Assembly (NCBI GenBank): GCA_016282315.1
Contig: JAEEKG010000084.1
Coordinates: forward strand, 1 to 42,041
Origin: Clostridiales bacterium
GTDB taxonomy: Bacteria > Bacillota > Clostridia > Oscillospirales > CAG-272
Reading direction: 5' to 3'
Length of the DNA stretch: 42,041 nt
How positions within the stretch are numbered: the stretch's first letter is position 1; the number at the start of each line of letters is the position of its first letter. Shown one piece after another: positions 1 to 42,041 of this stretch. The notes beneath the pieces are model-generated. The model did not search any database. It had not been told where the DNA came from and saw only the letters and a list, made by a program, of their open reading frames with translations. The translations under genes were made by a program, and so were the position numbers.

Positions 1-2
1 AC

Positions 3-380
3 TCGATCTATGCTCCCTGCATGTATCATCCTACATGCGAGGACTATAGGACACAGATGGAAGGCTTTTTACAAGCTTCATCGGTGAAAGTATTTGTATG
101 TGAAGATCGAAACAGGAAAGCCGGCATGATGGTTCTGAAGCTTTCAGAAGCCGCCGCGGAGATCATCGGAATTGCCGTATCTGAAAAGCTCAGACGTCGG
201 GGGATCGGAAAACAGCTGATCTTAAGCGCGATGGAGTTGGAAAGAATAGGAAGAATCGAAGCGCAGACGGACGATGATTCAATTGGTTTCTACCGCAGAT
301 GCGGCTTTTCTGAGGAGAAAAGCATCATTGATTATCCCGATGGGCCAGTCGTTCGTTATAACTGCATTCTGAACAAATAG
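3..380 (+). CDS. GNAT family N-acetyltransferase, 5' end cut by window edge
   Basis: This gene transfers an acetyl group from acetyl-CoA to an unidentified amine. The frame is open to the left edge, so the codons before the ATG at 21 (Ser-Ile-Tyr-Ala-Pro-Cys) are probably coding and the start lies outside the window. The acetyl-CoA pyrophosphate-binding loop is clear as KLRRRGIGKQL, followed by the usual C-terminal GFYRRCGF segment that ends the GNAT fold. Its GC is higher than that of the AT-rich genes to the right, and it uses CGT/CGC/CGG arginine codons, which suggests transfer. A small hairpin (380-397, GACAAA/TTTGTC) follows the stop. The family call is firm; the substrate is unknown. 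Confidence 0.8.
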   Translation, partial: SIYAPCMYHPTCEDYRTQMEGFLQASSVKVFVCEDRNRKAGMMVLKLSEAAAEIIGIAVSEKLRRRGIGKQLILSAMELERIGRIEAQTDDDSIGFYRRCGFSEEKSIIDYPDGPVVRYNCILNK

Positions 381-605
381 ACAAATTCCAGTTTGTCGAA
401 CCGATAACACGTTATGTTTGTATCTTCTTACATCGATTTCGATACGTTTGTACGCTCTTATTTTTATTTTTTATCTTGCACATTGTCTCACAAAGATGTA
501 CATTTGCACAGAGCATTCAGAATAGGCAGAAGAATTATGTTGACAGCGGGTATTGTTCTTGTTCTAAGAGCACTGCTTGGCGGTTTTGAATTGTTCTTTA
601 AGAGT

Positions 606-638
606 GAACTACTCATGACTCTGAAGTCACGGGTGTTC
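606..638. repeat. Imperfect hairpin, IS200/IS605-end-like
   Basis: The arms GAACTACTCATGACT and AGTCACGGGTGTTC pair around the loop CTGA, with one bulge, one mismatch and one wobble. Hairpins of this general type (ACTCATGAC/GTCATGAGT followed by GTTC) sit at the ends of many IS200/IS605-type elements in Firmicutes. No TnpA or TnpB gene is nearby, so this would at most be a remnant end. The similarity is from memory and unsearched. Confidence 0.3.
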
Positions 639-656
639 CCGGCAATCATAAAATAT

Positions 657-679
657 GGCGGGGCTCGATTGGCTCCGCC
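657..679 (-). terminator. Probable rho-independent terminator of the GH3 gene
   Basis: Nine base pairs (GGCGGGGCT with GGCTCCGCC, two G-T wobbles) close a five-base loop. Read on the minus strand the stem is followed by ATATTTTATGATT, a modest T-rich tail. It lies 17 bases past the stop codon of the GH3 gene at 696. Confidence 0.55.
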
Positions 680-695
680 GTATTAATTATAGTAG

Positions 696-3008
696 TTATT
701 CAACCCATAGAATCATTTCCAATACTCTACGAGCACAGCTTGCTAATTCATTTCGAGTAATCAGGCCCTTTTTGTAAGGATCGATGAGCAAGCCCTCTTG
801 ACCATAAGGCATTTTAACATCATTGCCTGCTTTTACTTCTTTATAATGTTCAGCTGTATTTTCCCAGTCTGATGAAACCATACCTTCAAATCCCCATTCT
901 TTGCGAAGAATACCTGTAAGTAGTTCGGCATTTTCGGAAGTATGGATACCATTGATTCGATTGTATGATGACATTATTGTTTTCGGGAAAGATTCCTTGA
1001 CACAAATTTCAAAACCTTTGAGATAGATTTCTCTTAATGCTCTTTCAGACAAAATAGAATCTGACTCATAACGATTTGTTTCTTTATTGTTTGCTGCAAA
1101 ATGTTTTGGAGTGGCTGCAACTCTTTGAGATTGAAGACCTATAACATAAGAGGCAGCCATTTTTCCGGATATAAGTGGATCTTCGGAATAATACTCAAAA
1201 TTCCTTCCGCATAGAGGGTTTCTGTGAATGTTGAGAGCGGGTCCAAGCCAGACCTGAATGTTGTTTTCTTTGCATTCAAGTGCTATTGCTTTTCCTATTT
1301 GCTCAGCTATCTCTCTGTTCCAGGAACTTGCAACCGCAGTTGGAACAGGGAAGGCTGTCGGACGCACACCTCTTTGCCAGTGAAGACGTAATCCTGAAGG
1401 ACCATCAGCTGTTGCTATTTGCATTATTCTATACTTGAACAATCCTCCAATTGTTCCTGCGCTGACACTTGTTTCTGGTTTTCCGGCTAGAATGACCATG
1501 AGTTCTTCATCACTCATTTGTGAAATAAACTCATCAATAGTTGCATTTCCTTCATCAACATCATATAGATGTATGACTTTGTCTGTGGGCTTGTATTCAT
1601 TTTGATAATCAGGCGGAAATGTTTTGATGTCTTTGCTTCTAGGAATGACAGTTTTATATGTGCCATCTGAAGTCAAGCGTTTATCAAGTCTAGTGGGTGA
1701 ACAGTAAGATTCGGTTTTTTTGACAATGACATCATTGCTCAAAGTGATTGAATAGTCGGAGCAGACCAAATCTCTTACAGATGTACCAATGTAGAATTTG
1801 TACTCGCCTTTCTCTAAGACAAATGCGTTCTTCACAATGTCGCCAATGTCATCGTAGCTAGCCATATCTTCTACGTTGAAAGATAAAGTAATAGATGTTG
1901 TTTTTCCTGGCAATATTTCCGGTGTTTTTTGAAAGGCGATGAGCGCAATTGCTTCTTTGCTCATTTTTCCTTTAGGAGGTGCATAATACACCTGGACTAC
2001 TTCCTTGCCGCTTCTATTTCCTGTGTTTTTTACATCAACGCTAACAAAAACTTTTTTTCCATTACCTAATACAATTATGTCAGTAAGTTCAAAAGTTGTA
2101 TAAGTTAAGCCATAACCAAATGGATAAACAACACATTCATTTTTGTTTGGAATGGTTTCAAAATATCTATATCCCACAAAAATGTCTTCTGTGTATTTAA
2201 CATAGTCATCAGATTCTAAAAAGCTTTCTGTTGTAGGATAGTCTTTTAGATTTTTTGCAAAAGTATCTGGCAGCTTGCCTGAAGGGGCATCATCTCCAAC
2301 CAGCATATCTGCAGCAGCAAGACCACCTTCTGTTCCACCTTGCCATAATACTATAGCTGAACTGATTCTGGGATCATCTTTGATCCAACTAGTGCTTATG
2401 TCAGAACCTACATTCAAGAGGACTATAACATTTTTAAATCTTGAAAGAACAATGTCAATCATATGTTTTTCTTTTTCTTCCAAGTCAAAATATTTGCTAT
2501 TGCCATTATTCTGTCTATCAAATCCTTCGCCTGAAAAACGACAAATTGTAATTATCGCGGTATCAGTAAATTGTGAAGCACCATTTAAAAGATGTTCTGG
2601 AATGTCAGGCTCCTTGAGCATGCCACTTTTTTCGCCATTTTTAAGCGCATTGACAACATAGTCAGTATAGAACAGCGAAAGAGAATCGAATACATCTACA
2701 ACTTTGTTTTTCATCTTCAGACCTTCGTAAATGTTCCTTACGTAAGCAGTGTGAACCCCTCCAGACCCGCTTCCGCCTTTTATGTAATCAATTTGAGCTT
2801 TGCCGAAAATGGCTACTTTGGTTCCTTTTTTCAATGGCAGCAAGTTGTTGTTGTTTTTTAAAAGAACTGAACCTTCACATGCGGCTTTTCGTGCTAGTTC
2901 AATGTGTCTATCGCATCCTGTAATTGCTGATCTGTTGTCGCCAAGGGGAACTACAGGGGTAAATCTTGCTCTCATCCATTTTTCTTCAGGGTTATGAATG
3001 TATGACAT
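696..3008 (-). CDS. Glycoside hydrolase family 3 beta-glucosidase-type enzyme, permuted domain order
   Basis: This is predicted to release terminal beta-linked sugars from oligosaccharides. The 770-residue protein has the reversed GH3 order known from ruminal and clostridial enzymes. The C-terminal alpha/beta sandwich comes first (about 40-270, with GSGSGGV and WQGGTEGG). A fibronectin-III-like domain follows (about 320-400, starting after PFGYGLTY), and the TIM barrel is last (about 490-770). The barrel carries KHFAANNKE, NFEYYSEDP and the nucleophile motif SSDW, with Asp near residue 714. No signal peptide is visible, so it probably acts in the cytoplasm on imported oligosaccharides. The start at 3008 has CGGAG upstream. 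The upstream DNA has been rearranged (SPFH remnant), and I found no clear promoter of its own. The substrate is inferred from the family only. Confidence 0.93.
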   Translation of the reverse strand: MSYIHNPEEKWMRARFTPVVPLGDNRSAITGCDRHIELARKAACEGSVLLKNNNNLLPLKKGTKVAIFGKAQIDYIKGGSGSGGVHTAYVRNIYEGLKMKNKVVDVFDSLSLFYTDYVVNALKNGEKSGMLKEPDIPEHLLNGASQFTDTAIITICRFSGEGFDRQNNGNSKYFDLEEKEKHMIDIVLSRFKNVIVLLNVGSDISTSWIKDDPRISSAIVLWQGGTEGGLAAADMLVGDDAPSGKLPDTFAKNLKDYPTTESFLESDDYVKYTEDIFVGYRYFETIPNKNECVVYPFGYGLTYTTFELTDIIVLGNGKKVFVSVDVKNTGNRSGKEVVQVYYAPPKGKMSKEAIALIAFQKTPEILPGKTTSITLSFNVEDMASYDDIGDIVKNAFVLEKGEYKFYIGTSVRDLVCSDYSITLSNDVIVKKTESYCSPTRLDKRLTSDGTYKTVIPRSKDIKTFPPDYQNEYKPTDKVIHLYDVDEGNATIDEFISQMSDEELMVILAGKPETSVSAGTIGGLFKYRIMQIATADGPSGLRLHWQRGVRPTAFPVPTAVASSWNREIAEQIGKAIALECKENNIQVWLGPALNIHRNPLCGRNFEYYSEDPLISGKMAASYVIGLQSQRVAATPKHFAANNKETNRYESDSILSERALREIYLKGFEICVKESFPKTIMSSYNRINGIHTSENAELLTGILRKEWGFEGMVSSDWENTAEHYKEVKAGNDVKMPYGQEGLLIDPYKKGLITRNELASCARRVLEMILWVE

Positions 3009-3040
3009 AAAATCTCCGTTTTCTATATGTTGATATTTTT

Positions 3041-3074
3041 TGAACCCTCACGCTGATAATAGTGGGAGGGTTCA
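3041..3074. repeat. Strong hairpin between SPFH remnant and GH3 gene
   Basis: TGAACCCTC pairs perfectly with GAGGGTTCA. The stem extends inward by four more pairs after one A-G mismatch, leaving the loop GATAAT. A short T run (3077-3081) follows on the plus strand, so it terminates better rightward than leftward. Both known genes here read leftward, which makes its role unclear. It lies 33 bases upstream of the GH3 start codon. Confidence 0.5.
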
Positions 3075-3096
3075 TGTTTTTGAAAAGTTTAAGCGT

Positions 3097-3228
3097 TTAC
3101 TCTGTAGGAGTATCTGTTTTTACAAGTTCAGTCACCGATGTTGCTAGTCCAGCAAGAGACTGAATGTTGCTCGGGATAATAAGCTTTGTTGCTTTTCCAT
3201 CAGCAACTTTAGCAAATTCATCCTTGCG
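3097..3228 (-). pseudogene. C-terminal remnant of an SPFH/Band-7 (slipin/flotillin-like) protein
   Basis: The minus strand encodes 43 residues ending at a TAA (3097-3099). They include ADGKATKLIIPSNIQSLAGL, which matches the conserved C-terminal helix region of SPFH/stomatin-like membrane scaffold proteins. The frame meets a TAG immediately upstream (3229-3231), and beyond it the SPFH similarity ends, so the first roughly 250 codons are missing. The break falls at the edge of the GC-rich acyltransferase segment, as if that DNA replaced the rest of the gene. Intact SPFH proteins sit on the inner face of the membrane. The family assignment is from motif recognition. Confidence 0.65.
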
Positions 3229-3298
3229 CTAATTATATTTAAAAATGTCAAAAAAGTCAATGACAACAGTAATAATCCTGTATATCATATAAGCGGAA

Positions 3299-3460
3299 TC
3301 AGGGTTCGCTCCACTCTTGATATGGTATGCAGTTTGTATTCTCAAAACTTCCATCGTATCGCAAGGGAGGAGTTCTGTAAACTATGCGATTTTCAGCTCT
3401 CGTCCATCGTTCGCTCGTGGATATATTTCCGTAGTATAGGTCTTCCCCTATGTTCGGCAT
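3299..3460 (-). CDS. Possible 53-residue ORF of unknown function
   Basis: The minus-strand frame starts at an ATG at 3460 and ends with TGA at 3299. The product opens with GEDLYYGNISTSER, which resembles the start of small DUF6809-type clostridial proteins (an LYYGNI-x-x-x-ER pattern). The rest is unfamiliar. There is no convincing ribosome binding site, and a 46-codon frame also exists on the opposite strand (3322-3462). It could be a fragment left by the same rearrangement that truncated the SPFH gene. Confidence 0.2.
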   Translation of the reverse strand: MPNIGEDLYYGNISTSERWTRAENRIVYRTPPLRYDGSFENTNCIPYQEWSEP

Positions 3461-3485
3461 GAGGTTTCATCCCATGTTTTTCTTA

Positions 3486-3514
3486 TTGTTTCAGAAAGTT
3501 GAATATGATACAAT
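3486..3514 (+). promoter_or_regulatory. Sigma-A-type promoter for the acyltransferase gene
   Basis: A -35 TTGTTT (3486-3491) is followed by a 17-base spacer and a -10 TACAAT (3509-3514). The predicted transcript would begin about 30 bases before the ATG at 3549, and AGGAGGAG lies between. Confidence 0.5.
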
Positions 3515-3548
3515 CATCTCAATTAATCGGGATTTGTAGGAGGAGAAA

Positions 3549-4820
3549 ATGGAGCAAATACTGTTTACGGAGCTGCGTTCATTATACGTGACCGGCAAGG
3601 AAAGCCCCAACGAGATCAGGATAAGGATCCGCATGCGCGACCTGATCGATCCAAACGTTCTTCGCCGTGCCGTGGATACCACGATGGAAAGGTATCCGTA
3701 TTTCCGCGTTGAATTGCAGAAAAAAGACGGGCGGTACATTTTTGCGGAAAACTGTCGTCCTGTCGTTATCACAAATTCGCTACACGGCGCAGAACTGAAT
3801 TCGGCAGAGTCTAATTACCACATGATCGCGTTCTGTTGGCATGACAACTGGATCATCCTGGACGTGTTCCACGGCATGACAGACGGAACGGGCGCGTACG
3901 AAGTGGTTAGGACGCTGCTCTATTACTATTGCTCCGAGCGGTATAACGTCGAGCTTAACGACGAAGGAATCCGTTTGGTCGGGGATGAAATATCCGAAGA
4001 AGAATGGCTCGATCCCGTTGTGAACAGAACAGATCTTCCGCGCTCCGGACAAGGAAAACAGATGCCGGACGCATTGAATCTTATCGCTGCGGCGGGATTG
4101 GAGAAAGACCTTCGGCATACGGTTTACAGCGTCGCCATTTCCGAATCCGAGTTTATGAGATTCAATCTGGATAACGACGGCAGTCCCGGGACCATGGTTT
4201 CTCTGCTGCTCAGTCGTGCCATCTCAAAGTTGTTTCCCGCCGCCGGGGGCGTTATTCGCATCGCACTCTGCGTGAACCAAAGAAAGGCCCTTCACGCGCC
4301 GCTGGCTCATCAGAGTCTGGTCGGAGCGGCGTTTTTGGAATATAAGGAGAAGATGCGCAACTGGCCCCTTGAAAAGCAGGCGACCGCTTACCGGGGGATG
4401 GTCTTTGCTCAAACTCAAGAGGTGAATGTTCTGATGGGCGCGGCGTCAATGAAAGGCGTCAATAGTATGCTTTTTTCCAAAGAGAGCGATCGTGAACGGC
4501 TAGATATGGCGTCTTATATCAACGCGATGGCGGGCAAGATCATTACGGCTACCGTGAGCTATGTGGGAAAGGCGGACTATAAGGAAGCGGAACGATATAT
4601 CCGTGATTTTCGCCTGTGGACGTCCTCTGCGTCTAACGGTTTGACTGTTGAGATTTCGGCGGTGAACGGGCGGTTCACACTTGATTTTCTTCAGACGTTT
4701 TCAAGTCCTGTTCTTGTGAACGCTTTTTTGAATGAACTGGAGGAGAACGGAATAATATATGATCTTCAGGACGTAAATGAATTGGACCTTCCGAATATCA
4801 AACTTCCATGGACAAATTAA
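3549..4820 (+). CDS. Stand-alone condensation-domain-like acyltransferase
   Basis: This is predicted to move an acyl group from a CoA or carrier-protein thioester onto an alcohol or amine, as in the alcohol acetyltransferase/PapA/NRPS condensation superfamily. The 423-residue protein has the catalytic HxxxDG motif as HGMTDG (His108, Asp112, Gly113). The flanking layout is that of a bi-lobed chloramphenicol-acetyltransferase fold: VLRRAVDTTMERYPYFRVEL near residue 40 and VRIALCVNQR-like strands near 235. A strong AGGAGGAG precedes the ATG. It is GC-rich (31 of 60 bases in the line from 3661) and uses CGN arginine codons, unlike its neighbours. With its own promoter and terminator it looks like a self-contained acquired gene. 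No carrier-protein or NRPS/PKS gene is nearby, so the substrate is unknown. Confidence 0.75.
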   Translation: MEQILFTELRSLYVTGKESPNEIRIRIRMRDLIDPNVLRRAVDTTMERYPYFRVELQKKDGRYIFAENCRPVVITNSLHGAELNSAESNYHMIAFCWHDNWIILDVFHGMTDGTGAYEVVRTLLYYYCSERYNVELNDEGIRLVGDEISEEEWLDPVVNRTDLPRSGQGKQMPDALNLIAAAGLEKDLRHTVYSVAISESEFMRFNLDNDGSPGTMVSLLLSRAISKLFPAAGGVIRIALCVNQRKALHAPLAHQSLVGAAFLEYKEKMRNWPLEKQATAYRGMVFAQTQEVNVLMGAASMKGVNSMLFSKESDRERLDMASYINAMAGKIITATVSYVGKADYKEAERYIRDFRLWTSSASNGLTVEISAVNGRFTLDFLQTFSSPVLVNAFLNELEENGIIYDLQDVNELDLPNIKLPWTN

Positions 4821-4850
4821 CAAATTCCGGTTCATTGTAGTAAAAATGTG

Positions 4851-4898
4851 TGTCATTTTGGCGCTCTTTCTATAGTTTGCGTATCATTATGGCGGTCT
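4851..4898. repeat. Pair of 17-base direct repeats after the acyltransferase gene
   Basis: TGTCATTTTGGCGCTCT (4851-4867) and TATCATTATGGCGGTCT (4882-4898) match at 14 of 17 positions and start 31 bases apart. Multiple short terminal repeats of this kind occur at the ends of IS21-family elements, but no IstA or IstB gene is present. They could instead be binding sites for a regulator. Confidence 0.35.
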
Positions 4899-4909
4899 CA
4901 TACACAAAG

Positions 4910-4956
4910 GGGGCTGTTAAGAAATTTTTTAGTTTCTTAACAGCCCCTTTTCTCTT
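4910..4956 (+). terminator. Rho-independent terminator after the acyltransferase gene
   Basis: A perfect 15-base-pair stem (GGGGCTGTTAAGAAA with TTTCTTAACAGCCCC, 4910-4924 and 4933-4947) closes the loop TTTTTTAG. It is followed by TTTTCTCTT. It faces rightward and isolates the GC-rich gene from the symporter downstream. Confidence 0.8.
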
Positions 4957-5063
4957 GCATATTGTTTTTTTGAAAAACATATAATAAAATGATATCAACA
5001 TGGCGCTTGGATGTATATAATTCTGGTGCATAAATATTGAAATAATCATGTTGGATGGTTGTT

Positions 5064-6482
5064 ATGGACGCTTTATTGAAAATAGTGGATACAATCAATA
5101 GTTTCCTGTCAGATTATGTTTTGTTCATTTTGCTAATATCTGTCGGTATTTGGTATACAATCAGAACAAAATTTGTTCAGGTTAGATGCTTTGGCGAAGG
5201 ATTTAAACGTTTGTTCGGAGGCATGAAGAACCGAAAGAATAAACAAAAAGGTGGAATGAGTTCTTTTCAAGCCCTGGCAACAGCAATTGCAGCTCAAATA
5301 GGAACCGGAAACATCGTGGGAGCAGCTGCTGCAATATTAACAGGAGGTCCGGGTTCTATTTTTTGGATGTGGATTATCGCGTTCTTCGGAATGTCTACAA
5401 TGTATGCAGAAGCAGTTCTTGCTCAGGAAACAAGGGTTGTAAAAGAAAACGGCGAAGTGATGGGCGGACCTGTGTATTACATAAAGCGAGCATTTCCTAA
5501 TAAATTCGGAAAATTCCTTGCAGCTTTTTTTGCAGTAGCTCTTGTTCTGGCAGTTGGTTTTTTCGGAGGAATGGTACAGGCAAACTCGATTGGGTCCGTT
5601 TGTAACACTGCGTTTGGAATACCTACATGGGTTGTCGGAGTGGTGTTGGCGGCAATTTGTATTATCGTTTTTATTGGAGGAGTCAAAAGACTCGCAAGCG
5701 TTGTAGAGAAACTTGTTCCTGTTATGGCGGTGCTTTTCATTCTTGGCTCAGTAGTTTTGCTTGCTATGAACATTACCAAAGTTCCAACAGCATTTGCTTT
5801 GATATTCAAGTATGCGTTCCAGCCTCAAGCAATCATAGGCGGAACTTTTGGGGCGGCTATAAAAATAGCTATGACACAGGGCGCAAAAAGAGGAATGTTT
5901 TCCAATGAAGCCGGTATGGGATCAACTCCTCACGCACACGCTTTGGCTAACGTAAATAATCCACACGAACAGGGAACAGTTGCAATGACAGGTGTCTTCA
6001 TAGATACATTTGTAGTTCTGACATTGAACGCACTTGTAATTATAACAACTATGTACACTGAAGGCGGACTGTTAAGTGATGGCACTATCCCTGACACTAT
6101 AGACAAGACAAATTTGGCTCAGATAGCATTCGGCACATCTTTTGGCAGTGTATTTGGTAATATCTTTTTAGCGGTTTGTTTGTTCTTCTTTGCATTTTCC
6201 ACTATTCTCAGTTGGAATATGTTTGGAAAATTGAATTTTGTTTACTTATTTGGCAAAAAAGGAGAAATAATCTATACAATAATTTCAGTTGGATTTATCG
6301 TTTTGGGAACACTTGTGTCAAGTGATCTTGTATGGGGATTGTCTGATATGTTCAATCAGCTCATGGTACTTCCGAACGTTATTGCATTGTTTGCCTTAAC
6401 AGGTTTAGTAATCGGAATACTGAAAAAATACAAAGTAGGAAAGAAAAAACAAGACATTACTGTTGAGCAAAGAGATAAGTGA
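5064..6482 (+). CDS. Alanine/glycine:sodium symporter (AGCS family)
   Basis: This membrane protein imports alanine or glycine with Na+. The product of about 472 residues has 10 or more hydrophobic segments and the family signature GGPGSIFWMW after GTGNIVGAAAA (about residues 80-110). It also has the conserved NEAGMGSTPHAHA stretch around residue 280. Two in-frame ATGs are possible. I prefer 5064 because GGATGG lies five bases upstream; the ATG at 5055 has no ribosome binding site and would add three residues. The length is normal for the family. It is followed after 66 bases by a lipoprotein gene that may share its transcript. The choice between alanine and glycine cannot be made from sequence alone. 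Confidence 0.92.
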   Translation: MDALLKIVDTINSFLSDYVLFILLISVGIWYTIRTKFVQVRCFGEGFKRLFGGMKNRKNKQKGGMSSFQALATAIAAQIGTGNIVGAAAAILTGGPGSIFWMWIIAFFGMSTMYAEAVLAQETRVVKENGEVMGGPVYYIKRAFPNKFGKFLAAFFAVALVLAVGFFGGMVQANSIGSVCNTAFGIPTWVVGVVLAAICIIVFIGGVKRLASVVEKLVPVMAVLFILGSVVLLAMNITKVPTAFALIFKYAFQPQAIIGGTFGAAIKIAMTQGAKRGMFSNEAGMGSTPHAHALANVNNPHEQGTVAMTGVFIDTFVVLTLNALVIITTMYTEGGLLSDGTIPDTIDKTNLAQIAFGTSFGSVFGNIFLAVCLFFFAFSTILSWNMFGKLNFVYLFGKKGEIIYTIISVGFIVLGTLVSSDLVWGLSDMFNQLMVLPNVIALFALTGLVIGILKKYKVGKKKQDITVEQRDK

Positions 6483-6548
6483 TAATGATTGGGATTTGAT
6501 TGTTTGAAAAAGATTTGGATAACTATTTCTATTGTGGAGGCAAGTGTT

Positions 6549-6953
6549 TTGAAAAAGGTATTTTTGATTTTGTTCACTTTGGTCTTTATGGTTTTTACTT
6601 TTACGAGTTGTGATATACGCTTCAATCGATATAATGCGATTGGGCTGGTGAGAACAAGCAATTCACATTCGGCATATTTAAAGTTTTACTCATTGGAAGG
6701 AAGTTTGAGTTTTAAGTTCACGTATGATGGAACCAATCCTGCTCAGATAAAATATAAAGGAGAACTTGAAGAGGGCAGTATTACAGTTTATTGCGAAGCT
6801 GCTGGTAATAAAAGTGAGTTATTCACTATTAATGCCGGAGATAAAATCGTATCATCCGGAGGAAATATTTCAAAAGGTACGACTTATATCATAATTGAAA
6901 CGAACGAAAAGTGCCAAAATGGAGAATTTGAGTTCGCAATTCAAGCGGAATAA
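6549..6953 (+). CDS. Predicted lipoprotein of unknown function
   Basis: I choose the TTG at 6549 because GGAGG (6536-6540) sits eight bases upstream and the product then begins MKKVFLILF, a clean lipoprotein signal. The upstream in-frame ATG at 6489 would give an odd 20-residue extension. The lipobox is FTSC, so the mature 115-residue protein is anchored outside the membrane. The rest is a beta-rich sequence with alternating hydrophobic residues and no recognised domain. It may be a small beta-sandwich. It follows the AGCS symporter on the same strand. Confidence 0.7.
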   Translation: MKKVFLILFTLVFMVFTFTSCDIRFNRYNAIGLVRTSNSHSAYLKFYSLEGSLSFKFTYDGTNPAQIKYKGELEEGSITVYCEAAGNKSELFTINAGDKIVSSGGNISKGTTYIIIETNEKCQNGEFEFAIQAE

Positions 6954-6960
6954 TAGTGTT

Positions 6961-6996
6961 TGTTGACGATTCTGATGTTAAGAGGAATCGTCAACA
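6961..6996 (+). terminator. Hairpin after the lipoprotein gene, possible terminator
   Basis: A perfect 12-base-pair stem (TGTTGACGATTC with GAATCGTCAACA) starts eight bases after the lipoprotein stop. The T run (7010-7016) comes 13 bases after the stem, so termination may be inefficient. The rest of the gap to 7214 holds a short TTG-started frame (LKKQFKSFWI) with GAGAGGA upstream, too short to call. Confidence 0.45.
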
Positions 6997-7214
6997 TGTC
7001 TTTGTGGAGTTTTTTTGACCAAAATGATATAATTGCCTATGTAATAATATAACGTAAATACTTGAGAGGACAATAATTTTGAAAAAGCAATTTAAGAGTT
7101 TTTGGATATAGAAAAGAGTTTTTTTTGAACTTAATGATGAATGATGAATCTTTTCTTTACACGAAATTCGACAGAATAGATTTCAAAAAGAGATGATTTT
7201 TTGTGGGAGGAAAA

Positions 7215-7841
7215 ATGAGCAAAGTATTACTGATTAATGGTAGTCCTCATGTCAATGGATGTACTGTAGCAGCACTTGAAGAGATGATAAAAGTATTCAA
7301 GGAAGAGGGCGTGGATACCAAACTTGTAAATGTGGGAAACAAAGAGATAAGAGGATGTATTTCTTGCAACAAGTGCAGAAAAGATGGCAAATGCGTCTTT
7401 GAAGATTCAGTTAACGAAGTAGCTTCAGAATTTGAGTGTTCAGATGGACTCGTAGTAGGTAGTCCGGTATATTATGGCTCTCCGAATGGAAACTTAATAT
7501 CGTTTTTGGACAGACTTTTTTACAGCACATCTTTTTCCAAACATTTCAAAGTCGGAGCTGCAGTTGTATCTTGTCGTAGGGGTGGAAACACCGCCAGTTT
7601 CGATGTTTTGAACAAGTACTTTACCATAAGCAGTATGCCGATAGCATCGTCTACTTATTGGAACCAGGTTCATGGTTTTACTGCTGAAGATGTGAAGAAA
7701 GATCTGGAGGGATTGCAAACAATGCGTAATTTGGCACGGAACATGTCATTTTTGATTAAAGCCATTCATGATGAAAAAGAAAAAACAGGTCTTCCCAAAC
7801 TTGAGAGAGGAGCTTTCACAAGCTTTCCGGATGGGAAATAG
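7215..7841 (+). CDS. Iron-sulfur flavoprotein-like NAD(P)H-dependent FMN reductase
   Basis: This is a predicted flavodoxin-fold oxidoreductase that carries FMN and probably a 4Fe-4S cluster. The N-terminal phosphate-binding loop is INGSPHVNGCT (residues 7-17). A compact CX2CX2CX5C motif follows (Cys48, Cys51, Cys54, Cys60), as in the Isf family of anaerobes, and then VVGSPVYYGSPNG binds the flavin ring. The ATG at 7215 is preferred over the in-frame GTG at 7203 because GGGAGG lies between them. It is the first gene of a tightly spaced operon (gaps of 13-15 bases) that also encodes an ABM enzyme, a flavodoxin lipoprotein and an MBL-rubredoxin protein. A likely role is shuttling electrons to oxygen, radicals or quinones. 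The exact partner is inferred. Confidence 0.85.
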   Translation: MSKVLLINGSPHVNGCTVAALEEMIKVFKEEGVDTKLVNVGNKEIRGCISCNKCRKDGKCVFEDSVNEVASEFECSDGLVVGSPVYYGSPNGNLISFLDRLFYSTSFSKHFKVGAAVVSCRRGGNTASFDVLNKYFTISSMPIASSTYWNQVHGFTAEDVKKDLEGLQTMRNLARNMSFLIKAIHDEKEKTGLPKLERGAFTSFPDGK

Positions 7842-7856
7842 GAGAAAATTTGGATA

Positions 7857-8183
7857 ATGGGATTAACAATTAACATATATTACAAAGGCAAAAATGGGTC
7901 TGCCCACGCTTTTGCAAAAGAAATGATAGAAAGCGGTATAGTAGAAAAAATCCGCAAAGAAAAAGGCAATATTCGATACGAGTATTTCTATCCGTTGGAT
8001 GATTCTGAAACTATTCTTCTTATAGATACTTGGAAGGATCAACAGGCCTTGGATATGCATCATAATTCGAAGATCATGTCATCAATCGAAAAGTTACGTG
8101 AAAAATACGATTTGCACATGGTGGTAGAAAGATATGTGCAAGCAGATATTAATGATTCTGATGTAATATTCATGAGGAAATAG
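7857..8183 (+). CDS. ABM-family monooxygenase (putative quinol monooxygenase)
   Basis: The 108-residue protein has the size and layout of the dimeric alpha/beta antibiotic-biosynthesis-monooxygenase fold. It starts with INIYYKGKNGSAHAFAKEM, has a middle YEYFYPLDDSETILLIDTWKD strand pair, then ALDMHHNSKIM and a final EKYDLHMVVERYV strand. YgiN-like members oxidise quinols or help detoxify quinones. It is the second gene in the redox operon, 15 bases after the reductase, which fits a paired quinone or flavin redox step. The fold is well supported; the substrate is not. Confidence 0.8.
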   Translation: MGLTINIYYKGKNGSAHAFAKEMIESGIVEKIRKEKGNIRYEYFYPLDDSETILLIDTWKDQQALDMHHNSKIMSSIEKLREKYDLHMVVERYVQADINDSDVIFMRK

Positions 8184-8196
8184 AGGGGATTATTCA

Positions 8197-9195
8197 ATGA
8201 GAAAAACGTTATCAATTATTATAGTCTTTTGTCTTTTTACAATGGTATTAGTTTCGTGTAGAAAGACAAACACAAACAATAATACAAACAACACATCATC
8301 ACTTGTGTCTGAAAACAATACAAAACTTGAAGAGACAGACAAACCAATATATAACAAAAATGATATTTTGGTAGTGTTCTTTTCTGCAACAGGTACAACA
8401 AAAGGAGTTGCACAAAAAATTGCAGATATAACAGGAGCAGATTTGAAGGAAATTGTTCCTGAAATTGCATATACTTCAGCCGATTTGAATTACGGAAACA
8501 GTGAGAGCAGGGCAACAAAAGAGCAAAATACTCAAAGCGCTCGACCTAAAATGAAAGAAAATATTTCTATTGAAGGCTACAAAACCATTTATCTGGGCTA
8601 TCCCATATGGTGGGGTCAAGCTCCGAGAATCATGAGCACTTTTGTAGAAAATAGTGATTTTACGGGAGTGACAGTTATTCCTTTCTGCACTTCAGGATCA
8701 AGCGATATTGGGCAAAGTGATGACAAGTTGGCAGAACAGGCAAATGGCGGTGAATGGGTTCAAGGAAAACGCTTTTCATCAAATGCTTCAGTAGAACAAA
8801 TTCAGGAGTGGATCAATGAGATGAATAATCAGTATACAAAAAAACAAATGATTTTGAAGATAAATAACACTGAAGTACCTGTGACATGGGAAAGCAACAA
8901 TTCTGTTAACGCTTTAGCCGAATTGGTTTCTTCAAAGGAAATGGTCATAAATATGTCAATGTATGGAGGCTTTGAACAAGTCGGATCTTTGGGTGCCGAT
9001 TTGCCGAGAAACGACAAACAAACTACAACAAATTATGGTGATATAGTTCTGTATTCGGGAAATCAGATAGTAATTTTCTATGGCAGCAATTCCTGGAGCT
9101 ACACTCGACTGGGACATATTAATTTGTCAGAACAAGAAATGACAGACTTGTTATCCAATGGAAATGTGAGTATTAATTTAAAAATTTCACAATAA
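8197..9195 (+). CDS. Lipoprotein with flavodoxin domain and cyclophilin-like domain
   Basis: A signal with lipobox LVSC puts Cys21 at the membrane, followed by an Asn/Thr-rich tether (about 22-48). A flavodoxin domain (about 55-210) follows. It has the FMN phosphate loop [13 protein letters not shown] and the ring-binding [11 protein letters not shown] cyclophilin-like beta-barrel domain (about 218-332) ends the protein, starting [17 protein letters not shown] and containing the MYGGFEQVG and [18 protein letters not shown] strands. The family architecture is known from gut anaerobes with unknown substrates. Being extracytoplasmic, it would pass electrons outside the membrane. It lies 13 bases after the ABM gene and 13 before the MBL-rubredoxin gene. 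Confidence 0.85.
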
Positions 9196-9208
9196 AAGGA
9201 GGAAGGCA

Positions 9209-10147
9209 ATGATTATTAAAGCAGTCAAATTCAGAAAAGACGGATTCTATTCTCAGCCATTTGCTTTTGGAGGAGAAGATGGTATTGAGAAATACGACAA
9301 AAATGTTCGATATCGCGGCAGTTTACAGAACTACCTTATTGACACAGGCAAAGAAGTCATTTTGGTAGATACGGGGCTTCCTTGCGGTACACCAGAGGAA
9401 GCGCCTGATGAAAACAATCTGGCATACACTGGTAAAGATATATGTTCATACATGGATGCGCTGAAAGCAATTGGGTATAGTGCAGAACAAGTATCAAAAA
9501 TACTTCTGACTCACAAGCATGCAGATCATTCCGGAGAACTCAAATCTTTTCCAAATGCAAAAATATACGTAAACGAAGAAGAAATATCTGCTGATGAATT
9601 GAAAGGTTTGAATAACATAGTTCCTGTATCATTCACTGATGGTGCATATTACAATTTCCCACAAAGTCAAAAGATTTGTGACGGAATATATTACATCAGA
9701 GCAAAAGGACACACAAAAGGAAACAGTATTGTTATAGTAGAAGATGAAGGACTCTTCTACATGCTTCATGGCGATATAACATATGTTGATGAAGCGCTTT
9801 ATCAAAACAAACTTTCGGTTGTATATGAGGATAGAGAAGAGGCGAGAAAAACCTTTGACCGAGTTCGTGAATTTGTTTCGAAACATCCGACAGTATATTG
9901 TGGAACACATACTCCTCAAGGATATGAGAATCTTGAAGGAAAGATTGTAGTCGATTTGAGTAATCCTCCGGAAACTATTCCAGCAGGAGAAATAGTATTC
10001 AAAACAGCTTCAGGAAAGTATGTATGTTCAATTTGTGGATATGTGTATGACCCGGCTGAAAACAACGGAGTTGCGTTCGAGGATTTACCTGATGACTGGA
10101 GATGTCCTCGATGCAAACAGCCTAAAGAAAAATTCAACAAAGCGTAG
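9209..10147 (+). CDS. Metallo-beta-lactamase-fold hydrolase fused to rubredoxin
   Basis: The N-terminal part (about 1-250) is a lactonase-like MBL domain with a full metal set: HKHADH (His102, His104, Asp106, His107), His168, Asp189 in HGDITY, and His234. The C-terminal 43 residues are a rubredoxin with two CxxC pairs (Cys273/276 and Cys299/302) and the usual [10 protein letters not shown] and PDDWRCPRC segments. Flavodiiron NO/O2 reductases also combine MBL and rubredoxin, but they use an HxExD ligand set and a flavodoxin domain. Here the ligands are HxHxDH, and the flavodoxin is on the neighbouring gene. AAAGGAGG precedes the ATG. It is the last gene of the redox operon. The reaction is unknown. 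Confidence 0.88.
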
Positions 10148-10163
10148 TTTGATAAGAAAAAAC

Positions 10164-10191
10164 TTGTAATGAAGCCAAAAAAATGTATAAT
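10164..10191 (+). promoter_or_regulatory. Sigma-A-type promoter for the second lipoprotein
   Basis: TTGTAA (10164-10169) and TATAAT (10186-10191) are separated by 16 bases, with a start predicted near 10198. The leader to the ATG at 10293 is about 95 bases. Confidence 0.55.
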
Positions 10192-10292
10192 GTACTTGTA
10201 ACGGTCACATCAATCTGCGCTTTCAAGTTTTTTGAATCGCTTGACAATTGAAATTTAGAGTGATTGTGGGAAAAGTAATACAGGGGGGAAAA

Positions 10293-10721
10293 ATGAAAAG
10301 AGTAATTAGTTTAGTTGTTTTAGTAGTTATGGTATTTAGTTTGTCATCATGCTTTTTATCAAATAACTATTCAGCTTCTTCAATGAAGTCAGGACTTGAA
10401 AAAGCAGGCTTTTCTGTTGTTGAAAATCCTTATATATCAAGTTTAGATTACAAGGATGCTAAAGGTTTGCAGAAAGTTGTTTACGGATATAAAACAGTTA
10501 ACGGCGAAGAAGTTGGCGTTTTATTGTTCGTATTTGACAGCATAGATAACGTAAGTGCTTTCACAGATGCTTCAAGTGAGAGATTAGGTGTTATCAACGA
10601 TTGGGCTAGAAAACATGCATCAAATGAAGAGGGTGGTTTCGTAGGAACTGCCAACAACGTTTTCTGGGCAGGAGACAAAGAAGGTAGAATCGCTGCAGGT
10701 ATCAAATTGTTGACAGACTGA
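10293..10721 (+). CDS. Predicted lipoprotein of unknown function
   Basis: The ATG at 10293 follows AGGGGGG closely and gives a clean lipoprotein signal (MKRVISLVVLVVMVFSLSSC) with lipobox LSSC and Cys20 as the anchor. Upstream in-frame ATG 10248 lacks this logic. The mature part of about 120 residues has the pattern SMKSGLEKAGFSVVENPYIS and later strands. No family comes to mind beyond small clostridial lipoproteins with a helix followed by beta strands. It has its own promoter and terminator and is thus a single-gene unit between the redox operon and the cyclic-di-GMP genes. Confidence 0.75.
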   Translation: MKRVISLVVLVVMVFSLSSCFLSNNYSASSMKSGLEKAGFSVVENPYISSLDYKDAKGLQKVVYGYKTVNGEEVGVLLFVFDSIDNVSAFTDASSERLGVINDWARKHASNEEGGFVGTANNVFWAGDKEGRIAAGIKLLTD

Positions 10722-10749
10722 TAATCGACGATTAATATCAAGCTAATAT

Positions 10750-10806
10750 GGCAGGTTTATAGACAAATCCATGTTTTCAGATTGTCTAAAAGCCTGCCTT
10801 GTTTTT
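10750..10806 (+). terminator. Rho-independent terminator after the lipoprotein
   Basis: GGCAGGTTTATAGACAAAT pairs with ATTGTCTAAAAGCCTGCC with a few mismatches around the loop CCATGTTTTCAG. A T-rich tail (TTGTTTTTTG) follows from 10799. Confidence 0.75.
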
Positions 10807-10851
10807 TGTTACAATTGCCAAGAAAAAAGAGGTTTAACAAATTATTTGTGC

Positions 10852-10881
10852 TTGATATAATTTTCATAATAGGTGTATAAT
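10852..10881 (+). promoter_or_regulatory. Promoter reading into the EAL remnant
   Basis: TTGATA (10852-10857) and TATAAT (10876-10881) lie 18 bases apart. The predicted start is close to or within the degraded EAL segment. It may now drive the diguanylate cyclase at 11203 through a leader of about 310 bases. Confidence 0.4.
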
Positions 10882-10909
10882 AATACGTACTCAAAATATT
10901 TTCTTTTAA

Positions 10910-11086
10910 GATAAGATGCTTTATGATTGAGAAATCATTCAATCAATCACAGAACTTTCTGAGTCGTTCAATATGATGGTTATAGCTTAATATGTCGAGG
11001 ATTAAGAATCCAAAAAGACATTGCATGAAATAGGGTGTGATTGTTATCAGGGATACATCTACTCCAAAGCTGAGCCCATAGAATAA
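10910..11086 (+). pseudogene. Decayed C-terminus of an EAL-domain cyclic-di-GMP phosphodiesterase
   Basis: A single reading frame, interrupted by stops at 10928, 10988 and 11003, still spells the end of an EAL domain. It has Asp-Lys (10910-10915, the DK of the metal-region motif), then EIIQSITELSESFNMMVIA. Next comes a stop where AEGVE would have its first Glu, and then HEIGCDCYQGYIYSKAEPIE before the final TAA. EAL enzymes degrade cyclic di-GMP. The stops fit simple base changes from GAA or GAG, and no frameshift is needed. The N-terminal two thirds are gone: the lipoprotein terminator lies only about 100 bases upstream. It sits directly before two GGDEF genes, so the locus once probably encoded both synthesis and breakdown. 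Confidence 0.75.
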
Positions 11087-11102
11087 AAGTTGGTCGTTTT
11101 GA

Positions 11103-11120
11103 ATATAACAATAGTTATAT
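11103..11120. repeat. 7-4-7 inverted repeat upstream of the first diguanylate cyclase
   Basis: ATATAAC and GTTATAT are perfect arms around AATA, 83 bases before the ATG at 11203. It may be an operator or a chance AT-rich palindrome. Confidence 0.3.
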
Positions 11121-11202
11121 CGTGTCTATTTGTTTTGCACATAGCCGATTTGTAGAATAAAAAACATTTTTGTTAATCGTTTACAACAAAAGGAGAATTA
11201 CT

Positions 11203-12924
11203 ATGAAACCAGCTAGTTTTGACAATTTATCTTTTGTTATCGGATTGGATCACGTTATCCAGAACTATAATAAACCCGCTAAAGAAACCTTTCCCAAAAT
11301 AGAAAAAGGGTGTCATTGTTATGAGGCAATGAGGGGGTATTCTTCACCATGCCCTGATTGCCCGATTTACGGAAAAGACGGTAAGGGTAATTTGCTTTAT
11401 AATGTTCCTGGAACCGATAAAAAGTATTATGCATCTTTTTCTAACATCACATTAAATGATGGATCAGACGGTTATATTGTTTCTGCAAGCGAATCGGATT
11501 ACGAAAAAGATAAAAGAGATTTTGAAATAGATCAACTGCTTCACAAGGCTGAGATTTTCCGTAAGGCAAACTATAACTGTGCTTATTGTTATTTTGATGT
11601 CAACCTGACAAAGAATCTATTGACATCAGATTTGGTCGAAGTTGTAGATGAAGTTGAATATAAATTGGATATGACAACAAGAGGTTTTACGTATCCTATT
11701 AAATTTACAGATTACACGAAGTGGTTCCACGATCTGAAGGTCATATCAGATAAAGAAGAATATGAAGATATGACAAATCGTGAAAAACTCATTGAAAGAT
11801 ACAATCAGGGTATCACAAGTGCAAGTCTTATTTTCAGAGCAAGATCTACATCCGGTTATCTGACATGGCATAAACACAGCATATACATGTACAAGGTAAA
11901 AGGAAATGATGATTTGTTTGCAATTTACGTTTTGAGAGATATTGCTTTCAAGGTAATCAATGAAGACAATACACGTAAAAACGAAGACATCGTAAGAATT
12001 CTTGCAAATGAATATGCAACCGTTCTTTATGTAGATGTGTTAACAGGTGTGGTTTCAAGTTGTAAATTGCCTAAATCCTGGGATGCAAGTCTGAAAAAGG
12101 ATATAAGCGACAAACCTTTTACTGAGGTGTGGAGAAAGTACATAAAACTTTATGTAAAGAATTCTGATGCTGAAAAAATGTCTAAATTGTTAGACAAAGA
12201 ATACATGACTCAGTATTTTGAGAATAAAACAAATCTGTCTTTTGTTTTTAGAATGGGAACAGAGAGTGAGTTCAAATACTATGAACTAAAAGTTGTTAAA
12301 GCAAACGAAGGCGATTTGAAAGCGTTGGTTGTAGGTATGGCAGATAAAGATGAAGAAATTCGTTCTGCCAATGAAATGCAGAAACAGCTTGAAACAGCTC
12401 TCGTTCTTGCCCAAAATGACGCTCTTACAAATGTCCGCAATCGTACAGGGTATGATATGTGTGAAAGACAAATCAATGCAGAACTCGAAAAAGGCAATGC
12501 TGATGGATTTGCCGTTATCATGTTCGACGTGAATGGTCTTAAGATGGTAAATGATGCTTATGGTCACGATAAGGGCGACCAGATGCTGATAAATGCATGT
12601 AAGATTATTTGTGATGTGTTTAAACACAGTTCAGTATTCAGACTTGGCGGAGATGAGTTTGTTGCTGTTGTAAGAGGGAAAGATTATGACAAGTGCAACT
12701 CATTGCTGCAAAAACTTCGTGATATAGTTACAGAAAACGAAGAAAAAGATGGACCTGCATATGAAAATGTGTCTATGGCCAGCGGAATGGCGATATATAA
12801 TCCGAAAATAGATAAGTACGTATACGACGTATTTATGAGAGCTGATGAAGCTATGTATGAGAATAAAAATCATATGAAGGTTCTGAGAGCTAAGAGAAAC
12901 CTGCAAAGAAGAAACAGAGGTTGA
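11203..12924 (+). CDS. Diguanylate cyclase with Cys-rich PAS-like domain
   Basis: This makes cyclic di-GMP from two GTP. The GGDEF active site is intact (residues 482-486, in FRLGGDEF), within a full domain starting near LTNVRNRTGYD. The product-inhibition site (RxxD five residues before GGDEF) is absent. The N-terminus is a short PAS-like domain with CHCY and PCPDCP (Cys37, Cys39, Cys50, Cys53), a pattern seen in many clostridial GGDEF proteins. It may bind metal or sense redox state. A second, weaker PAS-like region fills about 100-400. No membrane segment is seen. The ATG at 11203 has AGGAGA upstream; the earlier TTG at 11170 is unsupported. The sensory role is inference. Confidence 0.9.
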   Translation: MKPASFDNLSFVIGLDHVIQNYNKPAKETFPKIEKGCHCYEAMRGYSSPCPDCPIYGKDGKGNLLYNVPGTDKKYYASFSNITLNDGSDGYIVSASESDYEKDKRDFEIDQLLHKAEIFRKANYNCAYCYFDVNLTKNLLTSDLVEVVDEVEYKLDMTTRGFTYPIKFTDYTKWFHDLKVISDKEEYEDMTNREKLIERYNQGITSASLIFRARSTSGYLTWHKHSIYMYKVKGNDDLFAIYVLRDIAFKVINEDNTRKNEDIVRILANEYATVLYVDVLTGVVSSCKLPKSWDASLKKDISDKPFTEVWRKYIKLYVKNSDAEKMSKLLDKEYMTQYFENKTNLSFVFRMGTESEFKYYELKVVKANEGDLKALVVGMADKDEEIRSANEMQKQLETALVLAQNDALTNVRNRTGYDMCERQINAELEKGNADGFAVIMFDVNGLKMVNDAYGHDKGDQMLINACKIICDVFKHSSVFRLGGDEFVAVVRGKDYDKCNSLLQKLRDIVTENEEKDGPAYENVSMASGMAIYNPKIDKYVYDVFMRADEAMYENKNHMKVLRAKRNLQRRNRG

Positions 12925-12993
12925 GTCAATAGTTTTACTGCATAGTAAGATTTTTCTGCTTTGCAAACTTTCTTCATTAATGGGAGTATTCCA

Positions 12994-14073
12994 ATGATTA
13001 AAGATTTCATTTTGCAAAACTGGGCTACAATTCTTGTAGTTGTTGCTTTTGCAATATTGCTAAAAACAACTGTCTTTTTGGAACGAAAAGTCATAAACAG
13101 GATGTTTTTGTTAATCACAATGATTTTTGTGCTGTCGATTATTGTGTTCTTTGAGTTTTATTTTGGTGATCAAGGCACAAACAAAGAACTAAGAGTAGTG
13201 CTGATGGCAATCAGGTATAGTGCTACACCTTTTATAATTGCAATGGTAATGTATACACTTGTCAAGAAAGCTCCTTGGTATATATTCACCCCTGCGATGG
13301 TGTTTGCGATACTTAATTTCATTTCCATATTCACTGGCATTGTTTTTGGCTTGGATGAGAAAGGCAATCTGGTAAGAGGAGCGCTTGGATATTTGCCATA
13401 TATAGCGGTGGGAGTATATAGTTTCTTTTTGGTATTTATCCTCATTAAACAAAGTAATAAGCAAGCAACTGAAATCATTCCGATAATGTTTTTGTGTTTT
13501 GCCTTTGCCTCGGGATTGGTTTTGCCTTTTGTTCTCGGCAAGAATTATTCTCAGATTTTCTGTACAACAATAGTAATTGCATTGTTTGTCTATTATGTCT
13601 TTTCAATTCTGCAAATTACAAAGAAAGACCCACTTACCGGCCTTTTGAATCGTCAGGCATACTATGCGACAATTGAAGACAACCCTAAAGATATAACTGC
13701 GATTGTATCCATAGATATGAATGGATTAAAGCCTATTAATGACACTAAAGGGCATGCCGAAGGCGATAACGCCATAGTAACTTTGTCACTTTGCTTTTTG
13801 CGTGCTGCAAAAGCCAAACAATTGGTTTTCAGAGTCGGTGGAGATGAATTTGTTGTTGTGTGCCGCAGAACAAGTGAAGACGAAGTTAAACTATTTGTTG
13901 ATTTAGTTCAAAAATATGTATCTGAAACTGATTATAGCTGCGCAATTGGTTATAGTTATTCATCTGATGGCTCTAAGTCAATAGATGAAATGCTCTTGGA
14001 ATCAGACAAGATGATGTATGCTCAAAAAGCATTGCATTACGCCAAATTAGGCGTAGTGAGAAATCACGACTAG
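12994..14073 (+). CDS. Membrane-bound diguanylate cyclase
   Basis: About seven hydrophobic segments fill residues 5-210 and are followed by a GGDEF domain (about 215-359) that starts DPLTGLLNRQAYY. It has an intact active site FRVGGDEF (282-286). The inhibitory RxxD site is missing, as in the preceding cyclase. The membrane part probably senses a ligand or membrane state; I recognise no named sensor family. I chose the ATG at 12994, with GGGAG seven bases upstream, over 12961. It follows the first cyclase after 69 bases with no terminator between, so both may be cotranscribed. No intact EAL or HD-GYP gene is in the window. Confidence 0.88.
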   Translation: MIKDFILQNWATILVVVAFAILLKTTVFLERKVINRMFLLITMIFVLSIIVFFEFYFGDQGTNKELRVVLMAIRYSATPFIIAMVMYTLVKKAPWYIFTPAMVFAILNFISIFTGIVFGLDEKGNLVRGALGYLPYIAVGVYSFFLVFILIKQSNKQATEIIPIMFLCFAFASGLVLPFVLGKNYSQIFCTTIVIALFVYYVFSILQITKKDPLTGLLNRQAYYATIEDNPKDITAIVSIDMNGLKPINDTKGHAEGDNAIVTLSLCFLRAAKAKQLVFRVGGDEFVVVCRRTSEDEVKLFVDLVQKYVSETDYSCAIGYSYSSDGSKSIDEMLLESDKMMYAQKALHYAKLGVVRNHD

Positions 14074-14104
14074 TGTTATTAACGATTTTTTACGGAGAAG
14101 AGAT

Positions 14105-14620
14105 ATGGAATTTACCGAAGTTTTGAAAAACAGGTATTCGTGTAAAAAGTATTCGGATAAACAAGTGAGTAAGGAAGCACTCGAAGAAATTGTAAATGCT
14201 TCAAGAACTGCTCCGACTGCAAAGAATTTACAGGAGCATAGAATCCATGTCTACCAGTCAAAAGAAAAACTTGCCTTGATAGACAGTGTAACACCGTGCA
14301 GATACAACGCACCGACAGTTATCGTTGTCGCGTTTGACAAAGACAATGTTTTTGTATATCCCGGAGAAAAGAGAGATTCAGGTGTAGAGGATGCTACAAT
14401 CGTTGCAACTCACTTGATGCTCGCTGCTCAAAATGCAGGAGTGGATAGTTGTTGGGTAAATTTTTTTGATCCAGACAAACTTAAAAAAGCGCTCGATTTG
14501 CCGGAAAATGAAGAAGTGCTTATGATTTTGGACCTGGGTTATTCAGCAAATGGCTATAATCCTATGCCAAATCACTCAATCAGAAAAGATTTATCTGAAA
14601 CAGTATCTTTTGAAAAATGA
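14105..14620 (+). CDS. Nitroreductase-family protein
   Basis: This is an FMN-dependent NAD(P)H oxidoreductase of the nitroreductase fold, here 171 residues (short subfamily). The N-terminal NRYSCKKYSDKQVSKEALEEI and SRTAPTAKNLQ segments hold the FMN phosphate contacts. The middle THLMLAAQNAGVDSCWVN stretch is the usual dimer and flavin helix. It begins 31 bases after the second cyclase and ends at a terminator, so it may be the last gene of that transcript. The natural electron acceptor is unknown. Confidence 0.9.
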   Translation: MEFTEVLKNRYSCKKYSDKQVSKEALEEIVNASRTAPTAKNLQEHRIHVYQSKEKLALIDSVTPCRYNAPTVIVVAFDKDNVFVYPGEKRDSGVEDATIVATHLMLAAQNAGVDSCWVNFFDPDKLKKALDLPENEEVLMILDLGYSANGYNPMPNHSIRKDLSETVSFEK

Positions 14621-14635
14621 CTATATAACAAACGA

Positions 14636-14668
14636 GGACACTTGCCAAAGAAGGTAAGTGCCCTTTTG
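14636..14668 (+). terminator. Terminator after the nitroreductase gene
   Basis: GGACACTTGCC pairs with GGTAAGTGCCC around AAAGAA, with one mismatch and one wobble, followed by TTTTG. The opposing gene ends at 14685, so it may serve both directions. Confidence 0.6.
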
Positions 14669-14684
14669 AATATATTCATATTTT

Positions 14685-15608
14685 TCAGAAAAAAAGCCTT
14701 ACGTCATTGAATTCTCCGTGAAGCTCTTCATAATCTTGTCCGAGATAACAAGCAAAACTGCTGATGTGTTCAAATCCTTTTTCTTTGTAATAACTTATGC
14801 TGTCATGAACGTTATTGTAATCTACGACAAGTTTTTTGGGAGGCTTTTGCCAATTTGAAAAGAATGAGTTGTCATACCAGTACTCAAGAACCTTGGAATC
14901 CTTTTTCCCGAATAAACTGAGCAAATCACTTTGCTTAGTCTTTTCTTCTTCGGAAATCATTCTTGAGGATTCTTTCATGTCTCTTTCAAAAGGAGCATAC
15001 TCGACAAAAATACCTTTTGCAGGTTTGACTTTTTTAGGTGGAACAGATGTGTTGAAATATGCTAGATATGCCAGTTTTGCGTCAGGAAAATCCTTTTGTA
15101 TTTCCGAGAGCATTCTGTTCATGACCATTAGTTGCTGATCCGACGGGGAAAGGGAAGAACACTTTTTGCAATGGCAGTGGCTGTCTTTTTTGTCATCAAG
15201 CCAGAAATAGAAGTTGTGACTGCTTTTGTACAGTTTTTTTGCCAATTCTTTTGCTCTTTTGGCGACAATGTCCATAGCTTCTTCACTTGAAACGCAGAAA
15301 TTCAGATCAGGAGTTCTTTCTCCATTTTCATTCATTCTGAAATACTCGGGATTAGTTTCAAACATGTCTCTGGGCATAAGATATGAGCCGCAGTGCATTT
15401 CATATTCGATTTTTAATCCCATACTTTCTGCATAATCTATCTTGTCTTGGAATTCTTTTGTATCCATGTCAGAGAGCATTTTTTCGAGATTGAGATGAGC
15501 CCTGTATCCTCCAACGGGGTGAAGACCAAGACAATCAATATTGTTATCTATGAGCCTGTCTATCCATTTTTTGCTCAATTCTTCAGGGTGTATCAGCAGA
15601 CTTGTCAT
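14685..15608 (-). CDS. DUF4838 domain protein, glycosidase-like TIM barrel
   Basis: The 307-residue protein shows the DUF4838 pattern: NLNFCVSSEEAMDIVAKRA, then FYFWLDDKKDSHCHCKKCSS with a CHCKKC cluster, then KLAYLAYFNTSVPPKKVKP and VEYAPFERD. DUF4838 is found in carbohydrate-active proteins and is thought to be a glycosidase-like barrel; its reaction is not established. The Cys/His cluster could bind a metal. There is no signal peptide, so it is likely cytoplasmic. AAAGGA precedes the ATG, and a clear promoter lies upstream. It is divergent from the M24 peptidase gene. Confidence 0.8.
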   Translation of the reverse strand: MTSLLIHPEELSKKWIDRLIDNNIDCLGLHPVGGYRAHLNLEKMLSDMDTKEFQDKIDYAESMGLKIEYEMHCGSYLMPRDMFETNPEYFRMNENGERTPDLNFCVSSEEAMDIVAKRAKELAKKLYKSSHNFYFWLDDKKDSHCHCKKCSSLSPSDQQLMVMNRMLSEIQKDFPDAKLAYLAYFNTSVPPKKVKPAKGIFVEYAPFERDMKESSRMISEEEKTKQSDLLSLFGKKDSKVLEYWYDNSFFSNWQKPPKKLVVDYNNVHDSISYYKEKGFEHISSFACYLGQDYEELHGEFNDVRLFF

Positions 15609-15643
15609 ATACTATTCCTTTTGTTGATAGTTTTTACAAAGAT

Positions 15644-15672
15644 ATTGTAACAAAACTGATTGTTTTTGACAA
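15644..15672 (-). promoter_or_regulatory. Promoter of the DUF4838 gene
   Basis: On the minus strand, TTGTCA (15667-15672) is followed by 17 bases and TACAAT (15644-15649). The start would be near 15637, about 30 bases before the ATG. Confidence 0.6.
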
Positions 15673-15680
15673 GATTGTCA
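15667..15680. promoter_or_regulatory. Palindrome over the -35 box, possible operator
   Basis: TGACAAGATTGTCA is a perfect 6-2-6 inverted repeat whose left arm is the -35 box of the DUF4838 promoter. A repressor bound here would block that promoter and lies about 40 bases from the -35 of the divergent promoter. Confidence 0.45.
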
Positions 15681-15719
15681 CTTTTTGTTGGCTTTTGAAA
15701 TAATATAGAAAAAGCGTGA

Positions 15720-15748
15720 TTGTAAAAAAGAAAAATAATATGTATAAT
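15720..15748 (+). promoter_or_regulatory. Promoter of the M24 peptidase gene
   Basis: TTGTAA (15720-15725), 17 bases, TATAAT (15743-15748). The start is predicted near 15755, about 34 bases before the ATG at 15789. Confidence 0.65.
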
Positions 15749-15788
15749 ATGCGTGTATATTTTTTTATGAAGAAACTTGGTGAAATTA

Positions 15789-17027
15789 ATGGATAAAATG
15801 GTATTCACTGAAAATAGAATAAAAGTATTCGAGCAGATGGACGACAATTCCATTATGGTTATATTTTCCAGAAGAGGACCGGATGTCACTTTTCAGGACA
15901 AATATGAAATAAACAGAAACTACTACTACTTGTCTGGCGTAGTTGAATATGACAACATACTTGTGCTCAAAAAGAAAGACGGTACATGCAAGTCATTGAT
16001 GTTTATTAAGCCATATGACGAGCTCAAGGCAAAATGGGTCGGTGCTCCAAAGACAAAAGAGGAAATAATGAATATTTCCGGAGTTGAAGAAGTTGCTTAC
16101 CTTGATTCATTTGATTCAACAATTGTGAGATATATGCAGTCTTACGGAACAATGTACCTGGATATTGTCACAAAAGAAAAGGATCAGGAACTTGATTTCG
16201 TGGATAAATATGCAGATGAAATCAGGAATAGAATGCCGTGGGTAAGCATTAAGAACGGCAGACCTTTGATTCAGCACGCAAGAACAGTCAAACAAGAACC
16301 TGAACTTGAACAAATGCGCACTGCAATTGATATAACAAACAAGGGTATTCAGAACATTTTGAGACATATGAAGCCAATGTATGAATACCAGCTCGAAAGT
16401 TATTTTGATCAGGCAATTAAGTATTACGGCGCAACGGGTTATGCTTTCCCGACTATAGCAGCCAGCGGCAAGAATGCTTGTTGTCTTCACTACAGCGATA
16501 ACAACTCAATGGCAAAAGACGGAGACCTCATACTATTTGACCTCGGAGCCAATTACAATTGTTATTGTGCTGACATTTCAAGAACTTTCCCTGTAAACGG
16601 AGTATATTCAAGACGCCAGAAACAGTTATATGATATCGTTCTGCAAGGTCAGAAGCTGGTATTTGGAAAAGCTAAACCGGGTGTTACAACAAAAGAACTG
16701 AACGGTTTTTTGAGAGAGTATTACAAGGTTGAACTAAAAAAGATCGGACTTATTGAAGAGGGAACCGAAGAAGAAGTTTCCAAGTACTATTTCCATGGTG
16801 TTTCGCATCATATAGGAGTTGATGTACATGACTTGGCAGATAATGCTCCTCTTAAGGCAGGCTGTGTGATTTCAAATGAACCTGGGCTTTATATAAGTGA
16901 AGAGGGTATAGGAATCAGAATTGAAGATGATGTCCTTATCACAGAAAACGGAGCTGAATGGCTATCACCTCAGATAATTAAAGAAACAGAAGATATAGAA
17001 AAGTTCATTAAAGAAAACAAAATATAA
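15789..17027 (+). CDS. M24B Xaa-Pro aminopeptidase
   Basis: This removes N-terminal residues preceding proline in the cytoplasm. An N-terminal creatinase-like domain (about 1-165) precedes the pita-bread catalytic domain. All five metal ligands are visible: Asp in LILFDLGANY, Asp in CADISRTF, His in HGVSHHIGVDVHD, Glu in SNEPGLYI and Glu in RIEDDVLIT. The ATG at 15789 is chosen; in-frame TTG 15777 and GTG 15780 would add four or three residues. The ribosome binding site is weak (GGTG). It is followed after 14 bases by a membrane protein gene in the same unit, which ends at a terminator at 17768. Confidence 0.92.
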   Translation: MDKMVFTENRIKVFEQMDDNSIMVIFSRRGPDVTFQDKYEINRNYYYLSGVVEYDNILVLKKKDGTCKSLMFIKPYDELKAKWVGAPKTKEEIMNISGVEEVAYLDSFDSTIVRYMQSYGTMYLDIVTKEKDQELDFVDKYADEIRNRMPWVSIKNGRPLIQHARTVKQEPELEQMRTAIDITNKGIQNILRHMKPMYEYQLESYFDQAIKYYGATGYAFPTIAASGKNACCLHYSDNNSMAKDGDLILFDLGANYNCYCADISRTFPVNGVYSRRQKQLYDIVLQGQKLVFGKAKPGVTTKELNGFLREYYKVELKKIGLIEEGTEEEVSKYYFHGVSHHIGVDVHDLADNAPLKAGCVISNEPGLYISEEGIGIRIEDDVLITENGAEWLSPQIIKETEDIEKFIKENKI

Positions 17028-17041
17028 TTACGGAGCAGAAC

Positions 17042-17755
17042 ATGGAAGAAAACAAAGACTACTCAGTAAACGCAACAGATAATCCCGACACAGAACCTCA
17101 TGTTGAGGATTATGAGAGCCAATTCATTAATACGTCCACTATGGACAAAACTCCCGTTGTTAACCACAAGGGAATGAATCTGTTTGCTTCAAAAAAAGAT
17201 GATTTTAAGCGAATGAAAATGGCATATATTTCAAACGGACTGCTTTTGATGCTGTTTGGAATAGTGGATTTTGTCATCATGCACAATCTTTTGATGGAAA
17301 TGTTCCCGCAATTTGCTTCACTGGCAATTCTCATTTTCACTATGGTCTTGCTTGGAGTGGTAACATTATTGCAGGGGTTAATCCTGAAAAATGAAGTGAA
17401 GTCAAAATCTTTTTGGCTGGACAAGACTTACGACATTTCCATTGATGACAGCAATGAATTAAAAGTTGATACAACTCTTATGCCACTAGGATATTTGAAA
17501 TCTATTTTCAGCAAACTGTCATACGGATGTTTGTATGGAATAAGCTGCATTGCAATATTGACTGTGGCGACTGAACCTACAGTAAATATGAGAGTGCTTG
17601 GCATGGCTTTACTTGTTACTGTTATTTCTTGCTTTATTGTCATCAACAGAATGAAAGAAGCAAGTCGAAAACTTCCATATAACAAATTGAAATTCTATTG
17701 TGAGGGCTATGTTTTGGAATGTACAAGCAAGCTCAGACACTGGAGAAAAATCTGA
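17042..17755 (+). CDS. Four-helix membrane protein of unknown function
   Basis: The 237-residue protein has an acidic, Asn/Asp-rich cytoplasmic-looking N-terminus (about 1-60). Four hydrophobic segments follow in two pairs, at about 62-85 and 90-112, then 160-178 and 182-202. Between the pairs lies a soluble stretch (about 115-155, YDISIDDSNELKVDTTLMPL). The C-terminus is basic. No family is recognised. It is cotranscribed with the peptidase gene, and CGGAG precedes the ATG closely. Confidence 0.7.
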   Translation: MEENKDYSVNATDNPDTEPHVEDYESQFINTSTMDKTPVVNHKGMNLFASKKDDFKRMKMAYISNGLLLMLFGIVDFVIMHNLLMEMFPQFASLAILIFTMVLLGVVTLLQGLILKNEVKSKSFWLDKTYDISIDDSNELKVDTTLMPLGYLKSIFSKLSYGCLYGISCIAILTVATEPTVNMRVLGMALLVTVISCFIVINRMKEASRKLPYNKLKFYCEGYVLECTSKLRHWRKI

Positions 17756-17767
17756 TATAACAAAAAC

Positions 17768-17803
17768 AGAACCATTTCCAACAAGCGACGATGGTTCTTT
17801 TTT
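17768..17803 (+). terminator. Rho-independent terminator
   Basis: AGAACCAT (17768-17775) and ATGGTTCT (17791-17798) are perfect arms, followed by six T. It closes the peptidase/membrane-protein unit just before the dehydrogenase gene. Confidence 0.75.
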
Positions 17804-17826
17804 GTGAAATGAAAAAGGAGTAAAAA

Positions 17827-18846
17827 ATGAAAGCTGGAGTATTTTACAGAGCAAATGATCTTAGAGTTGAAGAAATAGCAAAACCTGTTCCAAAGAGTGA
17901 TGAAGTGCTTATAAAAGTAAAAGCATGCGGAATCTGCGGAACAGATGTTCACATATTCAATGGAGATAAAGGTTGTTTTCCGACACCTGAAGGCACTGTT
18001 TTGGGCCACGAATTTGCAGGTGTAGTTGAAGAGATTGGTGTCGATGTAAAAGATATCAAGGTCGGCGACAGAGTATGCGTTGATCCGAATAAATTGTGTA
18101 ATGATTGTTACTATTGCAAGAGTGGAATAGGACATTTTTGCGAAAACATGATTGGAATTGGAACAAGTATAAACGGAGGCTTTGCCGAATACTGCGCAGT
18201 TCCACAATCTCAGGTATATAAGATTGCAGATACAACAACGTTTGAAATGGCTGCAATGACTGAACCTGTCGCATGTTGTGTACACGGCATGGATATGTGT
18301 GAAATATCTTGCGGTGATACTGTTGCCATTATTGGCGGAGGCATGATCGGAATGATCATGCTGCAGTTGGCAAAGATTTCAGGCGCTGGAAAGCTCATTA
18401 TGATAGAGCCTGTAGAATCAAAAAGAGAAATAGCAAAAAGACTTGGCGCTGACATCACAATCGATCCTATTAAAGAAAATGTGAAACAAGTGTTGTCAGA
18501 CAACAATATAAGCAGAATATCAACTGTCATTGAGTGTGTTGGAAAGACATCGACTATCGAACAGGCAATTGAAATAGCAGGCAAGAAATCCGTAGTAATG
18601 ATGTTTGGTTTGACAGCTCCAGAAGATACCATATCTGTAAAGCCTTTTGAAATATTCCAAAAAGAGATTGTCTTAAAAGCATCTTTTATTAATCCCTATA
18701 CACAAAAGAGAGCATTGTCTCTTATAGACGGGCATAAGATTGATGTGTCTTCTATCGTTTATGCTTGTGAACCGCTTGACAAGTTGCCACAGATACTGTC
18801 CGATGCATCACTGCGCGCAAAGGGCAAGTTCATAATAATCCCATAA
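17827..18846 (+). CDS. Zinc-dependent medium-chain alcohol/polyol dehydrogenase
   Basis: This is an NAD(P)-dependent dehydrogenase of the sorbitol/threonine dehydrogenase type. Catalytic zinc ligands are Cys37 in CGICGTD and the GHE motif (His61, Glu62). The structural zinc site is Cys91, Cys94, Cys97 and Cys105. The nucleotide fold starts at VAIIGGGMIGMIMLQLAK. AAAGGAG precedes the ATG. It lies only 10 bases upstream of a PfkB kinase gene. A dehydrogenase making a ketose next to a fructokinase-like enzyme suggests polyol use (for example sorbitol to fructose to fructose phosphate), which is inference. It could equally be a threonine or butanediol dehydrogenase. Confidence 0.9.
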   Translation: MKAGVFYRANDLRVEEIAKPVPKSDEVLIKVKACGICGTDVHIFNGDKGCFPTPEGTVLGHEFAGVVEEIGVDVKDIKVGDRVCVDPNKLCNDCYYCKSGIGHFCENMIGIGTSINGGFAEYCAVPQSQVYKIADTTTFEMAAMTEPVACCVHGMDMCEISCGDTVAIIGGGMIGMIMLQLAKISGAGKLIMIEPVESKREIAKRLGADITIDPIKENVKQVLSDNNISRISTVIECVGKTSTIEQAIEIAGKKSVVMMFGLTAPEDTISVKPFEIFQKEIVLKASFINPYTQKRALSLIDGHKIDVSSIVYACEPLDKLPQILSDASLRAKGKFIIIP

Positions 18847-18856
18847 TAGACAAGTC

Positions 18857-19702
18857 ATGCGTATTCTTTCTTTTGGAGAAATACTCTGGGATGTTTATCC
18901 CGACGATAAGTGCATAGGTGGAGCGCCATTGAATTTCGCTGTGCATTTCTGCAAATTGGGCGGACATTCCTATATGGCGTCAGCAATAGGAGAAGATGAC
19001 CTTGGAAAGCAGGCTATTCAAAAACTGAAATCATGGAATGTTAACACCGATTATGTCAATGTGGATAAACAATTACAGACAGGACAGTGCATTGTAAAAC
19101 TGGATGAAAAAGGGATTCCTACGTACAATTTGCTAAGAAACGTGGCATATGACCATATAGAGTGCAGAGCAGAAAACGAGCAATTTGATGCTTTGTATTT
19201 CGGCACATTGTCTTTGAGAGATTCAGATAACTTAATCAGCTTAAAAAATCTTTTGAAGAACAACCTTTTCAAAGAGGTTTTTGTTGATGTGAACATAAGA
19301 CCTCCGTTTTACTCAAAGGATAGCATCTTGTTTGCTTTGGACAATGCAACCATTATAAAAATCAGTGATGAAGAGTTGCCTATATTATTAAAAACAGTTT
19401 ATGGTGATTTGTCTGATGGTAAAAATGCTTTTTCTTTGTTGTCTGAATCTTTTCATAATCTGAAAATGATTATTCTGACAATGGGAGAAAAAGGTTCGGT
19501 TGCATATGATTGCAAAAATACCCAAAAATACGAAATGAGAGCGAAAAAAGTGACTGTGGTATCGACTGTAGGTGCAGGAGATAGTTTTTCTGCAGCATTT
19601 ATGTATAGTTATTTGTCCGGTAAAAATATAGAGGAATGCCTTAGAGAAGCAAGTGAATTAAGCGCATTTGTGGTTTCTCAAAAAGATGCAATTCCCGAAT
19701 AA
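18857..19702 (+). CDS. PfkB-family carbohydrate kinase, fructokinase-like
   Basis: This phosphorylates a sugar with ATP. The opening ILSFGEILWDVYPDDKCIGG followed by APLNFAVHFCKLGG is typical of bacterial PfkB fructokinases. The catalytic anion-hole motif VGAGDSF has Asp near residue 242. The length (281) is slightly short for the family. It directly follows the zinc dehydrogenase gene and lacks a strong ribosome binding site, suggesting coupled expression. The substrate call of fructose or a related ketose is inferred from similarity and context. Confidence 0.88.
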   Translation: MRILSFGEILWDVYPDDKCIGGAPLNFAVHFCKLGGHSYMASAIGEDDLGKQAIQKLKSWNVNTDYVNVDKQLQTGQCIVKLDEKGIPTYNLLRNVAYDHIECRAENEQFDALYFGTLSLRDSDNLISLKNLLKNNLFKEVFVDVNIRPPFYSKDSILFALDNATIIKISDEELPILLKTVYGDLSDGKNAFSLLSESFHNLKMIILTMGEKGSVAYDCKNTQKYEMRAKKVTVVSTVGAGDSFSAAFMYSYLSGKNIEECLREASELSAFVVSQKDAIPE

Positions 19703-19721
19703 TCACAAAAAGAGAAGAAAA

Positions 19722-20627
19722 ATGTGGTACTACTCAGCTAATGACTATTTCAAAGAAAGATTCGGACAAAAAATGTACAAACTGTCTTTGTCCGGGGGTT
19801 ACACATGCCCAAACAGAGATGGTACAAAAGGAATAGGCGGATGCATTTTTTGTTCTGAAGGCGGTAGCGGAGATTTTTCTGAAAGCTTATTCAATCAGGA
19901 TTATTCAAGTGCTATCGACAATGCCAAAAACAGAGTTCGTAACAAAACAGGAGTAAAATGTGGCTACATTGCCTATTTTCAGAGCTATACAAGCACATAT
20001 ATGCCTGCGGGTGTATTTGAGTCTATGCTAGATAAAGCGCTTCAGGATGAAGATATTTTGGCTGTTTCGATTGGTACTAGAGCCGATTGTCTGGGCGAAG
20101 ATATTCTCGGTATTCTGGACAAGGCAAATAAGATAAAGCCAATTTTTGTTGAAATAGGGCTGCAGACAATTCACGACTCAACAGCAAGACTGATCAACAG
20201 ATGTTTTGAATTGAGCGAATATGAACAATCAGTAAGAAAACTGCATGAATTGGGAATTAACGTGATTACACATGTAATTATAGGGTTGCCTAATGAAAGC
20301 AAAGAAATGATCTTAAAAACAATTGAGTACGTAGGAAAACATACAGACGGAATAAAGCTGCAATTACTCCACGTGCTAAAAAATACAACACTTGAAAAAC
20401 TCTACGACAGAGGAGAATTTCAAGTGTTGGATTTAGATGAATATATAGATATTCTTTGTCTTTGTGTGGAAAAACTTCCCAAAAATGTCGTGATTCACAG
20501 ACTTACTGGCGATGCGCCGAAAAAACTGTTGGTAGCACCGCTTTGGTCTGCAGACAAGAAAAATGTAATAAATACAATAAGAAAAGCATTTATACAAAGG
20601 GACATCTGCCAGGGAAGGCTAGCATAA
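19722..20627 (+). CDS. Radical SAM protein of the YhcC/TIGR01212 type
   Basis: The family is widespread but its reaction is not settled. The 4Fe-4S/SAM motif has unusual spacing: Cys29 in TCPNRDGTKG, then Cys41 and Cys44 in GGCIFC. This matches the TIGR01212/YhcC pattern. YFQSYTSTY and EIGLQTIHDSTARLINR are also family-typical. The ATG at 19722 begins MWYYSANDYFKERFGQKM, the normal start; the earlier in-frame ATG at 19668 would overlap the kinase gene. It follows the kinase by 19 bases, probably on the same transcript. It converges on the P-loop kinase gene ending at 20656, with no clear terminator in the 28-base gap. Confidence 0.9.
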   Translation: MWYYSANDYFKERFGQKMYKLSLSGGYTCPNRDGTKGIGGCIFCSEGGSGDFSESLFNQDYSSAIDNAKNRVRNKTGVKCGYIAYFQSYTSTYMPAGVFESMLDKALQDEDILAVSIGTRADCLGEDILGILDKANKIKPIFVEIGLQTIHDSTARLINRCFELSEYEQSVRKLHELGINVITHVIIGLPNESKEMILKTIEYVGKHTDGIKLQLLHVLKNTTLEKLYDRGEFQVLDLDEYIDILCLCVEKLPKNVVIHRLTGDAPKKLLVAPLWSADKKNVINTIRKAFIQRDICQGRLA

Positions 20628-20655
20628 AACGCATATTATATTTTTGTTTTCGCGC

Positions 20656-21108
20656 TCACTTCACGATTTCTATCTCATCCCATCCTTCTTCTTTATCCGG
20701 AGCGATGTAATAGGAAAGCATTTTGTCATAAACTTCATCAGGGACTTGACGGTCCCTGCTTTTGTTTCTTTCTTTGCATGTAGCAACATCGACATCGAAG
20801 ACGACGCATTTCTTTTTGCATTTGATGTTTTTTATTGATTCTAGAAAACGGATTCTTCCCGGTTTGTACACGTTTGTGGCATCATATATGCAATTCTGAC
20901 CATCGCTAAGAGCGTCTGTCAATCTCTTGTGCAATGTGTCAAATATGAGGGCATTTTTAGAGTTGTCCTGAACGTTTCCCAAAAGCTCTATTCTGATCGC
21001 ATCAGAACTGAATACTTTATAGTCGTCTTGGGATAATTTATCTGCATATGTGGATTTTCCGCATCCCGGCAAACCTACAAGCATCACTAAGATCGGTTCT
21101 TTTTCCAT
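20656..21108 (-). CDS. P-loop kinase of the AAA_33/polynucleotide-kinase type
   Basis: This small ATP-binding protein of 150 residues has the Walker A motif GLPGCGKST (residues 12-20) and a second acidic motif in CIYDATNVYKPGR. That pattern is typical of T4 Pnk-like and zeta-toxin-like kinases of unknown substrate. VFDVDVATCKERNKSR carries the lid arginines. The start codon lies one base after the copA stop, so it is translationally coupled to the copper operon. Whether it has any role in copper handling is unknown. No antitoxin partner is seen. Confidence 0.8.
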   Translation of the reverse strand: MEKEPILVMLVGLPGCGKSTYADKLSQDDYKVFSSDAIRIELLGNVQDNSKNALIFDTLHKRLTDALSDGQNCIYDATNVYKPGRIRFLESIKNIKCKKKCVVFDVDVATCKERNKSRDRQVPDEVYDKMLSYYIAPDKEEGWDEIEIVK

Positions 21109-21109
21109 T

Positions 21110-23671
21110 TTAATCTATGCTTACAACGGTGTAGTCTCTGGCTTCAACAGCTTGTTTTAAAACACTGTTTTCAACAGGAGAACTCAGTGTGACAACAGCT
21201 TTTCCTTCGGTGTGGCTTACATTTGCATTGACTACGCCTTCAACTGATTCAAGAGCTTTTTTAACTGATGCTTCACAGTGTGGGCACATCATACCTTTGA
21301 TTACGATTGTTTTTGTTTCCATTTTGTTTTCTCCTTTTTCAGCAACGTCGAGTAATCTGCCATCGCTGTTTGTTGTTATTTGTTTCTTCTTTTTGTTTTT
21401 TCGTGGTTTGTGTATGTTTATAAGGTTGAGTCTCAATGCATTCATGCATACGCAAAAGCTGGATAAGCTCATTGCTGCGGCTCCGTACATGGGCTCCATT
21501 GTGATGTTTGCCCATACAAACAGACCTGCTGCTATAGGAATGAGGCAGCTGTTGTATATAAGTGCCCAGAACAAGTTTTCTATTATGTTGTAATATGTTT
21601 TCTTGCTCAGTCTTATAGCTGCACTGACATCTGTCAGATTATTCTTCATAAGTACGACATCAGCTGAATCAATAGCAACATCCGTTCCGGCTCCAATAGC
21701 CATTCCGATGTTGGCTCTTGTAAGAGCAGGTGCATCATTGATTCCGTCACCTACCATGCAAACTTTGCCATGCTTTTGAAGTTCTTTTATTATTTTTTCT
21801 TTTTCATTAGGTAAAACTTCAGCGATTACTTCGTTGACTCCAGTCTGTTTGCCTATGGCTTTGGCTGTCCTCTCGTTATCGCCCGTGATCATTACTACAT
21901 GAATACCCATGTCCTGAAGTTCTTTTATGGCTTTAGGACTGTCTTCTTTGATTGTGTCTGCTATTGCAATAATGCCGATTAGCTCATTATCTTTTGAGAA
22001 GAATATAGGTGTTTTTCCTTCTTGAGACAATTTGTCTGCCAATTCTTCTTCGCCTGAAGAAACAATGGCTGTTAAGCTTATGTAGTTTTTGTTTCCGGCT
22101 CTGTATTCTTGACCATCAATCTTTGCTTTTATACCATTGCCTGACAATGACTTGAAGTCTGTGGATTCTATGTTTTCTATGCCGAGATCCTGAGCATGTT
22201 TTGTTATTGCTTTGGCCAATGGGTGTTCGCTTTTGCTCTCCAATGAATAAGCTATTTTAAGTAGTTCTGTTTCGCTGTAGTTGCCTAAAGGCAAAACATC
22301 AGTAACAACCGGTTTTCCGTTTGTTATAGTACCTGTTTTGTCCAAAGCTACTATTTGAATATTTCCCGTTTCCTGTAACGCTTCTGCTGTTTTGAATAAT
22401 ATGCCGTTCTTTGCGCCTATTCCGTTACCGACCATAATGGCAACGGGAGTAGCAAGACCGAGAGCACAAGGGCAGCTCACAACCAATATGGTAATGGCTC
22501 TGGCTAGGGAATAACCAATGGGCTGGCCTATTATCATCCATATTGCAAAAGTGATTATTGAAAGCAGAATGATGACCGGTACAAATATTCCGGATATTTT
22601 GTCAGCCAGTCTAGCGACAGGGGCTTTAGTAGCCGATGCTTCGCTTACCATTTTGATGATTTGAGCAAATGTGGTGTCTTCGCCTACTTTACTTGCTCTG
22701 CATTTTAAAAAGCCCGATTGATTTATTGTTGCTGACGAAACATTGTCATTACACTTTTTATCTACAGGAATGCTTTCTCCTGTAAGGGAAGACTCATCAA
22801 CAGCGCTCTCTCCTTCGAGAACTATGCCGTCAACAGGAATCCTTTCTCCCGGTCTGACAACGAAGATGTCGTTGACTCTTACTTCGTCTATATCTACTGT
22901 TATTTCTTTTTCATCCCTAATGACATTTGCTGTTTTCGGAGCCAGCTTCATCAAACTCTTCAGGGCATTCGTGGTTTTGCCTTTTGAGTAAGATTCAAGG
23001 GTTTTGCCAACAGTAATCAAAGTCAAAATCATTGCAGATGATTCAAAATACAATTCCATCATCAGTTTCATGACTTGCTCCGCATCTCCATCGAGTTGAG
23101 CCCTGGTCATGATGAATAAGATTACTACGCTGTATATAAACGCTGCGCCTGATCCAATTGCGATGAGAGTGTCCATGTTAGGGGCGCGATGAAACAAACT
23201 CTTGAAACCGCTTATAAAAAACTGTCTGTTGATGAAGATGATAATAATTGTCAGAATCATTTCAACAAGGCCAACTGCTATGTGATTTCCACTGAAAAAT
23301 TCAGGCAAAGGAAAGTTGAACATAGAGTGTCCCATAGAAAAGTACATTAGTACCAACAGGAAAGCCACAGACGTTATAAGCCTCTTTAAAAGTTTAGGTG
23401 TTGTCTTGTCTTTTAATGCTTCCTCTTCAGATTTCAACTTGTTTGAAAAATCTGATTTTTTATTGCTTTGTTCAAACTTTATTTGTGCTCCGTATCCGGC
23501 ATTTTCTACAGCTTTGATTATGTCAGAAGAATTGGCATTTCCTTCTACACCCATAGTGTTTGTCAGCAAACTTACACTGCATTTTTGAACACCTTTAACT
23601 CCGCTTACGGCTTTTTCAACACGAGCCTGACAGGCAGCACAGCTCATTCCGGTGATAATATATTGTTCCAT
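21110..23671 (-). CDS. copA: Copper-translocating P-type ATPase with C-terminal CopZ-like domain
   Basis: This exports Cu(I) across the membrane using ATP. Domains in order are an N-terminal heavy-metal domain with MSCAAC (1-66), four hydrophobic segments, the actuator with LTGESIP, CPC in [14 protein letters not shown] phosphorylation, GDGINDAPA and two final membrane segments. A Lys-rich linker and a second heavy-metal domain (last 70 residues, CPHC) close it. A C-terminal metal domain is rare; most CopA proteins have theirs at the N-terminus, and CopZ is a separate gene. The linker contains a ribosome binding site and ATG for that last domain. It lies four bases after csoR in the same operon, so copper should induce it by releasing CsoR. 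Confidence 0.95.
21320..21335 (-). promoter_or_regulatory. Internal ribosome binding site and ATG for a CopZ-like domain
   Basis: Inside copA the minus strand reads AAAAAGGAG (AGGAG at 21331-21335), eight bases, then ATG at 21322, in frame. Translation from here would give a free 70-residue heavy-metal-binding domain (21110-21322) with CPHC, the size of a CopZ chaperone. The spacing is optimal, as at a normal gene start. Confidence 0.6.
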
Positions 23672-23675
23672 AGTT

Positions 23676-23996
23676 CTATTTCATCACTTTCTGAAGTGTG
23701 TTGACCAATTCCTGAAGCTTTTCATCATTTCCTTGTCTTATGTCATTTACAACACAGGTTTTGATGTGATCTGACAACAATACTTTGTTAAAGCTATTCA
23801 GTGCAGAATTAATTGCAGATACTTGAGTAATGATATCCAGACAATAGGCGTTTGATTCTACCATTCCTTTTACTCCGCGAATCTGGCCTTCAATCCTGTT
23901 CAGTCTGTTTAAGAGTGCCTTTTTTTCTTCATCCGTGCGCTTTTTTGTCTTCTCCAGACAATGCTCACATTTATTTAAATCGTTTTTGTTGTTCAT
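23676..23996 (-). CDS. csoR: CsoR-family copper-sensing repressor
   Basis: This tetrameric repressor binds Cu(I) and then leaves DNA. The three Cu ligands are present in the CsoR order: Cys52 (NAYCLDI), His77 (SDHIKTC) and Cys81. The DNA-facing [15 protein letters not shown] segment is canonical. The N-terminus adds a CEHC motif (Cys10, Cys13) not needed for the family. I start at the ATG at 23996 because GGAG lies six bases upstream; the ATG at 24008 is too close to the operator and lacks its own site. It is the first gene of an operon with copA and a P-loop kinase. It represses through the palindrome at 24009-24025. Confidence 0.92.
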
Positions 23997-24008
23997 AATA
24001 TTCTCCAT

Positions 24009-24025
24009 ATACCCCTATGGGGTAT
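24009..24025. promoter_or_regulatory. CsoR operator
   Basis: ATACCCCTATGGGGTAT has perfect 7-base arms and matches the known CsoR operator type (TACCC/GGGTA arms). It lies just downstream of the predicted start of the csoR-copA transcript and touches the -35 of the predicted mscL promoter. Confidence 0.85.
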
Positions 24026-24053
24026 TTATACCTAGAATTGTAACCCATATAAT
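24025..24053 (+). promoter_or_regulatory. Possible mscL promoter overlapping the csoR promoter
   Basis: TTTATA (24025-24030), 17 bases, TATAAT (24048-24053). It overlaps the divergent csoR promoter and abuts the CsoR operator. Confidence 0.45.
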
Positions 24054-24066
24054 ATACCTGTGTCAA
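24037..24066 (-). promoter_or_regulatory. Promoter of the csoR-copA operon
   Basis: On the minus strand, TTGACA (24061-24066), 18 bases, TACAAT (24037-24042). The start falls near 24030, directly before the CsoR operator. Confidence 0.65.
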
Positions 24067-24098
24067 TGGAAAAATCTATTTTTGAAAGGATTTTCATT

Positions 24099-24809
24099 AT
24101 GTCAGACGAAGAAAAGAATGCAAAAAAGGAAAAGAAAGAAAAGAAATCCAAAAAGAAAAAAGAAGTAGTTTATGTCGAAGAACGTGGATATTATGAGAAC
24201 AACGGAAAGATAGACAACATAAATGAAGTATTTGACAGCGTAAAGAAAGTCAAACACAAGACTTCAACGTTCTGGGCAGATTTTAAGAAATTCATTGCTA
24301 AGGGCAATATTATAGATCTGGCTGTTGCGCTGGCTATAACCACAGCATTCAATGGTTTGATAAATTCCATTGTTTCTTCATTCATCATGCCGATTTCCGG
24401 TTATTTATTGGGAACACATGATTTGAGCTCATTGAAGTGGGTCTTAAGAGAAGCAGTTGAAGCAGATGAAGCTTTGGGTACTAAAGCTATCGCGGAAGTA
24501 GCGGTAACGTACGGACAATTTCTACAGGCTTTGCTGAATTTCTTTGTAATAGCATTGACTTTGTATTTCTTTGTCAAGACATTCTTGAAATTGCAAAACA
24601 CACTTCACAAGAAAGAAATTGCGGAAGCTGAAGAAAAAGCAAAGATAGAAGAAGAAAAGAAAAAGCAGGAAGAAGAAAAAGAAGAAGCAAGAAGAGCAAA
24701 AATTGCTGAACAAAAAGAGGCAGAAAGAAAAGAACTCCTGGAAAATGTCAACAGACAAACAGAAGTTCTTGAAAAAATTGAAGCTTTACTCAGAGATGGC
24801 AAGAAATGA
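24099..24809 (+). CDS. mscL: Large-conductance mechanosensitive channel with long tails
   Basis: This opens a wide pore in the membrane when turgor rises. The MscL core begins FWADFKKFIAKGNIIDLAVA (about 59-78), with TM1 (about 70-97) and the conserved SSFIMPISG. TM2 follows at about 143-165 (LLNFFVIALTLYFFVKTF). Usual MscL proteins have 130-150 residues; this one has 236. It has a Lys-rich N-terminal tail of about 55 residues before the core and a Lys/Glu-rich predicted coiled coil from about 166 to 236. The ATG at 24099 has AAAGGA eight bases upstream; 24060 is a GTG inside the csoR promoter. Its 3' end overlaps the GH78 gene by 20 bases, tail to tail. Confidence 0.9.
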   Translation: MSDEEKNAKKEKKEKKSKKKKEVVYVEERGYYENNGKIDNINEVFDSVKKVKHKTSTFWADFKKFIAKGNIIDLAVALAITTAFNGLINSIVSSFIMPISGYLLGTHDLSSLKWVLREAVEADEALGTKAIAEVAVTYGQFLQALLNFFVIALTLYFFVKTFLKLQNTLHKKEIAEAEEKAKIEEEKKKQEEEKEEARRAKIAEQKEAERKELLENVNRQTEVLEKIEALLRDGKK

Positions 24810-27648
24810 GCTTGCACTCTTTTGGGCAGGAGTATGTAATTTTTCCTTCGTCAATCTTGACCTTAATTTCTCCGTAAGGAGTCGGAACACTTCCTTGTGC
24901 ATATGTCAGGTCTGACATGTGAGGCAAGATAACGAATTCTTTGAATCCCGGTTTAATTGGTTTTATTCCGAGAACAGTGGTTTTTAAATATACAGCCGGG
25001 TAGGCAGACCAGGAGTGACAATTGCTTCTTGAGTTTTGTTTTCCCGGCTTATTAAATGTTTCGGTAGTGGTCCTTATTCCATCCAGGATCATTGAGTTGT
25101 AGTCTCGTCTTATGGACTGCAAAACTAAATCGTGCATATCTAAATTGTCCAGCAGAGAATAAGCATTGTGCAAGAAGAACGGAGAACCTATGTGTACATA
25201 ACCATCCGGGGCCATGTCAGAATCAAAAGCCCCTTTGACGTTGTTAGCCGGAGTTCCTGCAACATAGTTTCCATTTTTTATGTTATCTATTACGAATCTG
25301 CTTGCGCATTCTTTTCTATCTTCAGTAGCAATGTCAAATAAGACAGCATAGGTGTTCGTCTGAACACTTATTTTTTTATACTTCAGATATTCTTTGTATG
25401 ATTCAGGCTCTCTACCGATTTTAGAAAAATAGTTTGAGTAAATGGCATAACCAAACTCATCTCGTGCCGTATCTACATAAGCACTGGCACTATCATCCCA
25501 ACAATAAGTATTGATTGCATTTTTTATTTCAGTTGAAAGTTCTTTGTAGTGATTGCCAAGTTTTGAATTGCCTAATTCTTCTTCGACCTGAGCATATACA
25601 TCCAGGACTTTTTTCAGCATCATGCTGTTTGCTGTGGCTTCTCCGCATTGAATCAAATCATTGTTTGCCCATTCAATAAGATTCCATGCGCCGTCAATTG
25701 AAAGCAATTTTCTTTCTGACAATTGTACTTCGCTTCTTCTTATTGATTCTTCAATTGAAGGCATGATTTCTTTTAAAAACTCAATGTCACCTGTGTACAT
25801 GTAGTGATCGTAAACAGACAGCATCCACATATAGCTCCAGATAGGAATTGTGCCTTCCGGATAAGTTGGGAAGCATGCACATGGCAGGTTTAATCTGTTC
25901 AAGTACCTCGGGTTGTTTGTCCTGTATATCTTTTGAAGACCATCTTCAATGGATTGGGAAATGAGTTTGTTGTGACTCTTGTTCATCTCATATTCGCCGA
26001 AGCAATTGAGATTGATTAAAGAGGTAATGCTTCCATCTCCGGTCCATGGATTCTGTTCGTAAGCAGGGCAATCTACATATGTATCCAATGTACAGCATTT
26101 TGCTGTGTGTTCACACATTCTGTATATCTCATTTATTTCTTCATCCGAACAAGAAAAACCATAAGTCTTTTCTATCGGATATGACATATCTATGCATGAA
26201 ACAGAATGAACAATGATTGTTTCAGGACAAGGGTCCAATGTTATAAATGCGTATCTGAACCCTCTGCGAACAGGACTTACATAAGTCTGCTCTCCGCCTT
26301 TTGAAGAATAGATCAAAGTCATGCGATCATTCATGAAATTGGCGCCGTCTTTTGTCATAGATTCAAAGAAATCTATTCTGAATTTGTAATCCTTGGGGGC
26401 GTTGATCTTTATTTCAATGTTTCCTATTTGTTCATCATCCCAGTCAATAATTCCGACTATTGTTTTGTCGTGAGGGAGCAGTTCAACAGGAAACACTATC
26501 TCTTTTTTGTCCAGTCTTTTTATGTGTGCATTAAGGCTGCAAAAGCTGGGGAAAATAACGGAGCCGAGTTGAGTTTCATACTTAGCTGTTTTCAGCATAG
26601 AATGGTATCCAGGTTCTTTAGAAATGACTTCTTTGGAATCAGCAAGTTTGATAAAGCCTAGAGAGTAATCCTTAGCACTTGTATCATATTTGTTGTTGCT
26701 TTTTAAGTCGTTCCATGGGAAAAATGGTTTAGAATTTGAACTGCCTGGATCTTCCACAAAACGCCAGTTGATATCTTTTCCGTAACCGCACATCATTATG
26801 TCGGGTAAAGATCCTCTTATACAGAGAATACTCGGACTCTCGCTCACCGTTATTGTGTCACCAAATCCAACTTGTTTTCCGTTGCAATAAGCTTCTTTGA
26901 CTCCTGAAACAAAATATACAATGATATTTGTAAAGGCAGAAGAAGTCAGAGTTGAGAAATACAGGCCTGAATTGGTATTGCTCCCGACGGGTGAAAGCAC
27001 TTTGTGGTAATCTTTATAGCTGCTGAGAATGGCTGTGTTGAGTATGGAAGCAGGATAAGAACGCTTGTTGTCATCAAGAAGTTTTAAATCTGATTTGTGT
27101 AAAGCATAGAATGGGTGTCTAATAAGGCTGTCGCCATGGATATACACACCGTCGCACGCATAGTCATCTATGTTTTGCTCTTTGTTTGCGTCGAATATTT
27201 CTTCTTTTGCTCCGCCTTCGACCAGATATGGCACCCCGTCGCTCAATGGTGAATACTCACCGGTCATGACATTTTTATCTGAAACAAGTATTACGTGATT
27301 ATCTATGCTTATTTCAAAAGCTACGCCATCCCTGTTTTTTTCGCCTGTACTGCAATATAGTACTGTCAGTGTATTTAAGCCTTTTTTTACAAATGAACTT
27401 ATGTCAACTACTTTGTACGCTAAATCAAAAATATATGATCTCTCACACATTCTGAATGCATAACTGCCGTTGATGAAAACGGCTGCATAGTCAGTGGGGC
27501 ATATGGCAATAATTGCGTTATCATTGTCAAGAAAAAAAGATGTAGACAATGTGTACCATTTCCGTTTAATCGGATCGTCATGGCACACAAATCTAGTTTT
27601 GCAGTTAAATGTGTAATTGCCTTTTACAATTTTAGCTGAATTATCCAT
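24790..27648 (-). CDS. GH78 alpha-L-rhamnosidase-like glycosidase
   Basis: This is predicted to cleave terminal alpha-L-rhamnose, or a related sugar, from glycans. The 952-residue protein has N-terminal beta-sandwich domains (about 1-480, with an FINGSYAFRM-type lectin-like start). An (alpha/alpha)6 barrel (about 500-860) follows, and a C-terminal beta domain ends with VPTPYGEIKVKI. The catalytic entry motif is VDCPAYEQNPWTGDG, a divergent version of the family's DCPQRxERxGWTGD; later IWSYMWML and WNLIEWAN are typical. No signal peptide is visible. AGGGGATGG precedes the ATG. It is divergent from a beta-propeller protein gene, suggesting one utilisation unit. The specificity is uncertain because of the divergent motif. 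Confidence 0.87.
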   Translation of the reverse strand: MDNSAKIVKGNYTFNCKTRFVCHDDPIKRKWYTLSTSFFLDNDNAIIAICPTDYAAVFINGSYAFRMCERSYIFDLAYKVVDISSFVKKGLNTLTVLYCSTGEKNRDGVAFEISIDNHVILVSDKNVMTGEYSPLSDGVPYLVEGGAKEEIFDANKEQNIDDYACDGVYIHGDSLIRHPFYALHKSDLKLLDDNKRSYPASILNTAILSSYKDYHKVLSPVGSNTNSGLYFSTLTSSAFTNIIVYFVSGVKEAYCNGKQVGFGDTITVSESPSILCIRGSLPDIMMCGYGKDINWRFVEDPGSSNSKPFFPWNDLKSNNKYDTSAKDYSLGFIKLADSKEVISKEPGYHSMLKTAKYETQLGSVIFPSFCSLNAHIKRLDKKEIVFPVELLPHDKTIVGIIDWDDEQIGNIEIKINAPKDYKFRIDFFESMTKDGANFMNDRMTLIYSSKGGEQTYVSPVRRGFRYAFITLDPCPETIIVHSVSCIDMSYPIEKTYGFSCSDEEINEIYRMCEHTAKCCTLDTYVDCPAYEQNPWTGDGSITSLINLNCFGEYEMNKSHNKLISQSIEDGLQKIYRTNNPRYLNRLNLPCACFPTYPEGTIPIWSYMWMLSVYDHYMYTGDIEFLKEIMPSIEESIRRSEVQLSERKLLSIDGAWNLIEWANNDLIQCGEATANSMMLKKVLDVYAQVEEELGNSKLGNHYKELSTEIKNAINTYCWDDSASAYVDTARDEFGYAIYSNYFSKIGREPESYKEYLKYKKISVQTNTYAVLFDIATEDRKECASRFVIDNIKNGNYVAGTPANNVKGAFDSDMAPDGYVHIGSPFFLHNAYSLLDNLDMHDLVLQSIRRDYNSMILDGIRTTTETFNKPGKQNSRSNCHSWSAYPAVYLKTTVLGIKPIKPGFKEFVILPHMSDLTYAQGSVPTPYGEIKVKIDEGKITYSCPKECKLISCHL

Positions 27649-27682
27649 ATTCCATCCCCTGACTCTATTTTTTTTCTTCTAC

Positions 27683-27711
27683 ATTATATTCCCGATTTGT
27701 TATTTTTACAA
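27683..27711 (-). promoter_or_regulatory. Promoter of the GH78 gene
   Basis: On the minus strand, TTGTAA (27706-27711), 17 bases, TATAAT (27683-27688). The predicted start is near 27676, about 28 bases before the ATG. Confidence 0.6.
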
Positions 27712-27730
27712 ATAATTGTACAAATAGCGG

Positions 27731-27759
27731 TTGACAAAAATCGCAATTAATGTCATTAT
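27731..27759 (+). promoter_or_regulatory. Promoter of the beta-propeller gene
   Basis: TTGACA (27731-27736), 17 bases, CATTAT (27754-27759). The -35 boxes of this and the GH78 promoter are 19 bases apart. The imperfect palindrome ACAAATAATTGT lies between them, a possible shared control site. Confidence 0.5.
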
Positions 27760-27788
27760 GCAATAGAAATCGTACGGAGGACAAAACT

Positions 27789-28748
27789 ATGCTGAAAGAC
27801 TATGTTGAACCGATCAGAACAAAGAAAGTATTATCTCACCCGAAAATAGTAAAAAAGGGAACTATTGCAGTTGGTGTCGTTGAGTCAACTCCAGTTGTAT
27901 GGAAAGGCAGGCTGATGCGTTTTGAATGGCTCCACGGCAGAGCTTGGGCAAATGAGAATAACAAAATAGGAATAGAAGAAGGCTGTTTTCACTTTGTGGA
28001 TATGGAGACAAACGAATACACTCAGCCTTTTGCGATTGGTTATTCATTTGGGTGTGCACATGTTGAAAACGAAAAGATGTATGTGTTTGGCACAAGAGGA
28101 GATGCAGCCGGTCACGCAATAGATACTTTTGTATCAACGGATTTGGTAAGCTGGGAAAAAATAGGAGAACTTGAAGTACCAGACGAGTTTACGATATATA
28201 ACACATCAGTGTGCAAGGGCAAAGACAAATATGTCATGGCAATAGAAATGGGAGGGAAGAATCCCTTGATAGGAACAGTTTTCACATGCTTTTTCGCCGA
28301 GTCCCAAGATCTTGCCAATTGGACATTGCTTTCAATGGACAAATATGAATACTCAAAAGAAAGATATACTGCTTGTCCCGTCATAAGATACTGCAATGAC
28401 TATTATTACATGATTTATCTTGAGCGTATGCCTTTGCACAGATATGTTCCATATATAGTCAGGACAAAAGACTTTGAGAGTTTTGAATTGGGCCTTCAGA
28501 GTCCTGTTTTGTGGTTTGACGACAATGACAGGATTCTTTACAAAAAAGAATGGTTTACGGAAGAAGAAAAAAAGCTAATTGATTCGTCAATCAACCTCAA
28601 CAACAGTGATGTGGATTTGTGTGAATATGAAGGCAAAACCGTGATTCTGTACAGTTGGGGAAACCAATATACACAGGAGTTTCTGGCCAGAGCTGAATAT
28701 GACGGTTCTGTTGAGGAGTTTTTGGAGTCATATTTTGATATAACTTAA
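27789..28748 (+). CDS. Five-bladed beta-propeller glycosidase-like protein
   Basis: The 319-residue protein has blade-like repeats typical of the GH43/GH32/GH62 clan: ESTPVVWKGRLMRFEW, then DTFVSTDLVSWEKIG, FFAESQDLANWTLLS and ACPVIRYCNDYYYMIYLE. The STDLVSWE and SQDLANWT repeats are the usual strand-turn motifs. Clear catalytic carboxylates of GH43 (Asp near the start, a later Glu) are not certain, so it may be another propeller glycosidase family or a non-enzymatic relative. The ATG at 27789 has CGGAGG upstream. There is no signal peptide. It is divergent from GH78 and probably acts on the same glycan. Confidence 0.65.
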   Translation: MLKDYVEPIRTKKVLSHPKIVKKGTIAVGVVESTPVVWKGRLMRFEWLHGRAWANENNKIGIEEGCFHFVDMETNEYTQPFAIGYSFGCAHVENEKMYVFGTRGDAAGHAIDTFVSTDLVSWEKIGELEVPDEFTIYNTSVCKGKDKYVMAIEMGGKNPLIGTVFTCFFAESQDLANWTLLSMDKYEYSKERYTACPVIRYCNDYYYMIYLERMPLHRYVPYIVRTKDFESFELGLQSPVLWFDDNDRILYKKEWFTEEEKKLIDSSINLNNSDVDLCEYEGKTVILYSWGNQYTQEFLARAEYDGSVEEFLESYFDIT

Positions 28749-28755
28749 GAAAAAT

Positions 28756-28800
28756 GGTCTGTTTAATCACCGGACAAAGGTGAAAAAACAGACCTTTTTT
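28756..28800 (+). terminator. Terminator between convergent genes
   Basis: GGTCTGTTT (28756-28764) pairs with AAACAGACC (28786-28794), with an inner CACC/GGTG stem, followed by six T. On the other strand the tail is weaker. It lies between the propeller gene and the GH3 stop. Confidence 0.8.
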
Positions 28801-28801
28801 G

Positions 28802-31800
28802 TTAACAATATTTTATAATCATCTTTAGGACTCTTTTTGCGCTCTTTCTTGCCATGCTGATCGGAACGGTGCCGTCTTTAATTGCATTTGCAACGCTTTC
28901 CGTCTCGCCCCTAGGCATTTTCAAATCGCTTCCAGCAAGTAGTTCTTTAACATTGCTTGAGTCGTTACAGAAGTCTGTAAGGACTACTCCTTTGAATTTG
29001 AATTCTTTTCTGATCATTCCTTCAATTAAGCCTTTGTGTTCAGCAGCTTTTACTCCGTTAACAAAGTTATATGAAGTCATGATGGAATCCGGATGACCTT
29101 CTTTGAGTGCAATCTCAAAACCTTTTGCATAAATTTCCCTTATGGCTCTGGATGAAATGACGCTGTTTGATTGCAATCTCATATATTCAGTGCTGTTTGC
29201 AAGATAGTGTTTAATGTCTGTAGCTGCTCCTCCGTGATTGACTCCTCTGCAAATTGCAGCTGCAATTTTACCATTCAAATAAGGATCCTCCGACAGGTAT
29301 TCAAAGTTTCTTCCGCACAGAACGCTTCTCTGAATGTTCATTGCCGGTGACAGCCACAATCCTGAATTTTCATAAACAATTTCTCTTGCTATTGAATTAC
29401 CTTGTTCAAAAGCAAGTTCTTCATTCCAGGAAGAACACAACATATTCTGAGCAGGGTAGTTTATAAGAGGACCTTTGTGTGTTTCCAAACGCAGACCGCA
29501 TCCTGCATCAGCTCTCAAGTATTCAGGTATTCCTCTGTCAGGCAAATAGCCGATTGTGTCAAATTGGTTTCCGCCCGTCAACATTGCGAGTTCTTCAGGA
29601 TTCAGATCACAAATGAGTTCATCAATTGTTATTTTGCCGCTGAGGACATTTCTCAAGTCATATTTGTTTTTAATTGGATTCAACTCATGGTGTACCCAGA
29701 CAGAGTCATCGACGTTTTGTGCCTTAACTACTACTTTTTTGGATTTGACACTGAGACTTGTCTCATCGGTTCTTACCAGGGTAAAGTATGCAAAGTTAGG
29801 CGCCTGCGTTGTGTTGGACAAAAACTTTAAAATTGACAATCCTTCAGGCAGTTCAATTTTAATCGGACCGGCTGTCTTGTATACGGGTTGTTTATCTTCT
29901 TCACTTGTGTGAAGGATCCTGACGCCATTTACATCTCTTGTGACATTTGAAACCAAAAGTGTGAAGCTTTCTGAAAAGTCGGTTTCTTCATTGTAGTTAC
30001 AATATCTGATGTAGAGGTCATAAATGCCGCTCTTTTCAACGTTTATTTCATATTCAACATATCTTCCGGGTTTAAAGAATCTTGCTGCTCCGACTCCGTT
30101 TTTGATTATTCCGTCGGGATCGGAAAATGGTCTTGGAACTACATACAAAGCGTTGCCTGAATACGCACCTGCTTCAAAAGTGGTTTCTTTGTCCGCAAAG
30201 ACTTTGATGGGTTTAGTATTTCTGCTGATTGTCAGGGATATTTGTGACAAGTCCAGATCCTTATTGGCTCTTAAGACTAATTTGTTATTTCCCAATACAA
30301 ATACTGTTTTATCGCTTATCTTTACTCCGTTGTTTTCTATGTCAACATAGTTTTTGTCCTTGCCATTTACAGACAACATATATTGGCCGACTTTAAAGAT
30401 TTTTAGCGTCAGTTCAAAAGAATCTCCTTTTTTCAGCACTGAGTTTGAACTGACTTCCTTAAGAGTGGATGAAGAGATGACATTTTCTTTCACAGGGTCT
30501 ATTACAATTCCTTTTTTAGGATCTGTTTTGATGTGTTCGATTTCTTCAAGTTCTCCATTGGAATTCAGTCTTAAATCAAGCTCTGTATCAATGTGAGTAC
30601 ATTTCGGACCATGTTTTGTTTTCATGTTTTTGTATATGCCAGCAACTTTTACTTTGTCGACGGAATTTCCGAAATATATCTTGTAACTACCTTTTGACAA
30701 TACATAACAATCCTTGAAACCGCTCTTTCCCGAATCATCAAAACTTGACATGTCATCAATGCTGAAGACAAGGTTTAAAATCTGCGATTTGCCCGGATTC
30801 AGCATTTTTGTTTTCTTGAAAGCTCTGAGTGCATATTTTTCTGTTCCGAATTTTGTTTTCGGAGAAGAGGAGTACAGCATAATTGTTTCTTTTCCGCTGT
30901 ATTCTTTTGAAACGTTCTTGACTTTTATTTTGACTCTTATTTTCTTACCATCACTTTCAAATGCGATGCATTCAGAAACAAATTTAGCGTATGACAAACC
31001 ATGTCCGAACGGATACAAAACATCTTTGTCCTTGCCCGGAATAGTGTAGAAATATCTGTATCCTACATATATATCTTCCGTGTATTTCTGCATGATTCCG
31101 GAAGCAGCTCCGTATATGTCTGAGCTGGGATATGACTTATATTCTTTTGCAATTGTAACAGGCAATTTGCCCTGGAAAGACACAGTGCCTTTTAAAAGTC
31201 TACCAAGTCCCATGGAACCGGCAGTTCCCGGAAGAAATGCCATGACAACCGATTTGACTTCTTTGCAGTTAGTAAACGAAAAATCCAGGAAGTTTCCGCT
31301 GTTGTACACTACCGTTATGTCATCGTAATAACTTCTTATCATGTCCAGTCTTTTTTGCTCTTCATCGGACAGATAGTAATCACCTTTTATTGGTGCACTG
31401 TCATCATTTTCTCCAGCATATCTGGAAAAGATGTAAATTGCTTTTGTACAACCATCGCTTTTGGTCATTTCCATGATTTTCTCATCGAGCGGCATATCTG
31501 TGAGCATGTGTGAACCGATTCCCCAGATTCCCATATCCATGAGTGGATTTTCTTTGATCCATTGCTTGTACAAATCCAGTAACTTTGTGTCAACGTCTAT
31601 TCCGGCTTTTATAAGGCCATCCATAATGCTGATTCTGTTTACGCATGTTACGCTTGCTGAACCTGTTCCAGTGAAAACTGTATCTATCTGGCCACGTCCG
31701 AAAACTGCTACTTTGGCATTTTTGATCGGAAGGGAATTGTTTTCGTTTTTTAACAAAATCATCCCTTCTTCAGCTATTTTTTCAGTCAATAATGATCGAT

Positions 31801-31825
31801 TGCTATATGAGTCATATACCTGCAT
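28802..31825 (-). CDS. GH3 beta-glucosidase-type enzyme, permuted, with carbohydrate-binding-like insert
   Basis: This is predicted to release beta-linked sugars from oligosaccharides. The 1007-residue protein has the reversed GH3 order: alpha/beta sandwich first (about 20-270), fibronectin-III-like domain (about 290-400), TIM barrel last (about 760-1007). The barrel has NFEYLSEDP, IKHYLANST and the nucleophile motif LTDF, with Asp near 951. Between them is an extra region of about 300 residues that includes a CBM6/35-like beta-sandwich (about 570-710, GVGAARFFKPGRYVEYEINV, SGIYDLYIRY). The ATG at 31825 has GGATGG nine bases upstream; the frame is open further but that leader makes no sense. 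It is 237 residues longer than the GH3 at 696 and not closely similar. It has its own promoter and an operator-like palindrome. Confidence 0.92.
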   Translation of the reverse strand: MQVYDSYSNRSLLTEKIAEEGMILLKNENNSLPIKNAKVAVFGRGQIDTVFTGTGSASVTCVNRISIMDGLIKAGIDVDTKLLDLYKQWIKENPLMDMGIWGIGSHMLTDMPLDEKIMEMTKSDGCTKAIYIFSRYAGENDDSAPIKGDYYLSDEEQKRLDMIRSYYDDITVVYNSGNFLDFSFTNCKEVKSVVMAFLPGTAGSMGLGRLLKGTVSFQGKLPVTIAKEYKSYPSSDIYGAASGIMQKYTEDIYVGYRYFYTIPGKDKDVLYPFGHGLSYAKFVSECIAFESDGKKIRVKIKVKNVSKEYSGKETIMLYSSSPKTKFGTEKYALRAFKKTKMLNPGKSQILNLVFSIDDMSSFDDSGKSGFKDCYVLSKGSYKIYFGNSVDKVKVAGIYKNMKTKHGPKCTHIDTELDLRLNSNGELEEIEHIKTDPKKGIVIDPVKENVISSSTLKEVSSNSVLKKGDSFELTLKIFKVGQYMLSVNGKDKNYVDIENNGVKISDKTVFVLGNNKLVLRANKDLDLSQISLTISRNTKPIKVFADKETTFEAGAYSGNALYVVPRPFSDPDGIIKNGVGAARFFKPGRYVEYEINVEKSGIYDLYIRYCNYNEETDFSESFTLLVSNVTRDVNGVRILHTSEEDKQPVYKTAGPIKIELPEGLSILKFLSNTTQAPNFAYFTLVRTDETSLSVKSKKVVVKAQNVDDSVWVHHELNPIKNKYDLRNVLSGKITIDELICDLNPEELAMLTGGNQFDTIGYLPDRGIPEYLRADAGCGLRLETHKGPLINYPAQNMLCSSWNEELAFEQGNSIAREIVYENSGLWLSPAMNIQRSVLCGRNFEYLSEDPYLNGKIAAAICRGVNHGGAATDIKHYLANSTEYMRLQSNSVISSRAIREIYAKGFEIALKEGHPDSIMTSYNFVNGVKAAEHKGLIEGMIRKEFKFKGVVLTDFCNDSSNVKELLAGSDLKMPRGETESVANAIKDGTVPISMARKSAKRVLKMIIKYC

Positions 31826-31849
31826 TTTTATATTCCATCCTAACGATTT

Positions 31850-31866
31850 TGAGAACTCCGTTCTCA
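31850..31866. promoter_or_regulatory. Operator-like palindrome in the GH3 leader
   Basis: TGAGAACTCCGTTCTCA is a perfect 7-3-7 inverted repeat. It lies about two bases downstream of the predicted transcription start of the GH3 gene, the usual place for a repressor of a sugar-utilisation gene. Confidence 0.55.
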
Positions 31867-31874
31867 TGCAAATA

Positions 31875-31903
31875 ATGATATTACAAAAAGAATGAAAAAA
31901 CAA
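31875..31903 (-). promoter_or_regulatory. Promoter of the second GH3 gene
   Basis: On the minus strand, TTGTTT (31898-31903), 17 bases, TATCAT (31875-31880). The start is near 31868. Confidence 0.5.
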
Positions 31904-31948
31904 CATGGATTATTTTGAAAAAAACTGCAAAATCATGCGAAAAAAATA

Positions 31949-31977
31949 TTCACTTTTTTTACCTTATGTGTTAATAT
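31949..31977 (+). promoter_or_regulatory. Promoter of ddh
   Basis: TTCACT (31949-31954), 17 bases, TAATAT (31972-31977). The leader to the ATG at 32008 is only about 24 bases, too short for a lysine riboswitch. Confidence 0.5.
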
Positions 31978-32007
31978 TTCTGCATATTAATTCAAGGAGG
32001 TTTTGGT

Positions 32008-32994
32008 ATGGGCATAAGAATAGCATTAATGGGATATGGCAATTTGGCTCGAGGAGTTGAAAGTGCCATAAAACAAAACGAAGATCTGGAACTTGTAGCT
32101 GTGTTTACAAGAAGAGATCCTTCATCTGTAAAAATCAGGACAACAGGCGCTCAAGTTGTTGATGCTTCAAAGGTTGAAGAGTGGAAAGATAAGATAGATG
32201 TTCTCGTGGTATGCGGGGGAAGTGCAACAGATTTGCCTGTTCAGACTCCTAAATACGCAAAGATGTTTAATGTAGTAGACAGCTTTGACACACACGCAAA
32301 AATACCTGAACACTTTGCAAATGTCGACAAGGCAGCAAAAGAGTCGGGTAAGACAGCAATCATCTCTATGGGATGGGATCCGGGTATGTTTTCTCTTGTC
32401 AGAATGGTTTCAGATTCCATTTTGCCTGAAGGAAAGCACTATACATTCTGGGGCAAAGGCATCAGCCAGGGTCACTCAGATGCAATAAGAAGAATCCCGG
32501 GCGTCAAAGATGCAAGACAATACACAATTCCGATTGAATCTGCAATTGATGAAGTCAGAAGCGGAAGCAATCCCGTATTTACAGCAAGACAGATGCACAA
32601 GAGGGAATGTTTTGTCGTAGCTGAAGAAGGCGCAGACAAACAGGCAATTGAAAATGCAATAAAGACAATGCCTAACTATTTTTCCGATTATGACACAACT
32701 GTTCATTTCATCTCCCAGGAAGAGTTGAACAGAGAGCACGGAAAACTTCCTCACGGAGGATTTGTTCTTAGAACAGGTGTTACGGGATATGATAAAGAAA
32801 ACAAGCACGTAATCGAATACAAACTGAAACTTGATTCTAACCCGGAGTTTACTGGTTCTGTCATAGCTGCATACTCAAGAGCTGTTTACAGATTAAACCA
32901 GGAGGGACAGACAGGATGCAAGACAGTTTTTGATATTGCTCCAAAGTATTTGTCAATAAAGAGTGAAGAAGAATTGAGAAAAACAATGCTGTAA
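32008..32994 (+). CDS. ddh: meso-Diaminopimelate dehydrogenase
   Basis: This makes meso-diaminopimelate from tetrahydrodipicolinate, ammonia and NADPH in one step, feeding lysine and peptidoglycan. The N-terminal Rossmann motif is LMGYGNLARGVE. FTRRDP, CGGSATDLPVQTP, NVVDSFDTHAKIP and the substrate loop SMGWDPGMFSLVR are all characteristic of Ddh. So are the later FWGKGISQGHSDAIRRIPGV and the C-terminal AYSRAVYRLNQEG. The length of 328 is standard. AAGGAGG precedes the ATG. It is a single-gene unit with its own promoter and a terminator at 33026. Confidence 0.96.
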   Translation: MGIRIALMGYGNLARGVESAIKQNEDLELVAVFTRRDPSSVKIRTTGAQVVDASKVEEWKDKIDVLVVCGGSATDLPVQTPKYAKMFNVVDSFDTHAKIPEHFANVDKAAKESGKTAIISMGWDPGMFSLVRMVSDSILPEGKHYTFWGKGISQGHSDAIRRIPGVKDARQYTIPIESAIDEVRSGSNPVFTARQMHKRECFVVAEEGADKQAIENAIKTMPNYFSDYDTTVHFISQEELNREHGKLPHGGFVLRTGVTGYDKENKHVIEYKLKLDSNPEFTGSVIAAYSRAVYRLNQEGQTGCKTVFDIAPKYLSIKSEEELRKTML

Positions 32995-33025
32995 TTTCAG
33001 CAAAAAGATAACAGCAACATAGCAG

Positions 33026-33064
33026 GGGGAATGTGCCTTAATAGGTATACATTCCCCTTTATTT
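33026..33064 (+). terminator. Terminator of ddh
   Basis: GGGGAATGT (33026-33034) and ACATTCCCC (33049-33057) are perfect arms, followed by TTTATTTTTT. Confidence 0.8.
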
Positions 33065-33123
33065 TTTCTCATATATATGTTAGAATATTCTTTGCAGATA
33101 ATATATTGTATAGGAGAACTCGT

Positions 33124-34191
33124 ATGATATTGACAAAAGAAATGGGCGTAAAGCTTAAGGACACGACAATTACCAAGATGGATCCTGTATTTTTCGATCC
33201 ATTCATTGACCCTATTGAATTCAGAGGAATGTACAAGAAATTTGTCAGGGTCCCGGAAGAAGTGGCAAAGCAGACAAATGAACATGTGTACAAGTACAGA
33301 AACACCAGTACTGGAGTCAGAATGGTCTTCAGAACAGACTCTGACTACATTGCTATACACACTGAGTTTGATGACTGCGAACAGAGGAGTTTGACATACA
33401 CAAATCCTGCAATTTCAGGATTCAATGTTGCCGTTATAAAGGGAAACAAACTGAGCTATATGAAGACAGTAAGTCCGTCCCAAGGCGAAGGAAAAGACTA
33501 TTCAGAAGGCAGGGTAATGCTTGAAGAGGGAATGAAGGAAGTTGAAATTGTTTTTCCTCTTTTCATTTCCATCAAGAAAATGTACATCGCTTTAAGGGAA
33601 GGCTCAACAATTCTCAGAACTGACAGAAAATATAAATATGACAAACCTGTTTTGTTCTACGGATCTTCAATAGTGCACGGGGTAGGCTCATCCATTCCGT
33701 TCAACACTTACCCGAATTTGGCATCATATATGTATGGTTTCGACTATTACAACTATGGATTCGGAGCTGGTGCAAAAGTAGAAGAGGCAATGATAGACTT
33801 TCTTGCTGACTTTGACATGAGCGTGTTTGTTTATGACTACGATCACAATGCTCCATCGGTAGAGTATTTTGCCCAGACTCACTACAGAGGATACAAGCAG
33901 TTCAGGGAAAAGCAACCCAATACACCAATAATCCTCATATCTAAGTTCGGCTATTACTATAGTAATCTTGTTGACAACGAGAGAAGAAGAAAGATAATAC
34001 TGGAAACATACAGAAAAGGAATTGAAGCAGGGGATAAGAATCTCTGGTTCATAGACGGAAGATACCTCGTTCCCAAAAAAGATGCATGGTATATGACTAC
34101 AGACCTGGTCCATCCAAATGACATAGGATATTACTACATGGCAAAGAAAATAGGAAAGACCGTTGTTCAGGCAATAAAGGAGAGAAAATAA
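33124..34191 (+). CDS. SGNH/GDSL-type hydrolase, likely carbohydrate esterase
   Basis: The 355-residue protein has an N-terminal beta-sandwich domain (about 1-165) like that of SGNH hydrolases with a jelly-roll start. The catalytic domain (about 175-355) follows. The nucleophile block is FYGSSIVHGVG (Ser182), block III is YDYDHNAP and the His block is DLVHPNDIGYYYMA. Such enzymes remove acetyl or other acyl groups from sugars. AGGAGA lies six bases before the ATG at 33124; the frame extends upstream to 33031 through the ddh terminator, which is not credible. It is the first of six closely spaced genes ending at 40261. No signal peptide is visible, so it is probably cytoplasmic. Confidence 0.87.
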   Translation: MILTKEMGVKLKDTTITKMDPVFFDPFIDPIEFRGMYKKFVRVPEEVAKQTNEHVYKYRNTSTGVRMVFRTDSDYIAIHTEFDDCEQRSLTYTNPAISGFNVAVIKGNKLSYMKTVSPSQGEGKDYSEGRVMLEEGMKEVEIVFPLFISIKKMYIALREGSTILRTDRKYKYDKPVLFYGSSIVHGVGSSIPFNTYPNLASYMYGFDYYNYGFGAGAKVEEAMIDFLADFDMSVFVYDYDHNAPSVEYFAQTHYRGYKQFREKQPNTPIILISKFGYYYSNLVDNERRRKIILETYRKGIEAGDKNLWFIDGRYLVPKKDAWYMTTDLVHPNDIGYYYMAKKIGKTVVQAIKERK

Positions 34192-34192
34192 A

Positions 34193-34756
34193 ATGGCAAG
34201 AAAAGATTTCGGAGCAAAGCCTCTAAGCTACCCACAGCCCGTGTGGATTATTTCAACATATGACGAAAATGGAAATGTTGATGCAATGAATGCAGCTTGG
34301 ACGGGAATAAGCGATTATGAAGAAATATTCATGTGCCTTTCATCAGGCCACAAAACAGTAAAGAACATTCTTAAGACTAAAGAGTTTGTCGTGAGTATGG
34401 CACAGGCTGATTGCGTTGCCAATTGTGACTTTGTTGGAATTGTTTCAGCAAATAACGACAAAGATAAGATGAAAAAGTCAGGATTCAGCTTTTCAAAAGC
34501 TAAAAATGTCAATGCTCCGTATATAAACGAACTCAGTGTTGCATTAGAGTGTAAACTGAAGAGTTATGATCCTTCAACAGGTCATTTGTTTGCACAAGTA
34601 GTCAATGTGAGTGTTGACGAGTCTGTTCTTGATGAACATGGCAAGGTTGACGTCAAAAAAGTAAGACCTATAACATTCGATCCTTTCAATAACAAATACA
34701 TTGAATTGGGTGAAGTTGCAGGTGACGCATTCAAAATCGGAAGTAAACTTAAATAA
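34193..34756 (+). CDS. Flavin reductase-family protein
   Basis: This FMN-binding split-barrel protein (187 residues) opens with PLSYPQPVWIISTYDENGNVDAMNAAWTG in two motif halves. It also has SSGHKTVKNIL and EFVVSMAQAD, as in the flavin-reductase-like domain family. It probably reduces flavin or uses FMN for an unknown redox step. It starts one base after the SGNH gene stop and is 16 bases ahead of tex. Confidence 0.87.
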   Translation: MARKDFGAKPLSYPQPVWIISTYDENGNVDAMNAAWTGISDYEEIFMCLSSGHKTVKNILKTKEFVVSMAQADCVANCDFVGIVSANNDKDKMKKSGFSFSKAKNVNAPYINELSVALECKLKSYDPSTGHLFAQVVNVSVDESVLDEHGKVDVKKVRPITFDPFNNKYIELGEVAGDAFKIGSKLK

Positions 34757-34772
34757 AACAGGTGGAGTAATA

Positions 34773-36914
34773 ATGGACATCATAAAGAAGATATCTGAAG
34801 AGATTAACGTTCAAACATGGCAGGTTGAAGCTGCCGTCAAACTCATAGATGAAGGATCAACTATTCCTTTCATTGCAAGATATAGAAAAGAAGCTACAGG
34901 AATGCTCGATGACTCTCAATTGAGAACATTGGGCACTAGACTGACTGCTTTGAGAAATCTTGAAGAAAAGAAACAAAAGATTCGCGAGAGCATTACAGAG
35001 CAGGGCAAAATGACTGAAGAACTGGAAGCAGCAATTGAAGCTGCTGAAACATCAGTCGCTCTTGATGATATTTATCGTCCATACAGACCTAAGAGAACAA
35101 CAAGAGCTACAATTGCTGAAGCAAAGGGACTCAAGGGCTTGGCTGACATCATATTTGCTCAGGAAACACAAAAGACTCTTGAAGAAGAAGCTCTTCCTTA
35201 TCTCAATGAGGAAAAAGAGGTCAATACTGTTCAGGAAGCAATTGCAGGTGCGTGTGACATAATTGCTGAGAGAATATCTGATGACAAGGACATCCGTGAA
35301 TATATCAGAAACGTGACTGAGTCAGATGGATTCATTGTAGCCAATGCAAAAGACAAAGATGTCAAATCAGTATATGAAAACTATTATGAGTTCACCTCTA
35401 AAGTTACAAAGACCGAAGGGTTCAAGATATTGGCTATAAACAGAGGTGAAAAAGAGAAATTCCTTGATGTCAAGATTGAAGCTCCTAAAGATATTATCCT
35501 CAGATGGATGAAATCAAGACTTGTCAATGAAGAAAACCAAAATACATGTGAAACAATGAATCTGACTGTAGAGGATTCTTATGACAGACTCATTGCACCG
35601 AGCATTGAAAGAGAAGTCAGAAATGCTCTTACCGAAAAAGCAGAAGACGGTGCAGTCAGTGTGTTTGGAAAGAACCTCAGACAACTGCTTATGCAGCCTC
35701 CATATGCGAATGCTGTTGTTCTCGGATGGGACCCTGCGTTCAGAACTGGTTGCAAGCTTGCAGTAGTAGATCCGACAGGAAAAGTGCTTGATACAGCTGT
35801 CATCTATCCGACAGCTCCGACAAATGAATACAAACAAAAAGAAGCAGCAGACAAGATCAAGTTCCTTGTTAAAAAGTACGGTATAACACTGGTATCAGTC
35901 GGTAACGGAACTGCTTCAAGAGAATCTGAACAATTCCTCGTTGAAGTGCTGAAAGAAATCCCTGAAAAAGTATTCTACGTAATAACAAATGAGGCGGGTG
36001 CTTCTGTTTATTCAGCAAGCGAACTTGCAGATAAAGAATTCCCTGAATTTGATGTTGGACAGAGAAGTGCAACAAGTATAGCCAGACGTGTTCAGGATCC
36101 TCTAGCTGAACTTGTTAAGATCGATCCGAAATCAATCGGTGTCGGTCAGTATCAGCACGATGTTGACCAGAAAAAACTCGGAGAATCCTTGGATGCCGTA
36201 GTTGAAGACTGTGTTAACGAAGTTGGCGTGGATTTAAACACAGCTTCAGCACCTCTTCTTCAGTACATCTCCGGTATAACTAAAGTTACAGCTAACAACA
36301 TAGTTGCATACAGAGAAGCAAACGGAAGATTCACAAACCGCAAAGAACTCATGAATGTGCCGAAAATAGGCGCTAAAGCGTATGAGCAGGCAGCAGGATT
36401 TATGAGAATCTCAGGCGGAGAGGAAGCACTTGACAATACAGGTGTTCACCCTGAAAGTTATGAAATAGCAGAAAAATTGCTGGCTAATCTCAATTTGACT
36501 AAAGACGATATTGCCAAAGGCAAAATAAAAGCTGATGACAAAGTTATAAAGAAAACAGCTGAAGACACTGGTGTAGGCGAAGTAACTGTAAGAAGCGTAC
36601 TCGGTGAGTTGACCTCTGCAGGAAGAGACCCGAGAGAAGAAGCACCTGCTCCGATTCTGCGCAGCGATGTTATGGCAATGGAAGACCTCAAAGAGGGAAT
36701 GGTGCTCAAGGGCACAGTCAGAAATGTTGTTGATTTCGGCGCATTTGTTGACATTGGCGTTCACCAGGACGGTCTTGTACATATTTCCCAACTCACAAAC
36801 AAGAAGTTTGTAAAACATCCTCTTGACGTTGTAAGTGTCGGAGATATTGTCGAAGTTAAAGTATTGAGTGTTGATATAGAAAAGAAGAGAATCGGATTAA
36901 CCATGATAATCTGA
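34773..36914 (+). CDS. tex: Tex-like RNA-binding transcription accessory protein
   Basis: This nucleic-acid-binding protein affects transcription and RNA handling in the cytoplasm. The 713 residues follow the Tex order. The N-terminal helical part (QVEAAVKLIDEGSTIPFIARYRKEATG in two halves) comes first, then a YqgF-like RNase-H fold (VLGWDPAFRTGCKLAVVDPTG, about 320-450). Helix-hairpin-helix motifs (ITKVTANNIVAYREANGRF and ELMNVPKIGAKAYEQAAGF) lie at about 500-560, and an S1 domain (GMVLKGTVRNVVDFGAFVDI to the end) closes it. AGGTGGAG precedes the ATG at 34773; the upstream in-frame ATG at 34701 lies inside the flavin reductase gene. The length is typical. Confidence 0.95.
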   Translation: MDIIKKISEEINVQTWQVEAAVKLIDEGSTIPFIARYRKEATGMLDDSQLRTLGTRLTALRNLEEKKQKIRESITEQGKMTEELEAAIEAAETSVALDDIYRPYRPKRTTRATIAEAKGLKGLADIIFAQETQKTLEEEALPYLNEEKEVNTVQEAIAGACDIIAERISDDKDIREYIRNVTESDGFIVANAKDKDVKSVYENYYEFTSKVTKTEGFKILAINRGEKEKFLDVKIEAPKDIILRWMKSRLVNEENQNTCETMNLTVEDSYDRLIAPSIEREVRNALTEKAEDGAVSVFGKNLRQLLMQPPYANAVVLGWDPAFRTGCKLAVVDPTGKVLDTAVIYPTAPTNEYKQKEAADKIKFLVKKYGITLVSVGNGTASRESEQFLVEVLKEIPEKVFYVITNEAGASVYSASELADKEFPEFDVGQRSATSIARRVQDPLAELVKIDPKSIGVGQYQHDVDQKKLGESLDAVVEDCVNEVGVDLNTASAPLLQYISGITKVTANNIVAYREANGRFTNRKELMNVPKIGAKAYEQAAGFMRISGGEEALDNTGVHPESYEIAEKLLANLNLTKDDIAKGKIKADDKVIKKTAEDTGVGEVTVRSVLGELTSAGRDPREEAPAPILRSDVMAMEDLKEGMVLKGTVRNVVDFGAFVDIGVHQDGLVHISQLTNKKFVKHPLDVVSVGDIVEVKVLSVDIEKKRIGLTMII

Positions 36915-36941
36915 TTTCGCTCCGGAAGGAATTTTAGTATC

Positions 36942-38636
36942 ATGAAAAAGAAAGTATTCAACGGTGTTCTCTATGATACAAAAATGTACAAAAACATGAG
37001 AGAACTCGTTGATGATGTATGTATAAAATATGCCGATAACACTGCGTTTTTGTACCACTCGGGCGAAGATGTAGTCGAAGTCAAATATAAGCAGCTTGGA
37101 GAAGATATAAAGAACTTTACTTCTTATCTGACATCGCAGGGTTTAAAGGGAGAAAAAGTAGTAGTAATCGGCAAGAACTCTTACTCTTGGTCTTTGACAT
37201 ATTTGACAGTGACATCAGGGCTTGGTGTTATTGTTCCGATGGACAAAGATTTGTCTGAAGAGCAGATAGATTATTTGCTTGAAGATTCTGATCCTAAATG
37301 TATAGTTTATGGAAGAGAAATAGAGGGCAAATTGCCAAACAAAAAAGAAGGTATCAAATACATTTGTTTTGATGAAATAAGTGCTTGTTTGGAAAAAGGT
37401 GCCGAGTTGAGAAGAAAAGGCGACTTGGCGTATGAAAGATATGTGGTAGACAGTTTTTCTCTGGGTATTTTAATCTATACTTCGGGAACAACTGGTATTG
37501 CAAAAGGCGTCATGTTGTCTCAGTACAACATAATGAGCAATGTTTCAGGTGCTAAATCGGTTATAATGATTTATCCCGAAGACAGATGCGTATCGGTTCT
37601 GCCTTTGTACCACACATACGAGTGTATGGCTGGATTTTTAGCTTTCATTGCATCAGGCGCCAGCATAGCATATAACGAGTCTTTGAGAGAACTGGCCAAT
37701 GACCTATTGCTGTTCAAGCCAACAGTAATCGTAGGGGTTCCTGTATTGTTTGAAAAGCTGTACAGAATAGTATTGAAAAAATATGCAAGTCTGAAGGGCG
37801 GTAATGTTGTATTGTCGCTGCAAGGTGCATTATCTTCAATCATAGGTGACGGCAAGACGAGAAGAAAAATCTTCAATTCAGTAAATGAGGCATTCGGAGG
37901 AAATCTCAATAGAATTCTTTGTGGTGCGGCGTCTTTAAAACCTGAAGTATTTGAAGGTTACCAAAGATTCGGATATGGTGTTTATCAGGGATACGGACTG
38001 ACGGAGACTTCTCCTGTCTGCATGGTGTCATCTGACGCCTACACAAACCCAAATGACACCGGTTTTGCTTTGCCTGGCGTTGAATTAAAACTTGATTCAA
38101 CAAATTCCGAAGGTGTCGGTGAATTGCTTGTAAAAGGTCCTAACGTTATGCTTGGATACTATAATAATCCAGCGGCAACGGCTTCGGTCATTGACGAAAA
38201 CGGATGGTTCCACACAGGAGACCTGGCAACGCTTACGGAAAACGGAACATATAAAATAGTCGGAAGAGTGAAGAGCATGATTGTTCTTCCAAACGGCAAA
38301 AAAGTGTTCCCTGAAGAACTTGAATTGTATTTGCAAAAAAGTAAACTTGTGTCAGGCTGCTTTATTTTCGGAAATGAAGAGAATGATAACGTAGTTGTAA
38401 CTGCTTCCATTTATCCTGATAAGGCTGAACTGAAAGAAGCAGTAGAGAAGATGGGCGGAAGGGGTTCATTTGATGAAAAAGCCGCACAGCTGATTCACAA
38501 ACTTGTTGAGGATGTGAATTCAAAATTCCCGGCATACAAGAACATCAAAAGAGTCATTATACGCAAAACGGATTTTGAAAAGACGACAACGCTCAAAATC
38601 AAGCGTATGTCTGAAAAAAATAGAGAAGAAATATAA
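36942..38636 (+). CDS. AMP-dependent acyl-CoA synthetase/ligase
   Basis: This activates a fatty or other carboxylic acid with ATP and probably loads it on CoA. The core motifs are complete: LIYTSGTTGIAKGVMLS (ATP loop), YQGYGLTETSPV, FHTGDLATLTENG, IVGRVKSMIVLPNGKKVFPE and a C-terminal KTTTLKIKR with the adenylation lysine. The length of 564 and the similarity pattern fit long-chain acyl-CoA ligases. AGGAAT-type sequence precedes the ATG. It follows tex by 27 bases. The gene may serve lipid metabolism, but the substrate cannot be read from sequence. Confidence 0.92.
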   Translation: MKKKVFNGVLYDTKMYKNMRELVDDVCIKYADNTAFLYHSGEDVVEVKYKQLGEDIKNFTSYLTSQGLKGEKVVVIGKNSYSWSLTYLTVTSGLGVIVPMDKDLSEEQIDYLLEDSDPKCIVYGREIEGKLPNKKEGIKYICFDEISACLEKGAELRRKGDLAYERYVVDSFSLGILIYTSGTTGIAKGVMLSQYNIMSNVSGAKSVIMIYPEDRCVSVLPLYHTYECMAGFLAFIASGASIAYNESLRELANDLLLFKPTVIVGVPVLFEKLYRIVLKKYASLKGGNVVLSLQGALSSIIGDGKTRRKIFNSVNEAFGGNLNRILCGAASLKPEVFEGYQRFGYGVYQGYGLTETSPVCMVSSDAYTNPNDTGFALPGVELKLDSTNSEGVGELLVKGPNVMLGYYNNPAATASVIDENGWFHTGDLATLTENGTYKIVGRVKSMIVLPNGKKVFPEELELYLQKSKLVSGCFIFGNEENDNVVVTASIYPDKAELKEAVEKMGGRGSFDEKAAQLIHKLVEDVNSKFPAYKNIKRVIIRKTDFEKTTTLKIKRMSEKNREEI

Positions 38637-38652
38637 TTTATAGGTGGTCAAT

Positions 38653-38811
38653 ATGAAGAACAAAACTCCAAAGTGGATATGGATAACTGCCATAATCGGT
38701 ATCGTAGCATCAATTGCAGGTATTTTTACAGCATTGAAATTGTTTTCCAAGTCATTAAAAGGACTTTTATCCGACAGTGTGGATAAAAACTTTGATGATA
38801 TTGATCTCTGA
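38653..38811 (+). CDS. Small single-pass membrane protein, 52 residues
   Basis: AGGTGG lies five bases before an ATG that opens a 53-codon frame with a hydrophobic segment (about 8-30, WIWITAIIGIVASIAGIF). A basic stretch and an acidic tail follow (SVDKNFDDIDL). It fills the gap between the acyl-CoA ligase (16 bases) and the peptidase (13 bases), with no overlap, exactly as a real operon gene would. The function is unknown; a small membrane adaptor is possible. Confidence 0.7.
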   Translation: MKNKTPKWIWITAIIGIVASIAGIFTALKLFSKSLKGLLSDSVDKNFDDIDL

Positions 38812-38824
38812 TTAGGAGCTCATG

Positions 38825-40261
38825 ATGTTAAACGCACAACAACCAACTCCTCTTTTGCTGATAATAGCTAGTTTCGATCCGAATAATAACGGAAAGAACG
38901 ATTACGATCCGGATCATCCCGAGTTGTTATATGACCCTGAATCTCCTATCTACGGAGAACAGTGGGCATTATCCAAACCGGAAGATTATTACGAGACATT
39001 TTTTGCCCCCAACGGTCACTCTTTGCAAGATTTTTACAAAGAAATGACTCAGGGAAAATTCTATTTTTTCCCGCTTCACATAGACCATCCCTTGTATGAA
39101 GGACAGCCTGAAGGAGTTATCCCTATAACTGTCCCGCTTCCACATCCATCTGCATTAAAGCATTTGGGTGATTACACAAATGAGTCTGCAGCTGAAAAAT
39201 GTATTCATGATATAGTTGCAGCATGTGATCCTTACATAGATTTTGCAAAATATGATAGGAATGGTGATGGAAAGATTACACCGGATGAAGTTGCTATTGT
39301 CATATTCAATGCAGGTTACGATAGGGCAACAACAAAGGCTGATGAGTCATTTTCAAAAGTCGTATGTGAAAACGGGCCGATTCCAAGCCACAGGTTTATG
39401 GTGCATGGAACAAGCCAGTACAATGACATAGAGATGAGGGGCGGGGTACATATCGTAAAGGTATCAAATGTTGGTGAATACAACTCAAATGGCCCTATTA
39501 CAATCGGAACTCCAGCGCACGAACTGGCTCACAATGAGGGCGCTCAGGACATGTACAGCAGATATACAGGTCCTAATGACTGGATAGCTGGTTGGCCAAT
39601 GCCTTTGAATTTTTCTCTCATGAGTTCTGGTAACCATCTGGGAGAAGGAAAGACCCCTGCATATATTGACCCATATCAAAGACATTATCTCGGTTGGGCA
39701 GATGAAATAGTAGCAGAAGAAGATGGAGAATACACACTGCATTCTACATTGTCAAAGCAATACAAAATTCTGAAAATACCGACACCTAACCCGCAAGAAT
39801 ATTTCCTTGCAGAAATCCGCTTAAAAGAGGGATTTGAGAGGAACTTAACTCCCGGAGATTCTAAGGGAGGCGTCATATTCTGGCACATTGATGAGAAAAT
39901 CAATGAAGAGTGGTTTACTAAAGCTCAATGCGTTTCTCACAACAGACCTAATGGCCAAAGACATGACTTGGGCAATGCTATCCTTGTAAGAAATATGTTT
40001 GAAGAAATAAATGATGAACAGGGAAACTTTGTTCACTATGGACCATGTTTCAAACAAAAAGGTTTTTGTGAAGACCCGTTCTTCTACAAATCTGATGATG
40101 AAAAAACATCTCATTTTGATTCTTCTCTTTATTGCGGAGCAGCAAGTTTATCTTACTCATTGAACAATTTCCCGGACGGAGTCGATAAAAACTGGAAATT
40201 AACAGTTGATGTCATCGACGAACCGGGAGAAACTATGAGACTGGTAGTAAAACGAACATAG
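38825..40261 (+). CDS. M6-like metallopeptidase with EF-hand loop, no signal peptide
   Basis: This is a predicted zinc endopeptidase. The active-site motif is HELAHNEGAQD (His232, Glu233, His236, Asp242), which matches the HExxHxxGxxD of M6/immune-inhibitor-A-type enzymes. YRHYLGWADE-like and SLMSSGNH segments downstream also fit. A calcium-binding-type loop DRNGDGKITPDE occupies 144-155. M6 enzymes are normally secreted with a signal and propeptide; here the protein begins MLNAQQPTPLLLIIASFDP with no signal. I choose the ATG at 38825, six bases after AGGAG, over 38822. It is the last gene of the operon and ends before a strong hairpin. Confidence 0.82.
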   Translation: MLNAQQPTPLLLIIASFDPNNNGKNDYDPDHPELLYDPESPIYGEQWALSKPEDYYETFFAPNGHSLQDFYKEMTQGKFYFFPLHIDHPLYEGQPEGVIPITVPLPHPSALKHLGDYTNESAAEKCIHDIVAACDPYIDFAKYDRNGDGKITPDEVAIVIFNAGYDRATTKADESFSKVVCENGPIPSHRFMVHGTSQYNDIEMRGGVHIVKVSNVGEYNSNGPITIGTPAHELAHNEGAQDMYSRYTGPNDWIAGWPMPLNFSLMSSGNHLGEGKTPAYIDPYQRHYLGWADEIVAEEDGEYTLHSTLSKQYKILKIPTPNPQEYFLAEIRLKEGFERNLTPGDSKGGVIFWHIDEKINEEWFTKAQCVSHNRPNGQRHDLGNAILVRNMFEEINDEQGNFVHYGPCFKQKGFCEDPFFYKSDDEKTSHFDSSLYCGAASLSYSLNNFPDGVDKNWKLTVDVIDEPGETMRLVVKRT

Positions 40262-40275
40262 TTCCTATAACAAAA

Positions 40276-40300
40276 TATGCCCGGCTTTCTGCCGGGCATA
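40276..40300. terminator. Bidirectional terminator hairpin
   Basis: TATGCCCGGC and GCCGGGCATA are perfect 10-base arms around TTTCT, flanked by A/T-rich tails on both sides. It lies between the convergent peptidase and serine hydrolase genes. Confidence 0.75.
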
Positions 40301-40308
40301 AAATATAT

Positions 40309-42041
40309 TTAATTCTTTGTTTCAAAGGCCATGTTAATAGTCGGTGCGGCTCTTTGTTCAGCTCTGTACAAAATGTTGTCTAAGTTCAGAGTAGCGAGCA
40401 AAGGGTTCTTTTTGTTTTGTTGGAAGAAAGATTTAATGTAACTTGTAATGAGCAGTTCGCCAGGATATTCGTTTTCAACCATGACAACACCGAGATTTTC
40501 TATTTTGAACTTAAAAATCTTTGTAGAGGGAAGTTCCAGAAAGTCAATTTTGATCTTCAAAACATCTCTGTTATCTTCGTCTTTAGCAAATTTTCCGATT
40601 ATGGCGACTTTATATACAGAATTGGCAAAAAACACATCTGCATATTCATAATCATAAAAACCAACAGGTATTCTGTATACTTTGTCGGGTTCTGTAAAAG
40701 TTAAATACAGCTTCTTGTTTTCATAAGAAAAACTAATTGAACTCAAGCCTTTTGAGAACTGGTTTGCAATGACTTGATTGCAAATATCCATGAACCCCAT
40801 TACAAACTTTTGACTGCAGTTCGGAACCAATTTAATACCATTCAGTTTCTCACAAAAGTCTGTTATTTTTTCTGATTCCTTTTCACTTGTATAGTAGTCG
40901 TATCTTTCAGATTTTGTCGTTTTCAATCCTTCAATGAATGAAGATAATTTTTCATAGGACTTGGCTGTTGAACGATCTTCCTTTTCGGAATCGAAATGAT
41001 CCCATACATGGGCAAAATATGTGCTTTGCTGGAAGAGCTCATTATTTCCAGCTGTCGAGACAATGACCATGTCTTTGTCTGGAAATACAATAACATTCTG
41101 ACCGAACATTCCGTTGAATAAAAACGAATTGTTTTTTCTGCATGCCCATATCTGATATCCGTAGTCAAAATCACCATATTCACTTGGTGCAGAAACCTGT
41201 TTCTTTGTTGCACTATTGATGTATTCTTCAGACAAAAGTCTCTTGCCGTTCCACACGCCTTTATGCGCCAACAAAAGCCCTATTTTTGCAAAGTCTTCAG
41301 GGGCAATATACAGCCCCCATCCGCCTTTTGCATATCCCATCGGGCATTTCTCCCAGTAATAGTTGGTTATACCCAAATATTTGAATATTTTTCTCTTGAG
41401 ATAGTCTGAAAGGCTCAGTCCTGTTTTTTTGGTTACAATGCGTGCTAAAACGTATGTATTCAAACTGTTGTATGAGAATTTTTCTCCGGGCCTGCTGTTC
41501 ATAAGAGAGCCTGCAAAACCTTTTAGCCAGTTTTCTGTAATCATGGAAGATGTTTCAGCAAACATGACTCCTGTTTGCATCATCAAAAGGTTTCTGACTG
41601 TCATTTTTCTGGTCGCAAGCTTTTCGGTATTTGTAAGTTCTTCTTTGAATATTTCTGCTACGGTTTCGCTTAATTTCAGTTTACCTTCATCAACAAGACA
41701 ACCTATTGCAATAGAAGTTACGCTCTTGCAGGCAGAGAAGGTATATTGAGGCATTCTTGTGCTGTATGGGCCAAAACTTGCATCGCAAATGCATTTGTTA
41801 TCTTTCACAATGAATATAGTGTGAATCCTGAGTGAATTGTCTTCGTGAAGATCCTTTAAGAAAGACAATACAGTTTCCGAACTGATTCCTACACTTTCAG
41901 GAGTTGAGCGTTCAAAACCCTGTGAAATCGTAGACAACTGTCCCGTGGATTTTGAGTAATGCGAATTTATCATTGCCTTGATAGGCGCATCTGATGGAAG
42001 TTTTCCTAATAAAGATATTGTTTTTTGTGCTGTTCCTAAGC
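40309..42041 (-). CDS. Beta-lactamase-type serine hydrolase, 5' end cut by window edge
   Basis: This belongs to the class C beta-lactamase/DD-peptidase/esterase superfamily. The nucleophile motif SxxK appears as FSACKSV (Ser80, Lys83 counted from the Met at 41973). PGEKFSYNSLNTYVLARIV provides the second, Tyr-containing motif, and GYAKGGWGLYIAPEDFAKIG is family-typical. A C-terminal extension of about 180 residues after WDHF is beta-rich and not recognised. The frame upstream of the Met at 41973 stays open to the window edge and reads as coding-like sequence (LLGKLPSDAPIKA), so the true start is probably outside. The substrate is unknown, and there is no evidence of antibiotic hydrolysis. Confidence 0.85.
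   Translation of the reverse strand, partial: LGTAQKTISLLGKLPSDAPIKAMINSHYSKSTGQLSTISQGFERSTPESVGISSETVLSFLKDLHEDNSLRIHTIFIVKDNKCICDASFGPYSTRMPQYTFSACKSVTSIAIGCLVDEGKLKLSETVAEIFKEELTNTEKLATRKMTVRNLLMMQTGVMFAETSSMITENWLKGFAGSLMNSRPGEKFSYNSLNTYVLARIVTKKTGLSLSDYLKRKIFKYLGITNYYWEKCPMGYAKGGWGLYIAPEDFAKIGLLLAHKGVWNGKRLLSEEYINSATKKQVSAPSEYGDFDYGYQIWACRKNNSFLFNGMFGQNVIVFPDKDMVIVSTAGNNELFQQSTYFAHVWDHFDSEKEDRSTAKSYEKLSSFIEGLKTTKSERYDYYTSEKESEKITDFCEKLNGIKLVPNCSQKFVMGFMDICNQVIANQFSKGLSSISFSYENKKLYLTFTEPDKVYRIPVGFYDYEYADVFFANSVYKVAIIGKFAKDEDNRDVLKIKIDFLELPSTKIFKFKIENLGVVMVENEYPGELLITSYIKSFFQQNKKNPLLATLNLDNILYRAEQRAAPTINMAFETKN

Follow-up and report, generated by a model that had tools for sequence, protein, structure and literature searches.

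A probable pseudogene remnant of a PTS_EIIC–EAL fusion gene in front of two GGDEF genes of a Clostridiales bacterium

EAL-type c-di-GMP phosphodiesterases are represented by the Pfam profile PF00563. In PTS_EIIC–EAL fusions (PF02378 + PF00563), the EAL domain follows a PTS_EIIC domain, which a review (PMC8846402) counts among the rare phospho-receiver domains of c-di-GMP proteins. The window studied here, meaning the whole stretch of 42,041 nucleotides, carries a short sequence that can be compared with both. It matches the last fifth of the EAL domain above the Pfam cut-off but lacks about 80% of the domain, and should therefore not be an enzyme; a full EAL domain with its catalytic residues in one open frame is not present. 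With the PTS_EIIC–EAL fusions it shares their last ~49 residues, including the tail signature (e.g., HEIGCDCYQGY), but it lacks the EIIC domain and most of the EAL domain, and what is left is interrupted by three stops. The stretch is very probably a pseudogene remnant without function, comprising the last ~49 codons of a PTS_EIIC–EAL fusion gene. The features of the region are listed in Table 1.

Table 1. Features of the remnant and its surroundings (positions in the window)
Feature	Position	Strand	Basis or remark
Upstream gene, 142 aa from ATG 10293, lipoprotein-like by eye	10293..10721	+	No Pfam family over the cut-off
Terminator-like hairpin and T-rich run, 3′ of the upstream gene	10750..10798	+	Fold of 10735–10820: −25.6 kcal/mol, z −4.3 versus 200 shuffles
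Two overlapping sigma-70-like promoter matches, 11/12 each, just 5′ of the remnant	10834..10881	+	Consensus scan
5′ part of the span first described, with TAA 10907	10889..10927	+	Homology uncertain; significant match only from codon 10925
Decayed C-terminal tail of an EIIC–EAL gene (probable)	10928..11074	+	EIIC–EAL HMM 60 bits, Pfam EAL, shuffle control
GGDEF-1, 573 aa from ATG 11203, AAAGGAG site 5′	11203..12924	+	Pfam GGDEF 89.9 bits; predicted cyclase
GGDEF-2, probably 359 aa from ATG 12994; listed ORF opens at TTG 12961	12994..14073	+	Pfam GGDEF 69 bits; predicted cyclase

A preliminary description of this DNA had read a dead EAL phosphodiesterase with three stops in the frame 10889–11086 (+), just 5′ of two GGDEF genes on the same strand. 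The frame translates as described there, and the identity, position and orientation of the remnant are borne out. With stops read as X, the frame matched Pfam EAL at 10925–11068 (+) with 42.2 bits (cut-off 31.3, E = 7.7e-11), covering profile positions 188–235 of 236, i.e., the final 48 positions. A whole-genome search with the EAL profile recovered the same place. The match holds three stops (one TGA and two TAA), so the earlier count is right for the match itself; the whole span holds four internal stops (TAA 10907, TGA 10928, TAA 10988 and TAA 11003) before the terminal TAA 11084. An HMM built from nine intact EIIC–EAL relatives gave 60 bits on the window frame at 10928–11074 (positions 655–703 of 710). 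The residues DK, formerly assigned to the EAL end, are encoded at 10910–10915, outside both the Pfam and the HMM match. As a control, 500 dinucleotide shuffles of 10700–11230 were read in six frames and scored with the same HMM. The top score among them was 9.8 bits, which excludes a chance match as the origin of the EAL similarity.

The stops had also been said to stand where Glu codons would be expected. In the alignment rows, judged by eye, TAA 10988 falls on a column with Glu in nine of nine intact relatives and TAA 11003 on a column with Glu in six of nine, while TGA 10928 falls on an Arg/Lys column (five Arg and four Lys among the nine). The statement is therefore right for two of the three stops.

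Of the 295 family genomes, 27 yielded a tail match at E 1e-4 or better, in many cases to some other EAL protein. Outside the genus, the ten best matches comprise nine frames of 703–736 aa and one 75-codon tail (genome G122), with 50–66% identity. When five of the nine long frames were submitted to Pfam, each showed PTS_EIIC followed by EAL. Both these ten matches and the HMM score place the remnant with the EAL tails of the PTS_EIIC–EAL subfamily, intact members of which are present in nine of the sampled family genomes. No N-terminal PTS_EIIC domain was found in the same gene: the window contains no further significant profile match, and no other part of EIIC–EAL, N-terminal remains included, exceeded the inclusion threshold of the 710-position profile in the 42 kb. 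Named genomes, possibly without records of the window's own genome, were scanned with the tail alignment; this yielded at least 499 relatives, and the best 80 loci were kept. Of these 80, 75 are full length, three are cut by a contig end and two are broken, namely L162 and L144, the latter through a change of frame or a sequencing error. Going by record titles, the best 80 of the at least 499 loci come mostly from MAGs of rumen clostridia; a few belong to isolates (Anaerosolibacter carboniphilus and Niameybacter massiliensis among them), and individual records carry the label Bacilli or Abditibacteriota.

The parent would have been a membrane protein with a sugar-permease-like N-terminal domain and a C-terminal c-di-GMP phosphodiesterase. 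Its EIIC domain, for which we infer a sensory role, probably acted as a sensor or phospho-receiver for the phosphodiesterase. A deletion may have removed most of the gene, and the remaining tail would then have drifted without constraint. Among the 19 columns invariant in nine intact tails, the remnant keeps 16, and one of the three lost is a Glu replaced with a stop. Its mean identity to the intact tails is 54%, compared with 64–69% for the intact tails among themselves. Such values would be expected if constraint was lost not very long ago. In a simulation of neutral decay from the nine intact tails, with assumed mutation weights, 15–20 substitutions (75–80% identity to the parent) produced at least three stops in 3–5% of runs, so the stop count of the remnant is on the high side, not extraordinary. 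In the five genomes of the genus (completeness 72–96%), the profile search found PTS_EIIC in none and HPr in all. A DNA-level match to 10700–11230 was obtained only in the own genome among these five, and no syntenic intact EIIC–EAL copy was found for the locus, so decay in place stays presumptive.

The terminator-like hairpin 3′ of the upstream gene was not listed by the terminator consensus scan, the loop limit of which is 8. The promoter scan found 16 sites overall versus 16.0 expected from shuffles. Should one of the two promoter matches preceding the remnant be genuine, the remnant now forms the leader of the GGDEF-1 transcript, and the tail would probably lie within the untranslated part of this transcript. 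A riboswitch or another structured leader, such as a c-di-GMP riboswitch, was ruled out, as Rfam gave no match at the gathering score in the window and none at E 1 in 10700–11230, and the predicted fold of the leader is no more stable than that of shuffles (z −0.33). No repeats or inverted repeats, which might indicate a mobile element around the remnant, were found in 10700–11230. Further upstream, positions 9209–10147 encode a metallo-beta-lactamase-fold protein with a C-terminal rubredoxin domain, according to Pfam.

Three other relics of EIIC–EAL genes were compared with the remnant. The first, in the congeneric genome G004 (contig C8; L056, 5582–5800), is 55.6% identical to the remnant over 36 residues and occupies an interval of about 200 bases between its neighbouring genes, with one TAA at the upstream end followed by 49 open codons; its mean identity to the intact tails is 68%. 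The second (G122, contig C127; L097, 3474–3698; mean identity 59%) is a 75-codon tail without stops behind another gene. G122 belongs to genus g6, in which another species, G009, has a full-length EIIC–EAL gene. The third (L162, 4819–5207; Lachnospiraceae MAG RUI379) has an internal deletion of ~560 codons, and positions 11–72 and 635–708 remain, in different frames. As in the remnant, only the C-terminal part (~45–75 codons) is left in these relics, together with 62 N-terminal positions in L162. They differ from the remnant in their contexts and in their stops, the G122 and L162 tails being stop-free and the G004 tail having one TAA.

The G004 relic bears on the possibility that the fragment arrived through a rearrangement, as a copied or moved tail, and that a full EIIC–EAL gene never stood at this place. 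It sits in a different context, between a GGDEF gene and a GGDEF–EAL gene, the orthologues of which abut within a few bases in G003 (contig C24). At the DNA level, the remnant and the G004 tail match over 41 coding bases only, and their flanks do not match at all. In addition, the gene next to GGDEF-1 in G003 is a HAD-type hydrolase on the opposite strand, and in G004 a relative of this gene lies ~1.4 kb ahead of the tail, a sign that the neighbourhood has been reshuffled. However, the repeat-free surroundings of the remnant argue against such an arrival, and L162 provides a known example of a relic formed by simple internal deletion. An origin by rearrangement is considered rather unlikely, and the preferred reading remains a gene that lost most of its length by deletion.

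It had further been suggested that the locus lost its local brake on c-di-GMP. Under this proposal, GGDEF-1 and GGDEF-2 had the lost EAL gene as a dedicated partner, and c-di-GMP rose locally once that gene had died. The two predicted cyclases themselves appear as claimed: the GGDEF motif is intact at residues 493 (GGDEF-1) and 293 (GGDEF-2) of the listed ORFs, and the RxxD feedback site is absent in both at the spacing before the motif that we take to be the I-site position. The remnant and the GGDEF genes are adjacent and share a strand, which speaks for a partnership, as does the frequency of GGDEF genes near intact EIIC–EAL genes. A GGDEF HMM from 16 sequences was used to search the flanks of the best 80 of the at least 499 loci (at most 5 kb per side, 536 kb in total), and a GGDEF gene was found in the flanks of 12. 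In six of the 12 it immediately follows EIIC–EAL in the same orientation: four were called by the script rule, and L138 and L146 seem to belong here from a reading of their overlapping frames. The chance expectation for the 536 kb is ~3.6 at the density of the window's own genome (13 per 1.9 Mb). The EIIC–EAL/GGDEF pair thus recurs in a minority of loci, and the ancestor of the present locus may have had one.

For these particular cyclases, however, the evidence does not support a lost brake. At E 1e-60 or better, GGDEF-1 is matched in five of the 295 family genomes, among them its own. The profile gave no significant EIIC–EAL match upstream of the GGDEF-1 orthologues in G003, G004 and G008 (one hit, E 0.17), and for the orthologue in G163 the comparison covers 142 upstream bases. 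The orthologue in G008 (contig C9, 32171–33853) has a TAA inside the matched stretch. BLAST of the window neighbours against the EIIC–EAL loci revealed no shared gene order, and returned GGDEF domains and weak matches, one in L158 (35%) and two or three in L172 (27–42%). The GGDEF proteins beside EIIC–EAL found in this way resemble GGDEF-1 over 69–174 residues, in the GGDEF part only. The terminator-like hairpin 5′ of the remnant and the promoter-like sites directly before it also disagree with a partnership. Besides the remnant, the genome has 13 GGDEF matches, five full-length EAL proteins, one partial EAL protein and seven HD_5 matches. The five full EAL domains align to the EIIC–EAL profile from the first motif through QGY/QGF, and with the HD_5 matches they mean that a capacity for c-di-GMP degradation remains in the genome. 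A lost local brake thus seems improbable for GGDEF-1 and GGDEF-2.

It is highly doubtful that EIIC–EAL genes die repeatedly by tail-sparing deletions, often beside GGDEF genes, because a cyclase gene further downstream retains the tail DNA as its leader or control region. That the present tail serves GGDEF-1 as a regulatory leader, encodes a small peptide or is read through at its stop codons is scarcely credible, since the promoter-like sites just 5′ of it, its retained invariant columns and a number of stops above that typical at its identity are set against a frame broken by three stops, the lack of an Rfam match, a leader fold no better than shuffles and the absence of the tail from the upstream DNA of three GGDEF-1 orthologues.

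As a pseudogene, the remnant carries little weight for the wider field. It is an ordinary relic, mildly informative on the loss of a sugar-linked phosphodiesterase. It ties the locus to the sugar-permease-linked phosphodiesterase of many rumen clostridia, which is missing from the five genomes of the genus, and fits a history in which c-di-GMP control lost one sugar-linked input, rather than one in which two given cyclases lost their brake.
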